Below, piece by piece: positions 1 through 64,000 of a stretch of DNA of 64,000 bases. The notes under the pieces were generated by a model. It was not told the DNA's origin, searched no databases, and saw nothing but the letters and a program-made list of their open reading frames with translations. This stretch comes from Chloroflexota bacterium (GTDB taxonomy: Bacteria > Chloroflexota > Anaerolineae > J036 > Brachytrichaceae). The stretch lies in contig JANXLU010000010.1 in assembly GCA_025354985.1 (NCBI GenBank), positions 62,001 to 126,000 on the forward strand, written 5' to 3'. Both the position numbers and the translations under genes were made by a program. Each line of letters begins with the position of its first letter. Positions within the stretch are counted from its first letter, which is position 1.

Positions 1-49
1 GTTGACTTTACCCATAAAAATGTGTTCAATGGTTTTGGAGACTCAAATT

Positions 50-376
50 ATGAAAAAATTCCTACTGATTTACCATTCTCAACCAATGACGGCGATGCCA
101 ACCCCGGATCAAATGAAGGCCATGATGGACGCATGGATAGTGTGGAACACCAAATGCGGCACCGGCATTGTCGATCTGGGCAACCCACTGGCGCCCCAAG
201 CGCACCGCATCGCAACGCAGGGTGCAACGGACATCACCAGCACGGAATCTGGCTACTCCATGATCCAAGCCGATGACATGGCTGCCGCCGTCAAGATGCT
301 GGACGGCCATCCCATCATGCACCAGCCCGGTGGTTCCATTGTGGTTCACGAAGTGACTCCTATGCCCGGGATGTAA
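50..376 (+). CDS. YciI-like small protein
   Basis: A 108-residue protein that begins KKFLLIYHSQ and carries the pattern GYSMIQADDMAAAVKML followed by GHPI. This is typical of YCII/DGPF-type dimeric alpha+beta barrel proteins, whose substrates are mostly unknown. I chose the ATG at 50 because GGAG at 37-40 lies at a good distance and the family begins here; the upstream in-frame codons from position 2 look non-coding. TTGACT at 2-7 followed 17 bp later by TTCAAT could be its promoter. A long hairpin follows the stop codon. The family call is by pattern only and no specific reaction is claimed. Confidence 0.7.
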   Translation: MKKFLLIYHSQPMTAMPTPDQMKAMMDAWIVWNTKCGTGIVDLGNPLAPQAHRIATQGATDITSTESGYSMIQADDMAAAVKMLDGHPIMHQPGGSIVVHEVTPMPGM

Positions 377-403
377 TTCCACGGCGATTACGTCGGGGAC
401 AAT

Positions 404-437
404 AGAGGCTGCGCGAACAAGATTTCGTGCAGCCTCT
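404..437. terminator. Intergenic hairpin between the YciI-like gene and tpx
   Basis: AGAGGCTGC at 404-412 is perfectly complementary to GCAGCCTCT at 429-437. The stem extends inwards by five more pairs (one G-T) to a 6-nt loop. No T-run follows on either strand, so it may act in RNA processing or stability rather than as a classical intrinsic terminator. It includes the GTG at 427, which argues that tpx starts downstream of it. Confidence 0.5.
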
Positions 438-441
438 CATC

Positions 442-987
442 ATGTCACCTGTCATGCCAGACGCTCTTATTTCAAACACCACTTCGCGCACCACGTTTCG
501 CAGCAAACCTGTGACCATCATTGGCGCACCCCTACGCCCTGGTGATTTCATGCCAGACGCGACGTTGCTCACGCCGGAGTGGGCTCAGATCAGCCTGAGC
601 AAATTTTCCGGTCAGGTGCGGCTGTTTAGCGTGATCCCATCGCTTGCCACCGGCATTTGTGACACGCAAACCCGCCGATTAAATGACGAAGCCCGGCGCC
701 TTGGTGAACGTGTGCGGGTCATCACTATAAGCGCCGATCTGCCCTTTACCCAAAAACGCTGGCAAACGGACGCCGATGCGCATGCCATGACGATGTTGAG
801 CGACACCATGTCGCTGGCGTTTGGAGATGCGATCGGCGCACATGTGGCCGAAATGCGGGTTCTGCAGCGGTGCATCCTGGTGGTCTCGGACTCCGATAAG
901 GTCACATACACGGAATACGTGCCCGAGATCGCGCAGCACCCGGACTATGACGCCGCGCTTGCTGCCTTGACCGCGCTGATCGGGTAG
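442..987 (+). CDS. tpx: Thiol peroxidase (Tpx family, atypical: resolving Cys absent)
   Basis: A peroxiredoxin of the Tpx subfamily, a cytoplasmic enzyme that reduces alkyl hydroperoxides. The peroxidatic motif is present (SVIPSLATGICDTQTRR, Cys about residue 73 from this start), as are SADLPFTQKR and a C-terminal PDYDAALAAL. In E. coli Tpx the resolving cysteine lies 34 residues after the peroxidatic one; the same position here is Trp (about residue 107). Another Cys lies near residue 144 in a predicted strand. The open frame begins with GTG at 427, but that codon lies in a hairpin arm, so ATG 442 or ATG 454 is more likely. The enzyme should work as a 1-Cys type or use another thiol partner. 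Confidence 0.85.
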   Translation: MSPVMPDALISNTTSRTTFRSKPVTIIGAPLRPGDFMPDATLLTPEWAQISLSKFSGQVRLFSVIPSLATGICDTQTRRLNDEARRLGERVRVITISADLPFTQKRWQTDADAHAMTMLSDTMSLAFGDAIGAHVAEMRVLQRCILVVSDSDKVTYTEYVPEIAQHPDYDAALAALTALIG

Positions 988-993
988 TGCAGT

Positions 994-1740
994 TTATGCA
1001 GTCCCGCCGACGAGCGCGTGTTTGATGGCTGCAATTTCAGACGCGGTCACACCGCTTTCCAAAAGATAATTCTCGACGCCACCATGCTGCTCATGCAGCA
1101 GATTGAGGGTGTGTTGAATTGTTTCCGGCACGCACTTTAGAAATTCTTCATACTTATGCAGATCAACACCGTCGCTGGCGGCCCGGGCCCGCAGACCATC
1201 GTAGAACTCCCCGGACAGCATCTCGCCGGTCAGCAAATAATCCCGAATCACATCGGCGTTGTTCACACCGCACAGTTCGTGCAGCATCGCGACCACGACA
1301 CCGGTGCGATCCTTGCCCGCGGTGCAATGTATCAGCACAGTCTGATCTATGTTTTCTGCGATGGCGCCAAAAATATCGCGCATACTTTCGCGTTCCAGCA
1401 ACATAAATTCATATGACTGAATCTGTGTGCTGGGCAACATGTCCCGAAACTTTCGGAAAATAGGTCGGTGCAAATAACGCACCTTGTCCGATCCTTCAAA
1501 TGGGCTGGGATGGCGTGCGCGTTCCAATTCCGTGCGCAAATCAACCACAGAGCGCAGGGCATGCTGGTCCACAATAGCCGCACGCGCAGTTGGCGTCAGG
1601 TGGTGCAGACTCTCGCCCCGTAACAACCGTGCCCAGGGTAGCGTCCCTGTGCCCGTCATATAGCCACCGGCATCGCGAATATTGTGTGATCCTTCAAGCC
1701 GTATTTGGCGGCGTTTTGCTTCCGGGCTGAGCGTGTTCAT
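994..1740 (-). CDS. Tyrosine-protein phosphatase (Y_phosphatase3 family)
   Basis: A 248-residue protein with the dual-specificity-like signature HCTAGKDRTG (nucleophile Cys139, Arg145) and an N-terminal SHNIRDAGGY motif, both typical of the bacterial Y_phosphatase3/DUF family that hydrolyses phosphotyrosine or phosphoinositides. The start at 1740 leaves only about a dozen residues before the conserved region, although it overlaps the end of recO by 47 nt; a shorter form would cut the domain. It is the last gene of a mutM-recO-phosphatase unit. The physiological substrate is unknown. Confidence 0.85.
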   Translation of the reverse strand: MNTLSPEAKRRQIRLEGSHNIRDAGGYMTGTGTLPWARLLRGESLHHLTPTARAAIVDQHALRSVVDLRTELERARHPSPFEGSDKVRYLHRPIFRKFRDMLPSTQIQSYEFMLLERESMRDIFGAIAENIDQTVLIHCTAGKDRTGVVVAMLHELCGVNNADVIRDYLLTGEMLSGEFYDGLRARAASDGVDLHKYEEFLKCVPETIQHTLNLLHEQHGGVENYLLESGVTASEIAAIKHALVGGTA

Positions 1741-2536
1741 GCGAGCTCAATTTTAGCGTGGAGCCCTCAATCACCTCGCGCATGAATCTGCGACTTTGGG
1801 GTGCGCGCTCCAAAATAAAATTTAGATGATGGCGCAGAACGCGTTCAAGTTGCGCGTGCAAATATGGCGTGATCGCAAGCGCCCGTACCTGTGACCAGGG
1901 CTGTGATTGCAGGGTGCGCAATACTAATATCGTGAGCGCATTTAGCAGCAGTGCATCCCGGGCAAAACCGGTCGCTGCAGGTGATAGCAGACCGCCTTCC
2001 GAAGGCGAATATCCCCAGGTGCGCCCGGTCTCGGTGCTTTGCAGCTCAATCGGATCCGCGGTGCGAACGCATCTAAACAACTCCGGGCGAAACCCCATGA
2101 TGCCAAGCAGCCGCAGTTCAAAATAGCGCGCGATCAATGCCACATCGGTGGCATCACACAGCGCCACGAGTGCGCCGCTTAATAACTCATACAGCGGCCG
2201 CTCGTCCGAAGCTTCCTGGGCAAACTGCTCGGCTAGTTCCGCAAGGTAGTGCGCCGTCGTTCCCCGAGCCAGATCTTCGCGCAGACCCCGATGCGGCTCA
2301 ATGGTCTCGGCCTGCGAAACAATGTCGAGCGAGCTACCCCGCGCAATTAGCAACTGCACCCGGGTAAACAACTCCACGTGTCCGCTTTTCCGACTGGTTG
2401 TTTTGCGCGCTCCCTTTGCAATTGCACGCAATTTGCCAAAGGTGGGTGAAAGAATTGTCAAAAGCCGATCCGCCTCACCAAAATCAATTCGGCGCAACAC
2501 AATCGCCTCGGTGCCATAAACGCGTGTTCGGCTCAT
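1694..2536 (-). CDS. recO: DNA repair protein RecO
   Basis: RecO loads RecA on SSB-coated single-stranded DNA together with RecR. The protein (280 residues) starts SRTRVYGTEAIVLRRIDFGEADRLLTIL, split here as the OB-fold N-terminus, followed by the helical C-terminal region. The start ATG at 2536 overlaps the mutM stop (ATGA), so translation is probably coupled; the frame upstream of it lies within mutM. In the usual zinc-finger region only one Cys (FRCVRTADP) remains, so the zinc site is lost, as in many RecO proteins. Confidence 0.93.
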   Translation of the reverse strand: MSRTRVYGTEAIVLRRIDFGEADRLLTILSPTFGKLRAIAKGARKTTSRKSGHVELFTRVQLLIARGSSLDIVSQAETIEPHRGLREDLARGTTAHYLAELAEQFAQEASDERPLYELLSGALVALCDATDVALIARYFELRLLGIMGFRPELFRCVRTADPIELQSTETGRTWGYSPSEGGLLSPAATGFARDALLLNALTILVLRTLQSQPWSQVRALAITPYLHAQLERVLRHHLNFILERAPQSRRFMREVIEGSTLKLSSHEHAQPGSKTPPNTA

Positions 2537-3339
2537 TTCTGGCAATTTGGGCAAAAATGTGTGGCACGTTGACCGACCAAGATTCGCCGGATTGCGGTGC
2601 CACAGGTCACACATGGTTTACCCGTGCGCCCATACACGCGAAAGTTTTCCTGAAAGTTACCGTCCGGGTAAACCCAGTCAAAGCTGGCCCCATTTGCAAC
2701 AATGCCTTCCTGCAGCACATGACGAATCGTCTGATATAAGCCGGCCGCGCCCGCATGCTTCAGTCGGGCGGCCTGTCTGGTTGGGCGCAAACCTGCCCGA
2801 AACAAGGCCTCGTCGGCATAAATATTGCCGACGCCCGCAATAAAGGATTGATCCAGCAAAACACTTTTCAGTCGACCGGTTTTGCGACCCAGCCGATCCA
2901 CAAATTCATTTTCAGACACCTCCAGCGCATCCGGTCCTTTTTCCCCGAGAACCTCGGCCGGATCATGCACCAGCCACATTCGCCCAAACTTACGCGCATC
3001 ATCAAATCGCAGCGCCAGATCGTCATCCAAATGGATGATGACCCGGGCATGTTTGGTTGTGGCGTCCGCCCTCTGAACCACGTCCAATCGACCTGACATT
3101 CGCAGGTGCACCAAGAGATGGCCCGGGCTGCCGCTTAGTGCCAGTTTGAGTGTCTTTCCGTGTCGCGTTACCCCAGTGAAACGCTGACCGCCGAGGTACG
3201 CGGCAAATTCGTCTGGTCGGTGCGTGGCCACGGTCTTAGCCCAGCCTACCTCCACACCCACAATCGTGCGACCTATCAGGATCGGTTCGCGTTCACGCAG
3301 TTGTCGGGCAACGGTCTCCACCTCGGGAAGTTCAGGCAT
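2533..3339 (-). CDS. mutM: Formamidopyrimidine-DNA glycosylase
   Basis: A base-excision repair enzyme that removes oxidised purines such as 8-oxoguanine and nicks the DNA by beta,delta-elimination. All hallmarks are present: N-terminal PELPEVE with catalytic Pro2 (after Met removal) and Glu3, the conserved Lys62 in RHGKTLKL, the helix-two-turn-helix around GVGNIYADEAL, and the C-terminal zinc finger CVTCG...CPNCQ. The length (268 residues) is normal. It is the first gene of an operon with recO (4-nt overlap) and a phosphatase, a DNA-repair pairing. Confidence 0.97.
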   Translation of the reverse strand: MPELPEVETVARQLREREPILIGRTIVGVEVGWAKTVATHRPDEFAAYLGGQRFTGVTRHGKTLKLALSGSPGHLLVHLRMSGRLDVVQRADATTKHARVIIHLDDDLALRFDDARKFGRMWLVHDPAEVLGEKGPDALEVSENEFVDRLGRKTGRLKSVLLDQSFIAGVGNIYADEALFRAGLRPTRQAARLKHAGAAGLYQTIRHVLQEGIVANGASFDWVYPDGNFQENFRVYGRTGKPCVTCGTAIRRILVGQRATHFCPNCQK

Positions 3340-3392
3340 TTGGACGGCTCAATTTGACCATAATCGACCCCGCGTAAGGCATCTGTACCCTT

Positions 3393-3521
3393 TCAAGACC
3401 GCGATGGCGATGGCAGCAAAATCAACAGGACGAGCACTGCCAAAGACACCCATGGCACCACAATCCCAACAACCATGATCGCGCTACTCCCGAACAAATA
3501 CGCCAACCAGTTCGACGTCAT
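3393..3521 (-). CDS. Possible 42-residue single-span membrane peptide
   Basis: The 222-bp gap between the GNAT gene and mutM holds one short open frame, starting MTSNWLAYLFGSS and continuing with about 24 hydrophobic residues (IMVVGIVVPWVSLAVLVLLILL) before PSPSRS and a stop; the hydrophobic run is cited here only as residues 16-36. It would be a small one-span membrane protein. There is no clear Shine-Dalgarno site and I know no homologue, so this is a weak call. Confidence 0.25.
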   Translation of the reverse strand: MTSNWLAYLFGSSAIMVVGIVVPWVSLAVLVLLILLPSPSRS

Positions 3522-3561
3522 TCCGTCGCATTCACCGCCCCTGCGTGGGTATTCGTCGCGC

Positions 3562-4539
3562 CTATTTCAACCGCTTGAGCATATGAACAAACGTCTGGGT
3601 GGGCTTGAACCCGGCATCCATCAAGGCGGCATGGGCCACGTGTTGTTCGCGTGGCAGCATCGCGGCAACCGGTTTTGACACATAGTCATTCAGCCGCTGT
3701 AGTCCGGCCCCGACCAAGGCGTGCGCCTCTTCAATCGTGGCTTCAGGCTGCAAAAATAATTCAAGATGATGCTCCGCCAGATCAAAATTTGCCCTGGTGC
3801 GCAGCGCCCCGCGCCCGGTACGATGCCACTGATCCCGGTTGCCGTTCAGGCTGTTCCATAACCACCAGCCGATATCCAACCGGTACACAGCATCGTCAAA
3901 CGATTCGGAATACCGAATCTGTTCGGTTAACGTGGCGCCCACACACGCCGAAACGTGAGCACGATCCCGCAAACCTGTCCGCCGCGCCACCACCTTGCCA
4001 GAGCCAGCCTCGGAGAGGTGACTGGTGCGATTTCTATAGCGCGTCACCGAGGTCAGGGTCTCAAATCCACATCGTTTGTATACATGGTGCGCAGGAGTAT
4101 TGCCGTCCATGACCTGCAATGCAACGTTGCGCGCCCCGGACTGCTGGGCCGCAAATGCGATCGCAGCTTGCACCAGCGCTGTGCTGATGCCACGATTGCG
4201 CATATCCGCCCGGGTCGCGACGTTGCCGATCACCCAGGTATCTGATCGAGTTGGGTTGCGCTGGATTGAGGCATGACCCACCAATTGGCCGTCCTCCTCC
4301 CACACGAAGCCAGGCGCACGCTGCAAGGCCAGCGCCTCAATCGACCCCATATTCTGCAGGGCGCTGGCCATACTGGATCGGGAAGTCGCGGATTCACCGG
4401 CGCCAGACGTACTTGTGCGCAATTCTTCGTAGAACGCCTGGTCAAGCAGCGTGGCAATGGCCTTGCCATCCTGCCACGGGTTAAACCGCCGTACATGGTT
4501 CGGTGAACCATCCCGCGCAAGCCCAATTGCAAGCGTCAT
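3562..4539 (-). CDS. GNAT-family N-acetyltransferase
   Basis: A 325-residue protein with a GNAT domain at about residues 15-170. The acetyl-CoA loop is RADMRNRGISTAL, preceded by the strand WVIGNVATR and followed by NTPAHHVYKRCGFE, the usual last helix and strand. The C-terminal half (residues 175-325) has no motif I recognise and may be a second, degenerate GNAT-like fold. The start ATG shares one base with the stop codon of the lactonase gene (TGATG), so the two are co-translated. The acceptor substrate cannot be predicted. Confidence 0.85.
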   Translation of the reverse strand: MTLAIGLARDGSPNHVRRFNPWQDGKAIATLLDQAFYEELRTSTSGAGESATSRSSMASALQNMGSIEALALQRAPGFVWEEDGQLVGHASIQRNPTRSDTWVIGNVATRADMRNRGISTALVQAAIAFAAQQSGARNVALQVMDGNTPAHHVYKRCGFETLTSVTRYRNRTSHLSEAGSGKVVARRTGLRDRAHVSACVGATLTEQIRYSESFDDAVYRLDIGWWLWNSLNGNRDQWHRTGRGALRTRANFDLAEHHLELFLQPEATIEEAHALVGAGLQRLNDYVSKPVAAMLPREQHVAHAALMDAGFKPTQTFVHMLKRLK

Positions 4540-5570
4540 CAGGCTACAAGAATACAGACGGGTGAAGGCACGCCTATTTGATTGTTGGTGATGGCCAGGT
4601 TACCGCCTGCAGCTGAGAACACCTGAATAAGATCGCTGCGCTGATTCCCAGCCAATACCCACGCGCCACTTGGATCAATCGCAAAGTTCCGTGGCACTGC
4701 ACCACCCGATGGAACCGTTCCATTTGGGGTTAGCGCGCCCGTCACCGCATCAATATGAAACAGCACGATACTGTCATGGCCACGGTTGCTCGCGGCCAGC
4801 CAGGTTCCATCCGGTGCGATATGAATGTCGGCCATGGTGCTGGATCCGTGCCATGACTCGGGCAAACTTGGCCAGGAATTCACAACTGAAAGCGTGCCGT
4901 CCGTGGCGTTCCACGACAGCTGCGTGACCGTGTTGCCCAATTCGTTGCACACATATAGCCACTTGTGCGAGCTGTGAAAGGCCACGTGTCGCGGTCCGGA
5001 CCCCGGTGCGAGGTGTGCCGCGCCATGTAGTTTTAGTTTTCCGGCCACGAGGTCAATCGAATATACAAAAACCTGATCCTGACCCAAATCCGCCACAATG
5101 GCAAACCGGTTGGATCGATCGATGGTGATGGAATGCGCGTGCGCCTTTTCCTGCCGATCCGGGTTTGGCCCGTGACCGGTGTGCTGTACAAAATCGCTCA
5201 TCGGTTCAAGCGCGCCATTTTCATGAATCGGCATCATCGCGATGCTTCCGCCGGTATAGTTGGCTACAAACAACCATTTGCCTGTCGCATCAATCGAAAG
5301 GTGACATGGATCTGCGCCACCACTCGGCTGACTGTTCATGATTTGCATTCCACCGCCGAACAAATCCACCGCCACCACGCTGCCATCATGAACTTCGCTG
5401 GTGGCATACAACCAGCGGCGGGAGGGGTGTAACGCAAGGAAACCAGCTCGCTCGATTCCCTTGAGTGACGCCTTGTGCACAATGGTTCCATTTGCGCTGT
5501 CAAACTCCAGCACGTGCACGCCGGCCCGGATCGCCGGTTCATAGGTGCCTGCAAAAATCTTGTGTTTCAT
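4539..5570 (-). CDS. Lactonase, seven-bladed beta-propeller (6-phosphogluconolactonase family)
   Basis: A 343-residue protein with the repeated blades of the Pgl/cycloisomerase-2 family: FLALHPSRRWLYATSE, LSIDATGKWLFVANY, GPRHVAFHSSHKWLYVCNE, IAPDGTWLAASNRG and FAIDPSGAWVLAGNQ. Members hydrolyse 6-phosphogluconolactone in the oxidative pentose phosphate pathway, though some act on other lactones. The start has a strong Shine-Dalgarno site (AAGGAG, within the end of the globin gene) and overlaps the globin stop by 4 nt. It is the middle gene of a globin-lactonase-GNAT operon. Confidence 0.85.
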   Translation of the reverse strand: MKHKIFAGTYEPAIRAGVHVLEFDSANGTIVHKASLKGIERAGFLALHPSRRWLYATSEVHDGSVVAVDLFGGGMQIMNSQPSGGADPCHLSIDATGKWLFVANYTGGSIAMMPIHENGALEPMSDFVQHTGHGPNPDRQEKAHAHSITIDRSNRFAIVADLGQDQVFVYSIDLVAGKLKLHGAAHLAPGSGPRHVAFHSSHKWLYVCNELGNTVTQLSWNATDGTLSVVNSWPSLPESWHGSSTMADIHIAPDGTWLAASNRGHDSIVLFHIDAVTGALTPNGTVPSGGAVPRNFAIDPSGAWVLAGNQRSDLIQVFSAAGGNLAITNNQIGVPSPVCILVA

Positions 5571-6019
5571 TCCTGCTCCTTGCTATTGGTATTCACCATC
5601 CACATGCTAAACCCATTCAAAAATGCTCGAAACCCGGCAAGGTGCCGGGGCGGAAACTGATACGCTACCTCGGCAGTGCTCAGCACACGTTCAAAGCATG
5701 CCAGCCAGGTGGCGCGTGCGGCGTGATCGATGACAAACGGCATGTGGCGTGCGCGCATCATCGGGTTGCCATATTTTTGTTGATAGCGCGGTGGCCCGCC
5801 CATCAGACTAATGAAGAAGAGGGCGCTCTTGTGGGCCGCGTTCTCAAGTGCGACCGGGTCGGAAGGGAACAGCGCGGCCACCTCGCTGCGTGCCAGTTCC
5901 TGGTAAAAAGCCAGCATCATTGCAATGATGTTTGCCTCGCCCATCAACCCATAAATTTCCCGGCTGGGCGGGGTCACCTCTCCGGGCGACATGGCTGGCA
6001 CATAAATCTCGCGCTCCAT
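5567..6019 (-). CDS. Truncated haemoglobin (group 2 type)
   Basis: A 150-residue globin. The features of group 2 truncated haemoglobins are present: the GGPPRYQQKYGNPMMRARHMPF block with proximal His at about residue 92, Trp G8 at about residue 105 (ATWLACF) and YGLMGE at the start of helix B. Such globins bind O2 or NO and are often tied to nitrosative or oxidative stress. I set the start at the Met of MEREIYV (6019); the open frame further upstream runs into the divergent ABC gene. TACACT lies 9 nt before this ATG, so the transcript may have almost no leader. It heads the operon. Confidence 0.88.
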   Translation of the reverse strand: MEREIYVPAMSPGEVTPPSREIYGLMGEANIIAMMLAFYQELARSEVAALFPSDPVALENAAHKSALFFISLMGGPPRYQQKYGNPMMRARHMPFVIDHAARATWLACFERVLSTAEVAYQFPPRHLAGFRAFLNGFSMWMVNTNSKEQE

Positions 6020-6098
6020 CGGGATCGAAGTGTACAGGCAAACGCGGTGAGATCGGCCCTGGATTTCAACTAAAAAAATTGGGATAATTGGCGGTTCG

Positions 6099-7814
6099 TT
6101 GCGACGTCTCATAAGTTTTCTCAGACCGCACAGAGTGTTGGTAGCCATGTTGATGGCGCTAAACCTGCTGATCGCGGCGTTGACCGTGGTCTCGCCATTG
6201 GTAATCAAGCGCGTGGTAGACGATGTCATCGCGCTCCAGCGGCCCCAGGATCTGCCCCCGTATCTGGCCTTGATCGTCGCCGTTGCGGTGTTGGGTGGGC
6301 TGGCGCGCTTTGCCTACGCCATCGGCAAAGAGCAGTTGGGCCAGACCGTCATCACCGATATGCGCACCGCTCTCTATTCCAAGCTCCTGGCATTGCATTT
6401 TGGTTTCTATGACGGTGAACGCACCGGCAGCCTGATGAGCCGCATGATCGGAGACGTGGAGAGCACCCGCGTGTTCCTAAGCGGAATCATCATTGACACG
6501 GTCTATCACGTCACCACCATTGTGTTGCTATTGGGCGCCTTCACCCAGCAGGATTTGCTCCTGGCAATCATCGCCATTGTGCCCTGCGCCCTGAGCGCGC
6601 TGGGTCTGTATCAATTGTTTATCGCACGCAAGGGTATCCACGCAAAAATTCACGAAGAAAATGCAAACGTCAGCGCCACGCTGCAAGATTCGCTCTCGGG
6701 CATCAAGGTTGTCAAGGCGTACGCGCAGGAACAGCAGGAATTGGGCAAATTCACCATCGCCATCGACCGGCAGAAGGCGATCAACTTTCTGGGCAACTGG
6801 ACATGGAACACCCGGTTTCCATTTGTCAACAGTTTGCAGCGATTTATGGTGATTGCGTTGCTGGCGGTGGGTGGTCTGCGCGTCATGAATGGCGAGATCA
6901 CACTTGGCACCCTCGTGGCCGCGCTCTCCTTTGGCGGCTTGCTCATGGTGCCGTTTGCCCAGCTTGGTCAACAGCTGACCACGGTGGGCCAGACCGCAGC
7001 CGCTGCGCTGCGCATCTTCCGTCTGTTGGATGAGCCGATTGGCATCCAGTCACCCGAATTCCCAAAACCAATGACCGATGTGCGCGGTGAGATCGAATTT
7101 AAACATGTCACCTTTCGATATGCCGGCAGCACTACCCGCGCGCTTGATGATATCAATTTGCTCATCCCTGCGGGCACGTCGCTGGCGCTGGTGGGCACAA
7201 CCGGGAGCGGCAAGACGAGCCTTGCACAGCTCATCGGCCGATTGTATGACCCGACCAGCGGCCAGGTGTTGATCGATGGTGTGGATGCGCGCCAACTGGA
7301 CATGCACGAGCTGCGCAGACAAATAGGCACCGTGGCCCAGGATTCACTTCTGTTTAGCGACACAATCGCGAACAATATCGCGTTTGGCCGGAGCGAAGCG
7401 CCACGTGAGGCCATAATCCGCGCAGCCACGTTGTCCCAGGCATCCGAATATATCGACGACCTTCCCCAGGGCTATGACACCGAGATCGGTGAGCGTGGCG
7501 TCGGGCTAAGCGGCGGTCAAAAGCAACGTCTGGCCATCGCGCGGGCCATTGTGCTTGATCCGCGCATACTGATACTGGACGACTCATTAAGCGCCGTGGA
7601 TGCCGAGACCGAGCGAGCGCTGCAGGCATCATTTGCAACCGTGATGCGCGGTCGCACGACCGTGCTCATCGCACACCGACTGAGTACGGTTCAGCACGCT
7701 GATCAGATCGTGGTGCTTAAGGAAGGTCGAATCGTCGAGCAGGGAACCCACGCCGAGCTGATCCAGCGCAGCGGCTACTACAAGGACGTGCTCGATCTGC
7801 AGAATATGAACTGA
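6099..7814 (+). CDS. ABC exporter half-transporter with degenerate catalytic site (TM287-like)
   Basis: A 571-residue protein with a six-helix type IV exporter membrane domain (residues 1-300) and a nucleotide-binding domain with Walker A GTTGSGKT, signature LSGGQKQ and H-loop AHRLS. The Walker B block reads LILDDSLSAVD: the catalytic Glu after Asp494 is replaced by Asp495. This is the hallmark of the degenerate subunit of heterodimeric exporters such as TM287/288 or BmrCD. The start is TTG at 6099, which keeps the elbow helix LISFLRPHR. The next gene, 34 nt on, supplies the consensus partner. Substrate: probably lipids or drugs, undetermined. Confidence 0.93.
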   Translation: MRRLISFLRPHRVLVAMLMALNLLIAALTVVSPLVIKRVVDDVIALQRPQDLPPYLALIVAVAVLGGLARFAYAIGKEQLGQTVITDMRTALYSKLLALHFGFYDGERTGSLMSRMIGDVESTRVFLSGIIIDTVYHVTTIVLLLGAFTQQDLLLAIIAIVPCALSALGLYQLFIARKGIHAKIHEENANVSATLQDSLSGIKVVKAYAQEQQELGKFTIAIDRQKAINFLGNWTWNTRFPFVNSLQRFMVIALLAVGGLRVMNGEITLGTLVAALSFGGLLMVPFAQLGQQLTTVGQTAAAALRIFRLLDEPIGIQSPEFPKPMTDVRGEIEFKHVTFRYAGSTTRALDDINLLIPAGTSLALVGTTGSGKTSLAQLIGRLYDPTSGQVLIDGVDARQLDMHELRRQIGTVAQDSLLFSDTIANNIAFGRSEAPREAIIRAATLSQASEYIDDLPQGYDTEIGERGVGLSGGQKQRLAIARAIVLDPRILILDDSLSAVDAETERALQASFATVMRGRTTVLIAHRLSTVQHADQIVVLKEGRIVEQGTHAELIQRSGYYKDVLDLQNMN

Positions 7815-7848
7815 CAAGCCCAACACCAGCAGACATGGCCCATCCACA

Positions 7849-9618
7849 ATGAAGCGCCTTACCGTCCATTCCGATTTTGAAAACGTGCCCGCACGGTTGT
7901 TGCTGGAGCGCGTGTTTACCTACATGCACATCTACCGCTGGCGCTTTTATGCCAGCCTGGCAATCTCCGTGCTTGGGATAGTGGTGCTGAGCAACCTTGC
8001 GCCTTTGGTGGACCGCGCCATCATCGACAATCACATCGCCACCGGCAACCGCGAAGGCTTTGTCCCGCTGTTAATTTTGGCGCTGCTGCTACATGTGATT
8101 ACCCAGGTTGCCCTGGGTGGGCGCTCGATATTGGTTGGTCGCGTTGGTCATTCCATCGGCTGGGATATGCGCCGTGAGCTTTTCCAGCATGTGCACCGTC
8201 TTTCATTTTCGTTTTACGACAGCGTGCCGGTTGGCAGCATCATGACCCGCTTTCTAAGTGATCTCAGCACGATCGGCGAGTTTGTGGCCTGGCAACTGGC
8301 TGGATTTATCAATGACTGCATGGTGGCAATCGTCGTGGTCGTTCTCATGTTCGTGGTCGATTGGCAGCTGGCGCTGGTGGTTTTGGTAACGCTACCGGCG
8401 TTAGTTGGTCTTGGTGTGGTGCTGCGCCCGCGGATTCATGATGGATGGGAACTGGTGCGCACTGCGGGCAGTGAACTTAATGTGTTTCTGGCCGAAAACA
8501 TCAGCGGCATGCGCGTTATCCAGGCATTTGTGCGCCAAAACGTCAACAAAGTCGAGTTTCGCAGGCGCAACGCCGTGGTTGTCAAGCACTACATGGACGT
8601 CATGAGGCTGCAGGCCTGGTTCCCCCCGATGGTGGAGCTAACCCGCGCCGCCGGGTTGTGCGCCATGTTGTATGTAGCCAGCCAGCAGCTTGGTGTTCGC
8701 CCGACGCTTTCGGTGGGGGTGCTGGTAGCATTCACCACCTACATAAACAATTTGTGGACGCCGATCAACACGATTACAAATATGTATGTCGTGTTGCAAT
8801 CGACGCTGACATCCGCTCAACGAGCGTTTGCGGTGCTCGATACCCAACCCGTTGTGGATGATGCGCCTGCCGCGGGCGAGATTGGGACCATCCAGGGCGA
8901 CGTCCTCTTGGATCATGTCAGCTTTGGTTATGATCCGGCGCGACCCGTGCTGCATGACGTCAACCTGCACATTGCACCGGGTGAGATGGTGGCCTTCGTC
9001 GGTCACACGGGCAGCGGCAAGACCACCATCGCCGCGCTGGTCAGTCGGTTCTACGATGTCACTGCAGGTGGCGTGTTTATCGATGGGGTGGATGTCCGCT
9101 CGGTGACCCAGCACAGTCTCCGTTCTCACATGGGCACGGTGCAGCAGGAGCCATTCATCTTTGGCGACACAATCGCCAATAACATTCGTTATGGCCGACC
9201 CGATGCCAGCATGGACGAAGTGATCGCAGCAGCCAGGACGGCCAATGTGCATGATTTTGTCATGCAACTTGAGGACGGCTATGAAACCCAATGTAAGGAG
9301 CGCGGGTCACAGTTTTCCCAGGGGCAACGCCAGCTGCTGTCCATCGCCCGGGCCATTCTTGCCAACCCGCGCATTCTGATTTTGGATGAGGCCACCAGCG
9401 CGGTCGACACAAACACCGAGGTGCTGATTCAGCAGGCGTTGGAACGGCTGCTCGCGGGGCGAACCAGCATTATCATTGCCCACCGCCTGAGCACCATTCG
9501 TCGCGCCAATCAAATTTTTGTGATGGATTCGGGCCGGCTGGTCGAGCACGGCACGCACGATGCGCTGCTATCCGCACACGGCGCTTATGCGCGACTGGTG
9601 GCCGCACAACGGGCATGA
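7849..9618 (+). CDS. ABC exporter half-transporter, catalytically competent partner (TM288-like)
   Basis: A 589-residue half-transporter with a six-helix membrane domain and a nucleotide-binding domain: Walker A GHTGSGKTT, Walker B LILDEATSAVD with Glu514 intact, and an altered signature FSQGQRQ. The altered signature pairs with the degenerate Walker B of the preceding protein to form the inactive site, while the LSGGQ of the partner faces this Glu. The same division is known from TM287/288. The two genes are 34 nt apart and surely make one heterodimeric exporter in the cytoplasmic membrane. Confidence 0.93.
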   Translation: MKRLTVHSDFENVPARLLLERVFTYMHIYRWRFYASLAISVLGIVVLSNLAPLVDRAIIDNHIATGNREGFVPLLILALLLHVITQVALGGRSILVGRVGHSIGWDMRRELFQHVHRLSFSFYDSVPVGSIMTRFLSDLSTIGEFVAWQLAGFINDCMVAIVVVVLMFVVDWQLALVVLVTLPALVGLGVVLRPRIHDGWELVRTAGSELNVFLAENISGMRVIQAFVRQNVNKVEFRRRNAVVVKHYMDVMRLQAWFPPMVELTRAAGLCAMLYVASQQLGVRPTLSVGVLVAFTTYINNLWTPINTITNMYVVLQSTLTSAQRAFAVLDTQPVVDDAPAAGEIGTIQGDVLLDHVSFGYDPARPVLHDVNLHIAPGEMVAFVGHTGSGKTTIAALVSRFYDVTAGGVFIDGVDVRSVTQHSLRSHMGTVQQEPFIFGDTIANNIRYGRPDASMDEVIAAARTANVHDFVMQLEDGYETQCKERGSQFSQGQRQLLSIARAILANPRILILDEATSAVDTNTEVLIQQALERLLAGRTSIIIAHRLSTIRRANQIFVMDSGRLVEHGTHDALLSAHGAYARLVAAQRA

Positions 9619-9624
9619 AGTAGC

Positions 9625-9666
9625 AAAAAACGGAGCGGCATCAAAAGCGTCGACCTACTCCGCTCC
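9625..9666 (-). terminator. Intrinsic terminator of the DUF362 gene
   Basis: On the minus strand GGAGCGG (9666-9660) and CCGCTCC (9638-9632) form a perfect 7-bp stem round a 21-nt loop, followed by GTTTTTTG. The stem begins inside the end of the DUF362 coding region, so the stop codon lies in the loop. It separates this gene from the convergent ABC exporter operon. Confidence 0.7.
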
Positions 9667-10788
9667 AACCGTCGCCGGCATGTCATAGGCCCGTGATGGC
9701 TGGCTTGACGTGCCGGAGGTAAACAACCGATCAATGCGATACAGTGCCGCATGCACCGTGCGATACCAGAGACTGGTGCTGGTGGGGGTAAAGCGGGGGT
9801 CCTGCGCTTCGGCCAGCGTGTGCGAAAAGAAGCGGCTGACTTTGTACCACTCCTCGCCAATATCCATGAGCTTGACAAAAATTGGTTTCACGTTGGTCCA
9901 GGGGTGCCAGGGGGTCATGTCTCCCACCCGCGTAATCGCGATTTGCCCCCACATAGCGTGACCCTTTTGGATGACAAAATTGCTCATGGGCGAAATCTGC
10001 ATCTTTTCACCCTGCACCCAATCAATCGCAAAAATATTCGCGCTTGCAAAGATCGTATGCGTTGGGTTCGGGTCGGCATCGCGGACGTGACCGGTCAGAC
10101 CGTCACCGCTCATCCACGCGTCCATAAAGCCAAAGTTTGCCGGGATGCAATTGGCGCTTAGAACCGCGGCATCGCTAAATTCAATGTTTGCGCCGCGCCT
10201 GCTGCCATGATAGTAGTGCATCTTGTCCCACATTGGCAGGCACCCATACAGGTTTTTGATTGTGCCGGTGTAATAGCACTGCCAGTGGGTCTTGTTTTTG
10301 GCGAAACTGATGCGATAGTCCGCCTCAAGCCACACCCGCCCGGCCACATGCATGCCCAGCAATCCACCGTAATCAAACTTCACATGATCCTCAGTCAGGC
10401 TGTGCACGCTATACCCTTGTTGGCTGTAGCCAACCATGTCGGCCACCGCACCCACGCGGCGGCCGCTGTAAGAATAGTTGTAGACATTTTCGGCCTCGAC
10501 CACGGTAAATTGCTCGAACCCCTGATCTCGCATTTTTGCGATCAGATATTCGACCATCACAGGATCGGTATAGGTTGGCGAGTCCGACTCGCGCGTGGCG
10601 GCCGTCATAATATTTGGCTTGATGCTGATCTTGTATTCGGTCTTCGTCTTGCCGCTGGCCTGCCAGGTGCTCAGCAGGTTGGCAATGAAGCCGGATTGAT
10701 CGATGGCATTTTGCAGTGCTTCAAATTTATCGGCTCCGGTGCACAAAACCACCGTGGCATCTTTCGAGTAAATGGGATGATTCGCCAT
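9655..10788 (-). CDS. DUF362 domain protein
   Basis: A 377-residue protein with the DUF362 pattern: KPNIMTA near residue 58, TDPVMVEYLIAKMRDQGF, the ADYRISFAKNKTH block, then GTIKNLYGCLP. Many DUF362 proteins carry ferredoxin domains, but there is none here. The function of the family is not established. I set the start at the ATG at 10788 because TACCAT (10800-10795) lies 6 nt upstream, which predicts a leaderless transcript; the ORF upstream of it has no other signal. The gene is monocistronic, with a terminator at its end. Confidence 0.8.
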   Translation of the reverse strand: MANHPIYSKDATVVLCTGADKFEALQNAIDQSGFIANLLSTWQASGKTKTEYKISIKPNIMTAATRESDSPTYTDPVMVEYLIAKMRDQGFEQFTVVEAENVYNYSYSGRRVGAVADMVGYSQQGYSVHSLTEDHVKFDYGGLLGMHVAGRVWLEADYRISFAKNKTHWQCYYTGTIKNLYGCLPMWDKMHYYHGSRRGANIEFSDAAVLSANCIPANFGFMDAWMSGDGLTGHVRDADPNPTHTIFASANIFAIDWVQGEKMQISPMSNFVIQKGHAMWGQIAITRVGDMTPWHPWTNVKPIFVKLMDIGEEWYKVSRFFSHTLAEAQDPRFTPTSTSLWYRTVHAALYRIDRLFTSGTSSQPSRAYDMPATVGAE

Positions 10789-10891
10789 GATCAAATGGTA
10801 GCACTTGCCCACGTTACCTCAGAATTCCAATTCGGCATGATAATACTCTTACAACCGCAAACATTCACGCGGTGGCTCAAGGAGACACGTA

Positions 10892-11884
10892 ATGGCAGTC
10901 AGCATTGGCTTTGGAATTTTCCTCGGGGTGGTTTTGTTCCTGATCCGCACACTCCTACCCAGTTTGTTCACCGTCAATCAAAACGAGCGCGCGGTGATGA
11001 CAAGCTTTGGCAAGGCGCAGCGCATCGGCGACCGGACCACCCAGGATGACCCGATCGCGGAATACTTGCGACCCGAAGAACGCGAGCGCTATGTCTATCC
11101 ACAGGTGCGCGTCATTCAACCCGGAGGGCCGTATGTCAAAATGCCCTGGCAGCGGGTCTTCAAAGTGCCCATCAGCATCCAGACTGTGAGCCTGGCCTAT
11201 GACGCCGAAAACCCGGCCCTAAACCAAAATGGCACCGTGCTTGAAGCCGTGACCAAGGACCAACTCAACACAGAGCTCAAGGGCCAAATTCGCTTCAAGG
11301 TGAGTGAAAGCAACATGTACGCCTACCTGTTCGGAATCAAAAATCCCATCGTGCACATCATGGGTTACTTTCATTCAATTTTGCGCGAGCGCATCGCCAA
11401 CTTCGAAGCGCCGCAGCGCACCGGTCTGGACGCGGCGCAGCCAACCGATGCGACCACGACCGCCGGCATTTCAATCAACGACTTGCGCAAAAACCTGCGC
11501 GACATCAACGAGCACATGGACGTCGAGTGCGCGTCTTCCGCCGCCCGCTATGGCGTGGTGCTGGATGCCTCTCTGATCACCGCGATCGATCCACCTCCCG
11601 AAGTCGAAAATGCCCTTGCAGCGATTAACACCGCCTATAACCAGGTCAGCAGTGACATATCCGTGGCCCAGGCGGCTGCAGATCAGAAGCTGGTGCAAAG
11701 CAAGCGCGCGGTTGAAATCGAAACACTTAAGGCACAGGCTGAAACCGAGCCGCTCATGGCACTGGCCCAGCAGCTCACCACCCTGCGCAACAGTGGAACC
11801 GAGGCGCTTGAAACCTATCTGCGTTATGTGCGCCTTGGCCTTTATGCCAATGCGCAAAAGGCCATCACGGAGGTGAAGCAATGA
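10892..11884 (+). CDS. SPFH/Band 7 membrane protein 1
   Basis: A 330-residue protein with one N-terminal membrane helix (VSIGFGIFLGVVLFLIRTLL) followed by an SPFH/prohibitin domain that starts FTVNQNERAVMTSFGKA. A coiled-coil helix follows (residues about 245-310, VAQAAADQKLVQSKRAVEIETLKAQAETE), which in the HflK/HflC/stomatin family builds large ring assemblies on the membrane. A strong Shine-Dalgarno AAGGAG precedes the ATG. It overlaps the second SPFH gene by 4 nt (ATGA), like hflK-hflC, so a hetero-oligomer is likely. The role is probably membrane microdomain or protease control, by analogy only. Confidence 0.85.
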   Translation: MAVSIGFGIFLGVVLFLIRTLLPSLFTVNQNERAVMTSFGKAQRIGDRTTQDDPIAEYLRPEERERYVYPQVRVIQPGGPYVKMPWQRVFKVPISIQTVSLAYDAENPALNQNGTVLEAVTKDQLNTELKGQIRFKVSESNMYAYLFGIKNPIVHIMGYFHSILRERIANFEAPQRTGLDAAQPTDATTTAGISINDLRKNLRDINEHMDVECASSAARYGVVLDASLITAIDPPPEVENALAAINTAYNQVSSDISVAQAAADQKLVQSKRAVEIETLKAQAETEPLMALAQQLTTLRNSGTEALETYLRYVRLGLYANAQKAITEVKQ

Positions 11885-12807
11885 TTCAGCTATTTACAGG
11901 TCTTTTCGGCAGCTTTGGCCTCGCGGCCTTTTTCCCAACGCTCATCTTCACGTTTCTATTCCTGACTGTTGGATGGGCCATTCTCAAAGCGCTTTTCCGC
12001 ATCCTTGGGTTGTATGCAATCGTGCCCGAGCGACGCGCGTTTGTCTACGTGCTGTTTGGCAAGGTGATCGGCGTGATCGATCAGCCCGGGCTGCACCTGT
12101 TGCCCACCAAGCTCGGTGTTAATGCCTTTCTTGTGAACTGGCTGGGCTCGGTGCGACAGGTCGATCTCCGGCTCGACCAGCAATATCTGCGCAACTCGCC
12201 GGTGAACTCCGAGGAGGGTGCCCCCATGGGCATCGGCATTTGGTATGAAATGTTCGTTAGCGAGCCCTCATCGTTCCTGTTCAAAAATGCCGATCCACGC
12301 GGATCGCTGGCCGCCAACGTCAGCAATGCCAGCGTGCGCACCCTTAGCAACATGCCCCTCGCCAATATGTTGGAGGAGCGCCATCGCATGAGCCAGTTGG
12401 TGCGGAACGAAGTAACCGCCCATTCGGCCGATTGGGGTTACAAGCTGGGCAGCGTCTATGTGCGCAAGGTGCAATTCCGCGACGAGGTGATGAAGAAGGG
12501 CATTGAGAACAAGGTCGTGAACCGTCTGCGCCAGGTCACCGCCGCCATCCGCCAGACCGGAACGAACCAGGTCAACGTAATCACCAGCACGGCAGATCGC
12601 CAGGCCAGCATCGAGTTCGGCAAAGCTGCGGCCATCCGTCCCCAGATCGTTGGCGCCACGCTCCAGAAAATCAGCGAAGACCCGGCCGTGGCCCGAACCC
12701 TGTTTGAGGCGTTGGAAACACAGCGCTTGATCGAAAGCAAGGCCGGTATTACCCTGATTCCAGCAGGTGCCGGCATTCTGCCCCAATTGCTGGCAAGTAA
12801 CAAGTAA
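11881..12807 (+). CDS. SPFH/Band 7 membrane protein 2
   Basis: A 308-residue protein with an N-terminal hydrophobic segment (residues about 10-45), then an SPFH domain starting YAIVPERRAFVYVLFGKVIGVIDQPGLHLLP, shown here only to mark residues 45-75. The C-terminal part contains the RLIESKAGITLIPAG block typical of the family. It is translationally coupled to the preceding SPFH gene by an ATGA overlap. No metalloprotease or NfeD gene is adjacent, so partner proteins must lie elsewhere. Confidence 0.83.
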   Translation: MIQLFTGLFGSFGLAAFFPTLIFTFLFLTVGWAILKALFRILGLYAIVPERRAFVYVLFGKVIGVIDQPGLHLLPTKLGVNAFLVNWLGSVRQVDLRLDQQYLRNSPVNSEEGAPMGIGIWYEMFVSEPSSFLFKNADPRGSLAANVSNASVRTLSNMPLANMLEERHRMSQLVRNEVTAHSADWGYKLGSVYVRKVQFRDEVMKKGIENKVVNRLRQVTAAIRQTGTNQVNVITSTADRQASIEFGKAAAIRPQIVGATLQKISEDPAVARTLFEALETQRLIESKAGITLIPAGAGILPQLLASNK

Positions 12808-12813
12808 GCAAGC

Positions 12814-12861
12814 CGGGGCGGGCAGCAGGAATCCAACGATGGACTTCTGCTGCCCGCCCCG
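12814..12861 (+). terminator. Perfect 15-bp hairpin after the SPFH operon
   Basis: CGGGGCGGGCAGCAG at 12814-12828 pairs perfectly with CTGCTGCCCGCCCCG at 12847-12861 round an 18-nt loop, 6 nt after the second SPFH stop codon. No T-run follows, so it is either a Rho-independent terminator of the no-U type or an mRNA-stabilising 3' structure. Confidence 0.6.
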
Positions 12862-12966
12862 TTCCTGAACGCCAAATTTAAGACCGGGATGCGGACCGGA
12901 GCACTCTTCCCCGGTAATGATCAGGAAACGCTGCTGAACTAAACTTGCGGTGAAGCGAGGTTCACA

Positions 12967-13839
12967 ATGACGTTGGCAGCAGACTGGAAGGCGATGAAGG
13001 CAACCTATGAAACAAATGCCGGCAAAAAAAAGCCGGGGGCGGGCATGTTTGCGCGCGCATCCGGGCTTGAACCGGTTCTTATTGCATTTGATGCCGCGAT
13101 AGCCAGCCAGGACATCGCCAAAGCCGAGGCTCAAATGCAAAAGTTTGCCGTTGTTGGCGCCGAATATGTCAAAGTGCTGGTGTCTGAAAGAGCACGTGAA
13201 ACCGATCTTGCGATCAAGACCGAACTGCAGCGGCTCACCGATGGCATAGGCACCCTTTCCAGCCGCGCAACAAACGCGCACGCGGTTCTTGCGCGCAGCT
13301 TTTTTGATCTTAATTCAGTAAACGGCAAGAAGCTTTTTAGCGGTCTTGAGAAAATGACATGGCACACCAATGCTCAAGTCAAGAAGTGGATAAACACCAG
13401 CGCGATGACCTTGAATCCGGTGACCGGTGTCAAGGATCCGGCGTTGGTGGCCGCACAGAGCAATGTCAAGCAAGCCACCGTGCAGTTTGATGCCGTGGCC
13501 AAAAAGATTCAAGCCTATAAGGGCAAAAAGATTACCAAAGCCGAGTTCGAGCAAAAACTCCAACCCCTGCTCGATCAGTTGTCCGACATTTTTCGCATGA
13601 GTGACACCGGTTTTATGAACAGCCTGGTTGTGGCGGGCGGAAACAAAATCGAAGTGTTCAAGCGTGATCTGGCCAAAATGCCAGCGGGCGTTGCCAAGGG
13701 CAATTCCCAGAGCAGGCTTGCGGAGTACCAGCTGTTCTTTACCAGCCTGGGTCCCATTAACATTGCCAACCAGCTGGCGCTAAACAATGAGATCGGCGTG
13801 GCTCAAAACGCCCTGATCGACTGGGTCCACGACCAATAA
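12967..13839 (+). CDS. Helical protein of unknown function
   Basis: I do not recognise this 290-residue protein. It has no signal peptide or membrane segment, is rich in Lys, Ala and Gln, and is predicted mostly helical, with amphipathic stretches such as QSNVKQATVQFDAVAKKIQAY and KAEFEQKLQPLLDQLSDIF. This suggests coiled coils or a helical bundle. An AGCGAGG element 6 nt before the ATG can serve as ribosome binding site. It lies 160 bp after the SPFH pair in the same direction, and although the strong hairpin separates them, a link to the SPFH complex is possible. Confidence 0.7.
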   Translation: MTLAADWKAMKATYETNAGKKKPGAGMFARASGLEPVLIAFDAAIASQDIAKAEAQMQKFAVVGAEYVKVLVSERARETDLAIKTELQRLTDGIGTLSSRATNAHAVLARSFFDLNSVNGKKLFSGLEKMTWHTNAQVKKWINTSAMTLNPVTGVKDPALVAAQSNVKQATVQFDAVAKKIQAYKGKKITKAEFEQKLQPLLDQLSDIFRMSDTGFMNSLVVAGGNKIEVFKRDLAKMPAGVAKGNSQSRLAEYQLFFTSLGPINIANQLALNNEIGVAQNALIDWVHDQ

Positions 13840-13912
13840 TCCGTGGGTCGTTGCAATCCGGCGGGCGCCCATAAACGCCAACCTCGGACCCCCTTCTATA
13901 ATTTCCACTGCG

Positions 13913-15076
13913 ATGTTGGAGGAAGCGGCGTTCCACGATGAATTGGCGCAGGCGCTAAGACACCTGGGAGCGTTGGATGTGCTTGGCAACCTGCCGCTAT
14001 CCAGCAGTATCGCCGGCACGCACGACTCGGCGATTGCCCGGGGTACCGCAACCCGGCAGGTGATTGTCGAGGCCATCGATCGGCTAAAGCCTGCAGGGCC
14101 GATAAATTTGGACAGCCCGGATTGGCGCATACACACCATCCTGCATGAACGCTATGTATTGCATCATTCGCCGGGCCAGCTGGAACGTCAATTAAACCTC
14201 GGAGACCGACAAGTACGGCGGGAACACAAGCGGGCGGTCGCAGTTCTTGCGGCCTTGCTCGCATCGCAGGTCGACCCGAGCACACCGCAAAGCGGTTCAA
14301 CTACGAGCCAGCGTGAATCGGTTCGCGAGGCGGTGCATCGCCTGCAACCCGCACCCCGTTTGTTTGGCCTGCGCGATCTGTTTTCCGATGTGGTCGGGGT
14401 GGCATCTACGGTAACAGGTGACGCCGACGTGCCTGCTTGGGTGACGCATCCACCGGATGTAACCGTTTTTGCGGATCGCGGGATATTGAGTCAGTTGCTG
14501 TTAAAGATGATCTTGCCCCATCAGGGCCCGGGCAACGGCGGTACCCTATTGAGTGCTCACCTTCATGGTGAGGCTGTGCGCCTGAAGGTGTCCGGATCCG
14601 GACTGCAAGCCGAAGGCGTGGACTATCAATTAATGCACATGCTCGGCGAAGCGCTGGGAACCACGTTGGTGATTACACCCGACGGTTCGCTGGCCGAGTT
14701 TGCCCTGCCGGTTGGGGGGCCACTCCATTCGGTGCTCGTGATTGATGATGAACCCATGGCGGTTGAATTGCTGCGAAGCTATTTGGCTGGCACCGAATTT
14801 GACGTTACATTTGAAGTGGCGCCCGAAGCAGCCGTGCAAACCGCGCTTGCCAAGGTGCCGGATGTCATCGTGCTTGACGTCATGATGCCTGCCATGGATG
14901 GCTGGGCGCTGTTGCAACGACTGCGCGCGATCCCGGCCACGCGCGAAGTGCCGATCATTGTTTACTCCATCCTTGATGAATCGTCCCTTGCCGAAGCGCT
15001 GGGCGCCACGCGATTTCTAAGGAAGCCCATCGGCAGGTTGGAATGGCTAAATATTTTGCGAGCTACCATTCGTTGA
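13913..15076 (+). CDS. Response regulator with N-terminal HTH-like region and degenerate ATPase-like region
   Basis: A 387-residue protein. Residues 70-120 (ILHERYVLHHSPGQLERQLN, then LGDRQVRREHKRAVAVL) resemble the sigma-like helix-turn-helix found in Chloroflexi regulators. Residues about 165-270 look like a shrunken HATPase fold without N, G1 or G2 boxes. Residues 278-387 form a complete receiver domain: acidic pair IDDE, phosphoacceptor Asp322 (VLDVMMP), Lys371 (FLRKPI). TATAAT lies 10 nt before the ATG, so the leader is very short. The gene is convergent with a hybrid histidine kinase and overlaps its end by 30 nt; the two may form a pair. It is not a standard regulator, as the receiver is at the C-terminus. 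Confidence 0.78.
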   Translation: MLEEAAFHDELAQALRHLGALDVLGNLPLSSSIAGTHDSAIARGTATRQVIVEAIDRLKPAGPINLDSPDWRIHTILHERYVLHHSPGQLERQLNLGDRQVRREHKRAVAVLAALLASQVDPSTPQSGSTTSQRESVREAVHRLQPAPRLFGLRDLFSDVVGVASTVTGDADVPAWVTHPPDVTVFADRGILSQLLLKMILPHQGPGNGGTLLSAHLHGEAVRLKVSGSGLQAEGVDYQLMHMLGEALGTTLVITPDGSLAEFALPVGGPLHSVLVIDDEPMAVELLRSYLAGTEFDVTFEVAPEAAVQTALAKVPDVIVLDVMMPAMDGWALLQRLRAIPATREVPIIVYSILDESSLAEALGATRFLRKPIGRLEWLNILRATIR

Positions 15077-17266
15077 GCGCACACAGGCGTTAACCATGGA
15101 TTCAAGCATGGTCTCCAATTCAAGTTGGCTCAAATGTCCTGAGCGTAGATACGTGATGTAATCGGTATCGGTCGCGCTCATGGCGGTCGCCAGGTCTTCC
15201 GCGGTCACGGCAATAATGTGGGCCGGCGAAAGGAAACGCAGCTTCACAGCCAGCTCGCGACCCGTAGTATCTGGCAACCCAAAGTCGAGCAAAACGACAT
15301 CCGGTCTAAACACCGGCATGGCCTCAAGCGCGGTTTGGCCATCGCGACGAAACTGAATCTGCCAGCCCGGGTTGATCGCAGACAGCGCGGACTGCAAAAA
15401 TTCGACCATCCCCTCATCGTCATCCACAATCAAGATGCGCTCGATAGAACCCCCCAGGCTTGATAGCGCCCTGGCCAATTGTTCGCGACCGACCGGCTTT
15501 ACCAGGGCGCCGGCAAATGGAGCGGGCAATGGTTCGGCCAGGCGCGTGGGTAGCGAGCACACGATGACCGGCAGACCTGCAAGCTGCCCCAGTGTGGTTG
15601 CATCCGGTCGACGTCCATTTCCAGTCGGCGTGCCCACGCACACCATCGCGGCGGGGAATTGATCCGAGATTTGTTGGGCAAGCCCCTTTTTCTCATCATG
15701 CCATATCAGGTCATAATTTGAAAGACTGGTGGTTACCAGTCGGCGTGCCGAATCATCGGCCTGGATAAGCACACGCATCCGTTTGCGCGCCTCGCGTTCC
15801 AATGCCGGCCACCAGGCATCTTCGGTTTCCTTGCGGTATTGATCGTGGGTCAGAGTTGGGTTGGCTTGAATGGGCAGCGTGAATACAAACCGGCTGCCCG
15901 CGCCTGGCATGCTCTCGGCATAGATGCGCCCGCCATGTTGTTCCACAAGGCGCTTGCTGATCACCAGCCCGAGACCAGACGTGCCCCGACCCTGCTTGAA
16001 TGGGCTGCTATCCGCCTGATGAAACTCCTGAAAGAGCCCGGCCAAATCCGGGGCCGAGATACCTGCGCCGGTATCCTCGACTTCAACCACCATTTCATTT
16101 TCAAGCGCATGAGCGCGCACGGTAACGCCCCCGGCATTGGTAAAACGGGCGGCATTGGTGATCAAATTTAGCAATACCTGGCGAATACGAATCCGATCTA
16201 CGTTCACCTCGGATGAATGCCCCGCCGTGACGACACGCAAATATAGCCCGCGCGCACTAAACAGTTCGCGTGTGATTTCGACCGCTTCCATGATGATTTC
16301 GCTGATGTTGGTCACGGTTTTGTTCAGCGTCATGCGATAGGAATCGATGCGGGCCAAATCCAGCACATCATCAATAAGCTGGGATAGATGCTGCCCGCTT
16401 TTGAACACCTGACTCAGGTGCTGGGATAACCGTGGCGTCCATTGCTGACCGATGTAGACATCCCGCGCATTCACCATCAGGTCAGAAAATCCAATAATCA
16501 TGTTGATCGGGCTGCGCAATTCGTGGCTCACGGCGTTGGCAAACTGGGATTTTTGCAGCCGGGCGGATTCAGCCACCTGTCGCGCCAGAATTAACATTTG
16601 ATTCATGCGCTCCAGGCGTGCGTAAGCCTGATCCAAATCATGACTGCGCACCATCAGTTCCGCGCGATGTTGGCGCGCATCGGCGGCGGCGGCCTGCGCC
16701 TGCTTGTTGCTAAACGAGGACCATCCCAGCGCGGTTAGAAATTGGCGCGTCCCCAGCCACGCCACCACGCTGGTAAACAACAGAAATATCACCGGCGCAC
16801 TGGTTTGGGCCAGGCCGATCTTGTTGATTGTTGCACCCCACGCCAGTCCTGCCAGAGCAAGAAACACCGTAGCGAGCGCCCCTCGCGTGGTAAAAAGCAT
16901 GGAGGCAACAACGACCAGAAGCGAAAAAAAGTATGGCGCAGCCTGTGTCTGGGTAAACACCCATTCCAGCTCGGTGGAAACAAACAGGCAGACCATGAAA
17001 ATCGAGCAGAGCAATTTCTTGGGGAGCGCCCGCAATAGAACCACCACCGAAGCGCTTACTCCCAGCGCCACAGGTGTCAGCCAGCCACAGGCTACGAGAC
17101 CACCCGTATTGCAGGCTGATGCGCGTATCGCCGTAATCCAAGCCAATACACCCACCAACCCCATCAAAGCGCGTAGGAAACTTCCGCGCAGGTCCTCGGC
17201 CTCGTCCAAATCGTATGGGTCAATGCGTGTTTCAGAGGGTGCGATAAACGGAGTTGCGGTGACCAT
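15047..17266 (-). CDS. Hybrid membrane histidine kinase with two receiver-like domains
   Basis: A 739-residue protein from the ATG at 17266. There are several membrane helices (residues about 30-200), then HisKA with phosphoacceptor His248 (AVSHELRSP), and HATPase_c with N box NLITNAARF, G1 DTGAGIS and G2 GTSGLGL. Next comes a pseudo-receiver with no acceptor Asp but a KP dyad (GALVKPVG). The final receiver has Asp661 (LLDFGLPD), but its conserved Lys is missing (TYLRSGHL). I chose this start because TACACT (17278-17273) ends 6 nt upstream, which predicts a leaderless mRNA. An array of 11-bp-spaced repeats lies immediately upstream. Confidence 0.88.
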   Translation of the reverse strand: MVTATPFIAPSETRIDPYDLDEAEDLRGSFLRALMGLVGVLAWITAIRASACNTGGLVACGWLTPVALGVSASVVVLLRALPKKLLCSIFMVCLFVSTELEWVFTQTQAAPYFFSLLVVVASMLFTTRGALATVFLALAGLAWGATINKIGLAQTSAPVIFLLFTSVVAWLGTRQFLTALGWSSFSNKQAQAAAADARQHRAELMVRSHDLDQAYARLERMNQMLILARQVAESARLQKSQFANAVSHELRSPINMIIGFSDLMVNARDVYIGQQWTPRLSQHLSQVFKSGQHLSQLIDDVLDLARIDSYRMTLNKTVTNISEIIMEAVEITRELFSARGLYLRVVTAGHSSEVNVDRIRIRQVLLNLITNAARFTNAGGVTVRAHALENEMVVEVEDTGAGISAPDLAGLFQEFHQADSSPFKQGRGTSGLGLVISKRLVEQHGGRIYAESMPGAGSRFVFTLPIQANPTLTHDQYRKETEDAWWPALEREARKRMRVLIQADDSARRLVTTSLSNYDLIWHDEKKGLAQQISDQFPAAMVCVGTPTGNGRRPDATTLGQLAGLPVIVCSLPTRLAEPLPAPFAGALVKPVGREQLARALSSLGGSIERILIVDDDEGMVEFLQSALSAINPGWQIQFRRDGQTALEAMPVFRPDVVLLDFGLPDTTGRELAVKLRFLSPAHIIAVTAEDLATAMSATDTDYITYLRSGHLSQLELETMLESMVNACVRSTNGSSQNI

Positions 17267-17291
17267 TCTGGCAGTGTAGCCCGAAACGGTT

Positions 17292-17353
17292 TTGTCCCTA
17301 CAACATCCGAAACTTGTCCCATCGATGTCCGGTAAATGTCCGATAAATGTCCG
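17292..17353. promoter_or_regulatory. Array of six 7-bp direct repeats at 11-bp period
   Basis: Units start at 17292 (TTGTCCC), 17303 (ACATCCG, degenerate), 17314 (TTGTCCC), 17325, 17336 and 17347 (ATGTCCG each), always 11 bp apart with 4-bp spacers. This 7+4 arrangement on one face of the helix is that of Pho boxes and other sites of OmpR/PhoB-type winged-helix regulators. The array lies between the divergent hybrid kinase and the sugar-transport genes and could control either. The unit orientation points towards the transporter. Confidence 0.75.
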
Positions 17354-17394
17354 CTTGGAAACCAATCCGGGTCTAAAGTTAACTGGCTTATCGT

Positions 17395-17412
17395 AATGAC
17401 CTTGTGGTCATT
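17395..17412. promoter_or_regulatory. Palindromic operator candidate before the ABC importer
   Basis: AATGACC-TTGT-GGTCATT is a perfect inverted repeat with 7-bp arms, ending 33 bp before the ATG of the binding-protein gene. It overlaps a possible -35 (TTGTGG) whose -10 would be TATGTA at about 17426. Its size fits a dimeric repressor site, for example of the LacI or GntR type. No such regulator is encoded nearby. Confidence 0.55.
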
Positions 17413-17445
17413 CAAAACAGTTTTATGTAATCAAGGGAGGAAATA

Positions 17446-18870
17446 ATGCAGAAGATATCAAGAACCCGAATGGCCGGGACTGCCGTGTTTGCAGTAGCCA
17501 TGACGATGGCGGCCTGTGCCGCACCAACCGCGCCACCCGCACAAATCGTGGTTCAAACCGCGGTAGTGACAAGCGTGGTTGAAAAGGTTGTCAACAAAGA
17601 GGTTAACAAGGAAGTGGTGGTCACGGCCACGCCCGCGCCGGTCAAGTCGACCACGGACGAAAAAGCCGCCATTACGGTATGGATCGATGACACGCGCAAG
17701 CCATTGGTTGAAGCTTACAAGAAAAAGTATCCGGAAAAGGCGGCTTTGATCAAGGAAGAAGTGGTTGATCGCGGTACGTTTCCGGCCAAAGTTCTGCTCT
17801 TTAACAACACCGGTAAGGGCTGGCCCGATGTTGTATTTGCCGAACCCAACCTGGTGGCCCAGGTTGCAGATGCCTCGCGTGACTTTCCATTGGACCTGAC
17901 CGATCTTGTCCCGGCTGGAATCAAGGACCAATTTGCGCCAGGCGCCCTTGCGCCGTGCACGTTTGCCGGCAAGTTACTGTGCTTGCGAAACGACATTGCC
18001 CAGAATATGATTTGGTTTAACAAGCCGCTATTCGATCAGTTCAAATACAAGGTTCCCACAACCTGGGCGGAATATGAACAGTTGGGTATGGACCTGGCCA
18101 AGGATCACCCCGGCTATATCATCGGCGCGGTGGACGAAGCCACCCTGGTTTACGTCTTCCTATGGGGCAGCCGCTGTCCTTTGGGTCAGGCGCGCGATGC
18201 AACCACAATTTACATCAACCTAAACGACCCCAAGTGCACTCGTGCGATCACGATGGTTGACAACCTGATCAAGGTGGGGGCCTTGGCAAAAGTGGGGAAT
18301 TTTGATCCGGCGGTCGCCAAGGTTGCGGCTGATAACAAGATCATGATGATGATCGGCCCATCCTGGTTTGGCGAATATGTGTTTGGTGGCAAACCCGAGA
18401 GCACCTACTACAAGAAGGCAGAGGGCCAACTGGATACCGCAGTACCGCTAAAGTGGGACGGCGAGGATAAGAACTACACCGGATTCTGGGGTGGTTCAGC
18501 TTGGTCCGTTTCCCGCCACACCGTAAATCCAAAACTTGCAGTTGATTTCGCAATCTTCGCATCCACAGGTGTGGAATATCACGGGACCGGTCCAACCTAT
18601 CCCGCGTATGCCCCAGCCGCAACCGAATGGCGCAAGACGGTAAAGGGCAATGCGCTGTATGCCCAAGACCCCTATCCTGTCATGGAGAAGGCAGCTGCGG
18701 TGATGGATCCACTGATCACCTCGGTGCGCTATGACCTGACGAGTCCATTCAAGGATCTGGCTGTGCCGGCAATAACCAAGGGTCAAACAGTGGCATCGGT
18801 GGTGCCCGGTCTACAAAAAGCGCTGGTGGGCCTTGCCGAAGCACAGGGTTACACCGTAGTTACAAAATAG
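17446..18870 (+). CDS. Carbohydrate ABC transporter substrate-binding lipoprotein
   Basis: A 474-residue extracellular solute-binding protein of the family-1 type. It has a lipoprotein signal with lipobox MAAC (lipidated Cys24) and a Pro/Thr/Val-rich tether (residues 25-75). The binding fold includes AAITVWIDDTRKPLVEAY, GWPDVVFAEPN, MIWFNKPLFDQF, VPTTWAEYEQLG and GFWGGSAWSVSRH. These match sugar-binding proteins partnered with MalF/MalG-like permeases. GGGAGG at a good distance before the ATG is a strong ribosome binding site. It is the first gene of an importer operon; the ligand is a sugar or polyol, not determinable here. Confidence 0.92.
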   Translation: MQKISRTRMAGTAVFAVAMTMAACAAPTAPPAQIVVQTAVVTSVVEKVVNKEVNKEVVVTATPAPVKSTTDEKAAITVWIDDTRKPLVEAYKKKYPEKAALIKEEVVDRGTFPAKVLLFNNTGKGWPDVVFAEPNLVAQVADASRDFPLDLTDLVPAGIKDQFAPGALAPCTFAGKLLCLRNDIAQNMIWFNKPLFDQFKYKVPTTWAEYEQLGMDLAKDHPGYIIGAVDEATLVYVFLWGSRCPLGQARDATTIYINLNDPKCTRAITMVDNLIKVGALAKVGNFDPAVAKVAADNKIMMMIGPSWFGEYVFGGKPESTYYKKAEGQLDTAVPLKWDGEDKNYTGFWGGSAWSVSRHTVNPKLAVDFAIFASTGVEYHGTGPTYPAYAPAATEWRKTVKGNALYAQDPYPVMEKAAAVMDPLITSVRYDLTSPFKDLAVPAITKGQTVASVVPGLQKALVGLAEAQGYTVVTK

Positions 18871-18879
18871 CGACGGATT

Positions 18880-18950
18880 CGCCCGCCTCTGCAACATCAT
18901 TCTCTGATTCGTGTGGGGCGGGCGGTTGTATACGAACAACCGTCCGCTCC
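18880..18950 (+). promoter_or_regulatory. Mutually exclusive hairpins between binding-protein and permease genes
   Basis: GGGGCGGGCGGTTGT (18915-18929) pairs with ACAACCGTCCGCTCC (18936-18950) over 15 bp, with two G-U pairs and a 6-nt loop. The same left arm (GGCGGGCG, 18917-18924) is also perfectly complementary to CGCCCGCC at 18880-18887, so two alternative structures compete. Such elements after a binding-protein gene usually protect its mRNA or reduce expression of the permeases; attenuation is also possible. Confidence 0.6.
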
Positions 18951-18961
18951 AACCAAATGCC

Positions 18962-19891
18962 GTGACCGTATCCAAGCTTGATCAACCGTTGAGTACGCCC
19001 TTGACTGGTGCATATCGCAAACGCAGTGGCCTGTCATTGCGGGCGGCGCACCTATTCTTGCTTCCGTATGTGATTTTGATGGTGTTATTTGGCATTTTGC
19101 CGGGTGCATATGCATTGGTGATTAGCTTTGCCAAGTTTGTGGGAGGGCGTCCACAGTATTTTTTGGCAGGAATATCAAACTACGTTACCGCCTATTCAGA
19201 TTTTCGATTTCTAACTTCAATTGGTAACATCCTGAGTTTTCTGCTGATCTCGATCCCCGTTGGTGTGGTCGGGGTCCTGTTTATTAGCCTTTGGCTGCAC
19301 GTTAAACCTGGTCGCGTTGCCACCGCCTTCCGCACACTGTTTTTCATTCCAGGCGCCTTTGCAGGACCCGCGCTGGTGTTGTTGGCGTTTTTTATGTTTG
19401 CCCCAACCACCAGCCCGTTTGGATTCTTACTAAGCGCCATGGGTTTTCAAAACAGCGCCGAGGTAACCTTAAAAGACAATTACCCAGTATTGTTTACAGT
19501 GCTCGGGTTCTTCGCCGGGGCGGGTGGCTGGGTGGCCATATTTTATGGCGCCCTCGATGGAATCTCCAGCGAGGTCATGGAAGCTGCCATTATGGACGGC
19601 TGCAACAAATTGGAGTCCGCATATTATGTCAAATTACCACTCATCCGACCTTATATCGCCTATATGGTTATTTTGACGGTAGCGGGAAACGTGCAACTGT
19701 TTGCCGAACCACAACTATTTGGGGCCAAGTATTGGTCACCCAACCAGCTCGGGTATGCGTTTGCGTTTGAGATCGGAAATTTCGGCGCGTCTGCCGCCAT
19801 CTCACTACTTATGGTTTTTGTCGGTTTGATTGCAGCCACAATCATCATCAAGTTTTCCGGCTTCTATCAGACCGACGCCACAGCCAGCTAG
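18962..19891 (+). CDS. ABC sugar transporter permease, MalF-like
   Basis: A 309-residue membrane protein with about six helices and the EAA loop that contacts the ATPase (SSEVMEAAIMDGCNKLESAYYVKLPLI in positions about 215-240, quoted in part: MEAAIMDGCNKLE). It forms the channel with the next permease. The open frame begins with GTG at 18911, but that codon lies at the edge of the long hairpin, so I place the start at GTG 18962 (MTVSKLDQPL). No Shine-Dalgarno site is seen at either. Confidence 0.9.
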   Translation: MTVSKLDQPLSTPLTGAYRKRSGLSLRAAHLFLLPYVILMVLFGILPGAYALVISFAKFVGGRPQYFLAGISNYVTAYSDFRFLTSIGNILSFLLISIPVGVVGVLFISLWLHVKPGRVATAFRTLFFIPGAFAGPALVLLAFFMFAPTTSPFGFLLSAMGFQNSAEVTLKDNYPVLFTVLGFFAGAGGWVAIFYGALDGISSEVMEAAIMDGCNKLESAYYVKLPLIRPYIAYMVILTVAGNVQLFAEPQLFGAKYWSPNQLGYAFAFEIGNFGASAAISLLMVFVGLIAATIIIKFSGFYQTDATAS

Positions 19892-19932
19892 CGAGCAAAC
19901 TGCGAACAGATTACCAAAGGAATAGACACTCT

Positions 19933-20847
19933 GTGAATAGATCGATAACCTCTCAAGGAAGCACCCCAAAGCGCAAGAGCGAATATAGCGCCAGCTGGCT
20001 GTTATGGGTGAGTGTGTTGGTCTTACTGGCGGTTTATTTTGGCGCCCCAATCCTGTGGTTACTGGCTGCCCCGACCAAGCTGGACGGTGAACTGCTATCC
20101 CTGCCTTCACTTGCAATTGGCGACGTGCGCAATTACGCCCAGGCCTGGGCGAACTTGCTCACCTACGGCAAAGGCGTGGTGTTATTGTGGGCACAAAACT
20201 CGGCAATGTACACCATTTCGTCGGTTTTCCTTAGCGTCATAGTGTCTGTTCCAGCCGGATACGCTTTGGCGACCTCACAGTTTGCCGGGCGGCGACTAAT
20301 CATGACGCTCACCCTCATCACGATGATCCTGCCAGGTTCGGCCATGGTGCTACCGCTCTTTCTTGAGATGAACCAGTTTGGGCTGATCGACACGCCCTGG
20401 GCGGTCATCGTGCCCGCGATGTTCTATCCGTTTGGCGTATATCTGGCCTATGTACATTTCTCAACGGCCATTCCAAAAGATCTGCTGTCGGCCGGCCGCG
20501 TGGATGGTTGCAATGAGTGGCAATTGTTTCGATATGTGGGGCTGCCGCTGGCGCGGACCCTGTTTGCGCTCCTCTCGTTCCTCAGCTTTACGTCCAACTG
20601 GAATAACTACTTTTTGCCATTCGTCATGCTGAATGACAGCAAGTTGTTCAGCCTGCCGGTCGGTCTGCAGGTGATGGCCACCAGCACGCCTATGCTCAAC
20701 CCTACGTTTGCCGCTGAAAACGCCGTGGTACGTCGTCCGGAGGCAGCCCTGATTGTTCTAATGCTCGTGGTCCCGGTGATCATTATTTTCCTGGTTGCCC
20801 AGCGATACATCGTGCGGAGTGCCCTGTCCGGTTCGCTCAAGGACTAA
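19933..20847 (+). CDS. ABC sugar transporter permease, MalG-like
   Basis: A 304-residue membrane permease with six predicted helices and the EAA loop IPKDLLSAGRVDGCNEW. It begins with GTG at 19933, with AAAGGA about 13 nt upstream. It completes the importer encoded with the binding lipoprotein and the MalF-like permease. No ATP-binding subunit is encoded in this locus, so a shared MsmK-type ATPase elsewhere in the genome must drive it. Confidence 0.92.
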   Translation: MNRSITSQGSTPKRKSEYSASWLLWVSVLVLLAVYFGAPILWLLAAPTKLDGELLSLPSLAIGDVRNYAQAWANLLTYGKGVVLLWAQNSAMYTISSVFLSVIVSVPAGYALATSQFAGRRLIMTLTLITMILPGSAMVLPLFLEMNQFGLIDTPWAVIVPAMFYPFGVYLAYVHFSTAIPKDLLSAGRVDGCNEWQLFRYVGLPLARTLFALLSFLSFTSNWNNYFLPFVMLNDSKLFSLPVGLQVMATSTPMLNPTFAAENAVVRRPEAALIVLMLVVPVIIIFLVAQRYIVRSALSGSLKD

Positions 20848-20851
20848 ATGT

Positions 20852-20918
20852 CTGACAAGCACTTATCAAAGCTCTGACAACCAATTGTCAAGTTTTTGTC
20901 ATGACACGCGCCTAGAAT
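20852..20918 (+). promoter_or_regulatory. Pho-box-like promoter of the alpha-2-macroglobulin gene
   Basis: Five 7-bp units start exactly every 11 bp. CTGACAA at 20852, TTATCAA at 20863 and CTGACAA at 20874 are in reverse orientation; TTGTCAA at 20885 and TTGTCAT at 20896 are forward. The two forward units closely match the E. coli Pho box (two CTGTCAT-like units with a 4-bp spacer). A -10 element TAGAAT (20913-20918) follows 10 bp after the last unit, with no -35 consensus, just as in PhoB-dependent promoters. Confidence 0.78.
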
Positions 20919-20971
20919 GTCGTTACGATGAGGTGCGTGAGCGCCCATCGTGCGCTTAGGAGTGTTGTTTC

Positions 20972-23900
20972 ATGACGAAAATTGACCAAAAGTCGAAGCG
21001 CATTGGCGCCGTTTGGCTTTCGCTTGCCTTGGTGCTGTCCGCCTGCACCCGTGTATCCCCACCCACGCCATCGGGACCAATATCTGGTCCTACACCCGGT
21101 GGCAGCATCGGTGGTGTACTGTCTACCCAGCCGCCACCACGACCGACTGCTGCGCCGCCGCCCGCTATTGCGACAGCGCTACCAAAACTGGTGCTGCCAT
21201 TCCAACCAGTAGCCAACGATGCCTCCGCACCGCGGATCATCGCCGCTTCGCCCGAGTTGGGCGAACGCGTGGAACCTGACGCGGAGATACGCTTTACCTT
21301 TGACCGGGCCATGAATCAGACCAGCGTGCTGGCAGCACTGGTCACCCAACCCAAAACCGAGGGCGCGCTCACCTGGAGCGATGCTCGAACAGCTGTATTC
21401 AAACCAACCACACCGTTGCAACGCGGGGCCACGATCGACGTGGGCATTCAGCAAAGCGCCCAGGACACCTCGGGCGCCACCTTGCGTGAGCCGTTCCAGA
21501 TTCGGGTGGTCGCGCAAGGTGGTCTTGAAGTGCTGCAGACCATCCCGTCCAAAGATGCAAAGGATGTGCTGCCTGATACTCTGATCACCGTGATGTTTAA
21601 CCGCCCGGTAGTGGCCCTGGCCACCTTGAGCGGACGCACCCCGGATGATGGCAAGCAAACCGTTTCGTTTGACCCGCTGATCGATGGCGCGTATGAGTGG
21701 TTGAACACCAGTGTCCTGGTCATACGCCCCAAGGCTCCCCTGCCCGGTGGCACGGTCTATACCGGTCGGGTTCTGGCGGGGACCAAGGATACCGATGGCG
21801 TGCCCATGGCCGGCGACTATGTTTGGACATTTTCAACAGATGCACCCACAGTGATAACGGTCAGCCCCCAACCTGCAACCACGTCCGGTAGCAGCCCTGG
21901 GCGCGGTCTGGCCCGGGTGGACACACCTGTCGTGCTGTCGTTTAATCAAAACATTGACACCGCAACCGCACAATCTAGTTTTACGCTGTTGGATGCAAAG
22001 GGTGGCGCGGTGGCCGGTTCCTTTGCGGTGGTAAGCAATACGCTCACCTTCACGCCCGGTGCCCGGCTGGCCTACGATACCCAATATTCCATCCAGCTTC
22101 AGCCCGGCGTCAAGAGCATCAGTGGTGGTGTGGGCGGCACAACTGGATTTAGGAGCACATTCACCACCTATCCTCTGCCAAAAATCACAAGCACGACGCC
22201 CGCCACCGGTGCGCGCGATGTACAACCATACAACGGCTTTCAAATTGCATTTAATGCCCCGATCGACCCGGACACGGTCATGCCCCACGTCACATTTTCA
22301 CCGGCTGTTTCGGTCACGCGCATGTATACCTACTTTGACGCGTCAACCAACTCCTTCTTTATCAACTATCCCGCCGAGCCCGCGACTGACTATGTCGTGA
22401 CTATCGCTCCCGGGATCCGCGATGGGCTGGGCAACACGGTGGGGGATGCGACAACCGTGAAATTCCGCACGGGCAACCTGCCTCCTAACGCACGACTAAG
22501 CATCCCCGGAAATGTGGTGCTGTTTAACGCCAACAATCCGGCCCGCGCCGTTGCGTTGAGCAACAATGTAAACAGTATTGATCTGGAACTCTACAAATTT
22601 GATATCACGACCACGGATGGCAATTTATATGGTTCACCAGACAAAGCGCCACCGGGCAACAGGGTCCGAAGCTGGCGCGTGAACGTAGCTGGAGGCGACC
22701 TCAACAAACAAAAGCGCACGGTGATCACGTTTGCCGAAGGCGAGGGACGTCTTGCTCCGGGGCTGTATCAACTGCGACTGACGTCTTCAGATTTTCCCGC
22801 CAACGAGAAGCCATACCGCACTCAGACTGTTACGTTGATCGTAAGCGATTTGAACCTGGTTCTAAAGGGGGAACCCGCGGGCGCATTGATTTGGGCCACT
22901 GACCTGACCACGGGTGAGCCAATCAACGGGTTGGCGATCAAAGTATATGCAACCCGGTATGATGGGGGCGCGCCAGTGCTGGTTGATTTGGGTGCAGGAA
23001 GCACCGATGCAACCGGCGTGGCCACTGTCGGGTATAAGCGTCCTCTCAATGCCGGCAATCTCTTTGCCGTGTCACAAGGTCGCTTCGCCCTGGTCAACGA
23101 GGCCTTTGGCGGCGGCACCCCGTTCCCTGTGTTTCGTGGCGGAGTTGCACGCCCGGTCATACAAGGTCGCGGTGGCGCGACTGAAACGAGTCTGACCCAG
23201 GACGGCCTGCGCGGATTTATCTATACCGACCGCGGCATCTATCGCCCGGGTCAGAAGGTGTTTGTCAAGAGTTGGTTGCGCACCGAAGATGACGTAAAGT
23301 TTGGTCTCGCCAGCGGTGCAGCCTCAATTCAGATTAGCAACGCACGCGGCGAGAGTATCCTGAACAAGCAGGTGACACTCGATAGCTTGGGCGGCGCCGA
23401 TACCGAGCTCGACCTACCCGCCAGCGCACCCTTGGGGAACTATCGTGTTTCGCTTGTGATGCCGGGCGGTCCGGCGGTGGCCGACACCGGTTTCCAGGTT
23501 GCGGCGTATCGTCCGCCCGAGTATGAGGTTACGGTGACGCCCAACCTGAGCCAAACCGTCCGCGGTAGCTCGTTGGATGTGACGTCAAGCGCGCAGTATC
23601 TTAGCGGCGGCGGTCTTGGCAACGTGCCGGTCAGTTGGAACGTGGTTGCCAGCCGGGCCGGCTTCAACCCGCCGCAGCTTGACAAATTTACGTTTGAAGA
23701 CAATGAATCTCCGTGGGGCTACATTCGATTCGGTGGTCCCTTCCCCGGAGGTGCGCAAACCAATCGACCGATTGCCACCGGGACCGGCACCACGGACGGA
23801 GCGGGAAAGTTTTACTTCACGGTGCCCGTGAGCTCCGAATTACGATTGCCTGGTACTGATCCAACGAATAGTGGCAGGGATCCGGTCTACAGCGGCACGG

Positions 23901-26900
23901 TGCAATTTAGCGTTGAGTCCAGCGTCAGCGGCGCTGACAACCAAAGCATCTCCGGGCGCGCCCAGGTAACCGTGCACCCTGCGGCATACTATGTCGGCGT
24001 CGCAGTGCCAAGCCCTATTATCCAGGCTGGAACAGTGGCCACAGCTGAGCTGGTTGCGGTTAATTGGGATGGGCGTCGACAATCCGGCAGGCAACTTGAA
24101 ATAGCCATTGTTCGCAGGGAGTGGGTCAGCACCTATGACGAGGCCAGCAATCGCTGGAGCAGTGCAGCCAAGGATGAGTTGATCAGCACCGTCACGCCGA
24201 CGACCAACGAGCGCGGCGAGGCCACTGCAACCTTTGTGCCGGCCACTTCAGGCAGTTATCGCGTGGTAGCACGCATCAAAGATGAAAGCGGCAAAATACA
24301 ACAAAGCAGCCGCACAATCTGGGTCAGTGGACCTGACTATGTGCCCTGGTTTCGCGCCGCGGAGAATACGATCAACCTTATCAGTGATAAGACCAGCTAT
24401 GCCCCCGGCGAAACCGCGCAAATATTGATCCCTTCCCCGTTTGCCGGAGCACACTACGCGCTGGTGACCATCGAGCGTGGACACATCCTAAAGCATGAAG
24501 TCATCAAACTGACCACCAACTCCTTTGTTTACAATCTTCAAATCGGACCCGAACACGCGCCAAACGTATTCGTAAGCGTGGCGCTGTTCAAGGGTGCTGA
24601 CGGAACCGCGCCACCGGCTGCGCAATTGGGGACGCTTGAATTGGAAGTGGCGCCCGTTGCACAAAAATTGGCGGTTACCTTGGTGCCGTCTGCCAAGTTG
24701 GTGCAACCCGGACAGACTGTCACTTATACCCTGACGGTACTGGATTCGGCAGGGGCACCGGTTCAGGGTTCATTTGCCCTGGATCTGGTTGACAAAGGTA
24801 TTCTCAATTTGCGCCCGCGTTCAACTAATGCCATCCTGACCGGCTTCTACGGTCGGCGCGAATCGCAGGTTCAAACCGCTAATTTGCTAAACATGCTGGC
24901 CCGGGTCGTCGAAGATGTGGGTGGGCTTGGCGGCGGACCGGCGGAAGCTCAGGATGCGGCGGTGCTAACCACACGTTCGGCAGGTGCGGCACCACCAATT
25001 GCACCGGCTGCCGCTGCACCATCCGGGGTCGCCCGTGCCAAGAACGGCGTTGATGCTGGCAGCCAGGCCGACGAACCGGCATTGCGTGAAAACTTCGCAG
25101 ATACCGGATTCTGGAGCCCAACCCTCAACACCGACGCCGCGGGCAAGGCAATCGTCCAGCTAAAGCTGCCGGATAACCTCACCACCTGGGTGTTGCGCGC
25201 AGTGGGTCTGGACGCCGCCACCCGGGTGGGTGAGGGCTTGGTCGATGTGCAGGTTAGCAAGCCGCTACTCATTCGCCCGGTCACCCCGCGATTCCTGGTT
25301 GTGGGTGATGTGGTCGAGCTCAGCGCAATCGTCAACAACAACACCGATTCCACGCAGGTGACGGATGTATCACTAAAACAAAGTAGCGGATTGAGCCTGA
25401 CCTCGCCCGTCACTACGTCGGTCAACGTGGCCGCGAACGGCGAGGCGTTGGCAAAGTGGACCGCTCTTGTCCTGGATGCGCCGCAGGTCGACGTAATATT
25501 CGAAGTCCGCGGTGCCGCCGGTAGTGATGCATCCAGACCCCGCCTGAGCACCGCGCCAGGCGGCGGAATCAAGGTTTCCAAGTATTCCTCCCAAGAAACT
25601 GTGGGAACCGCCGGTGTGCTCGACGGCAGTGGCAGTCGCACGGAGCTCGTAGTACTACCGCCGAACATGGATGCAACCCAGGGAACGCTATCCGTCCGCC
25701 TCGAACCCAGCCTGGTTGCTTCGATTCAATCCGGCCTGAACTATCTGGATGCCTATCCTTATCGAAGCGCTGAATCGGTCATGTCCAGCTTCCTGGCCAA
25801 CGTGCTCAGCTTTGCGCTGTTGCGCGAGTTTGGTCAGGCTGACAGCGGATTGGAAAGCCAACTCCGCGCAAGCACTAGTGATGCTCTGAGCCTGCTCTAT
25901 AGCCTACAAAACTCCGATGGAGGCTGGGGCTGGTACAAGGAACGGGTCAGCAACCCGCACACCACGCTGTATGTGTTGTTTGGAATGCAACGGGCCAAAA
26001 ATGCCGGTTTTGAGGTCCGCCCGGACGTGATCCAGCGCGCGCTGAACTATGCTCAGTCGTCCTTGCGCAACACCGCCGACCTGCGTCAGACCTTTGAGCT
26101 GAATCAACAGGCCTATGCGCTGATGGTGCTGGCCGAAGGTGGCAAGCCGGACAATAAACGCACCGGAGAACTCTACGAGAAGCGTGACCTTCTCGGCGTC
26201 CACGGCAAGGCGCTCCTCGCGCTTAGCCTGGGTCGTGCCAGCAAAACAGATGCGCGCATCAAGACGCTTCTTGCGGACATAAACGGCAGAGTGGTGCAAA
26301 GTGCGACAGGGTCGCATTGGGAAGAATCCCAGCCGGACGTTTGGGCCATGAATAGCGATACGCGCAGCACCGCCCTGGTCATCCTGGCGCATGCGCTGTA
26401 TGACAGCACCAACGCCATAAGCACCAATGCCGTGCGCTGGTTGATGACCGAGCGCACCGCCGAGGGCCACTGGCGCAGCACCTACGAAACCAGCTGGGTG
26501 ATGATCGCGCTAACGGAATGGGTGCGCGCGACCGGCGAGCTAAAGGCGGACTTTGACTTTGGCGCAACGTTGAACGACAAGGAACTTGCAAAAGCACGTG
26601 CCACAACCGAGACCATCAAGCGCGGCTCGGTTACAAGTCTGCCCCTTGCGACCTTGATAAAGGACACTGCCAACAAACTCGTGGTCACCCGCGGAGAAGG
26701 ACCTGGACGGCTGTATTACACCGCTCACCTGCGTGCGTTCCTGCCGGTGCCCGGCGTAAAGTCCGTGGATCGCGGTATTAATGTGCAGCGGCGATACGTA
26801 AGTGCAAGCTGCACCGACGGGGCCAAATGCCCAAGCATCACCAGCGCCAAGCTCGGTGAGGATGTGCGAGCCGAGCTCACCCTGATCGCGCCATCCAACC

Positions 26901-27265
26901 TGAGCTATGTGCAGGTTGAAGACTTCCTGCCGGCCGGCGCGGAGTTGATCGACAGTAGTCTGGCCACAGCCAGCCAACTGGCGGCAAAGCCGGGACTCGC
27001 ACCTGGCGGCGCGCCCGGCGGCCCGGCATTGTCATCGTATCGACCGTATTACTTTTGGTGGAACTGGTATACCCGTAGCGAACTCAAAGACGACCGAATC
27101 GCGCTGTTTGCCGGATACCTTCCAAAGGGCGTCTATTCCTATAGCTACACAATGCGCGCAACCAGTGCCGGATCATTCAACGTGATCCCAACCCACGCCG
27201 AGGAGCAATACTTCCCTGAAGTATTTGGCCGGGGTGATGGCGCGTTGTTTACCGTTACGCGCTAA
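20972..27265 (+). CDS. Giant alpha-2-macroglobulin-like lipoprotein without thioester
   Basis: A 2,097-residue surface lipoprotein (lipobox LSAC, Cys25). Residues about 70-520 hold four SbsA/Big_5-type Ig-like domains (repeated patterns like IRFTFDRAM and ITVMFNRPV). An MG2 domain follows near residue 748 (YTDRGIYRPGQKVFVKSW), then the A2M domain near 1379 (FWSPTLNTDAAGKA) and an alpha/alpha TED-like domain. In bacterial homologues that domain starts with YPYGCTEQ; here it reads YPYRSAES (1595-1602), so both thioester residues are lost. Family role: trapping attacking proteases at the cell surface. AGGAG precedes the ATG. No pbpC gene is adjacent. Confidence 0.93.
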   Translation: MTKIDQKSKRIGAVWLSLALVLSACTRVSPPTPSGPISGPTPGGSIGGVLSTQPPPRPTAAPPPAIATALPKLVLPFQPVANDASAPRIIAASPELGERVEPDAEIRFTFDRAMNQTSVLAALVTQPKTEGALTWSDARTAVFKPTTPLQRGATIDVGIQQSAQDTSGATLREPFQIRVVAQGGLEVLQTIPSKDAKDVLPDTLITVMFNRPVVALATLSGRTPDDGKQTVSFDPLIDGAYEWLNTSVLVIRPKAPLPGGTVYTGRVLAGTKDTDGVPMAGDYVWTFSTDAPTVITVSPQPATTSGSSPGRGLARVDTPVVLSFNQNIDTATAQSSFTLLDAKGGAVAGSFAVVSNTLTFTPGARLAYDTQYSIQLQPGVKSISGGVGGTTGFRSTFTTYPLPKITSTTPATGARDVQPYNGFQIAFNAPIDPDTVMPHVTFSPAVSVTRMYTYFDASTNSFFINYPAEPATDYVVTIAPGIRDGLGNTVGDATTVKFRTGNLPPNARLSIPGNVVLFNANNPARAVALSNNVNSIDLELYKFDITTTDGNLYGSPDKAPPGNRVRSWRVNVAGGDLNKQKRTVITFAEGEGRLAPGLYQLRLTSSDFPANEKPYRTQTVTLIVSDLNLVLKGEPAGALIWATDLTTGEPINGLAIKVYATRYDGGAPVLVDLGAGSTDATGVATVGYKRPLNAGNLFAVSQGRFALVNEAFGGGTPFPVFRGGVARPVIQGRGGATETSLTQDGLRGFIYTDRGIYRPGQKVFVKSWLRTEDDVKFGLASGAASIQISNARGESILNKQVTLDSLGGADTELDLPASAPLGNYRVSLVMPGGPAVADTGFQVAAYRPPEYEVTVTPNLSQTVRGSSLDVTSSAQYLSGGGLGNVPVSWNVVASRAGFNPPQLDKFTFEDNESPWGYIRFGGPFPGGAQTNRPIATGTGTTDGAGKFYFTVPVSSELRLPGTDPTNSGRDPVYSGTVQFSVESSVSGADNQSISGRAQVTVHPAAYYVGVAVPSPIIQAGTVATAELVAVNWDGRRQSGRQLEIAIVRREWVSTYDEASNRWSSAAKDELISTVTPTTNERGEATATFVPATSGSYRVVARIKDESGKIQQSSRTIWVSGPDYVPWFRAAENTINLISDKTSYAPGETAQILIPSPFAGAHYALVTIERGHILKHEVIKLTTNSFVYNLQIGPEHAPNVFVSVALFKGADGTAPPAAQLGTLELEVAPVAQKLAVTLVPSAKLVQPGQTVTYTLTVLDSAGAPVQGSFALDLVDKGILNLRPRSTNAILTGFYGRRESQVQTANLLNMLARVVEDVGGLGGGPAEAQDAAVLTTRSAGAAPPIAPAAAAPSGVARAKNGVDAGSQADEPALRENFADTGFWSPTLNTDAAGKAIVQLKLPDNLTTWVLRAVGLDAATRVGEGLVDVQVSKPLLIRPVTPRFLVVGDVVELSAIVNNNTDSTQVTDVSLKQSSGLSLTSPVTTSVNVAANGEALAKWTALVLDAPQVDVIFEVRGAAGSDASRPRLSTAPGGGIKVSKYSSQETVGTAGVLDGSGSRTELVVLPPNMDATQGTLSVRLEPSLVASIQSGLNYLDAYPYRSAESVMSSFLANVLSFALLREFGQADSGLESQLRASTSDALSLLYSLQNSDGGWGWYKERVSNPHTTLYVLFGMQRAKNAGFEVRPDVIQRALNYAQSSLRNTADLRQTFELNQQAYALMVLAEGGKPDNKRTGELYEKRDLLGVHGKALLALSLGRASKTDARIKTLLADINGRVVQSATGSHWEESQPDVWAMNSDTRSTALVILAHALYDSTNAISTNAVRWLMTERTAEGHWRSTYETSWVMIALTEWVRATGELKADFDFGATLNDKELAKARATTETIKRGSVTSLPLATLIKDTANKLVVTRGEGPGRLYYTAHLRAFLPVPGVKSVDRGINVQRRYVSASCTDGAKCPSITSAKLGEDVRAELTLIAPSNLSYVQVEDFLPAGAELIDSSLATASQLAAKPGLAPGGAPGGPALSSYRPYYFWWNWYTRSELKDDRIALFAGYLPKGVYSYSYTMRATSAGSFNVIPTHAEEQYFPEVFGRGDGALFTVTR

Positions 27266-27350
27266 AACATAGTTGCGTGTCGTGGCGGGCGGATACGCCG
27301 TGTGCGCAGATGCAATTGCGCGCGGTACAGATGGGATCAGCCCGCCGTGC

Positions 27351-28022
27351 TCAAAGCTTTGCCAGCGCGCCTTCGTAAACGCCCGCCAGTTCATCGGAAC
27401 TGCCAACGGTGATACCAAGATCGCGCAACAAGCCATCATGCAGACCATAAATCCAGCCGTGAACCTCGACTGCCTGCTTGCGCGACCACGCATCCGCCAG
27501 AATCGACGTCTGGCAAACATTGGACACTTGTTCAATCACGTTTAGCTCGCACAGCAAATCGAGCGCCGCGCCGTCCGCCTTGACGGCCTTGATATCCTCA
27601 ATACGAGTCTCAAATTTTGAGCGCACATCCATGACATGGCGCAACCAATTGTCAGCCAAGCCGACCCGTTGGCCGGTCAACGCCGCGCGCACGCCACTGC
27701 AGCCGTAGTGACCGCACACAATAATGTGTTTTACCCCAAGCACATCCACCGCAAATTGCATAACCGATAAACAGTTCAAATCGGTATGCGCGACCACGTT
27801 CGCAATATTTCGATGCACAAACAGCTCACCCGGGAGCAGGCCCACAATGTCGTTGGCTGGCACACGGCTGTCCGAGCAACCAATCCACAAATAGTCGGGC
27901 GACTGCTGTAGGGACAGCTTGCGAAAGAAGCCGGGGGCGCGCCGTTCAATTTCGGCCGCCCATGACCGGTTATTCGCAAACAATTGTCCGGTTATGTTGC
28001 TCGCGAAACTCTTATCCATCAA
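27351..28022 (-). CDS. can: Beta-class carbonic anhydrase
   Basis: A 223-residue cytoplasmic zinc enzyme that interconverts CO2 and bicarbonate. Zinc ligands are Cys49, His105 and Cys108, and the Asp51-Arg53 dyad is in CSDSRV; also present are VHRNIANVV and GHYGCSGV, which place it with the Can/plant-type clade. The start is one of two consecutive ATG codons, preceded by AAAAGGAT. The gene is convergent with the alpha-2-macroglobulin gene and lies just downstream of an ABC transporter pair on the same strand, 9 nt after its stop, so it may be co-transcribed with it. Confidence 0.95.
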   Translation of the reverse strand: MMDKSFASNITGQLFANNRSWAAEIERRAPGFFRKLSLQQSPDYLWIGCSDSRVPANDIVGLLPGELFVHRNIANVVAHTDLNCLSVMQFAVDVLGVKHIIVCGHYGCSGVRAALTGQRVGLADNWLRHVMDVRSKFETRIEDIKAVKADGAALDLLCELNVIEQVSNVCQTSILADAWSRKQAVEVHGWIYGLHDGLLRDLGITVGSSDELAGVYEGALAKL

Positions 28023-28031
28023 TTATCCTTT

Positions 28032-28766
28032 TCAGTGTGTCGTGGTGCTCAACGCCAATATTTCTTGCGGTGAATCAACGACCTCGGCGATCCTGCCGTC
28101 CGTCATCCGCACAATTCGATCCACCCAACGGCACATCCGCAGGTCATGGGTTACCATGATTCCGGCACGTTGCTGCTCGTGTATCAGGTCGCCCAACGTT
28201 TGAACCACCTGGAATGCGCGCTCGGTGTCCAGGCTGGCGGTTGGTTCATCGGCGAGCACCACGTCCGGTTGATGCGCAAGAGCGCGGGCGATGGCAACGC
28301 GCTGCTGTTGCCCGCCACTCATCTGTGCTGGCAGGTTCTTTAGCCGTGTTTCAAGACCCAACCTGGCCAATAGTTCACGCACCCTTGCGGCGCGTTCACG
28401 TGTGAGGGTGCCGTTCAGCTTCAACATCAACTCCACGTTTTCCTGCGCCGTGAGATACGGCACCAGATTGCTGGCCTGAAACACAAACCCGATTTTTTGC
28501 GCACGAAACCGGGTGCGCTGCGCATCGTTCAGCTTCGACAATTGCTGACCACCAATCTGAACCTCGCCGCTGGTCGGCTGCAGCAACCCGGCCAACAGTG
28601 CCAACAGGGTGGTCTTGCCACTTCCACTTGGGCCCACCAATGCCACAAACTCGCCCGGCCTGACTGCGAACGACACATGGTCAACCGCCTGTATGATCTG
28701 GCCAGCGTTGGAGTAGCTCTTTAAAACCTCACGCGTTTCAAGTATGGGCTCGGAATCGGTGTTCAC
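28032..28766 (-). CDS. ABC transporter ATP-binding protein (LolD/MacB type)
   Basis: A 244-residue ATPase: Walker A GPSGSGKTT, Q-loop FQASNLVPYLTA, signature MSGGQQQR, Walker B VVLADEPTASLD and switch His (MVTHD). The sequence class matches LolD/MacB/DevA ATPases that work with FtsX-type permeases. The start is GTG, overlapping the permease stop by 4 nt (GTGA). The motor probably powers mechanotransmission or export of lipids, peptides or other compounds; no HlyD-like adaptor is present nearby. Confidence 0.93.
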   Translation of the reverse strand: MNTDSEPILETREVLKSYSNAGQIIQAVDHVSFAVRPGEFVALVGPSGSGKTTLLALLAGLLQPTSGEVQIGGQQLSKLNDAQRTRFRAQKIGFVFQASNLVPYLTAQENVELMLKLNGTLTRERAARVRELLARLGLETRLKNLPAQMSGGQQQRVAIARALAHQPDVVLADEPTASLDTERAFQVVQTLGDLIHEQQRAGIMVTHDLRMCRWVDRIVRMTDGRIAEVVDSPQEILALSTTTH

Positions 28767-29995
28767 GATGCCAACCCCAGCGCGCGTAGCGGCTCGGTCT
28801 TCAGCAACACCTGCACACTCACCAAACCACCCAGAGGTCCAATCATTAACATCAGCACCACGGTTGATGCAAACGTACTGCCATCGAATCGAATGGGTAC
28901 GGTTGGCGGAATAACGGCTGCCAGCCCAAGCGTTGCGAGTACGCCAAATAGCACTCCGATCGCCGTGACCGCAAATATTTGGATCAGAGATGCGAGCACA
29001 ATGGTTCCGGAGCGTGTACCAATCGCTTTCAAAACACCCACCTGCGCCACTTTCTGCAGCGTTTGAATCCGAAAGAAACTTCCAACGACGATCAAGGCAA
29101 TAAGCAGTGTAAAGCCGCGTTGCAGGGACAGCGTGCTCTGCTGCGGGCCGTAGCCGGGTGTGTTTTCCCAGGCAGTTTGCTTGTCGACAACGAGAACCTC
29201 ATCCACAGATTGCACGATTTGCCGGCGCATGGAAGCGGCGTTGGTCGGATCGGAGAGCCTCACCAGACCCAAATTGAACACGATTGCATCCACATCTGTT
29301 TCAAGCTGCGCCCGCGGGCGAGACTTCTCCCAGGACTGGTATGGCACAAACACAGTGGACTGCAATGAGTATTGCTGGCTTCCCGCAAGACCCACGACGG
29401 TGAACTCATAAAGCTCATCCTTGCGCGCCACCACAGACCGTATTTGAAACTTGTCACCCAGCTTCAACCCGGTGCGAATGGCCGTGCTTCGGTCAATAAT
29501 TGCCACGTTCTCGCGCTTTCCAGATAATTGCGAACCTTCCACCACCTCGGGCTCGCCCGGTTGACCAGGAATAACGCCGCCAAGTTGAACTTTCACACCG
29601 ACAGAGTTGTTCGCAGTTACCAGTGCGACCGGAGCCCAGGCAATCGCACCCACGGCATCAACCCCGGAAATATTCCGTAGATCCCGCAATGTCTTCTGGG
29701 TAATGCGACTGGCAGACACAAACAGCTCGGATTTGTCCGAATAAACCAATGCGTCGGCCCTGAGGTTCTGGATGTATTCCCGATTACCCAACCCCAGCCC
29801 TTCGGCCAGACCGGCCGTAAACAGAACGAGCAACGTAATAAACGCCACGACCGTGCTGATCAGCAAGAACCGGCTCTTGTTTCGCCATACCTCCAGCAAT
29901 GCCAGTTCAAACGACAATGGCAGCGACAACAATTGCGCTGATGCTGCAGGACGTGCGACCGCACGAGGAATGCTTGATATTCGAGAAGATGACAA
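28763..29995 (-). CDS. FtsX/DevC-type ABC transporter permease
   Basis: A 410-residue membrane protein with an N-terminal helix after LALLEVWRNKSRF, a large periplasmic (MacB-PCD-like) domain at about residues 65-270, and three C-terminal helices starting LLIALIVVGSFF with the characteristic QVGVLKAIGT coupling segment. It resembles the DevC branch of FtsX permeases. The first codon is TTG at 29995, with AGGAA 5 nt upstream. It forms an operon with the ATPase gene. Confidence 0.88.
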   Translation of the reverse strand: MSSSRISSIPRAVARPAASAQLLSLPLSFELALLEVWRNKSRFLLISTVVAFITLLVLFTAGLAEGLGLGNREYIQNLRADALVYSDKSELFVSASRITQKTLRDLRNISGVDAVGAIAWAPVALVTANNSVGVKVQLGGVIPGQPGEPEVVEGSQLSGKRENVAIIDRSTAIRTGLKLGDKFQIRSVVARKDELYEFTVVGLAGSQQYSLQSTVFVPYQSWEKSRPRAQLETDVDAIVFNLGLVRLSDPTNAASMRRQIVQSVDEVLVVDKQTAWENTPGYGPQQSTLSLQRGFTLLIALIVVGSFFRIQTLQKVAQVGVLKAIGTRSGTIVLASLIQIFAVTAIGVLFGVLATLGLAAVIPPTVPIRFDGSTFASTVVLMLMIGPLGGLVSVQVLLKTEPLRALGLAS

Positions 29996-30014
29996 AGGTT
30001 CCTGCCTGCTCTGA

Positions 30015-30387
30015 TTGTAATCGACTAGGGGTTACCAGCCAAGTTCAGCTGCCCGTATGAGCCCTGTGGTGAAGGTGCAGGCGGGTCAGGCTATCCTTAA
30101 TATTATGTGGTTGGTTAAGTGCCAGCCAGAGCATGGCATAGTCAGGGCAGATCAGGTGCTGTAATTCGGTTGATGGCGGAACCGTATTTTCGCTGGCTTC
30201 AGGGAGGCGCAATCCCAGTCGGGGTATTTTGGGACACGCATTGGCCATGGCCAGCCGTGCCATAGTGATGGCGCGGCTGACGGCGGATTTGATTGGCTTT
30301 GGTGGCGCATTGCGGTCTCCTCATATCGTTCGGGGCCTTGGCGGCATGTGCTGCGCTCGCGTCGTGCAACAGGACCGCCCACACCAA
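30015..30387. other. Intergenic stretch without a confident gene
   Basis: This 370-bp gap between the permease and nirK has no clear gene. A minus-strand frame of 72 codons (30045-30263) contains PEASENTVPPSTELQHLICPDYAM and similar protein-like text, quoted only in part (TELQHLICPDYAMLWLALN). It lacks a ribosome binding site. An AGGAG followed by ATG (about 30308 on the minus strand) opens a different 52-codon frame. Either could be a decayed small gene. Confidence 0.3.
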
Positions 30388-31533
30388 TTAGTGACTCATA
30401 CCATCCGCCTGCGGCATAAACGTCGTCGGATCCCATGCGCCGCTCACCTTTAGACTCCCCGCAGCGCCCTTCAACACGCGAAATAGCGCATGATCAACGA
30501 GCGTATAGGACCCCGGTTCATTCAGACTCATCTCAAAAGTGGATACCGAGCCCGGTGGCACATACCAAGTCTCCTCGTTGGCCGTAAATGTCGCCGCTGA
30601 ACCGGAATAGACTTTGTCAAAAATCTCACCGATAACGTGAAAATTTGATCCTGTGTTCGGGCCGCCGACTCCAAAAAATATGCGGACTTTCTCGCCCACG
30701 TTCGCCGCCAATGGATACAGTTTGGTCAGCGCATCGACATGCCCGTTGAACGTAATGTAATCCGGTTGCTCAGCGAGCGCTTTGTCGGTACTATGTCCGG
30801 CGTGCCCCTTTTCTCCGGTCTTGCCCAGCGTATACCATTCGCCTTGCATAACGTAGAACTCTCGATCCACCTTGGGCAACCCGCCTTTGGGCTCCACAAT
30901 GATCGCGCCGTACATCCCCTGAGCGATGTGATGCATCGGAGGCGAAAATGCGCAATGATAGACAAATGCACCGGCATTAAGCGCCTTGAACGTAAAGCTT
31001 TTGGTCTCGCCTGGCGCCACGTTGGTCACTGCGGCGCCGCCCCCGGGTCCGTTAACGGCGTGCAGGTCAATGTTGTGACCACTCTTGCTGGTCGCCGGAT
31101 TCACCAAGGTCAGCAGGACCGTATCACCCTCCATGACACGCAGCATTGGGCCGGGTACAGTCCCGTTAAATGTCCAAAAATCATACGTCACGCCATCCGC
31201 CAGCTCGGCGGTAAGCTCCATCGTTGTGAGCGTGATTTGAACTGTGGTTGGCTCAGAGCGCGAAATTGGTCCCGGCAAATCAGTCGGATTGTGCGCCACA
31301 TTGGGTACATCGGTCTTGTGTGCTGGACCAAGATGCGTTGCAACCAGGCTATCCTGAACCGCCTTCGTCTGTTCCGCTGCCGCAGCAGCCGCGTCCGACG
31401 CACTCTGCGCCAGCGTTCGGGCAGCGCGCAACTCATCCGGCACGGGTGCGGAGCGCACAAGCGCGGTTCCGCCAGCTATCAAACTGCATATCGCCAGGAA
31501 GCTGACGACGATATTGATGGTTCTTTGTTTCAT
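30388..31533 (-). CDS. nirK: Copper-containing nitrite reductase
   Basis: A 381-residue exported protein (signal peptide, residues 1-28) with two cupredoxin domains. It reduces nitrite to NO in denitrification. Type-1 copper ligands are His153, Cys194, His202 and Met207 (YHCAFSPPMHHIAQGM); type-2 copper ligands are His158, His193 and His348; the catalytic pair is Asp156 (HNIDLH) and His299 (FHVIGEIF). The loop between Cys and His is one residue shorter than in the classical HCAPPGM enzymes. A strong AAGGAG precedes the ATG. An Ala-rich spacer (residues 35-65) may be a membrane tether or linker. No other denitrification gene is nearby. Confidence 0.95.
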   Translation of the reverse strand: MKQRTINIVVSFLAICSLIAGGTALVRSAPVPDELRAARTLAQSASDAAAAAAEQTKAVQDSLVATHLGPAHKTDVPNVAHNPTDLPGPISRSEPTTVQITLTTMELTAELADGVTYDFWTFNGTVPGPMLRVMEGDTVLLTLVNPATSKSGHNIDLHAVNGPGGGAAVTNVAPGETKSFTFKALNAGAFVYHCAFSPPMHHIAQGMYGAIIVEPKGGLPKVDREFYVMQGEWYTLGKTGEKGHAGHSTDKALAEQPDYITFNGHVDALTKLYPLAANVGEKVRIFFGVGGPNTGSNFHVIGEIFDKVYSGSAATFTANEETWYVPPGSVSTFEMSLNEPGSYTLVDHALFRVLKGAAGSLKVSGAWDPTTFMPQADGMSH

Positions 31534-31836
31534 GGGACTCCTTGGTTACCTCGCTTCGTCAAGCTTAGGCATCGCTATGTGCCACAGGTACCTTCGGCCG
31601 GCCCAGTCCAAACTGGTCAGTCGACCAGTATGCCTAATCTATGCCAGCACCATCGACTCAGGGTCCTGCCTCCGCGCGGGACTCATCAAATGTCACTTTG
31701 CGCGCTGCCCGAAAACGCCTTGTTTCGCCCTGAGCCGGCGCATACTCCTCCGATACGTCCGGGCCGTTTCAACGGCACTCGCAGTCAGCACCGGCCGGGT
31801 CATGACCCACAATAATGATGCGTTCCTCCGAAATAT
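31534..31836. promoter_or_regulatory. nirK upstream region with nested inverted repeats
   Basis: The 300 bp upstream of nirK hold no gene I can support. ACTGGTC-AGTC-GACCAGT (31612-31629) is a perfect 7-bp-arm palindrome. It is nested with a wider repeat, TTAGGCAT (31565-31572) and ATGCCTAA (31630-31637). No FNR/Nnr-type TTGAT-N4-ATCAA box was found. These repeats are candidate operators for nirK. Confidence 0.45.
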
Positions 31837-32268
31837 TCAGGCGATAGCCCTGACTCCACCCAACACCTGAAAATTTCGAAATACACCACCGTCGGGAAGC
31901 CGTCCTTCCTGCATGACAGACAGCAAGTTGCCATCGTAAGAAGCAATCCTGCACGCAAACGCAATACGCTCCCCTTGCCGAAACGCACTGCTATTCAACG
32001 TCCTGTCGTCAACGCGTATGACGTTAAACGAGTCGGGTGCGTTTGGGTTCTGAACGGACGGCGACATTGAAACCATTGTGCCGTCCATGACGCCGCCAAA
32101 CGTAGTACGTTGCTTGCTTTCACCCTGCTTGCCAACCCAGGCCACCGTAAAGTCGGCTTGATTACCTTCGGTTTTGATCGTATAAGTTCCCTTTAGCGGA
32201 GGTTGACCAATTTGATACTGTGACAACTCCAGTATCAAGGTCCACGTACCTTCAAATGAATGTGACAT
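31837..32268 (-). CDS. Small hypothetical beta-rich protein
   Basis: A 143-residue protein starting MSHSFEGTWTLILEL (ATG 32268, after seven weakly supported upstream codons). Alternating polar and hydrophobic residues, such as GTYTIKTEGNQADFTVAWVG and FACRIASYDGNLLSVMQEG, suggest an antiparallel beta barrel like a lipocalin or avidin-like fold. There is no signal peptide. I recognise no family. It lies between nirK and the Thr-rich surface protein on the same strand, 27 bp downstream of the latter. Confidence 0.6.
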   Translation of the reverse strand: MSHSFEGTWTLILELSQYQIGQPPLKGTYTIKTEGNQADFTVAWVGKQGESKQRTTFGGVMDGTMVSMSPSVQNPNAPDSFNVIRVDDRTLNSSAFRQGERIAFACRIASYDGNLLSVMQEGRLPDGGVFRNFQVLGGVRAIA

Positions 32269-32295
32269 GGTACGGCAATTTCTATCCAAATTGTC

Positions 32296-33921
32296 CTAAT
32301 GCCCGACCATAGGCAAAAATACCTGGCTACCGGTTGTGCCAAACAGCCCAAACCTGGTTAAGTGTTTGATCGTAAACACAATCCGGTGATTGGCAACATC
32401 GCGATCAACAATGACAATGCCGTCGGTCTTCCAAGTGTGCGTCGAATTGTCCAGATAGAAAACCTGGAGCCGGGACTGATCCAGTCCCTGCACATCCGCA
32501 TCCGTATAGTGGAGCGTTATGGTAACAGGCACTCCAAAGACCACGCCAGTCATCGGCGACCCAGCGCTGAATGCTGTTATCGTGAACGAAATGCCCGCGG
32601 AGACATAATTTCCAGATGGAGCCGGTTCCGCCGTGCTGCCGCCCGGGCTATACATCAATGTTATGGTCTGCGTGACTGCACCGGTTGGAGCCTCGACAAG
32701 GATATTGGTCGCGGTCAAGGTTGCACCCGCGTCCGGATAGATCAAAACGGACGTGACCGGTGAACCGGTGGCGGTCGGCGTCAGCGTTGCCAACGACGTG
32801 GAAGTGGGAGATGGCGTGGCAGTCGGCGTCATAACCGGCGTCGATGTGACCGTGGAACTGTTCGTTGGCGTGTGCGTCGCAGACGCAGTGACAGTTGGCA
32901 TAACGGATGGTACGGGCGTACTTGTTTCGGACGCAGTTGCAATTGGCGTGACCGTTTCGGTTCCGGTGGGAGTTGCGGTGCCCGTCGCAGTTTGTGTCTG
33001 CGTTGCGGTCATTGTGGGACTAAGCGCAATCGTCGCAGTTTGCGTTGGCGCCGCGATCAAAGTCGCACTTGGCGCAACCGTCGCAGTTTGCGGTGGCGTC
33101 GCGGTCGAAGTCGCACTAGGCGCGACCGTCGCAGTGGCCGTTGGCGTTTCGGTCACTGTGGCCGTCATTGTTGAGGTGGCAGTAGCAGTGCTTGTTGGCG
33201 TCGCAGTGGGCGGCTCGGTTGCCGTAGCCGTTGGCGTTTCAGTTGCGGTGGCCGTCATTGTTGAGGTGGCAATATCAGTGCTTGTTGGCGTCGCAGTGGG
33301 CGGCTCGGTCGCAGTGGCCGTTGGCGTTTCGGTCGCGGTGGCCGTCATTGTTGAGGTTGCAGTAGCAGTGCTTGTTGGCGTCGCAGTGGGCGGCTCGGTT
33401 GCCGTAGCCGTTGGCGTTTCGGTTGGTGTGCCGGTTGCCGTGGGCGTGATGCATGCGGCGGGAGGCGAATCGTTAAATACGCAGTCACCTATCGTGCCAA
33501 AATGGTTTTGGCATTTTGGGCCGGTTGAATTGCAGGAATTATTACCAACAGTACCACCTGCCATGGAACAAACACCTGGGCCATTACAAGAGTTGTTGCC
33601 AATTGGGTTATTCGTGTTGTCGCACGCCGAGTAGCCGTTGCACGAAAAACTCCCCACTTCATGGGCATGATTGCACGAATTGTCTCCGTTACAGCTTCCC
33701 TGACCGATCAATGCACTGCTAATGCTTACGCAAGCATTAGATCCTGTGCAGCTCGGCGCCGGCGTAGGCGTAGGCGTATCCGTAACCTGCGTCTGCGCGA
33801 TAGCGTCGCGTGGCGCAGTGCCCGCCTGAACAGGTGACCAGCCAATAGCCGGGAAAATTGCGAGCACGACGCCAGCAATCAAGGCGACAAACCACAATGG
33901 TAGATGCAGCGGTCGAAACAT
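32296..33921 (-). CDS. Secreted Thr/Pro-rich protein with Cys-repeat head
   Basis: A 541-residue exported protein (signal peptide in residues 1-35). After it come four to five short repeats of the form [IV]G-x2-SCNG-x3-C (residues about 60-150), probably disulphide-linked, then some 230 residues of TAT/PTAT-type low-complexity linker. The C-terminal beta domain (residues about 395-530) ends with SQVFLPMVGH. I set the start at ATG 33921, where TACACT ends 8 nt upstream (leaderless). It is divergent from the subtilase gene. Probably a cell-surface protein; the function is unknown. Confidence 0.75.
   Translation of the reverse strand: MFRPLHLPLWFVALIAGVVLAIFPAIGWSPVQAGTAPRDAIAQTQVTDTPTPTPAPSCTGSNACVSISSALIGQGSCNGDNSCNHAHEVGSFSCNGYSACDNTNNPIGNNSCNGPGVCSMAGGTVGNNSCNSTGPKCQNHFGTIGDCVFNDSPPAACITPTATGTPTETPTATATEPPTATPTSTATATSTMTATATETPTATATEPPTATPTSTDIATSTMTATATETPTATATEPPTATPTSTATATSTMTATVTETPTATATVAPSATSTATPPQTATVAPSATLIAAPTQTATIALSPTMTATQTQTATGTATPTGTETVTPIATASETSTPVPSVMPTVTASATHTPTNSSTVTSTPVMTPTATPSPTSTSLATLTPTATGSPVTSVLIYPDAGATLTATNILVEAPTGAVTQTITLMYSPGGSTAEPAPSGNYVSAGISFTITAFSAGSPMTGVVFGVPVTITLHYTDADVQGLDQSRLQVFYLDNSTHTWKTDGIVIVDRDVANHRIVFTIKHLTRFGLFGTTGSQVFLPMVGH
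33141..33430. repeat. 90-bp tandem repeat coding for the Thr-rich linker
   Basis: About three copies of a 90-bp (30-codon) unit follow one another with few differences; the motif gccgtcattgttgaggt recurs at 33161, 33251 and 33341. On the coding strand the unit encodes TATETPTATATEPPTATPTS followed by ten further residues. Such repeats are prone to copy-number change. It is a coding minisatellite, not a CRISPR array. Confidence 0.85.
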
Positions 33922-34023
33922 TCTTACAAAGTGTAACCCGATGCAGAAGTCTGTCAACTTGAACAATTTGGTCACCGCTACGGCTAAGCGACAGACGCCC
34001 CAACGTACAATCTTCCGCGATTC

Positions 34024-37000
34024 ATGAAACCGTTCCCGTGGTTCACCGGTCTGGTCATGGTTTGTCTGGCGAGCCCGGTTGCGGCCCAACAATCGCAGCC
34101 AGAGACCAGCTGGAATCTTTCACCAAATAGCCGGTCAAGCCTTGGCGGGCTCCTGGCTGCACCAGCATCAACCTTTGGCGATACCAACAATGTCACCGGT
34201 ACATCAGCGTCTGGCCGGATTTCCCTGCTGTTAGAGTTGGGCAACGAACCGGCAGCGGTGACCTACGCCCGCGCCAGCCAACCGAAGCTCGGGCGCGCCG
34301 CCACAGCCGAGTCGGTCACCGCCGCGACGCGCACCCAGCTGGCTTCAATTGAAGCGGAACAACAAGCCGTGCTCGCCCGCTTGCCGGCCGCGACCACCCT
34401 GCTCTTTCGCAATCAGCGTGTGTACAACGGCATCGCCGCGATGATCGATGCCGGCCAGCTAGAGACCGTGCGCCAAATCCCGGGCGTAGTCGCGGTGCAT
34501 ACCTTGGTGCCAAAGGCGCTCGACAACGCCGTTACCGTGCCACTCGTGGGTGCGCCCGAGGCCTGGCGTGCAGCGGGCGGTTTGACCGGGCAGGGCGTGT
34601 CCATCGGCATCATCGATACGGGAGTCGACTATCTTCACGCCGACTTTGGCGGGCCGGGTGCGATTACGACAAGCTTGTATTTCACCAATAACACCAAAGT
34701 GATCAACGACGTGTCGGGATTCCCGGGTGCCCACGTGGTAGGCGGCTGGGACTTTGTCGGCGACAGCTACAACGCGGATGGCTTCGGCGCCAGCAGCACT
34801 CCGGTGCCCGATCCCGACCCGATGGATTGCGAGGGTCATGGCACGCACGTGGCCGGAACAGCAGCTGGGCTTGGCGTCCTGCAAAACGGATTAACCTATA
34901 GCGGCCCATATACATCCGGAATTTCATTTGATCAGTTTAGGATCGGCCCGGGTGTTGCCCCGGGTGCACGCATCTATGCGCTCAAAATATTTGGCTGTTT
35001 TGGCACCACCAATATGGCGGATGCCGCGCTTGAGTGGGCGGTGGACCCAAACAGCGATGGCGACTTCTCCGACCACCTTGACGTGGTCAACCTCAGCCTG
35101 GGGTCCACCTATGGCGCGGCGGACGACCCCACCGCAGTTGCAGCCAACAATGCCGTGATTGCCGGCGTGGTTGTCGTGGCAAGTGCCGGAAACTCGGGAG
35201 ATACAAATTTCGTTGGTGGTTCGCCCGCAGTGGCTGATCGGGTAATTGCCGTCGCCGCCAGCCAGGACAGTACGGACGTCATGGACGGCCTGCCGATATC
35301 CGGGAGCCGGCTCATCAGTGACGGCGTCCTTCCCGCCTCTCAAAGCACGCTGTTTGCCTACAAAGTTCCAACCAGCACCGTCACGGCAACGTTGGCCTAT
35401 CCCATCACCAACGCGAGCGGATGTGCCAGTTTTACAATTACCGATACCCAGGTCATCAGCGGTCACATCGCATTTCTAAACTGGACGCATGTCGATGGCG
35501 ACAACGAATGTGGCAGCGCAACCCGCGTAGGGAATGCCGCAGTTGCCCACGCCCGAGGAGTTGTTCTGGCGCATGATCTGCCTCTGTTGGATATCACCAT
35601 CGGAGGCACCGGTCTAATTCCAAGCGTGATCATTCCAAAAACCAGCGGAGACCTCGTGCGTCAGGCGCTTATCGCCGGCGAGGTGATTACTGTCGTCCTT
35701 GGCCCGGACTTTAATGGCAGTCAACGCTATACCGATACCGCACGCACGAATACCGGCACAGCCTTTAGCAGCCGAGGCGTGCGGCTGGGGGATTTTGTGC
35801 TCAAACCGGATTTGGCCGCACCCGGTCAAACGGTATTCTCAGCTCGCAGTGGCAGCGGGTCAGGCGGACTCAGCTTGAGCGGCACTAGCATGGCTGCCCC
35901 ACACGTCACTGGTGAGCTGGCCATACTGAAGCAGCAACACCCATTTTGGAGCCCGGAAGAATTAAAGGCGCTGGCAATGAATACCGCCAATGTCTCTGTC
36001 TCGTATCAGCCAAATGTGACAACCACGACGACCAATAGCGGAACCCTGCACAGCCCGACCCGGATGGGTGCCGGGCGCATTAATATCGCAACCGCGATAG
36101 ACGACGAGGTAGTGGCCTATGCCGACGCTGCTGGTGGCCGCATCAGTATCAACTTTGGTGCCATCGAGGCTCTGGATCCGCTGACCCAGACGCGAAAGTT
36201 GGTTATTTCTAACAAAGGGGTGCAGCCGGTTACGTTTACCCTGGCATACTCAAACGTCAACCCATTGCCAGGCGTGACGATATCCCTTTCGCCCTCATTA
36301 GTTTCTCTGGCGCCTGTAGCTGGCGCTAAAGTTCAAATTGATATGACAGTCAATCCCGCGCAACTGCAGCATGTCAAGGACCCCACGTTGGCAGTCAGCC
36401 AGTCCGGCTTGCCACGTGAATGGCTGAGCGAAGAAACCGGCTTAATTCTCCTGACAGCGCAGGGTACCGGACCCGACTTGCGTGTTCCGCTCTACGCCAC
36501 CGTGCGCCCGGCATCCGCGATGCATGGTGTGACTTATACAAAGGGCCAGACATCTGTCGTGCTTTCTGGGCGGGATGTGCATGGTTCGGGATCCGCCCCG
36601 ATTGCCGAGCTCAGCGAGGTGAGCGCGCTGGAGCTGTCCTACTTTCAGCCCGACCCGGCCAAAACCAAGCTAACCGCCGACGCCGAGCTTCGCGCCGCGG
36701 GCGTCAACAGCGACTACACCCCTGCCCAAAACTTTCTAAGCAGCACGCTCTACTTTGGAGTGGCATCCAAGGCCAGTTGGACCACACCAACCGCCCAGGA
36801 TGTTGAGTTCGACATCTACATCGACACCAACCGTGACGGCACCGCCGATTATGTGCTGTTTGACTACAACCAGGCTGGAGCGACGGGCAAAACCGACCCA
36901 AACGATGTCTTTGTGACCGCCCTTTTGCGGCTTAATACGTTTGGCCGCACAGTGCAAACCTACACAAACGGCATATCACCCGCCGAACTGCACATCCCTT

Positions 37001-37380
37001 TGTTTCACAACAGTGTGATGCTGTTGCCGGTGCGGGTTCAAGACTTGGGGCTTGCGCCCGGCCAGGCGTTTGACTGGCAGGTCGTATCCTATGCCCGTCG
37101 CGGATCGCTTGCAATCGATCAATCCCCGGTCATGCGCTACAACCCGGTTGCGCCAGCCTTTAAGATTTCTCACGGCGATGGACGGCCTCCAGTGTGGTCC
37201 GACACGCCCGGTGCCGCGATTCCCGCAACCCTGGCAAACGGAACCGCATTTACCCGTCCGGGTGAGCCAGATAGTACTCACGGCCTCCTACTGTTACACC
37301 ACTTCAATCTTCTGGCGGAAAGAGCCGACGTATTTGAAATAGTGCCAAACAAGTACTTTTTTCCGTTGATAAAGAAATAG
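34024..37380 (+). CDS. Secreted subtilisin-like serine protease (S8)
   Basis: A 1,118-residue exported peptidase: signal peptide (residues 1-21, ending AAQ), an I9-like propeptide region (about 60-165), then the S8 catalytic domain with Asp198 (GIIDTGVDY), His272 (GHGTHVAGTAAG) and Ser622 (LSGTSMAAPHV). A PA-type domain is inserted between His and Ser (about 440-560). The rest is fibronectin-like and ends KYFFPLIKK. TACAAT lies 12 nt before the ATG. The gene is divergent from the Thr-rich surface protein, with 102 bp between. It probably degrades extracellular proteins; related architecture is found in lactocepin-like S8 enzymes. Confidence 0.93.
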   Translation: MKPFPWFTGLVMVCLASPVAAQQSQPETSWNLSPNSRSSLGGLLAAPASTFGDTNNVTGTSASGRISLLLELGNEPAAVTYARASQPKLGRAATAESVTAATRTQLASIEAEQQAVLARLPAATTLLFRNQRVYNGIAAMIDAGQLETVRQIPGVVAVHTLVPKALDNAVTVPLVGAPEAWRAAGGLTGQGVSIGIIDTGVDYLHADFGGPGAITTSLYFTNNTKVINDVSGFPGAHVVGGWDFVGDSYNADGFGASSTPVPDPDPMDCEGHGTHVAGTAAGLGVLQNGLTYSGPYTSGISFDQFRIGPGVAPGARIYALKIFGCFGTTNMADAALEWAVDPNSDGDFSDHLDVVNLSLGSTYGAADDPTAVAANNAVIAGVVVVASAGNSGDTNFVGGSPAVADRVIAVAASQDSTDVMDGLPISGSRLISDGVLPASQSTLFAYKVPTSTVTATLAYPITNASGCASFTITDTQVISGHIAFLNWTHVDGDNECGSATRVGNAAVAHARGVVLAHDLPLLDITIGGTGLIPSVIIPKTSGDLVRQALIAGEVITVVLGPDFNGSQRYTDTARTNTGTAFSSRGVRLGDFVLKPDLAAPGQTVFSARSGSGSGGLSLSGTSMAAPHVTGELAILKQQHPFWSPEELKALAMNTANVSVSYQPNVTTTTTNSGTLHSPTRMGAGRINIATAIDDEVVAYADAAGGRISINFGAIEALDPLTQTRKLVISNKGVQPVTFTLAYSNVNPLPGVTISLSPSLVSLAPVAGAKVQIDMTVNPAQLQHVKDPTLAVSQSGLPREWLSEETGLILLTAQGTGPDLRVPLYATVRPASAMHGVTYTKGQTSVVLSGRDVHGSGSAPIAELSEVSALELSYFQPDPAKTKLTADAELRAAGVNSDYTPAQNFLSSTLYFGVASKASWTTPTAQDVEFDIYIDTNRDGTADYVLFDYNQAGATGKTDPNDVFVTALLRLNTFGRTVQTYTNGISPAELHIPLFHNSVMLLPVRVQDLGLAPGQAFDWQVVSYARRGSLAIDQSPVMRYNPVAPAFKISHGDGRPPVWSDTPGAAIPATLANGTAFTRPGEPDSTHGLLLLHHFNLLAERADVFEIVPNKYFFPLIKK

Positions 37381-37419
37381 CCGGCACGCACTACGTCGTA
37401 CGTGATCGAGCACGTTGAT

Positions 37420-37561
37420 TTCACGGAAAACAGAACTCTGGTATACTATACGTCGCTTCGTCTGATCCTCTAGTCCGAACAGCCCGGTAGGTAGCTTCTG
37501 TAAGTGTGCTGCACCCCGAAATTAGTTAGGAAGAAATCAGCAGCACAGGAGATATCTCAAA
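37420..37561 (+). promoter_or_regulatory. Promoter and structured leader of the RRM gene
   Basis: An extended -10 (TGG-TATACT, hexamer at 37442-37447) with TTCACG 16 bp upstream predicts a start near 37454 and a leader of about 107 nt. In the leader TGTGCTGC (37505-37512) can pair with GCAGCACA (37540-37547), which directly abuts the ribosome binding site AGGAG (37547-37551). A long leader is unusual in this window, where many genes have none, and points to post-transcriptional control such as cold induction or autoregulation. Confidence 0.6.
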
Positions 37562-37969
37562 ATGGAATCGAAACTTTACGTAGGGAACTTGTCGTACAAC
37601 ACCAGCGAGGACGAGTTGAAGACTCTGTTCGCGCAGGCCGGTGCGGTCAAGAGTGTGGCCGTGATTAAGGATCGCGACACTGGTCGCAGCAAGGGCTTCG
37701 GCTTTGTTGAAATGGAAACCGCGGCAGATGCGCTCAAGGCAATCAAGATGTTCAACGGTCAGATGATCGATGAGCGCGCCTTGACCGTGAACATGGCCCG
37801 CCCCCGTGAAGAGGGTGCGCCCCGAGCCGGTGGCTTTGGTGGCGGCGCTGGTCGCAGCAGCGGTGGCGGCGGCGGAGATCGCGGCGGCAGCCGTGGTGGT
37901 TTTAGTGGCGGTGCAGGCGGTCGCGGTGGCGATCGTGGTGGCAGCCGCGGCGGCGGAAGCCGCTGGTAA
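37562..37969 (+). CDS. Glycine-rich RNA-binding protein (RRM)
   Basis: A 135-residue protein with one RRM domain (residues 3-80): RNP2 is LYVGNL and RNP1 is KGFGFVEM, which bind single-stranded RNA. The C-terminal 50 residues are RGG-rich (GGDRGGSRGG), as in cyanobacterial and plant Rbp proteins that rise in the cold. Such proteins act as RNA chaperones in the cytoplasm. AGGAG lies 10 nt before the ATG. A strong terminator follows, so the gene is monocistronic. Confidence 0.95.
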   Translation: MESKLYVGNLSYNTSEDELKTLFAQAGAVKSVAVIKDRDTGRSKGFGFVEMETAADALKAIKMFNGQMIDERALTVNMARPREEGAPRAGGFGGGAGRSSGGGGGDRGGSRGGFSGGAGGRGGDRGGSRGGGSRW

Positions 37970-37989
37970 TCAGCCAGTCAAACGACTAC

Positions 37990-38025
37990 AAAAGCCTGGT
38001 GGGTGTGAACCCACCAGGCTTTTTT
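37990..38025 (+). terminator. Rho-independent terminator of the RRM gene
   Basis: AAAAGCCTGGTGGG (37990-38003) and CCCACCAGGCTTTT (38010-38023) form a perfect 14-bp stem with a 6-nt loop followed by further T residues. The A-run on the left arm could also make it work in the opposite direction. Confidence 0.9.
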
Positions 38026-38033
38026 GTTAAGCG

Positions 38034-38339
38034 ATGATCGAACATGATGTTGTTCTGCCGCTCAGTGTCACTATTACTGATATTGTTGCCAACATTGAGC
38101 ATGCCGTGGTTTCAGCCGGACTGGCCATAACGTTGCGCGGCACGGTCTCCATGTATCCCGATAGCGTACACTGGCACTTAAAACGTGTAAACCACAAAGG
38201 CACGCTTGAGCTAACGTGGTGGCCAAACAAATCGCGTCTGTGGTTCAAAATCGCCGGAAATCGGGGGGCGGATTGGATGCCTGACGCGATCAACGCGATC
38301 AACTTTGCGAGGCTTGCAACAGCGTCACCACCCAAATAG
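38034..38339 (+). CDS. Small hypothetical protein
   Basis: A 101-residue protein containing the Trp-rich stretch HWHLKRVNHKGTLELTWWP followed by RLWFKIAGNRGADWMP, which looks like a real folded protein, possibly a small beta domain. I recognise no family. It begins 9 bp after the RRM terminator with no Shine-Dalgarno site and overlaps the end of the convergent azlD gene by 41 nt. The antisense frame over the same bases is less protein-like. Confidence 0.5.
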   Translation: MIEHDVVLPLSVTITDIVANIEHAVVSAGLAITLRGTVSMYPDSVHWHLKRVNHKGTLELTWWPNKSRLWFKIAGNRGADWMPDAINAINFARLATASPPK

Positions 38340-38625
38340 TTAGCATTCCAGCTCCGATGGTATAGATCACATTCCGGGTGCGCCAGGCGACAAATGCGGC
38401 AACAATGCCCGCGAGTAGTCGTGCATTTAAGGGCGACAAGTCCACCGACCCACCACGAATTATCAGATTGGGAACCGCAATCGCGGTCAAAAGTGCCGCG
38501 GGCACGAAGCGCAGCGAGCGTAGCAGCCACATTGGCAATGTCACCCGATTGGCCAGTTCAAGCATCACGTAGCGCTCGGCAAAGGTAACCGCGATCATAA
38601 GCGCAATCATCACCCAGACGATCAT
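38299..38625 (-). CDS. azlD: AzlD-like branched-chain amino acid exporter subunit
   Basis: A 108-residue membrane protein with four hydrophobic helices, including WVMIALMIAVTFAERYVML and LLRSLRFVPAALLTAIAVP. This is the AzlD family, the small partner of AzlC in export of branched-chain amino acids and analogues. Its ATG overlaps the azlC stop by 4 nt (ATGA). The length is normal for the family. Confidence 0.9.
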   Translation of the reverse strand: MIVWVMIALMIAVTFAERYVMLELANRVTLPMWLLRSLRFVPAALLTAIAVPNLIIRGGSVDLSPLNARLLAGIVAAFVAWRTRNVIYTIGAGMLTIWVVTLLQASQS

Positions 38626-39338
38626 GGGCGTGTGCCTCGCTCCGCCCGGTCAAGCGCCACTTGCTCAAGGGCCAAGCCCACCAGCATGGCTACGCCCCCT
38701 GCAATAAGCACGCCAACGCGCAAGGGCAGGTCATTCAACAAAGTAGCCAGTACCACGCTCACCAGCGCCGCCAGCAGCGCTGGGCAATCCTTGACGTTCG
38801 GTACAATAATCGCGATCATCCCGAGGCTGGGAATGGCATCCAATTGCCAACTGGGTGGAATTCCCGTTCCAAGTACCGCTCCGGCAATGCACGCCGCAAC
38901 CCATATTGCATATCCCAGCAACGCAGTGCCGAAATAATAGGCTCGTTTGGTACCCCAGTCCAACCCGCGCCCGTCTCCGGCAAAATGCGCATGAGATAGG
39001 CCATACACGTTATCCACCATGAGGAACGCCATCAAGAGCTTCCAGCGGGTCGGCGCCTCGCGCACATGCGGGCCAAGGCTCATGCCATACATCACATGCC
39101 GCAAATTCACCACGCCGCACGCCAGCACCGCGATGATCCATGGCGCACCACCCGAAAACAACTGCAACGCCACGATCTGGGAATTACCCGCAAACAAAAT
39201 CGTGGAAAGAAACATGGCTTGAAATTGGGTCAGGCCACTCTGCACGCTGACGGCGCCAGCCAGCAAACCAAACGCAATGGTGCCCGGCATAAATGGCAAG
39301 TTGTCACGTAGCCCGGCCAGGAAAGCTGCCCGCTGCAT
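38622..39338 (-). CDS. azlC: AzlC-like branched-chain amino acid exporter subunit
   Basis: A 238-residue membrane protein of the AzlC family. It has LPFMPGTIAFGLLAGAVSV, AMFLSTILFAGNSQIVALQLF and NLRHVMYGMSLGPH, the typical blocks of the larger subunit. The start is ATG 39338, which shares one base with the stop of the zinc-ribbon gene (TGATG); the frame upstream of it is inside that gene. With AzlD it forms an amino-acid exporter in the membrane. Confidence 0.92.
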   Translation of the reverse strand: MQRAAFLAGLRDNLPFMPGTIAFGLLAGAVSVQSGLTQFQAMFLSTILFAGNSQIVALQLFSGGAPWIIAVLACGVVNLRHVMYGMSLGPHVREAPTRWKLLMAFLMVDNVYGLSHAHFAGDGRGLDWGTKRAYYFGTALLGYAIWVAACIAGAVLGTGIPPSWQLDAIPSLGMIAIIVPNVKDCPALLAALVSVVLATLLNDLPLRVGVLIAGGVAMLVGLALEQVALDRAERGTRP

Positions 39339-40039
39339 CAACCGTGCAGGATGCGCCCGCACGAGCTGCACGTAACCAGGATCGCGCCCTGACGCGCTTG
39401 CTGGATGTGCATCGAGCTGGCCTCCTCGCCGCAGGTGCCGCAAGTTCCGGCCTTGATCAAACTAACCGCCACGCCATTGGGTTTTTTGGCGCGGAGCAGG
39501 GCATAGATGTCCAGGTCTGGTTTTGGGATGGCACTGATCAGTCCCTTGCGCTGTTCCGCCAGGCCTGCATAGCGTGTGCGCAGCTCGCCCATTTCTTTAT
39601 TCAGCGCCACATTGTCTTCGGCCCACTTGCCCTCCGCCTGCTTTAGCGCCGCTTGTAGACGCCGTTCGGTAACCCGCGCCTCATCTACCGCCATCATGGC
39701 CTCCAGCATTTTTCCCTCCACTTCGGCGCGCCGCTTCTTCAGGCTCTCCACTTCATGCTGGGTATCCATCATTTCCTTGGATGCCTTGATGGTCCCGCCA
39801 TACAGGCGTTTTTCCTCGGAGGCGATCTTCTCGTCGGCACCCTGGGCGTCCAGTTCAATGAGACGGTGCTCGCTGGTTGCCCGCGCAACCACACTTTGTA
39901 TCGCGGTCAACTCGGTTCTTACACGGCTTACGGCCGGGCTGTCCTTGATGGCCGCGTCAATTTCACGCGCCCGGCGCACCGCCTTGTCCAGATCAAGATC
40001 GAACATTTGAAGGCGATACAAGGCTTCAGCGCGTGACAT
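39338..40039 (-). CDS. Coiled-coil zinc-ribbon protein (CT398/C4-type family)
   Basis: A 233-residue protein: residues 1-160 form a long charged helical hairpin (REIDAAIKDSPAVSRVRTEL, EMMDTQHEVESLKKRRAEVE) and the C-terminus has a zinc ribbon CGTCGEE...CSSCGRIL. This is the architecture of the CT398/Rv2229c-type family, suggested to link to RNA or secretion processes but without proven function. TATACT (40052-40047) ends 7 nt before the ATG at 40039, so the mRNA should be leaderless. Two azl genes follow in a coupled operon. Confidence 0.85.
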   Translation of the reverse strand: MSRAEALYRLQMFDLDLDKAVRRAREIDAAIKDSPAVSRVRTELTAIQSVVARATSEHRLIELDAQGADEKIASEEKRLYGGTIKASKEMMDTQHEVESLKKRRAEVEGKMLEAMMAVDEARVTERRLQAALKQAEGKWAEDNVALNKEMGELRTRYAGLAEQRKGLISAIPKPDLDIYALLRAKKPNGVAVSLIKAGTCGTCGEEASSMHIQQARQGAILVTCSSCGRILHG

Positions 40040-40145
40040 GCGTGCGAGTATATTCCAGGTGGGTCGGTCTCCTGACTTTGCATCCAAAGGGGCCGCAAAG
40101 AATCGATCCTAATCGGCTGATCGTTTGTCCTAGAATCATTGATAT

Positions 40146-41744
40146 ATGTCAACTCTTGCACAGTTTTTGGAGAATCAGTCGTCCGAATATGCCGGTCTGA
40201 TGCAATCCGTTGCGCTGGCGCAATGGAACGCCAGCACCCACGCAACAGACGAGAATGAAGCAACACTGATGCATGGCTTAAATGCCATCCGCACATGGAG
40301 CAGCGACACCGATCGCTACAAAACACTCCTTGCGTTGATGCACTCAGACCCCGCCGGGATGGCCGATCCATTGGTTGCGCGCCAGGCGGTCCTGTTGCGA
40401 AACGATCTTCAGGGTAACCAGGTGAGCGCAAGCCTGCTGACGCAAATGAGTGAGCTCGAAGTGCAACTGACCAGTGCTTTCTCCAAATTCCGCGCCACCG
40501 TTGGCGGCGCCCAGGTCACCAACAATGACCTCACCGATTTGTTGCGCACCCATGAGGATCCGGAAATACGCCGCGAGGCATGGGAAGCCAGCAAGCAAAT
40601 TGGCGTCGAGGCTGCGCCAATCGTGTTGAACCTCGCCGGGGTTCGAAACACGGCGGCCCGCCAGGTCGGCTTTACCAACTATTACGCCATGCAAATGGCC
40701 TTGCAAGAGATCGACGAAACCGAGCTATTCGCCCAGTTCGCCGAATTGGAACATGCAAGCGCCGGCGCGTGGCAGCGCTTCAAGCACGGTCTCGACCAAC
40801 AACTGTCGAAGCGGTTCCACATACCAGTTGCCGAATTGCGCTCGTGGCATTACGCCGATCCCTTCTTTCAAGATGGGCCACCCTCGGTGGTAAACCTTGA
40901 CCAATACTTCAAGACAAAAGACCTGGTCGCACTAACCTCCAAATATTTTGCCGCGGTAGGCATGCCGGTTGATGATGTGATCGCGCGCAGTGATTTGTTT
41001 GAACGACCAGGCAAGGATCAGCACGCGTTTTGCATAGATATCGACCGCGTGGATGACATCCGCGCACTATGCAATGTGCGACCCAATGCGCGCTGGATGG
41101 ATACCATGCTCCATGAATTCGGGCACGCCGTTTATTCAAAATTTACGGATCACGCGCTTCCCTGGTTACTTCGCACCCAGGCCCACATCCTAACCACCGA
41201 GGCAATGGCGTTGCTGTCTGGAAATCTGATCAATGAATCCAGCTGGCTGGCAACCTATGCCGGCGTGCCTCACGCGGAAGCGGATGGACTGCAGGCAACG
41301 CTACGCGCGGATGTTGCCGCAGCCGGCTTGGTCTTTACCCGTTGGGTGTTTGTGATGAGCAATTTTGAACGCGAGCTATACGCGGCGCCAGAACAGGACT
41401 TGAACAACCTTTGGTGGGATTATGTTGAGCGCCATCAACACGTGCACCGGCCGGATGGGCGGGCCGCGCCGGATTGGGCCGCAAAAATTCACTTTGGGGT
41501 TGCCCCGGTTTATTATCACAACTATCTTTTGGGAAACATGGCAGCCGCCCAATTGCGCGACCACCTGTTGCATCAGATCTGCAACGGCGATCCACAGCGC
41601 TATGTCAGCGACCCGCTTGTGGGTCAATTCCTAATCGAGCGCTGCTTCAAACCCGGCGGCACGCGAGACTGGCGCGGCTGGCTAAAACACGCCACCGGCG
41701 GCGCACTATCCGCCCAAGCCTACGCCGACAAACTATCGTTCTAG
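40146..41744 (+). CDS. Zinc metallopeptidase of the M2/M3 (gluzincin) type
   Basis: A 532-residue cytoplasmic peptidase with the zinc motif HEFGH (His323, Glu324, His327) and the downstream Glu of TTEAMALLSG as probable third ligand. The helical N-terminal region (AQWNASTHATDENEATLMHG) resembles ACE-type M2 and oligopeptidase F-type M3 enzymes, which cleave short peptides in a closed cavity. TAGAAT (40131-40136) lies 9 nt before the ATG. The gene is divergent from the zinc-ribbon operon, with about 100 bp between the start codons. Confidence 0.88.
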   Translation: MSTLAQFLENQSSEYAGLMQSVALAQWNASTHATDENEATLMHGLNAIRTWSSDTDRYKTLLALMHSDPAGMADPLVARQAVLLRNDLQGNQVSASLLTQMSELEVQLTSAFSKFRATVGGAQVTNNDLTDLLRTHEDPEIRREAWEASKQIGVEAAPIVLNLAGVRNTAARQVGFTNYYAMQMALQEIDETELFAQFAELEHASAGAWQRFKHGLDQQLSKRFHIPVAELRSWHYADPFFQDGPPSVVNLDQYFKTKDLVALTSKYFAAVGMPVDDVIARSDLFERPGKDQHAFCIDIDRVDDIRALCNVRPNARWMDTMLHEFGHAVYSKFTDHALPWLLRTQAHILTTEAMALLSGNLINESSWLATYAGVPHAEADGLQATLRADVAAAGLVFTRWVFVMSNFERELYAAPEQDLNNLWWDYVERHQHVHRPDGRAAPDWAAKIHFGVAPVYYHNYLLGNMAAAQLRDHLLHQICNGDPQRYVSDPLVGQFLIERCFKPGGTRDWRGWLKHATGGALSAQAYADKLSF

Positions 41745-41804
41745 CAGGATACCAAGGCCCCATGCCTTGCGTGGAAGAATGGTTTGGCCTTTACAATTCC
41801 AACA

Positions 41805-42530
41805 ATGGCAATTCCCCAGCAACAAGACCAAAAGGTGGTGCTCGTGGTCGATGACGAGCCCCGCATGATCAACTTTATCCGCATGAACCTGGAGATGGAG
41901 CGGCTTCAGGTCATATCCGCCCCAAATGGATTGGAGGCGGTAAAGAGGGTGCGCGAAATGCTGCCCGACTGCGTGTTGCTGGACGTGATGATGCCCGAAA
42001 TGGACGGATTTGAAACGCTCTCATCCATCCGCGAGGAGAGCAGTGTGCCCGTGATTATGGTTACGGCCAAAAATGATGAAGAGGAAAAGGTCAAGGGACT
42101 AAACCTTGGTGCGGATGACTATATTACAAAACCGTTCAGCCCCCGAGAGTTGGTCAGCCGCGTAAAGGCGGTGATCCGGCGCTCGGAACTGCCCTCCCAA
42201 ATCGACAAGGCGCCGATCAAAATTGATGAGCGGATGCAGATTGATTTCAACCGCCGCGAGGTGATCATTGATGGCAAGCCGATCAAGCTGCGCCCGACCG
42301 AGTGGCGCTTGCTATATCACCTGGTGCAAAACGCCGGATGGGTGGTGCCGCACGAGCAGCTGCTCAGCAAGGTATGGGGCTGGGAATATCGCGACGAAAC
42401 CCAATATCTGCGTCTCTACATTACCTACTTGCGGCAAAAAATTGAGGCCGATCTCAACCACCCGATCTACATCATGACCGAACGCGGCGTAGGTTATCGT
42501 TTCCTTGACTATAAAGGCAAGGCAGCTTGA
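41805..42530 (+). CDS. OmpR/PhoB-family response regulator
   Basis: A 241-residue regulator: receiver domain with Asp60 (LLDVMMPEMDG) and Lys109 (YITKPF), and a C-terminal winged helix (RPTEWRLLYHLVQNAGWVV, then RLYITYLRQKIE and ERGVGYRF). Members bind 7-bp direct repeats at 11-bp spacing. No kinase gene is adjacent, so it is an orphan. TACAAT (41792-41797) ends 7 nt before this ATG; the frame extends upstream to a TTG but the promoter would then be inside the gene, so a leaderless start at 41805 is preferred. Confidence 0.93.
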   Translation: MAIPQQQDQKVVLVVDDEPRMINFIRMNLEMERLQVISAPNGLEAVKRVREMLPDCVLLDVMMPEMDGFETLSSIREESSVPVIMVTAKNDEEEKVKGLNLGADDYITKPFSPRELVSRVKAVIRRSELPSQIDKAPIKIDERMQIDFNRREVIIDGKPIKLRPTEWRLLYHLVQNAGWVVPHEQLLSKVWGWEYRDETQYLRLYITYLRQKIEADLNHPIYIMTERGVGYRFLDYKGKAA

Positions 42531-42531
42531 G

Positions 42532-43689
42532 TTATAGCGCCTGCCAGCTGGCTCCACCTGCGGCCACACATGGATAAATATTTGGAGTCCGCCCGGTTCG
42601 CTTGGGGTATTCGTCCGCCAGAAGCGCGCTAACCCGATCCACATGCGCGTTGTCAACCAGCACAATCGCACAGCCGCCAAAACCCGCCCCCGTCATGCGC
42701 GCGCCATATACGCCCTCGCCCGCCTCGCGTGCAATTTCAACGACCGCATCCAGGTCCGGGCTGCTCACCTCGTATAGATCGCGCAAGCTCTCGTGGCTGT
42801 GATACATAAGAATGCCAAGCTCCTCAAGGTCGCCCCGCTTCATGGCCGCCGTGGCGTCCAGCACGCGCTGATCCTCGAGCACCACGTGCGCAACGCGATG
42901 CATGATTTCGGTAGGCAGGTCGGCCTGTCGACGCTTAAACATCGCCATGGTTACATCCCGCAAGCTGTCCACCCCCAGTATCACCGCGCCCGCCTCGCAG
43001 TCGGCGCGCCGGGCGTTATAGGCGCTCCCGGCAAGCGTGCGCGGCGCTGTGGTGTCAACCACGATCACGGTTGCGCCTACGGGCATGGGCACCGCTTCGA
43101 ACGAGTAGTCGCGACAGTCAATCTTCAGCGCATGCCCGGGCTGGCCCAATGAAGAAATAAATTGATCCATGATTCCGCTGTTCACGCCGATAAACTGGTT
43201 TTCACACTTCTGCCCAATCTTGGCCGCCTTGATGCCATCGACCTCGATCGGTGATCCCGCTTGCACGCCCGCCGCCAGAAAGGCTTGGATCGTCGCCATT
43301 TCGCTCGCGGCGCTGGAGCTCAACCCGCTGGCGGGCGGCACATCACCCCACATTACCGCGTCAAAGCCCGTCAGCGCATAGCCATAGTCGGTCAATGTGC
43401 GGGCCACCCCTCGCACATAATTAAGCCAGTCAGGCTCGCCCTTGCTGATTGCATCCAGGCTAAACTCACCCGAGTTGCCAAAATTACACGAAGCAATCCG
43501 CACGACTCTATCCGAACGCGGTGCGCCAACCAGCACCACGCGACGATTGATCGCCATGGGCAGCACAAAGCCGTTGTTGTAATCGGTGTGTTCACCGATC
43601 AAATTAACCCGACCGGGTGCGCGGGCCAAAAACGAAGGCGTGCGATGAAAGTGTGCGGTAAATTCTTGTGAGAGGTTGATGGAATCCAC
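42532..43689 (-). CDS. galK: Galactokinase
   Basis: A 385-residue GHMP kinase that phosphorylates galactose at C1 in the Leloir pathway. The galactokinase signature GRVNLIGEHTDYNNG is near the N-terminus, the ATP loop GLSSSAASEM near residue 118, and the C-terminal motif RMTGAGFGGCAIVL is complete. It starts with GTG at 43689; TAAAAT (43701-43696) ends 6 nt upstream, so the mRNA should be leaderless. The gene is convergent with the OmpR-type regulator, their stops 1 nt apart. No galT or galE is adjacent. Confidence 0.96.
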   Translation of the reverse strand: MDSINLSQEFTAHFHRTPSFLARAPGRVNLIGEHTDYNNGFVLPMAINRRVVLVGAPRSDRVVRIASCNFGNSGEFSLDAISKGEPDWLNYVRGVARTLTDYGYALTGFDAVMWGDVPPASGLSSSAASEMATIQAFLAAGVQAGSPIEVDGIKAAKIGQKCENQFIGVNSGIMDQFISSLGQPGHALKIDCRDYSFEAVPMPVGATVIVVDTTAPRTLAGSAYNARRADCEAGAVILGVDSLRDVTMAMFKRRQADLPTEIMHRVAHVVLEDQRVLDATAAMKRGDLEELGILMYHSHESLRDLYEVSSPDLDAVVEIAREAGEGVYGARMTGAGFGGCAIVLVDNAHVDRVSALLADEYPKRTGRTPNIYPCVAAGGASWQAL

Positions 43690-43743
43690 AACGATATTTT
43701 AGAGCGTGTTAAGACAGTTCGTTGTCGCATACGGAACAATCAC

Positions 43744-43818
43744 GTGAATATCGGTATCTACTTTGGCACCCAGACAGGAACAACAGAGGGAATCGCGACA
43801 AATATAGCCAGGCAACTG
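43744..43818 (+). pseudogene. Flavodoxin N-terminal remnant
   Basis: From a GTG at 43744 the frame reads NIGIYFGTQTGTTEGIATNI, the phosphate-binding P-loop strand of flavodoxins, and then loses all similarity. It stays open into the following SDR gene, so a naive gene call would fuse the two. The rest of a flavodoxin (about 120 residues) is absent. It is best read as the start of a deleted flavodoxin gene. Confidence 0.6.
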
Positions 43819-43896
43819 ATCAACCACGCCGCATCCATTCGCTCAATTTTGCATGCTCGCCGCGTATATCCCGCGGTTGATCGTAGAATTCGTCAT

Positions 43897-44682
43897 GTGG
43901 CTTCGCCTTCTGTCAACGACCTGCTAAATTTTGCAAACAAGACCGTTATCGTCTCAGGCGGCAGCGATGGCATCGGGCGGGGTATTTCCATGCGGTTTGC
44001 CGAGGCTGGCGCTGATGTCGTGGTGCACTTCAACCGCAGTGCCAGCCGGGCCGCGGAGACTGTAGCGCAGATTCATAGACTTGGCAGGCGCGCTGTATCT
44101 GTTCAAGCTGATGTGACTGATGCAGCTCAAGTTCACCAGCTGATCGAAAGCGCAATTTCGGAGTTTGGTCGTCTCGACGTGCTCATCAACAATGCCGGCG
44201 TCTATCCGGTTAATCCGCTGCTCGCCCTGTCACCCGACGACTGGAATGCCGTGGTAAGCGCCAACCTGACCAGTGTTCACTTGTGCACTCAGGCGTCGGC
44301 ACGGAGTTTCATCGCACAGCGCATCGCGGGCGCGATCGTCAACATCGCCAGCATTGAGGGAACGCACACCGCCCCGGGCCACAGCCACTACAACGCCGCC
44401 AAGGCGGGCGTCATCATGCATACCAAGTCGGCGGCGGCCGAGCTGGGCACACACGGCATTCGGGTGAACGCGGTCTCACCGGGTTTGATCTGGCGCGACG
44501 GGATCGAACAAGGTTGGCCGGATGGTGTCCGACGTTGGCAGGAACGCGCGCCCTTACATCGTCTGGGCCTGCCCGATGACGTGGCGGATGCCTGTCTGTT
44601 TCTCGCTTCGTCCGCCGCCCGCTGGGTCACCGGCATCAACCTGGTCGTCGATGGCGGTGTGACTGCTGCACCCGCGTTTTAA
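43897..44682 (+). CDS. Short-chain dehydrogenase/reductase
   Basis: A 261-residue Rossmann enzyme of the classical SDR family: nucleotide-binding GGSDGIGRG, NNAG, catalytic Ser (NIASIEG), the YNAAK motif and C-terminal WVTGINLVVDGG, as in FabG-like oxidoreductases. NADP(H) use is likely from the Arg after the second strand (HFNRS). The start is GTG at 43897, because TAGAAT (43884-43889) ends 7 nt upstream; the open frame before it belongs to a flavodoxin remnant. The DUF985 gene follows after 4 nt. Confidence 0.9.
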   Translation: MASPSVNDLLNFANKTVIVSGGSDGIGRGISMRFAEAGADVVVHFNRSASRAAETVAQIHRLGRRAVSVQADVTDAAQVHQLIESAISEFGRLDVLINNAGVYPVNPLLALSPDDWNAVVSANLTSVHLCTQASARSFIAQRIAGAIVNIASIEGTHTAPGHSHYNAAKAGVIMHTKSAAAELGTHGIRVNAVSPGLIWRDGIEQGWPDGVRRWQERAPLHRLGLPDDVADACLFLASSAARWVTGINLVVDGGVTAAPAF

Positions 44683-44686
44683 CCTC

Positions 44687-45202
44687 ATGCTGACCGCTGA
44701 ATTAGTTGTAAAACACTTGGGGCTGCAGCCGCTGCCTTTGGAAGGCGGATACTACATCCAAAGCTATCGGTCAAGCGAGTCAATCGCCGGCAATGCGCTT
44801 CCAGACCGATACAACTCTGCAAACCATCTCTTTGGCGGAGCCATCTACTATCTCCTGACCGATCATCCGGATTCATTCTCAGCCCTTCACAAGCTTAAAA
44901 CGGACGAGCTATATCATTTTTATCTTGGCGATCCGGTGCAGCTCACCATGCTAACCGCGGATGGAGCTATGCAACTACACACCCTTGGGCAGAATCTATT
45001 CGCACACCAACACGTGCAATTAAGTGTCCCGCACGGCGTCTGGCAGGGCTCGCGACTGATTGCCGGTGGCAAATTCGCCTTGCTGGGCACCACAATGGCG
45101 CCGGCTTTTGAGCCCGAAGACTATGTGCATGGCGAACGAGCGGCCCTGCTCAGCCAATATCCAAATTACAGCGCACAAATCCTTGAGCTTACCCGCTGGT
45201 AG
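44687..45202 (+). CDS. DUF985 cupin-like protein
   Basis: A 171-residue protein with the DUF985/cupin_5 pattern: LEGGYYIQSYRS, the AIYYLLTDHPDSFSALHKLK block, ELYHFYLGDPVQL, and HVQLSVPHGVWQGSRLI. This is a small jelly-roll fold of unknown activity, perhaps sugar epimerase-like. It starts 4 nt after the SDR stop and is surely co-translated. Its C-terminal 30 residues also occur as a degraded copy 1.3 kb downstream. Confidence 0.85.
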   Translation: MLTAELVVKHLGLQPLPLEGGYYIQSYRSSESIAGNALPDRYNSANHLFGGAIYYLLTDHPDSFSALHKLKTDELYHFYLGDPVQLTMLTADGAMQLHTLGQNLFAHQHVQLSVPHGVWQGSRLIAGGKFALLGTTMAPAFEPEDYVHGERAALLSQYPNYSAQILELTRW

Positions 45203-45472
45203 ATGTAGGAGGTCCTGCGGACGCAGGTCGGCCTCCACGCGCAGCATAGCGAGCCCGGGCATGCCATATTAGACCTGCCCGCGACCGGGTCGGGTGTCTA
45301 CGGAATAGCAGGCGTGCAGGTTCACCTCGTTTCCCTTGGCGGCCGGTGGCAACGTCTGTAAATCGGGTCGGTTGGCAAAGATCCAAGCCCCGGGGCCCCT
45401 TAGATTTTTGGGGCTCATGGGTCACATTCCGCGCTCAGCGCAAAACAAACAGTTTACTCCGGACAGTAATAA
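45203..45472. other. Intergenic region with hairpins, no gene
   Basis: This 270-bp gap lies between convergent genes. Just after the DUF985 stop a two-tier hairpin forms (GGAGG at 45208-45212 with CCTCC at 45232-45236; inner CCTGCG with CGCAGG). Further on a GGGGCCCC palindrome sits within AGCCCC...GGGGCT at about 45390-45416. No T-run follows either. I see no coding potential. Confidence 0.5.
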
Positions 45473-46348
45473 TCAGTTCAGAACGACTAGCGGCAGGAAG
45501 GAATGATTGCCATGCGACCCGATTACCGGTGTGCCAGTTGGCTCGCTGGTTGGATGCGCGGTTGGCGCGGTGGTAACTGTCGGAGTTTCGCCAGAAATGC
45601 CAATCGGAGATGCCCAGCCTGCATCCAGAAATGGCAACAGCGAATGAATCAGGTCGTACGTCGTTCCAAACTGGCCACTGTCAGGATCGTAATGCGTCCC
45701 TGCCTTTTCCAGTGCGCTTACTGGAAAGCCATTTGTAGCAAGGGTTGTCAAATCCGTCCGAACTGTGGCGATGGGATATACCGCGTCAGACTGATGCGCC
45801 AGGTGTGCCACATTTATCTTCCAGGCAGCCGCGGCCATCAGCGCCGTAGAAGTTGCACCCGTGTCTCGAAATGGATCGCTATTTTCAACCAGCAGGCCGG
45901 CAAATAACGCAGCGTTCTGAAAACCCACCCGATACGTCATATCGCCGCCCGACGAGTAGCCACCCAGGTAAACGTGGCGCGCGTTGATGTTGAAATACCT
46001 CGCAATATCGGTGATTGCGGCCAACACCTTGGGCGAGTCGGTGTCCACGTGCCAGCAATCGCCATCGCGACCGCCGATGGAGAGGGCGATATAAGTTTGC
46101 GTGGCTCGTGTTGACGGCGGTGCAATGGCCCAAAGATCACCTTCAGCGTTGCCTCCGCAACCATGCATCCATACAAACAGGTTGATGGGAGTTGCGCTGC
46201 TATACCCATCAGGACGGTATCCAACATAGGGACCCTGACCACTATCCAGATGAAAGAACCCGTTGGCGTCATAAGTCACCGGCAAATAAGACGCCGGTCT
46301 GAACGATACGGACGCTGCCAGGATCAAGAGAATGAGCAGCATTTTCAT
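45473..46348 (-). CDS. Secreted alpha/beta-hydrolase (PHB depolymerase/feruloyl esterase-like)
   Basis: A 291-residue exported hydrolase. The signal peptide starts MKMLLILLILAASVSF (ATG 46348; the 28 codons before it, including an Ala run, look non-coding). The oxyanion region WMHGCGGNAEGD, nucleophile GYSSGGD, an Asp in HQSDAVYP and a final His in LIHSLLPF build an esterase-type triad as in LpqC/PHB depolymerases. A Thr/Pro-rich linker (TTAPTAHPTSEPTGTP) leads to the tail HSFLPLVVLN, like those of two other secreted proteins here. Substrate unknown. Confidence 0.85.
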   Translation of the reverse strand: MKMLLILLILAASVSFRPASYLPVTYDANGFFHLDSGQGPYVGYRPDGYSSATPINLFVWMHGCGGNAEGDLWAIAPPSTRATQTYIALSIGGRDGDCWHVDTDSPKVLAAITDIARYFNINARHVYLGGYSSGGDMTYRVGFQNAALFAGLLVENSDPFRDTGATSTALMAAAAWKINVAHLAHQSDAVYPIATVRTDLTTLATNGFPVSALEKAGTHYDPDSGQFGTTYDLIHSLLPFLDAGWASPIGISGETPTVTTAPTAHPTSEPTGTPVIGSHGNHSFLPLVVLN

Positions 46349-46496
46349 TGGTGTGTGATCGTTAATTTGCTCGGCGTGACCGGCCGCCGCTGCCGCTGCC
46401 GCTGAAGTAGCATCACGCGGCCATTCAAACATTATATGAGCGCCGTCAACACATGGGCTCTACGCAGACTGCCAGAGCTCATCACTTAAAATGTAT

Positions 46497-46596
46497 CGAA
46501 GTCGATGCTAGACACCGCAAACGATCCGCTTTGCCAAACCAATATCCAAACCACAGCGCGCAAATCCTCGCACTTACCCGTGAGCATCACCCATGA
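46497..46596 (+). pseudogene. DUF985 C-terminal remnant
   Basis: The bases before the GNAT gene translate, in the frame ending at TGA 46594-46596, to RSALPNQYPNHSAQILALTR. This matches the end of the intact DUF985 protein (RAALLSQYPNYSAQILELTR at 45142-45199) in 15 of 20 positions, and weaker similarity continues about ten codons upstream. The rest of the gene is missing. The remnant stop overlaps the GNAT start as ATGA, so the pair was once a coupled operon. Confidence 0.7.
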
Positions 46597-47156
46597 TCAA
46601 CCGGATCAACCTGGATAAAGACACCGAACTGCGCCTTTTGACCATACAGGATGCACCTGCGTTTCTCGCGGTGATCAATCACAGCCGGACAAACATCTCC
46701 GAATTCCTGCCGTGGGTTGACCGGGTTAACAGTCTGGCTGACGCCCATAGTTGGATTCAACTCCGATTGGACAAACACGCTCTTGGCGAACATATGACCC
46801 TTGGTATTTGGAAATCTGGGACGCCCGCCGGCGGCGTCATGTACCGCTCAATCGATCACGAAAAGCACGAGTGTGAGATCGGCTATTGGCTGGATGATGC
46901 ATATGTCGGGGTTGGGCTCATTTCTACGGCCTGCCGATGGATGATCAGATATGCGTTTAACGGTCTGGGTATGGACCACATCGTCATTCAATGCGCCGCG
47001 AAAAACAAGCGCAGCCGCGCACTACCCGAGCGCCTGGGCTTCGCCCTTGAGCATTTTCTAAAAGATGACTTCGTGCACCGGGGCATAAACCATGACTCGG
47101 TGCTATATGGCCTTTGGCGATCAGATTACTTGGCCACGACTCCAAGTGTCGTCTGA
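46593..47156 (+). CDS. RimJ/RimL-like GNAT acetyltransferase
   Basis: A 187-residue acetyltransferase: RLLTIQDAPAFLAVINHSR, ECEIGYWLDDAYVGVGLISTA (acetyl-CoA loop, degenerate Q/R-x-x-G), then NGLGMDHIVIQCAAKNKRS and ALPERLGFALEH are the usual RimJ/RimL/SpeG-like blocks. Candidate targets are protein N-termini, polyamines or antibiotics. The N-terminus starts directly in the fold. The end overlaps the convergent desaturase gene by 31 nt. Confidence 0.9.
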   Translation: MINRINLDKDTELRLLTIQDAPAFLAVINHSRTNISEFLPWVDRVNSLADAHSWIQLRLDKHALGEHMTLGIWKSGTPAGGVMYRSIDHEKHECEIGYWLDDAYVGVGLISTACRWMIRYAFNGLGMDHIVIQCAAKNKRSRALPERLGFALEHFLKDDFVHRGINHDSVLYGLWRSDYLATTPSVV

Positions 47157-48247
47157 AGGGGCGGACGCCCCAGATTCTGGAGGGCATGGACATGACTCTT
47201 CAGCGCGTCCCAATACGTGCTGCACACTTGATACTTGACGCCAAATTCAGCACACGTTTGCCGCACAATATGGGCGACCCTGGGGTAGTGCACATGGCTC
47301 ATCTGTGGAAAGAGATGATGTTCAATTTGAAAATTGAGTCCGCCGGCGTACCAGCTCAGAAGCTTGTTGGCCGGTGAGTAGTTGACGGTAGTCTCCACCT
47401 CGTGAATCGCCCATTCATTCTCGATTTTCAATGGGTCGCCCGTCGGTTCGGGAAACGTCGCTACGTCCATCACGTGCGCAAGCTGAAATATGGCCGCCAA
47501 AATCAAACCGACCGAGAACACCGAAATAAAGAATCCGGCCACCGCCTGCCACCAGGGGATAAACAGCAGCGGAATCAACAAGTTCATGGACAGGAAGACC
47601 AGCTTACCAAGCCAAAAAATAACCTTGTCGCCCGCGCTCATCTTGGGGTATTCGTGCCACTCGCTGCTGCGACCAGTGAAGTACACGCGGAAGTCCCGAT
47701 TAATAAACCCAAAACCGGTCAGCATATATACAAACGGCATATAAAAATGCTGCCAGCGAAACATGGGCTTCCACTCATCGTGCGGGCTCAACCGCAGCAG
47801 GCCCTGGGTCTCAAGATCCTCGTCCATTCCGGCTACGTTTGTGTAGGTGTGATGCAGCACATTGTGCTTGTGCCGCCATTGCATGCTGCTGCTCCCAAGC
47901 AACTCCATGGTCAGCGAAAGAATCTTGTTTACCTTCGGGTTTGCACTGTATCCGCCGTGGTTGGCATCGTGCATGATATTAAAGCCAATCCCTGCGATGC
48001 TAAAGGCGAATACGACGTACAGCACAAAGTTTAAATACCAGGGGAAGCCGCCAAAAATAATCAGCAGAAAAGTTGCGAGATACCAGAGCGCAACAATAAT
48101 GGACTTGAAATACATTTGGGGCACGTCCCGCATACGCAGGTTGTTCTCCTTGAAGTATTGTTCCACCCGTTGATTGATGGTGCGTCGGAAACCAAGCTGC
48201 TTGGTAAAGGGCAGCGCCTTGACTGGGGAATGTTTGAGAATTGCCAT
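47126..48247 (-). CDS. Membrane fatty-acid desaturase (acyl-lipid type)
   Basis: A 373-residue di-iron membrane desaturase. The three His boxes are HDANH (His93-His97), HKHNVLHH (126-133) and QIEHHLF, the last with Gln in place of the first His, as in front-end (delta-6 type) and related acyl-lipid desaturases. Hydrophobic segments flank the boxes. The enzyme adds double bonds to membrane lipid acyl chains with ferredoxin and O2. The ATG lies directly at the end of a U-rich terminator hairpin of the upstream tRNA-His, with no room for a Shine-Dalgarno site. Confidence 0.94.
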   Translation of the reverse strand: MAILKHSPVKALPFTKQLGFRRTINQRVEQYFKENNLRMRDVPQMYFKSIIVALWYLATFLLIIFGGFPWYLNFVLYVVFAFSIAGIGFNIMHDANHGGYSANPKVNKILSLTMELLGSSSMQWRHKHNVLHHTYTNVAGMDEDLETQGLLRLSPHDEWKPMFRWQHFYMPFVYMLTGFGFINRDFRVYFTGRSSEWHEYPKMSAGDKVIFWLGKLVFLSMNLLIPLLFIPWWQAVAGFFISVFSVGLILAAIFQLAHVMDVATFPEPTGDPLKIENEWAIHEVETTVNYSPANKLLSWYAGGLNFQIEHHLFPQMSHVHYPRVAHIVRQTCAEFGVKYQVCSTYWDALKSHVHALQNLGRPPLQTTLGVVAK

Positions 48248-48271
48248 AAAAAAACCAGGCCGCCTGGTTTT
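48248..48271 (-). terminator. Terminator hairpin abutting the desaturase start codon
   Basis: On the minus strand AAAACCAGG (48271-48263) and CCTGGTTTT (48259-48251) form a 9-bp stem with a 3-nt loop, followed by more T residues that run straight into the desaturase ATG (48247). It must end the tRNA-His transcript, and could also regulate the desaturase by read-through or by occluding its start. Confidence 0.8.
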
Positions 48272-48305
48272 AGAAACCTGCCAAGTCTGGTTGCTAACTA
48301 CTAAG

Positions 48306-48378
48306 GGTGCCTTATGGGTTTCGAACCCACAACCTCCTGAGCCACAGTCAGGCGCTCTGCCGTTGAGCTAAAGGCACC
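48306..48378 (-). tRNA. tRNA-His (GTG)
   Basis: A complete cloverleaf of 73 nt. The 7-nt anticodon loop is CTGTGGC (anticodon GTG, complement at 48343-48345), the T arm has GGTTCGAACCC, and the acceptor is GTGCCTT/AAGGCAC. The extra 5' G (position -1) opposite C73, the identity mark of tRNA-His, is present. The 3' CCA is not encoded. It lies upstream of the desaturase gene with a terminator between. Confidence 0.97.
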
Positions 48379-48409
48379 ACGTTTCAAGCTGAACGATTAT
48401 ACAAGCACC

Positions 48410-48880
48410 CTACAACTGCTTTTCCATTACCAAGCCATCTTCGCCATTTCGATAGTATTTGGCCAGCGTGCTTGCCCACTTATATTGGTTGCGCTCATAC
48501 AGTCGAATCGCGCTGTGGTTGCTCTTGCGCACGGTAAGCTGCACCCGGCTGACGCGCTTGGCTAATTGTTGCTCGGCCTCGGCCAGCAGGCCGGAGCCAA
48601 TACCTTGCCGGGTACTCTGAGGATCAACACACAGCGTGACAATCCAGGCCGTGTCTCGGCGCGTCTCCACTTCCCCCGCCACAAAGCCAATCATCCGGTT
48701 GCTCTGCCGCGCTTGCACACGCACATAGCGCCCGTTCCCCAGCAGACCCAGCAGGGTAAACGGATCATAAGCGTCTTCCAACCCGAAGCAGGTTCGTTCC
48801 AGCCGCCAAACTTGGGCCACGTGCCAGAACCCAACCGGGGACAGTGCCCAGTGTGCGCTCGTCACGGCCGTCGCGTTCAT
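48410..48880 (-). CDS. RimI-like GNAT acetyltransferase
   Basis: A 156-residue acetyltransferase. The VTLCVDPQSTRQGIGSGLL segment carries the acetyl-CoA loop, followed by RVQLTVRKSNHSAIRLYERN and LAKYYRNGEDGLVME, close to RimI-type ribosomal/protein N-terminal acetyltransferases. TATAAC (48894-48889, extended by TGG) ends 8 nt before the ATG at 48880, so the mRNA should be leaderless. It precedes tRNA-His on the same strand. Confidence 0.88.
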   Translation of the reverse strand: MNATAVTSAHWALSPVGFWHVAQVWRLERTCFGLEDAYDPFTLLGLLGNGRYVRVQARQSNRMIGFVAGEVETRRDTAWIVTLCVDPQSTRQGIGSGLLAEAEQQLAKRVSRVQLTVRKSNHSAIRLYERNQYKWASTLAKYYRNGEDGLVMEKQL

Positions 48881-48947
48881 TCGGTCAAGTTATACCATGC
48901 GCAACCAAAATCATTTTCGGCATCGCTTGTCACTGATCGAGTGCCTG

Positions 48948-49040
48948 CTATCGCGGCACCAGTTTCCCGCCGCGAACCGTGGCGCCCACGACCAGCCCGG
49001 CGCTGATCAGCGCCGCGTTCTTGATATTGAGGTTTATCAC
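48948..49040 (-). CDS. Possible 30-residue peptide coupled to the DUF2723 gene
   Basis: A GTG at 49040 overlaps the stop of the DUF2723 gene (GTGA), the same coupling as elsewhere in this window. It opens a 30-codon frame, INLNIKNAALISAGLVVGAT followed by VRGGKLVPR. The hydrophobic centre could span or touch the membrane. It may be a small partner of the membrane protein or the start of a degraded gene. Confidence 0.3.
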   Translation of the reverse strand: MINLNIKNAALISAGLVVGATVRGGKLVPR

Positions 49041-51349
49041 GGATCAACTGTGAACATCGGCTGATCCTCGGTATCCTCTGCATGTCCCGACATGATGGGC
49101 AGCACCACCCGATCATTTCCGTTGTAAACGACCACGGTGCCCCGCAATGACGACCGGTTGGCCCCCACATCAAAGACATGCCGGTCAAGAACCTCGCTCC
49201 CGGCAATCCATTTCAAGGTGGGGATGGCCCCAAGCGCCGGCTCGGAATCGTGGCCCAAATAAAGCCCCTCTCCATCCAACCGCACACTAACCTTATAGTT
49301 CACATCAAGCGGGCGCAATGCCCGCCAGTTCAAATCAATCACAACCCGGGCGCCTTCCCGCCACGCGTGCGCACCCACCAGGGCCATGGCATCGCCAAAT
49401 CGAGTTGCGTTTGCCGGGATCAAGACCGGCTTCGATGACCCCAATTCAAGCGTTGCAAACGGAATAGTCGCACCGCCTCCCGCGTTTAGAAATTGACGGT
49501 CTCCGTTATAGGCGCCAACGACTATATGTACCGCGCCGCCGCCCAATCGCGAGGACGGTAACGCCATCTGTTTGCGTACGGATTGCACCTGTCCCGGGTT
49601 AAGCCTCGGATCGAGTCTAAAGTCTACGTTCGTGCCCACCCGCCCATCCGGCAGCATGATGCGCACGGTAACGGAGTCGCCATCAATAATTGGACCACGC
49701 GCCACCACGGTCACAATGACATCGACCGTGCTATCCAGGTATGCTTTCTCGGGTAGTTTGACGCTCAGCACGAGAATTCGCCCATCAAAAATGGCGCCCG
49801 CCTGTTTGGGGGATGTGACCGGACACGGAAACAGTTCCCAGGCTGGCAGCTCATTTTGCGGGATTGCACACAATCCGTGCGAAGCAAACGCTTCGGCAAA
49901 GAAACTGGTGGCGTAAACGCCTTGGCCATTTGTCACCGCTTCGCCTGCGCGTTCTGCAAATGTATCCTCATACGCGTGTGCGCCCGCGGGCGGCACATAG
50001 GTGACGGTCACATCGCGGCGAAAGCCCTCGATGTCCTGAAGTGCCCACATCGGCGTCGCCTCGTTCCACTGCGCCAATACGTTCCCGCCCGGCGCAGCGT
50101 TTTCGAGAACCCCGTGGGCAGCCTGACGCGTATCGTGCCAGCTGGCCAGTTCCGCAAAGCTGGGATAGCGCGCCACCCCATTCAGACATGCCGCGCCCAG
50201 TGCCAACCCGGCCAGGACCGGGCCAGCAATTTGCACACCCCTGCTGGCGCCATTCCAGACCAGAAGTTCACGCAACCCCAATCCCAGCACCGTCGCAAGG
50301 ATGATCCACGCAGGCAGGGCATACTCCATTGTTTGCGGCGCCCGGTATGTCAGCGCCACAAACAAGTGAACGACCGCCGCACCAAGCAATCCCAGTGCCT
50401 GCACCGGCCGGCGAAACAGCAAAATCAAAGCAGATGGGGCCATCGCGAAAAGCAACGGGTAGCCAAATTGAAACTGCAGCAGCCCGGGCAGCAGCGCCAA
50501 CCGGTCCCAAAGTAGCGCCGGCGTGGCAAACGCAAACAAATCGCCCGCAAAACCACGCGCAAAGATGTGAAAGAGTAACCCGTCAACCGTGCCCAGACTC
50601 CCGGGAGCAAACCGTGCACCGGCTGCGTCACGTATCGGCAAATACAGCCACACAACCTGGGTTGTAATGCCTGCAAGCACCGCCAGCGCAAGCTCGCGCA
50701 ACCATAGTCTATGTGCGCGCGGCTGGGAATCGCGGCCCCCCTCGCGAAACCAGCGCACCAACACAATCAATCCGAGCCAAATTCCTACAAACGCCAGTGA
50801 TGCGTGATGCCCAAGCGCCAGCCCAAGTACCAAAACAAAAGCAATCGGGTTCGGCCGCTCGCGAAGAAAAACCCACAAAAGCGCCGCCGTGCACAGGGCT
50901 GTCAGGCTGCGCACATTGACGGTCGTCGCCTGTGCCCAAAATGTCGTACTGGTGGCCAGGATCGCCGCGGAAGCGACCGCTGCCAAAATGGCTCCATTTG
51001 GCCGATCACGTTGTGCACCAGCCCCGAAAGCGTGCGCTTCATGCGTGCCGATCACGGCGTCTCCAATAAGAGTCAGCGTCCCGGCCGCGAACAGTGCTGA
51101 TAAAAATGACATCCGCGCATAGGGATTGGCGATCGGCACATGTGCCACCAACCAGTTCAGCATCGTATACAGCGGATAGCCGGGGGGATGCGGCACACCC
51201 AGCAGCCAGCCGGCGATTTGCAATTCACCGCTATCAGCGGCTTGCACATCCGTGTTTAGGGTGATCGTATAAACGATCAGCCCACAAACAAATATTGCCG
51301 CCAGTACCACCCGTCGCACGGCAGGCACTGTACACCAGCGTAATCTCAC
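49037..51349 (-). CDS. DUF2723 multi-pass membrane protein (glycosyltransferase-like)
   Basis: A 770-residue protein with 10-12 predicted helices in the first 450 residues and a soluble extracytoplasmic beta domain after that (about 480-770). The DUF2723 signature is near the N-terminus: ADSGELQIAGWLLGVPHPPGYPLY, quoted in part (DSGELQIAGWLLGVPHPPG), with an acidic residue and PPGYP as in GT-C fold protein O-mannosyltransferases and related enzymes. It probably transfers a sugar from a lipid carrier on the outer face. The GTG start overlaps the stop of the monooxygenase gene (GTGA). Confidence 0.87.
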   Translation of the reverse strand: MRLRWCTVPAVRRVVLAAIFVCGLIVYTITLNTDVQAADSGELQIAGWLLGVPHPPGYPLYTMLNWLVAHVPIANPYARMSFLSALFAAGTLTLIGDAVIGTHEAHAFGAGAQRDRPNGAILAAVASAAILATSTTFWAQATTVNVRSLTALCTAALLWVFLRERPNPIAFVLVLGLALGHHASLAFVGIWLGLIVLVRWFREGGRDSQPRAHRLWLRELALAVLAGITTQVVWLYLPIRDAAGARFAPGSLGTVDGLLFHIFARGFAGDLFAFATPALLWDRLALLPGLLQFQFGYPLLFAMAPSALILLFRRPVQALGLLGAAVVHLFVALTYRAPQTMEYALPAWIILATVLGLGLRELLVWNGASRGVQIAGPVLAGLALGAACLNGVARYPSFAELASWHDTRQAAHGVLENAAPGGNVLAQWNEATPMWALQDIEGFRRDVTVTYVPPAGAHAYEDTFAERAGEAVTNGQGVYATSFFAEAFASHGLCAIPQNELPAWELFPCPVTSPKQAGAIFDGRILVLSVKLPEKAYLDSTVDVIVTVVARGPIIDGDSVTVRIMLPDGRVGTNVDFRLDPRLNPGQVQSVRKQMALPSSRLGGGAVHIVVGAYNGDRQFLNAGGGATIPFATLELGSSKPVLIPANATRFGDAMALVGAHAWREGARVVIDLNWRALRPLDVNYKVSVRLDGEGLYLGHDSEPALGAIPTLKWIAGSEVLDRHVFDVGANRSSLRGTVVVYNGNDRVVLPIMSGHAEDTEDQPMFTVDP

Positions 51350-52689
51350 GCGAACAACGTGATCAGGTGCTCCAACTGCTTGCGATAGCTGTAATGCTCA
51401 ACTTCCACATAATGCCGCGTGCTCTCAACATAGCGGATGCCCCGATTGATCGGCGCCGCCCCCGTTGCCTTGCGCGCCCGGAACATGCCGGCCTGTGCCG
51501 CTCCGCTCTTATCGGCCAACAGAAATTTAACCAAAAGTCGGGCCTGAGCATCCACGAGGGCCCATTGACCGCTGTCGGGCTGAATTAGCCCCAGCACGAA
51601 CAAATTGTCATAGGTGGGGTGAAACACGTTCATAAACAAGCGCGGTCTACCGTCGTGCCAATTCAAATAGCTCTTGTCCAGGAATGGAAAAACTATGTTA
51701 AAACCGGTTGCAAACACGGCCACATCTATTTCCTCGCGGGAGCCATCCTTAAACACCACTGTCTTGCCAGCGAACTCGGCAACATCCGGTTTGTGCGTAA
51801 TGTCACCCTGACCATAGTGATACAGAATTTGCTGATTGACGATCGGGTGGGTTTCGTAAAACTTGTGATCAGGCTTGGGCAGGCCATATTGCTGCGGCTC
51901 GCCGATCAGCAGTTTTAGCGAGATCGACACAAGCAGCCGCTGAATCACCAGCGGCAGTCCCATCTTTAGGAATCCCTCATTAACCTGGTCGCTGGGTTTG
52001 CCAAATGCAAACTTGGGCGAGTAATAGTAGCCGCGCCGGGTGCTGTGTAAGGTGCGCGTGGCATGTTGCGCACTCTCAACCACGATGTCACAACCGCTGT
52101 TGCCTGCCCCCACCACCAACACACGTTGATCCCGCAACACATCCGGGGTCTTATATTGACACGAGTGCAGCGCTACTCCATCAAATGTGCCGGCATAGTC
52201 CGGCCATTTTGGGTCCCAGTTGTGACCGTTGCACACCACCACGCCCGCGTATGTCCGCAGTTCCGTGCTGCCGTCTGCGTATTGCACCGTGACGTCCCAC
52301 AGCGGGGATGCGTCGTCGCTCAGGCTGGCGGGATGCGGGCGCACCTCGCGCACAATTACCCCAAACGCAATGTGCTCGTCAATCTTAAATTGCCAGGCAT
52401 AGGCCTTGAAATAGGCATGCACTTGCCAGTGGTTTGGGTAATGCGGGTAGTCCGCCGGCATGGGAAAGTCCGGTATCTCGGTCAGTCCCTTGCTGGAAAT
52501 AAGATGCGTGCTCTTATAAACGCTGCTCCCTGGGCGGCCGTAACACCAATTGCCACCAACATCGTCGTTTTTCTCAATCACATCACACGCGATTCCTGCT
52601 GCCAATAGGTGCCGGGCCGCAATAAGACCACTTGATCCCGCGCCGATAACGCAATACGTGTTGTTGGTTGTTGTGGTAGCTGCTGACAT
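51346..52689 (-). CDS. Flavin-containing monooxygenase
   Basis: A 447-residue FAD- and NADPH-dependent enzyme. It has the FAD motif GAGSSGL near the N-terminus, the FMO identifying motif in FDGVALHSCQYK, the NADPH motif GAGNSGCD near residue 192, and FATGFN near the end. Such enzymes oxygenate nucleophilic N or S atoms, or act as Baeyer-Villiger enzymes. TAAAAT (52701-52696) ends 6 nt before the ATG: leaderless. It lies just downstream of the rRNA operon with its own promoter, and is coupled to the DUF2723 gene. Confidence 0.93.
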   Translation of the reverse strand: MSAATTTTNNTYCVIGAGSSGLIAARHLLAAGIACDVIEKNDDVGGNWCYGRPGSSVYKSTHLISSKGLTEIPDFPMPADYPHYPNHWQVHAYFKAYAWQFKIDEHIAFGVIVREVRPHPASLSDDASPLWDVTVQYADGSTELRTYAGVVVCNGHNWDPKWPDYAGTFDGVALHSCQYKTPDVLRDQRVLVVGAGNSGCDIVVESAQHATRTLHSTRRGYYYSPKFAFGKPSDQVNEGFLKMGLPLVIQRLLVSISLKLLIGEPQQYGLPKPDHKFYETHPIVNQQILYHYGQGDITHKPDVAEFAGKTVVFKDGSREEIDVAVFATGFNIVFPFLDKSYLNWHDGRPRLFMNVFHPTYDNLFVLGLIQPDSGQWALVDAQARLLVKFLLADKSGAAQAGMFRARKATGAAPINRGIRYVESTRHYVEVEHYSYRKQLEHLITLFA

Positions 52690-52739
52690 CCGGCTATTTT
52701 ATGACGCACGTCCAAAACAGGCCGAAAAAAGCAAAAAGT

Positions 52740-52859
52740 CCCCTGGCAATGACCTACTCTCGCATGCAGTCACCCACATACTACCATCAGCGCTGACGAG
52801 CTTAACTTCCGGGTTCGGGATGGGACCGGGTGTGACCTCGTCGCTCAAATCACCAAGAG
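52740..52859 (-). rRNA. rrf: 5S ribosomal RNA
   Basis: About 120 nt with the conserved core (CCCATCCCGAACCCGGAAGTT, given in part: CCGAACCCGGAAGTTAAGC) and a terminal helix between CTCTTGGTGAT and ATTGCCAGGGG. Ends are estimated from that helix. The transcript then runs into T-rich sequence (TTTTTGCTTTTTT), a probable end of the operon. Confidence 0.93.
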
Positions 52860-52930
52860 ACTTATTTGCTATCAGGTGCAAAGCACCCTAAAAACTGAAT
52901 AGAACTGATTTTTGGACATCGTGTCAATGG

Positions 52931-52960
52931 GCGAGAAACGTCAATTTCTCTGCATCATGT
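52931..52960 (-). other. Processing stem of 23S rRNA, 3' arm (5' arm at 55871-55900)
   Basis: The 30 bases here are nearly the reverse complement of those at 55871-55900, on the other side of the 23S gene. Both share, for instance, TCAATTTCTC and GCATCATGT on the appropriate strand. In the precursor they form the long double-stranded stem cut by RNase III to release 23S rRNA. Confidence 0.8.
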
Positions 52961-52967
52961 AAAAAAC

Positions 52968-55872
<2,905 letters not shown>

Positions 55873-55991
55873 ATGATGCGGAGAAATTGAATTTCCCGCT
55901 TTACTACTCTATTGTTGAGATTTGATGTCTTATATCAATTCTATTCAGTTTTTAAGGTACTTTGGTTTCCCCGGTTTCCCAGGTTCACCAT

Positions 55992-56064
55992 TGGAGACTA
56001 CGGGATTCGAACCCGTGACCTCTCGCTTGCAAAGCGAGCGCTCTCCCAACTAAGCTAAGTCCCC
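55992..56064 (-). tRNA. tRNA-Ala (TGC)
   Basis: A 73-nt cloverleaf in the 16S-23S spacer: acceptor GGGGACT/AGTCTCC, anticodon loop TTTGCAA (anticodon TGC, complement at 56029-56031) and T arm GGTTCGAATCC. The 3' CCA is not encoded. This is the usual second spacer tRNA. Confidence 0.97.
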
Positions 56065-56079
56065 TTCTGACAAGGAAGA

Positions 56080-56153
56080 TGAGCGATTCAAGACTCGAAC
56101 TTGAGACCTTCCCCTTATCAGAGGGATGCTCTAACCAACTGAGCTAATCGCCC
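56080..56153 (-). tRNA. tRNA-Ile (GAT)
   Basis: A 74-nt cloverleaf in the 16S-23S spacer: acceptor GGGCGAT/ATCGCTC (one G-U), anticodon loop CTGATAA (anticodon GAT, complement at 56117-56119) and T arm AGTTCGAGTCT. The 3' CCA is not encoded. It lies 15 nt upstream of tRNA-Ala. Confidence 0.97.
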
Positions 56154-56312
56154 AATCTGAGCACCAGGCTTCAGCCTGGCACCATAGCTGCCCTTTAGCA
56201 GCTAAAGAGTGATAGAGAAACCCGAATTCATACAAATCCGGTCGTAATTCACACCGCTGCGAATTACTCAAACCTAGGGATCAATTACCGAAGTAGTTGA
56301 TTTTTGTTCCCT

Positions 56313-57806
<1,494 letters not shown>

Positions 57807-57891
57807 TTTGTCCATGTGTTAGCAAGCTGCTAACAAAAAAATTTTCAATGACCCGAACTTGTGTGTTCTCGAATCTCTCTACCACTCTTCA

Positions 57892-57906
57892 ATTGTTAAA
57901 GGGCTG
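57892..57906 (-). promoter_or_regulatory. boxA antitermination element of the rRNA leader
   Basis: On the minus strand GCCCTTTAACAATTG closely resembles boxA (TGCTCTTTAACA), the NusB/NusE binding site that prevents premature termination of rRNA synthesis. It lies about 20 nt downstream of the promoter, in the 16S leader. Confidence 0.8.
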
Positions 57907-57925
57907 CTTGTTTAGAAGCCGGTGA

Positions 57926-57954
57926 ATCATACTCATCGGAGGGTGTTTTGTCAA
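57926..57954 (-). promoter_or_regulatory. rRNA operon promoter
   Basis: TTGACA (57954-57949) and TATGAT (57931-57926) on the minus strand, 17 bp apart, make a near-perfect housekeeping promoter. It would start about 115 nt upstream of the 16S 5' end. Confidence 0.92.
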
Positions 57955-57959
57955 GAGGC

Positions 57960-58231
57960 TGAACCTTAAATTTTTGTGGAACTTTTGGTTCTGCTTCCCG
58001 TCTTTCACTTCCACCGACGTGTGGATTCTTTGGCTTTTAATGTGCGCCCCGCAACGTGCATTTCACTGCTTGTCTTGGGGGACGAGACTATATGCGCCAG
58101 AGCTCCAAATGTCAATAGGCTGGAGCACGCAACCAACCTTAAATTTATGCCAACGACTCATCAACAATATTCGCCTGAATATCAACAGTTTTGCCTCCAC
58201 TGTCAACAGGCGGGTGCTATTATTCGGATTC
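57960..58231. promoter_or_regulatory. Intergenic region with 21-bp-spaced TCAACA repeats before the VOC gene
   Basis: No gene is supported in this 270-bp gap; the frame open through it lacks a start signal. TCAACA occurs at 58161, 58182 and 58203, exactly 21 bp (two helical turns) apart. ATATTC-GCCT-GAATAT (58169-58184) is a short palindrome between the first two. The last repeat falls between the -35 and -10 positions of the downstream promoter, whose -10 is TATTAT (58218-58223). Confidence 0.55.
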
Positions 58232-58579
58232 ATGCTCGGCCCGCTCAATCGCATCATTCTGTTCGTAAAGGATGTCCCGCGCTGCGCCGCCTTCTACAAG
58301 GATGTCCTCGGTCTTGAATCGTCCGGCTACGCCGACGCAAAATGGATCACATTCAGCGCTGGTGGATGCCTCCTTTCTCTCCATCAAGGAGCGGCCGCCT
58401 CTACCAGCCGAAAACCAAAATACACCCAAATTGTGTTCGAAGTCGCCGACGTGTCCGCCGCGCGTGACCAGCTGCTGTCCCGCAATGTGCAAATGGACAA
58501 AATAATCGATGGCGATGGCTTTGCCTTCTGCAACGGCCGCGATCCCGAAGGCAATTGGTTTCAAATCAGCAGCAGATAA
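58232..58579 (+). CDS. VOC-superfamily protein (glyoxalase/bleomycin-resistance fold)
   Basis: A 115-residue protein with the paired beta-alpha-beta-beta-beta modules of the VOC fold: NRIILFVKDVPRCAAFYKDV, ...KWITFSAGGCLLSLH, then QIVFEVADVSAARDQLL and FCNGRDPEGNWFQI. Metal-binding His/Glu positions look incomplete, so the activity (lyase, dioxygenase or binding) is open. I start it at ATG 58232, where TATTAT ends 8 nt upstream; about 85 codons of open frame before this look non-coding. It is convergent with the transglutaminase gene. Confidence 0.85.
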   Translation: MLGPLNRIILFVKDVPRCAAFYKDVLGLESSGYADAKWITFSAGGCLLSLHQGAAASTSRKPKYTQIVFEVADVSAARDQLLSRNVQMDKIIDGDGFAFCNGRDPEGNWFQISSR

Positions 58580-58585
58580 TCTTCG

Positions 58586-59389
58586 CTATAGCGCCCGCAC
58601 CTGCACCTCAACCGCCATCTCCTCATGCGCCGCGCCCAGGTAAATCCCCCGCGTGGGCGACACATCCGCATAGTCCCGCCCCAGCGCCACCCGTACATAA
58701 TAGGGCGACTGCACCGCATCATGTGTCGGATCCAGCGACAGCCATCCCTCGCCCGCGATAAACACATCCACCCAGGCATGAGACGCCGCATGCTCACTGG
58801 CATTCTGCGGGGTAAACAAATAGCCGCTCACATACCGCGCCGGCAGGTTTTGCGCCCGGCACAGCGCGATCATAAGATGCGCATAGTCCTGACACACGCC
58901 GCCGGGTAGGTCAAGCACCTCATCAGCGTTTGTGTTCACATCCGACACGCCCTTGATATACGGAATCTGGCTGTGCGCAGCCCGCATCAATGCCAGGGCC
59001 TGTTCACGCGCCCCATCACCAGTGGCATGAGCAACCGAAAGGTCACGTAATCGTGCCGTCACAGGCACATAGTGCGACGGCAGACAATAGTCATACGCAT
59101 CAATCGGCGAAAGCTCCTGGATGTCGTTCTCATACCGCTCCGCGGTAAGCACCTGCGATACCGAAACAGCGCGCAGCTTGCTGTGTGAGCTCATCACATC
59201 AAAGTAGCGCACATCGTTGCCAAACCGATCCGCATATTGAAACACCTCGCCCCGCGGGTCGGTATTCACCATAAACGACAGACACCGTTGCCCGCCCGCG
59301 TCCAGCGGGCGCAGCCGCATCTCGGTGTAGGCCTCGCTGATCGGCTGATCATATTCAAAGGTGGTACTGTGTTCAATCGTTAATCGCAT
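58586..59389 (-). CDS. Transglutaminase-like cysteine protease
   Basis: A 267-residue protein: a bacterial transglutaminase N-terminal beta domain (residues 1-95, RLTIEHSTTFEYDQPISEAY) and a papain-like core with Cys166 (GGVCQDYAHL), His204 (SHAWVDVF) and Asp220 (WLSLDPTHD). In genomes it is regularly encoded with CP-ATP-grasp and alpha-E proteins, which together are predicted to make and hydrolyse a peptide or amide modification. It is the last gene of that operon, 15 nt after the alpha-E gene. Confidence 0.94.
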   Translation of the reverse strand: MRLTIEHSTTFEYDQPISEAYTEMRLRPLDAGGQRCLSFMVNTDPRGEVFQYADRFGNDVRYFDVMSSHSKLRAVSVSQVLTAERYENDIQELSPIDAYDYCLPSHYVPVTARLRDLSVAHATGDGAREQALALMRAAHSQIPYIKGVSDVNTNADEVLDLPGGVCQDYAHLMIALCRAQNLPARYVSGYLFTPQNASEHAASHAWVDVFIAGEGWLSLDPTHDAVQSPYYVRVALGRDYADVSPTRGIYLGAAHEEMAVEVQVRAL

Positions 59390-59404
59390 ATGGCCGCCCG
59401 ACTC

Positions 59405-60394
59405 TCATTGTTGCTGTTGCGCTTGCTGCCCGCGTGCATCCGTCAGGATCACCTGGGTGTTGAAAAAACTGTGCGTGATCTCCTGGCCCACCTGATCCAG
59501 CCGCCCCAACAGACCGATCAACCAACCGTGGAGGTCATCCCGCAACAGCTCTAGAATATCCACATATTCCAGGTCCGAAACCATTCGCCCGACTGTGCGC
59601 AGCGCACCCTGCGCCGCCGACGTGCGCGTGGCGTTCATTGACAGGTTCTGCAGCGCTTGCTGGCAACCCCGCACACAAAAGGCCACCGCGCGTGGAAACT
59701 CCCGGTTAAGCAACAAAAATTCCGCCACCCTGCTCGCCTGGATCTGTGCCGCATGCGCCCGCCGAAAGGGTTCAAACGCACTGCATGATTTCAACATGGC
59801 GATCAGCTGCAATGTGGCCTCGGGCGAGCCATCCGCCAGCACCTGCGCGGTGGCAAATTTGACGTTTAAGATGCGCAGCGTCTGGCTTGCCCGCTCATGA
59901 TATTTGCCCAGCTCCATAAACTCAAACGCCTCGCCGTGCGTCATGGTCGCGTGGGCAATCCCCTCAAACGATTGTGAGCCGTCCCGAATCGACCTAAAGA
60001 ACCCGATTGGGCTGGCCAGCACCTCGGCCTTGTCCACATCCCGCGCATATAAATACAACCGGTTGATGTGTTCCCACATCTCAACCGTGATCTGCTCGCG
60101 CACCACCCGGGCGTTCTCGCGCGCCCGTTGTATGCACGTCACCACCGCGTTGGTGTTGTGCGGGTTCCAAACAAAGAAGTCGGTCACGCTCTCGGCGTTT
60201 GTATAGATATATTCCTTGCTAAACAGTGGCCATTCGCCCGTGATCGACACGATCGGATGCCACGCCAGGTCGGCGTCCACGTGCGGCGCATCCAACTGCG
60301 CTAGAAAATTCACCGCCAAAATCCGCGTCATGTCCTCGGCTCGCTCCATGTAGCGGGCCATCCAATAAATCGTCTCCGCCACCCGACTAAGCAT
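59405..60394 (-). CDS. Alpha-E domain protein (DUF403)
   Basis: A 329-residue all-helical protein. It begins [22 protein letters not shown], quoted here as its first 19 residues ([19 protein letters not shown]), the signature of alpha-E proteins. I set the start at ATG 60394, 8 nt inside the end of the ATP-grasp gene, because the conserved N-terminus begins exactly here. The C-terminus ends in a Gln-rich tail (RGQQAQQQQ). The biochemical role is unknown; it occurs with CP-ATP-grasp ligases and transglutaminases. Confidence 0.93.
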
Positions 60395-61862
60395 CCAGCA
60401 CCCAGGTATCCTTGCTCCCGCCACCCTGCGACGAGTTCACCACCAGCGAGCCGCGCCGAAGCGCCACCCGCGTCAATCCACCCGGCACCAGTGTGACCCT
60501 GTCAGCCCCCTGCAAAATATATGGCCTCAGATCCACATGACACCCCGTCAGCTCATTCTCCACATAGGTTGGGTGACGTGACAAGGTCACCGTCGGCTGC
60601 GCGATAAAGTTGCGTGGGTTGGAGGTGATCTTGTCGCGAAATTGCTCGCGCTCTTCCCGCGACGCGTGCGGCCCGATCAACATGCCATAACCCCCGCTTT
60701 CGTTGACCGACTTGACCACCAGCTTGTCAAGGTTGGCCAGAATGTAACCCTGATCCTTTTCGCGATGCGCCATGTACGTGGGTACATTCTGCAAAATCGC
60801 GTCTTCGCCAAGATAGTATTTGATGATCTCAGGCACATACGCATACACCGCCTTGTCATCCGCCACCCCGGTGCCCATGGCGTTTACCAGGGTTACATTC
60901 CCCGCGCGATACGCGTTCAACAATCCGGCTACGCCCAGCATGCTATCCTGGCGAAACGCAAGCGGGTCGATATAGTCGTCGTCAATCCGGCGGTAGATTA
61001 CATCCACGTTCTTTAACCCGCGCGTGGTCCGCATAAATACCCTGTTGTCATGCACCACCAGATCCCGCCCCTGCACAATCTCAATCCCCATCTGTCGCGC
61101 CAGAAACGAATGCTCAAAATACGCGCTGTTGTAGATTCCCGGGGTCAACAGCACAATGGTCGGGTCGACCACATCGTGCGGCGCCACGCTGCGCATGGTG
61201 TGCAGCAATTCCTGAGGATAGTGCTCGATCGGCCGCACCCCATAGCTTGCAAACAATGAGGCAAACGTGCGCTTCAACGCCTGGCGGTTCTCCAGCATGT
61301 AGCTCACCCCCGATGGCGAGCGCAGATTATCTTCAAGCACAAAATAGCCGCCCTGAGCATCCCGGATTAAGTCCGTCCCCACGATGTGCACATAAATATC
61401 CTTCGGCACGCGAATCCCAATCATCGCCCGTTGAAAGTGCTTGGCCCCAAACACCAAATCGGCCGGCACAACCCCCGCCCGCAAAATCCGCTGCTCGTGA
61501 TACACATCCTTCAGGAACAGATTAAGCGCCATCACCCGCTGCGTCAGCCCGCGCTCAAGCGTGTCCCACTCCGTGTGCGGAATGATGCGCGGGATCAAAT
61601 CAAATGGAAAGATGCGCTCGATCCCTTCCGACTGCTGCGAGTACACCGTAAACGTGATCCCCTGATACAGAAAAAAGATGTCTGACTGTTGCCGGTGCTC
61701 GTTAAAGGCGTGCGGCGTGAACTGTCGCAACTGCTCGTACAGGGCACGATAGTGTTGGCGTGGCTCGCCCGATGAGGCAAACATCTCATCAAAAAACGAG
61801 CCCGGTTGATACGTCGCGGTAATGGGTGCTTCGGTGTTTCCTATGAATGCATCCGCGGGCAT
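60387..61862 (-). CDS. Circularly permuted ATP-grasp protein (type 2)
   Basis: A 491-residue predicted amidoligase. The recognisable blocks include [55 protein letters not shown] (phosphate and metal binding in the permuted fold), [29 protein letters not shown], and [16 protein letters not shown]. It should join an amino acid or peptide to an amine using ATP. TACTAT (61876-61871) ends 8 nt before the ATG, and TATACT overlaps it, so there is almost no leader. It is the first gene of the operon. Confidence 0.95.
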
Positions 61863-62170
61863 GTGGGGTCATAGTATAGGGCAGGACTGGTGACGCCCGC
61901 CGATAGGAAGTTTTCAAAAACGCGTTGACTTTGAAGCATCCATGTTCAGCCTCGCTGCACCTACCTTAAATTTTTCTTGCCGTCACTACGCGAGCCTCAT
62001 ACACTAATCTCTTTTCCTCTACACCATGCGCCGTCAGTGCGGCAGAAACCGCCAATTCTTGCAAACGCTCGCCTACGCCCACACGCGCCATAACTTCCCC
62101 AAAAACCACTCGCCTCTAATAATTAGAATCCCCTCTTGACAATCTAATTATTCTCTATATACTTCCTAAT
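61863..62170. promoter_or_regulatory. Intergenic region with consensus leaderless promoter and palindrome
   Basis: TTGACA (62136-62141), a 16-bp spacer and TATACT (62158-62163) form a strong promoter whose -10 ends 7 nt before the ATG at 62171. TCTAATAATTAGA (62115-62127) is a perfect 13-bp palindrome 8 bp upstream of the -35. A half-similar TCTAATTATT (62143-62152) lies within the spacer. The remainder of the 300-bp gap shows no gene. Confidence 0.75.
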
Positions 62171-63151
62171 ATGTTTGGTTCTGCAGTCGTCGAGGTCGCC
62201 ATCGGCATGGTCTTCAGCTTCCTGCTCCTGAGCTTGGTGGCATCCGCCTCCAATGAAACCGTGTCCAGCCTGTTCTCGCTCCGCGCCTTCACCCTGCAGC
62301 AGGGACTCAAGAAGCTGCTCAACGACGCCACCGGCACCCAGATCGTCAAGATGATGTATGACCATCCCATGATCAGCAGCCTATCGCACCCCAGCATCGG
62401 CCAGCGCCTGGTCGGTCGCGTCATCCGCAGGGATGTGGCCTCGCTCCCGCCTTACATCCCCGCCCACACCTTTGCCACCGTCCTGATGGACGTGATGGTC
62501 GCCGCCGTGGTCCCCGATATGCCAGGTGGCCGACCCACCTCCCTCACCGAGGTCAGCAACGCCATCGCCTCGCTGCCCGATCACTATGACCCGGTCAAGC
62601 GCTCACTGCTCACCCTGGTGGACACTGCCGGCGGCGACATCACCGTCGCCCGCACCAACATCGAAAGCTGGTTCAACGACGCCATGGATCGCGTCAGCGG
62701 CTTATACAAGCGCCGCGTCCATCTGCTCACCGCCGGCATCGGCCTGCTGCTGTGCGCCGCTCTAAATGCCGATTCGCTCATGATCGCCGACATGCTCTAT
62801 CGCAACAGCATTGTCCGTCAGGCCATTGTCACTGCTGCCACCGAGAGCGTTCGCACCAACGGCTCATCCGCCGATGCGCTCGCCACGCTCACCACCGTGG
62901 TCACCGCGCTCGACCGCAGCGACACCACCATGCTCCCAATTGGCTGGGTCGTTTACACCGGCGCCAAGCCCACCGCCAACACCGCGCTCAATTTTGACGC
63001 CCGCGAGGTGCCCGCCGACCTCCGTGGTTGGGCGGCCAAAGTCATGGGCTTTGCACTCACCCTCGTCGCGCTCTCCCTTGGCGCGCCGTTCTGGTTCAAC
63101 GTCCTCGGTGGCGTCGTCAAACTCCGTCTCGACGGCGAACCCCCCAAATAG
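62171..63151 (+). CDS. Membrane protein of unknown function
   Basis: A 326-residue protein with three to four membrane segments: VEVAIGMVFSFLLLSLVA near the N-terminus, HLLTAGIGLLLCAALN near residue 185, and VMGFALTLVALSLGAPFWF near residue 300. Between them are helical soluble parts (VARTNIESWFNDAMDRVSG). The ending FWFNVLGGVVKLR resembles a C-terminal motif I have seen in large uncharacterised membrane proteins, but I can name no family. Leaderless promoter. A coiled-coil membrane protein follows after 44 nt, so they may work together. Confidence 0.8.
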   Translation: MFGSAVVEVAIGMVFSFLLLSLVASASNETVSSLFSLRAFTLQQGLKKLLNDATGTQIVKMMYDHPMISSLSHPSIGQRLVGRVIRRDVASLPPYIPAHTFATVLMDVMVAAVVPDMPGGRPTSLTEVSNAIASLPDHYDPVKRSLLTLVDTAGGDITVARTNIESWFNDAMDRVSGLYKRRVHLLTAGIGLLLCAALNADSLMIADMLYRNSIVRQAIVTAATESVRTNGSSADALATLTTVVTALDRSDTTMLPIGWVVYTGAKPTANTALNFDAREVPADLRGWAAKVMGFALTLVALSLGAPFWFNVLGGVVKLRLDGEPPK

Positions 63152-63195
63152 CTGTTTAATTCTTAATTGTTTTTCTTAATTTTGATTCCCCGACC

Positions 63196-64000
63196 ATGAC
63201 ACCACTCGCGCTTCTCCTCTCCATTCCATTTATCCAAATCCTTGCGCAATCGGGCGGCCCGCTCGAACCAATCGTGCAACAGGCCGCCACCGCGCCTTCC
63301 GGCGTCCCGGTCATCCTGGCCGCGCTCATCGGCATCTCCGGTCTGTGCCTGGGCGTGTTGGGTTCCGGTCTATATTCGATCGGCAAGGTCACCCGCTATC
63401 GAAACGAGAAGGATGATGCCGTGCGTCTCCATCAAGAATCCACCCTGGCCCGCGCCGAAGCCGTCAATGAGAAGGAGCGCCTCTCAACCGACCTCGGCAA
63501 CCGCACCATGGAGGCCCAGCTGGCCACCCGCTCCCTCGTCAGCCTGCAGACGCAATTGTCACAGGCGAAGGACGGCTGGAAGAGCAGCGACGCCCAGATC
63601 GAGGAGTTGACCAATGCACTCAAGGAGGTCCGCGCCCAAACCGATGCACTCCGCGGCGCGATGGGCGAGGCCGAGCGCATGAGCAGCGAGCGACAGTCAA
63701 AGGTTATCGCCCTGAACAGTCAGATCGAAGAGACCCAGGCCCGCCTCAGCGAGAGTATGCGCTCCGCTGCAGAGCGACAGGCCGCCCTTACCCAAAGCAA
63801 CGCGCTCATTAGCCGCCAACGCGCCCGCCTGGCCGAGATCGGCTTCGTGGCCAGCGAGGTGCAAAACAGCCTGAACACCATGACCATGCACTTGGATTCG
63901 CTCCGCACCAAGGTGCTGGTCGATCCAAACGAGCCCGACTTGACCACACCCGCGTTGCCCGGCGCGCTGCGCGAACTGCCCTCCGACCCCGCCCCGCGCT
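63196..64000 (+). CDS. Membrane-anchored coiled-coil protein (partial, runs off the window)
   Basis: An open frame from ATG 63196 to the window end (268 codons, no stop). The N-terminus is hydrophobic (LALLLSIPFIQILAQ), and a second membrane helix follows (VILAALIGISGLCLGVLGSG). Then come some 170 residues of charged heptad-like sequence (ARAEAVNEKERLSTDLGNR, SDAQIEELTNALKEVRAQ), a long coiled coil. The last visible part is Pro-rich. It resembles a membrane-tethered scaffold or sensor. It starts 44 nt after the preceding membrane protein gene, probably one operon. Confidence 0.75.
   Translation, partial: MTPLALLLSIPFIQILAQSGGPLEPIVQQAATAPSGVPVILAALIGISGLCLGVLGSGLYSIGKVTRYRNEKDDAVRLHQESTLARAEAVNEKERLSTDLGNRTMEAQLATRSLVSLQTQLSQAKDGWKSSDAQIEELTNALKEVRAQTDALRGAMGEAERMSSERQSKVIALNSQIEETQARLSESMRSAAERQAALTQSNALISRQRARLAEIGFVASEVQNSLNTMTMHLDSLRTKVLVDPNEPDLTTPALPGALRELPSDPAPR

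Follow-up and report, generated by a model that had tools for sequence, protein, structure and literature searches.

An 11-bp-Phased TGTCC Array as the Probable Operator of a Sigma-Region-4-Like Response Regulator Upstream of a Chloroflexota Sugar Importer

Organization of the Locus

The window, by which the whole analyzed stretch of 64,000 nucleotides is meant, carries an array of six 7-bp units with the core TGTCC (17292-17353, forward strand) between the gene for a hybrid histidine kinase and an operon encoding a sugar-type ABC importer. As the original prediction stated, the array faces the importer, its TGTCC units reading toward the genes that start at 17446. The first of these (17446-18870, forward strand) encodes a solute-binding lipoprotein of 474 aa, which gave no match in a Pfam search and a weak match to the NCBIfam family NgcE, and is preceded by a ribosome-binding site assigned from the sequence (GGGAGG, 17435-17440, forward strand). 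Two ABC permease genes follow on the same strand, one UgpA/GlcT-like (18911-19891) and the other UgpE/GlcU/MalG-like (19933-20847). On the opposite side of the array, the kinase gene (15047-17266, reverse strand) encodes HisKA, HATPase, and receiver domains, the last of which seemingly lacks its conserved lysine. The gene for the cognate regulator (387 aa; 13913-15076, forward strand) is convergent with the kinase gene, and the two overlap at their 3′ ends.

The kinase ORF opens at 17365, and its likely start codon is the ATG at 17266-17264. A -10-like element on the reverse strand, TACACT (17278-17273), lies just ahead of this codon and 13 bp from the array, which makes a leaderless kinase mRNA, as proposed originally, plausible. 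A sigma-70 promoter scan of the kinase-importer intergenic region found no promoter and no -35 element, and the -10 of the importer was therefore assigned by the phasing seen across related loci (see below). The predicted element is TAAAGT (17374-17379, forward strand; 4/6 positions), located 26 bp 3′ of the T in the final TGTCC. By this spacing, transcription is predicted to start (+1) near 17386, so that units 5 and 6 span -49 to -34 with their center at -41.5, which is a class II activator position. Just 3′ of the predicted +1 lies a perfect inverted repeat, AATGACC-TTGT-GGTCATT (17395-17412), a possible second operator or RNA hairpin.

The Six-Unit Array

All six predicted units are present and are spaced by exactly 11 bp: TTGTCCC at 17292 and 17314, ACATCCG at 17303, and ATGTCCG at 17325, 17336, and 17347. 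Five of the six read [AT]TGTCC[CG], the same count as first reported, and the degenerate one is the second. No other part of the window scores as high at period 11 as the array, whose 6-unit consensus reaches 36/42; the maximum at this period in 100 Markov-1 simulated 64-kb windows was 32. Scores of 36-38 do occur in a few places elsewhere in the window, but at periods 12, 21, and 24. In a genome-wide pattern search, the exact triplet TGTCC-N6-TGTCC-N6-TGTCC was found at a single place in the 4.19-Mb genome, the array itself. The number of units is also high for the family of loci described below, in which three units are the rule (30 of the 39 strictly scored arrays) and five the maximum.

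Units 4-6 are nearly identical and their spacers are alike (GTAA/ATAA), as would be expected if the array were a neutral tandem repeat that arose by slippage. Against this origin, the spacers diverge and the cores are kept across units and across loci, and the same phase recurs with other cores, which follow the regulator, in dozens of unrelated intergenic regions. A slippage origin is thus given almost no credence. The 11-bp phase of the array is in all likelihood functional.

A second 11-bp array lies at 20852-20912 of the window, between the importer operon and the gene for a 2097-aa bacterial alpha-2-macroglobulin. Its cores are TTGTCA/CTGACA, bearing out the earlier remark that they differ from the TGTCC core. 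Pairs of TTGTCA at 11 bp number 40 genome-wide vs. 10 in the reversed control, an excess of about four times, and this second array is therefore probably part of another regulon of broader extent.

A Recurring Kinase, Regulator, and Importer Module

A search of 60 genomes for three TGTCC units returned matches in six besides this genome, and in four of the six a kinase homologue lies within ∼1.4 kb of the match. With the 387-aa regulator as the query, dozens of homologues were recovered, about 30 of them in one genome. The kinase and regulator genes are convergent in 85 of the 95 modules collected, with overlapping 3′ ends in 67 of the 95. Among 16 modules in which the gene past the array was checked, Pfam identifies a solute-binding protein in 12 (L115, L138, L114, L117, L118, L198, L123, L149, L146, L119, L182, and L108). 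In two further modules (L156 and L192) this gene has no Pfam match, with a size and position as for a binding protein; in L106 a permease flanks one side and a GH95 glycosidase the opposite one; and in L125 the gene encodes a PhyH-type dioxygenase. The importer is thus the usual, though not the universal, target of the module. By sequence, the locus in the window appears to belong to this family, having a convergent kinase/regulator pair, an 11-bp array facing an importer, and a core that matches regulator residue 102 (see below). Searches of open-licence papers returned no relevant earlier description of the module family, and these kinase/regulator/array systems apparently form a large, undescribed family in Chloroflexota.

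Several loci bear on the distribution of the array. The binding-protein orthologue is kept, at 81% identity, in a genome of the same genus (G003), and in this assembly, which is 78% complete, searches gave no full-length regulator match, no close kinase match, and no TGTCC array in the 522 bp upstream of the binding-protein gene; this joint absence, tentative at such completeness, speaks for the regulator as the binder of the array. Two further genomes, G008 and G016, hold TGTCCTA arrays at 11 bp (L179:1488-1540, and L071 at G016:C222 about 7088), and no kinase/regulator module was found near their TGTCC triplets in the stretch read, which counts against the module's regulator as the binder. 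In G005, a perfect 11-bp tandem repeat, TCACCGTCCTA, is present in at least six copies between the kinase and GH95 glycosidase genes (L106:7630-7720).

Conservation of Phase and Promoter Spacing

Upstream of the kinase or regulator genes, 3-unit arrays of period 11 reach p ≤ 0.01 in 23 of 107 regions, compared with 0-3 of the same regions at periods 8, 9, 10, 12, 13, 14, 21, and 22, and with 3 of 120 other promoters of the same loci at period 11. Separately fetched loci behave alike, with period 11 at p ≤ 0.05 in 8 of 26 regions vs. 0-3 for six other periods. The check proposed with the original prediction, conservation of the 11-bp phase in related modules, therefore came out in its favor, as period 11 is enriched and the others are not. 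The cores vary from module to module and include TGTCC, TGGCC, TGGCG, TGTCG, TGGCA, TGTCACC, GTGAAC, and TTTGACA, among others; across modules it is the phase of the array that is conserved and not its sequence. The orientation recurs as well: TGTCC points at the importer in G022, G024, and G009, just as it does in the window.

The array is also phased with the promoter. Downstream of the array, good -10 hexamers (5 or 6 of 6 positions) mostly lie 26-29, 36-38, or 45-48 bp away, counted from the T of its final unit, offsets that step by about one helical turn, and -10 elements phased with the array number 33 on the importer side vs. 0 on the regulator side. Repression offers another account of the same arrangement, in which the regulator would mainly hold down the importer promoter, the kinase promoter, or both, until a signal frees the DNA. 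The array does abut the kinase -10 (17273-17278), and in both promoters it overlaps the -35 region, as such an account would have it, but the constant phase between array and importer -10, the weak -10 in the window, the lack of a detected -35, and the lack of -10 phasing toward the regulator fit activation better, and a mainly repressive role is considered unlikely. Activation of the importer thus remains the preferred reading. The original prediction further held that one site could couple the kinase and importer genes. Since the array abuts the kinase -10, such coupling is possible, though the phasing with -10 elements is confined to the importer side.

Domain Architecture of the Regulator

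The regulator is composed of an N-terminal helix-turn-helix (HTH) domain resembling sigma region 4, a HATPase-like, probably degenerate middle, and a C-terminal receiver. The receiver provides the sole significant Pfam match in the window protein (PF00072, 1.4e-17); in the family alignment its residues D279 and D322 are invariant and K371 is conserved in at least 90% of sequences. These features, which correspond to the acidic residue, phospho-acceptor Asp, and Lys expected of a receiver, identify the protein as a two-component response regulator. The HTH was recognized from relatives, from the predicted fold, and from the alignment: sigma-70 region 4 matches, weak and mostly below the Pfam threshold, occur in 13 of 28 family members. 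Weak HATPase_c matches cover the middle in 6 of the 28. This part of the protein is probably degenerate, because the N-box asparagine of HATPase-type ATPases does not correspond to any conserved column of the alignment.

The full-length structural model has a mean pLDDT of 84.8, rising to 94.6 for the DNA-binding domain (residues 1-122; 13913-14278, forward strand), which is modeled as all helical and without a wing. Foldseek searches with the full-length model were dominated by receivers and were repeated with residues 1-122, for which the nearest solved folds are the -35-binding domains of ECF sigma factors (3hug, 8jzt, 3vfz, 2h27, and 3vep). These region 4 hits have probabilities of mostly 0.9-1.0 with E-values of about 0.2-1.7, the top hits standing at a probability of ∼1.0, a TM-score to the target of ∼0.7, and an E-value of ∼0.2; the modeled domain is accordingly termed sigma-region-4-like, a description that stops short of proven homology.

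Covariation Between Recognition Helix and Core

The relationship between regulator and core was analyzed in a set of 79 modules, reduced so that identity stays under 60%, with residues numbered as in the window regulator, where the start of the recognition helix (residues 97-102, G D R Q V R) is encoded at 14201-14218 (forward strand). In this set, all 29 called arrays of modules with Arg at residue 102 have the core TGKCC, and all 6 of those with Gln have TGKCG; with Tyr or Trp the core is TGKCA in 7 of 12, a looser association than those of Arg and Gln. Permutation of the labels linking residue 102 and core yields p = 5e-5, and neither period 10 nor period 12 shows such a pattern. No array scores above threshold in 28 of the 71 modules with Arg102.

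The residue 102 rule was fixed in writing before genomes outside the organism's class were analyzed. In these later genomes Arg was paired with C in 10 of 10 called arrays, Gln with G in 1 of 1, and Tyr/Trp with A in 2 of 2, and permutation gave p = 5e-5 at period 11 and 0.31 at period 12; at period 10 it gave 0.009, but with zero called arrays in the Arg, Gln, and Tyr/Trp classes. Some of the automatically called regulators in these later genomes were in fact kinases (helix text SHELR); such rows fall into the class “other” in these counts and were removed from the pooled column scans. When all protein columns, which share one phylogeny, were scanned in the pooled set, residue 102 ranked first (z = 15.2), with the next column at 5.4. 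Base 3 of the core is associated with residue 97, located where the helix begins (z = 6.8): T accompanies Gly in 10 of 13 cases, and G accompanies Ser in 31 of 51. A tree built without the helix columns gave independent contrasts that agree in direction, about 3 being the same and 0 opposite among 4-5 supported pairs, too few for significance. Because the window regulator has Gly97 and Arg102, its predicted core is TGTCC, which is the core observed. One subgroup (L123, L159, L160, and L162) has the recognition helix RTLYFKE with GTGAAC arrays and lies outside the TGKCx pattern.

This covariation bears directly on which protein binds the array. OmpR-family boxes are direct repeats at 11 bp with a TGTCA-type core, and the window encodes an OmpR-family protein at 41784; a winged-helix regulator of this OmpR/PhoB kind could accordingly use the array as a Pho-box-like site. 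The core, however, tracks residue 102 of the module's own regulator, none of 140 other module loci has an OmpR-type DNA-binding domain related to 41784, and the exact TGTCC triplet is confined to one genomic place, in contrast to the 40 TTGTCA pairs against 10 in the control. Recognition by an OmpR-type protein is consequently regarded as highly improbable. The earlier proposal of a cooperative filament of winged-helix regulators survives in its first part, the array having the form of a cooperative-type operator, and is not supported in its second, as the core follows a regulator that is not winged.

Proposed Mechanism and Implications

The array very probably serves the response regulator of the module (gene at 13913-15076) as its operator, through which the importer would be activated. 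In the proposed mechanism, the membrane hybrid kinase (15047-17266) would sense a signal, the presumed inducer, and lead to phosphorylation of the C-terminal receiver of the regulator, on which DNA binding may depend. The sigma-region-4-like HTH would then bind the TGTCC units head-to-tail, with one protomer per 11-bp turn, so that all protomers share a single face of the DNA. Within the recognition helix, residue 102 is predicted to read base 5 of TGKCx, and residue 97 to influence base 3. From a position of about -41.5, the bound regulator would activate RNA polymerase of the sigma-70 type at the importer promoter. As the array touches the kinase promoter, it may also mediate autoregulation of the kinase gene.

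In broader terms, the balance of the evidence leans toward Chloroflexota holding an expanded family of sigma-region-4-like response regulators, numbering as many as ∼30 in a genome, that read 11-bp arrays by a simple amino-acid-to-base code. If so, paralogues would be insulated from one another partly by joint recoding of operator and helix, and the family would offer a naturally occurring collection of orthogonal regulator/operator pairs that serve sugar importers. A regulator, an operator, and a promoter could thereby be assigned to a large class of sugar-uptake systems in bacteria difficult to cultivate. The family further suggests that the sigma-region-4-type HTH has been reused in two-component regulators as a phased, head-to-tail reader of DNA, and the helix-to-core code would make regulon prediction and the separation of paralogue targets directly testable.

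Comparison With Known Regulatory Systems

The system resembles those of OmpR/PhoB in its two-component control and in the head-to-tail 11-bp repeats that lie 5′ of the -10 elements of transport genes. It differs in carrying a wingless, sigma-region-4-like HTH N-terminally and the receiver C-terminally, and in a TGTCC core that varies with the regulator; Trans_reg_C, the C-terminal winged helix of OmpR/PhoB proteins, is not among the families matched by the 28 regulator members. Promoters controlled by SARPs (AfsR and its relatives) likewise contain direct repeats, with a period of 11 bp (or 22 bp), that overlap the -35 region, with the 3′ repeat 8 bp from the -10 (PMC10936776), in contrast to the distance of ∼20 bp or more between the last unit and the -10 here. 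SARPs combine an OmpR-type winged DNA-binding domain with a BTA domain, and the regulator described here has neither.

ECF sigma region 4 provides the closest PDB folds to the DNA-binding domain. Unlike an ECF sigma factor, however, the regulator is without sigma region 2, is fused to a receiver, and would occupy multiple phased sites rather than one -35 element; a sigma factor is defined by regions 2 and 4, and among the matches listed for the 28 members there is no region 2 and region 4 is weak. NarL/FixJ (LuxR-type) regulators share the combination of a receiver and a helical HTH, but their domain order is the reverse, and the present family has an added ATPase-like middle and direct repeats at 11 bp; the GerE/LuxR family is not among the Pfam matches listed for the regulator members.

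The same DNA-binding domain also occurs near the C-terminus of a 698-aa protein (L278:5117-7213, reverse strand; G000:C5 about 43616-45712) that has hydrophobic N-terminal segments and whose gene adjoins that for triosephosphate isomerase. It looks like a membrane-bound one-component relative, and similar proteins of 640-710 aa are found across Chloroflexota, with one or a few per genome.

Follow-up and report, generated by a model that had tools for sequence, protein, structure and literature searches.

The repeat at positions 20852-20902 of the window (the whole stretch of 64,000 nucleotides analysed here), which precedes a gene for an alpha-2-macroglobulin (A2M) lipoprotein, is very probably a real regulatory site, common to other surface-protein genes in related genomes. 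We consider it likely (with a probability of roughly 0.72) that this array is an operator bound by an OmpR/PhoB-family response regulator, different from the one linked to the pst genes, that controls surface proteins including enzyme inhibitors. It is probably not the phosphate-starvation signal that it resembles. The window comes from a genome with a 4.19-Mb assembly in 98 contigs (G000), which forms with G001, G002 and G003 the four-genome genus g1; the named relatives are uncultured Anaerolineae (Candidatus Roseilinea mizusawaensis, Thermoflexales bacterium, AQU-02 and REEB501), and the lineage is known here only from metagenome-assembled genomes. Reading of the letters, partly rechecked, gave five 7-bp units with an 11-bp period from 20852, followed by promoter-like elements and the A2M gene:

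17446-20847, forward strand: upstream ABC transporter genes, encoding a lipoprotein and two permease-like proteins, with a Pfam match for the last alone
20852-20858, forward strand: unit 1, CTGACAA, of ambiguous orientation (score 3.7 forward, 8.5 reversed), differing from the forward unit mainly in the middle base
20863-20869, forward strand: unit 2, TTATCAA, forward (12.6 forward, 1.0 reversed)
20874-20880, forward strand: unit 3, CTGACAA, of ambiguous orientation (3.7 forward, 8.5 reversed)
20885-20891, forward strand: unit 4, TTGTCAA, forward
20896-20902, forward strand: unit 5, TTGTCAT, forward, overlapping the putative -35 by its two final bases
20901-20906, forward strand: putative -35, ATGACA, part of the only promoter-like site found by a consensus scan of 20800-21000
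20913-20918, forward strand: alternative -10, TAGAAT, 21 bp after unit 4 and 10 bp after unit 5
20924-20929, forward strand: preferred -10, TACGAT, separated from unit 5 by 21 bp and from ATGACA by 17 bp
20958-20962, forward strand: Shine-Dalgarno-like AGGAG (letters checked)
20972-27265, forward strand: A2M-type lipoprotein of 2097 aa, with a signal ending in LVLSAC and Big_5, MG2, bait-region, A2M, TED and bMG10 domains

The five units and TAGAAT were thus confirmed at the places given for them in a preliminary description of this DNA. The ABC transporter genes end 4 bp before unit 1. Further upstream, at 13913-17365, the window encodes a response-regulator-like protein, in which no DNA-binding domain was recognised, and a hybrid histidine kinase.

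The array was scored with a unit matrix trained on 15 boxes from genes other than A2M. These boxes were hand-picked from pattern matches, so that their own members score high by construction, and the independent tests of the matrix are the A2M promoters and the DUF4349 promoters of G004 and G005, and no others. With either orientation allowed, the five-unit array reached 52.3 bits (42.6 bits when read forward only) and was the highest-scoring place in the whole window, 60 first-order Markov shuffles of which reached 14.8 at most. The preliminary description would have been refuted by an equally frequent pattern in shuffled intergenic DNA, and the shuffles of the window came nowhere near the array. 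With other periods (8-10 and 12-16) the best five-unit score anywhere in the window was 6.3. The dimer of units 4 and 5 scored 22.7 upstream of A2M, compared with no more than 14.6 in 215 upstream regions not chosen for a box (median 0.6, 99% at 14.2).

The preliminary description had read units 1 to 3 as reversed and proposed two oppositely directed stacks of one regulator. Units 1 and 3 do score better when reversed, but unit 2, in the middle of the supposed reverse stack, is clearly forward, its sequence TTATCAA recurring as the proximal unit at many related promoters, and the box is directed toward the gene in the 20 promoters that were compared. The idea of two stacks was therefore abandoned. 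As the unit comes close to a palindrome (TTGWCAA), in which TTGTCAA read on the other strand gives TTGACAA, its direction hangs on the middle base pair alone, and the simpler reading is a single forward stack of five subsites, two of them weak. A palindrome of the CusR/CopR type was also considered for units 3-4 and dropped, given that the units continue in register on both sides. The array has the 7-bp direct repeats and 4-bp spacers of a Pho box and also the form of an OmpR/PhoB-family operator, with head-to-tail 11-bp subsites beside the -35 region, units 1 and 3 being ambiguous in direction.

The position of the array relative to the promoter was compared in 20 boxed promoters anchored on their last unit, in which the -10 had played no part in choosing the boxes. 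In 15 of them the distance from the last unit to the start of a TANNNT sequence was exactly 21 bp, a count that includes orthologous promoters and hence non-independent cases, with all five gene groups contributing; the distance was 22 bp in a further two, the A2M promoters of G001 and G002, and offsets other than 21 bp reached two at most. Many of these promoters have a poor hexamer (AAGNNN) at the place of the -35. In the E. coli Pho box the last unit lies about 10 bp from the -10, and the preliminary description had seen this spacing in TAGAAT, with no -35. The 10-bp spacing from unit 5 is indeed present, but TAGAAT is also 21 bp from unit 4, which is the common distance. The absence of a -35 holds only if TAGAAT is the -10, and ATGACA was found at 17 bp from TACGAT. 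Since TAGAAT is placed 21 bp from unit 4, there may possibly be two A2M promoters, one repeat apart, with TACGAT and TAGAAT as their -10 elements.

Conservation of the array upstream of A2M turned out to be a matter of the genus rather than of the family. An 11-bp array was strong in G002 (CTGTCAT-TTGTTAT-TTATCAA, dimer score 16.9) and weak in G001 (TTGTTGG-TTGTCAA, 9.5), while in G003, a genome 78% complete, an A2M match was not found. In the sister genus g2, the A2M gene of G005 is preceded by a weak array (CTGTCAG-TGATCAG-GTGTCAG; 7.8, or 11.9 for three units). A clear array was not seen in 7 of the 11 A2M upstream regions examined in the family, a set from which loci L015-L017 were left out. 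Absence from orthologs in close relatives, which would have refuted the preliminary description, was thus not what was seen within the genus, but the array did not hold up across the family. The stretches for G005 A2M and for the DUF4349 genes of G004, G005, G008 and G010 had been cut around an already-seen box, with no set distance to the start codon.

Beyond A2M, a box of the form TTGTCAA-n4-TTRTCAA precedes a set of exported-protein genes in the genus. The pattern YTGTCAW-n4-YTRTCAW had 25 exact matches in the four genomes and its backward version, a control that is not a composition-matched shuffle, had none; with one mismatch allowed, the matches were 80, 79, 108 and 84 against 32, 20, 24 and 27 backward. 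According to contexts read by eye, 12 of the 25 exact matches stand in forward orientation ahead of a gene whose product has a signal peptide or lipobox, and the other 13 lie inside ORFs, point away, are 243 bp from an apparently cytoplasmic gene or precede an unannotated ORF. The pattern by itself is therefore unspecific. Exact boxes were found before the following genes:

A2M and an unannotated lipoprotein: G000
DUF4349 lipoprotein: G001, G002, G003
YfbK/VWA lipoprotein: G002, G003
I42 chagasin-type peptidase inhibitor: G001, G003
META lipoprotein: G001
META/MliC (lysozyme-inhibitor) lipoprotein: G002, and its G003 ortholog, a gene incomplete in the assembly

Boxes with at least one departure precede DUF4349 and YfbK in G000 and A2M and I42 in G002, so that the YfbK/VWA box is present in G000, G002 and G003 and the secreted I42 inhibitor has a box at all three orthologs (G001-G003). 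Conservation was broadest for DUF4349, boxed at 8 of 29 loci in 26 genomes, namely in all four g1 genomes, in both g2 genomes and at two g3 loci. No I42 and no META match was obtained in G000, and the inhibitor theme therefore rests on the genus and not on the genome of the window alone. A second I42 lipoprotein and a META cluster (C27/C403) had no box at the threshold used and are counter-examples. Three other occurrences were recorded along the way. The sequence TTGTCAAgtttTTGTCAA lies reversed before a DUF2828/DUF7788 gene in G001:C250 (L104) and G003:C12 (L107), the Pfam assignment being for the G001 protein only; in G002:C351 (L127) and G003:C62 (L128) a strong box, again reversed, precedes the gene for a solute-binding lipoprotein by about 50 bp; and in a g5 genome, at G012:C1:6475-6525 (L102, L111, L119), CTGTCATCGCA is repeated in tandem at 11 bp in at least five units.

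The likeness to a Pho box raises the possibility of phosphate control, in which a phosphate regulator of the PhoB/PhoP type would activate A2M under phosphate starvation. The resemblance is considerable: the E. coli consensus CTGTCAT is matched by the TTGTCAA/TTGTCAT units with their 7+4 spacing, and both consist of near-identical units, head to tail, upstream of a -10, with TAGAAT 10 bp after unit 5. Moreover, a review of the Pho regulon describes some confirmed Pho boxes at genes without obvious phosphate control (PMC4415409). The same text gives the box as CTGTCAT in E. coli and GTTCACC in Streptomyces and states that it varies with the species (PMC4415409), which makes the pst promoters the right yardstick. 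The pstC gene was found in all four members of the genus, and phoU in three. With the box matrix, six pst-locus upstream regions from G000-G003 scored 7.0 at most, that is, at background, versus 22.7 at A2M; the array's box was absent from the pst promoter regions of all four genomes, a place where the preliminary description had suggested looking for it. Several of these regions carry instead TTAAC-type repeats at an 11-bp period (seen by eye, without statistics): before pstC, G001-G003 have TTAACACAAATTTAAC(T/C)C, then TATAAC, and before pstB, G000 has CTTAATCTTTACTTAACC, then TATTCT, both read by eye. These repeats (L076:5850-5902; L077, L078, L079), placed 8-9 bp from the -10, are the probable true Pho box of the genus. 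In addition, the distance common to the related promoters is 21 bp and the other boxed genes are not phosphate genes. Phosphate control was rejected as the leading explanation after the pst promoter regions of the four genomes had been read, and we regard it as quite improbable. The proposal that a Pho-box-like array drives A2M stands as regards a non-chance array of 7+4, OmpR/PhoB form in the A2M promoter region, and is not supported as regards phosphate. If our reading is true, even an apparently perfect Pho box does not, in a remote phylum, necessarily signify phosphate control.

Still less probable is that the array represents -35-like repeats (TTGACA/TTGTCA) with no regulator involved. 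The units do resemble TTGACA, and ATGACA overlaps unit 5 and pairs with TACGAT; however, five units in strict 11-bp register, and the recurrence of two or three units with this period at other promoters, both orthologous and unrelated and often with AAGNNN at the place of the -35, argue against it. Assuming a regulator, the choice is wide, as G000 has 20 Trans_reg_C matches above the cut-off. None of the response-regulator genes scanned (those of G000 and part of those of G001, G002 and G003, some further ones being covered by the scan for box plus -10 alone) has the box upstream, so autoregulation names no regulator. Reciprocal-best orthologs in all four genus members were obtained for L173 (the pst-linked one), L174, L177, L178, L179 and L181, a list of at least six, since the filter passed over some proteins such as the true orthologs of L172. 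Among these, L178 stands out, its gene being followed in G000 (C20; L284:1575-5322) by those for an exported triple-PDZ protein and a histidine kinase, an operon that suggests envelope sensing; its orthologs are 60-61% identical and its best relative among solved structures in the PDB is RegX3. On the other side, its own gene has no box upstream, at least five other regulators are equally conserved and the PDZ-kinase neighbourhood was seen only in G000. The pst-linked regulator is likewise close to MtrA and RegX3, so that the RegX3 likeness is a lead only, and we think it unlikely that this protein is the one sought. The pst-linked regulator is encoded at:

L076:10586-11254: pst-linked response regulator

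A weaker candidate is the BaeR-like two-component pair beside the DUF4349 gene in G002 and G003, where kinase and regulator converge on the boxed gene, and which has a 67% identical ortholog in G000 (C4:131643). It was disfavoured, and its assignment appears doubtful at best: G001 (91% complete) has boxes but no close ortholog (best 45-48%), and the promoter of the pair's own operon shows, by eye, TTCACAA-type and not TTGTCAA repeats. Such 11-bp repeats lie upstream of this operon in G003, with similar ones in G000 (L195:7430-7800; L175:2800-3231; by eye), and are perhaps the own box of the BaeR-like regulator.

Our preferred reading is that 20852-20902 is a five-subsite operator, in which an OmpR/PhoB-family regulator distinct from the pst-linked one would bind 7-bp units that recur, on the same helix face, with the 11-bp period. 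The subsites, arranged head to tail toward the gene, would be filled by the phosphorylated regulator; the last one abuts or overlaps the -35, and the protein bound there would touch RNA polymerase, the -35 of the promoter being weak. Its most likely effect would be to activate the A2M lipoprotein gene, with transcription of the sigma-70 type. Head-to-tail filling and contact with the polymerase are modelled here on what the review describes for PhoB (PMC4415409). Acting through this one box, at a constant 21 bp from the -10, the regulator would control a limited number of exported proteins, within the genus and to some extent in two neighbouring ones, comprising A2M, the DUF4349 and YfbK/VWA lipoproteins, the chagasin-type peptidase inhibitor and the META or META+MliC lipoproteins. 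The array itself, its conservation, the shared box, the fixed geometry and the absence from pst are observed; that a winged-helix response regulator binds the array and that binding activates transcription we infer. The signal may be envelope damage or attack by foreign enzymes, and the boxed products, judging from their family names, would act as inhibitors. A more specific version, tentative and somewhat against the odds, is a response of these Chloroflexota dedicated to enzymatic attack: damage done by foreign peptidases or lysozyme-like enzymes would be sensed by a two-component system of the OmpR type, which, with one box and the 21-bp geometry, brings up together the surface inhibitors (thioester-less A2M, chagasin-type peptidase inhibitor, MliC-type lysozyme inhibitor). 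The DUF4349 and YfbK/VWA lipoproteins would be part of this response.

The closest parallel in function is found in E. coli, where the Rcs system controls Ivy and MliC and a signalling pathway leads from cell-wall stress to exported lysozyme inhibitors including MliC (PMC10139938). Here the phylum is another one, the box is a repeat of the OmpR/PhoB type, and peptidase inhibitors (A2M and chagasin type) are added. The literature searched on a bacterial A2M regulon, on MliC in connection with protease inhibitors and a response regulator, and on macroglobulin in Chloroflexi yielded nothing on such regulation. The Rcs system uses an RcsB site, not a repeat box of the OmpR/PhoB kind. If our reading is true, a sequence-defined regulon groups peptidase and lysozyme inhibitors with DUF4349 and YfbK lipoproteins of little-known role. 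This would also suggest that A2Ms outside host-associated bacteria defend against neighbours or predators, an idea that becomes testable.

As for the A2M protein itself, its family membership is supported by MG2, bait-region, A2M and TED matches above Pfam cut-offs. MagD belongs to the thioester-less type of A2M. The window protein has YPYRSAES at the thioester position, without the CXEQ motif, and thus resembles this second type, as a lipoprotein of a member of the Chloroflexota. It shares the A2M, MG2, bait-region and TED domains with the A2Ms of E. coli (PMC4498604) and P. aeruginosa (MagD, PMC5764988), which are described as protease inhibitors. Several A2M orthologs of the family also lack a CXEQ thioester; the G012 protein keeps YPYECIEQ, the sole CIEQ among the other family proteins with a locatable motif, in a comparison by a simple pattern that gave nothing at several A2M loci. 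A second, distant A2M gene is present in G000 (C51:42172-48153), with 33-39% identity to the window protein.
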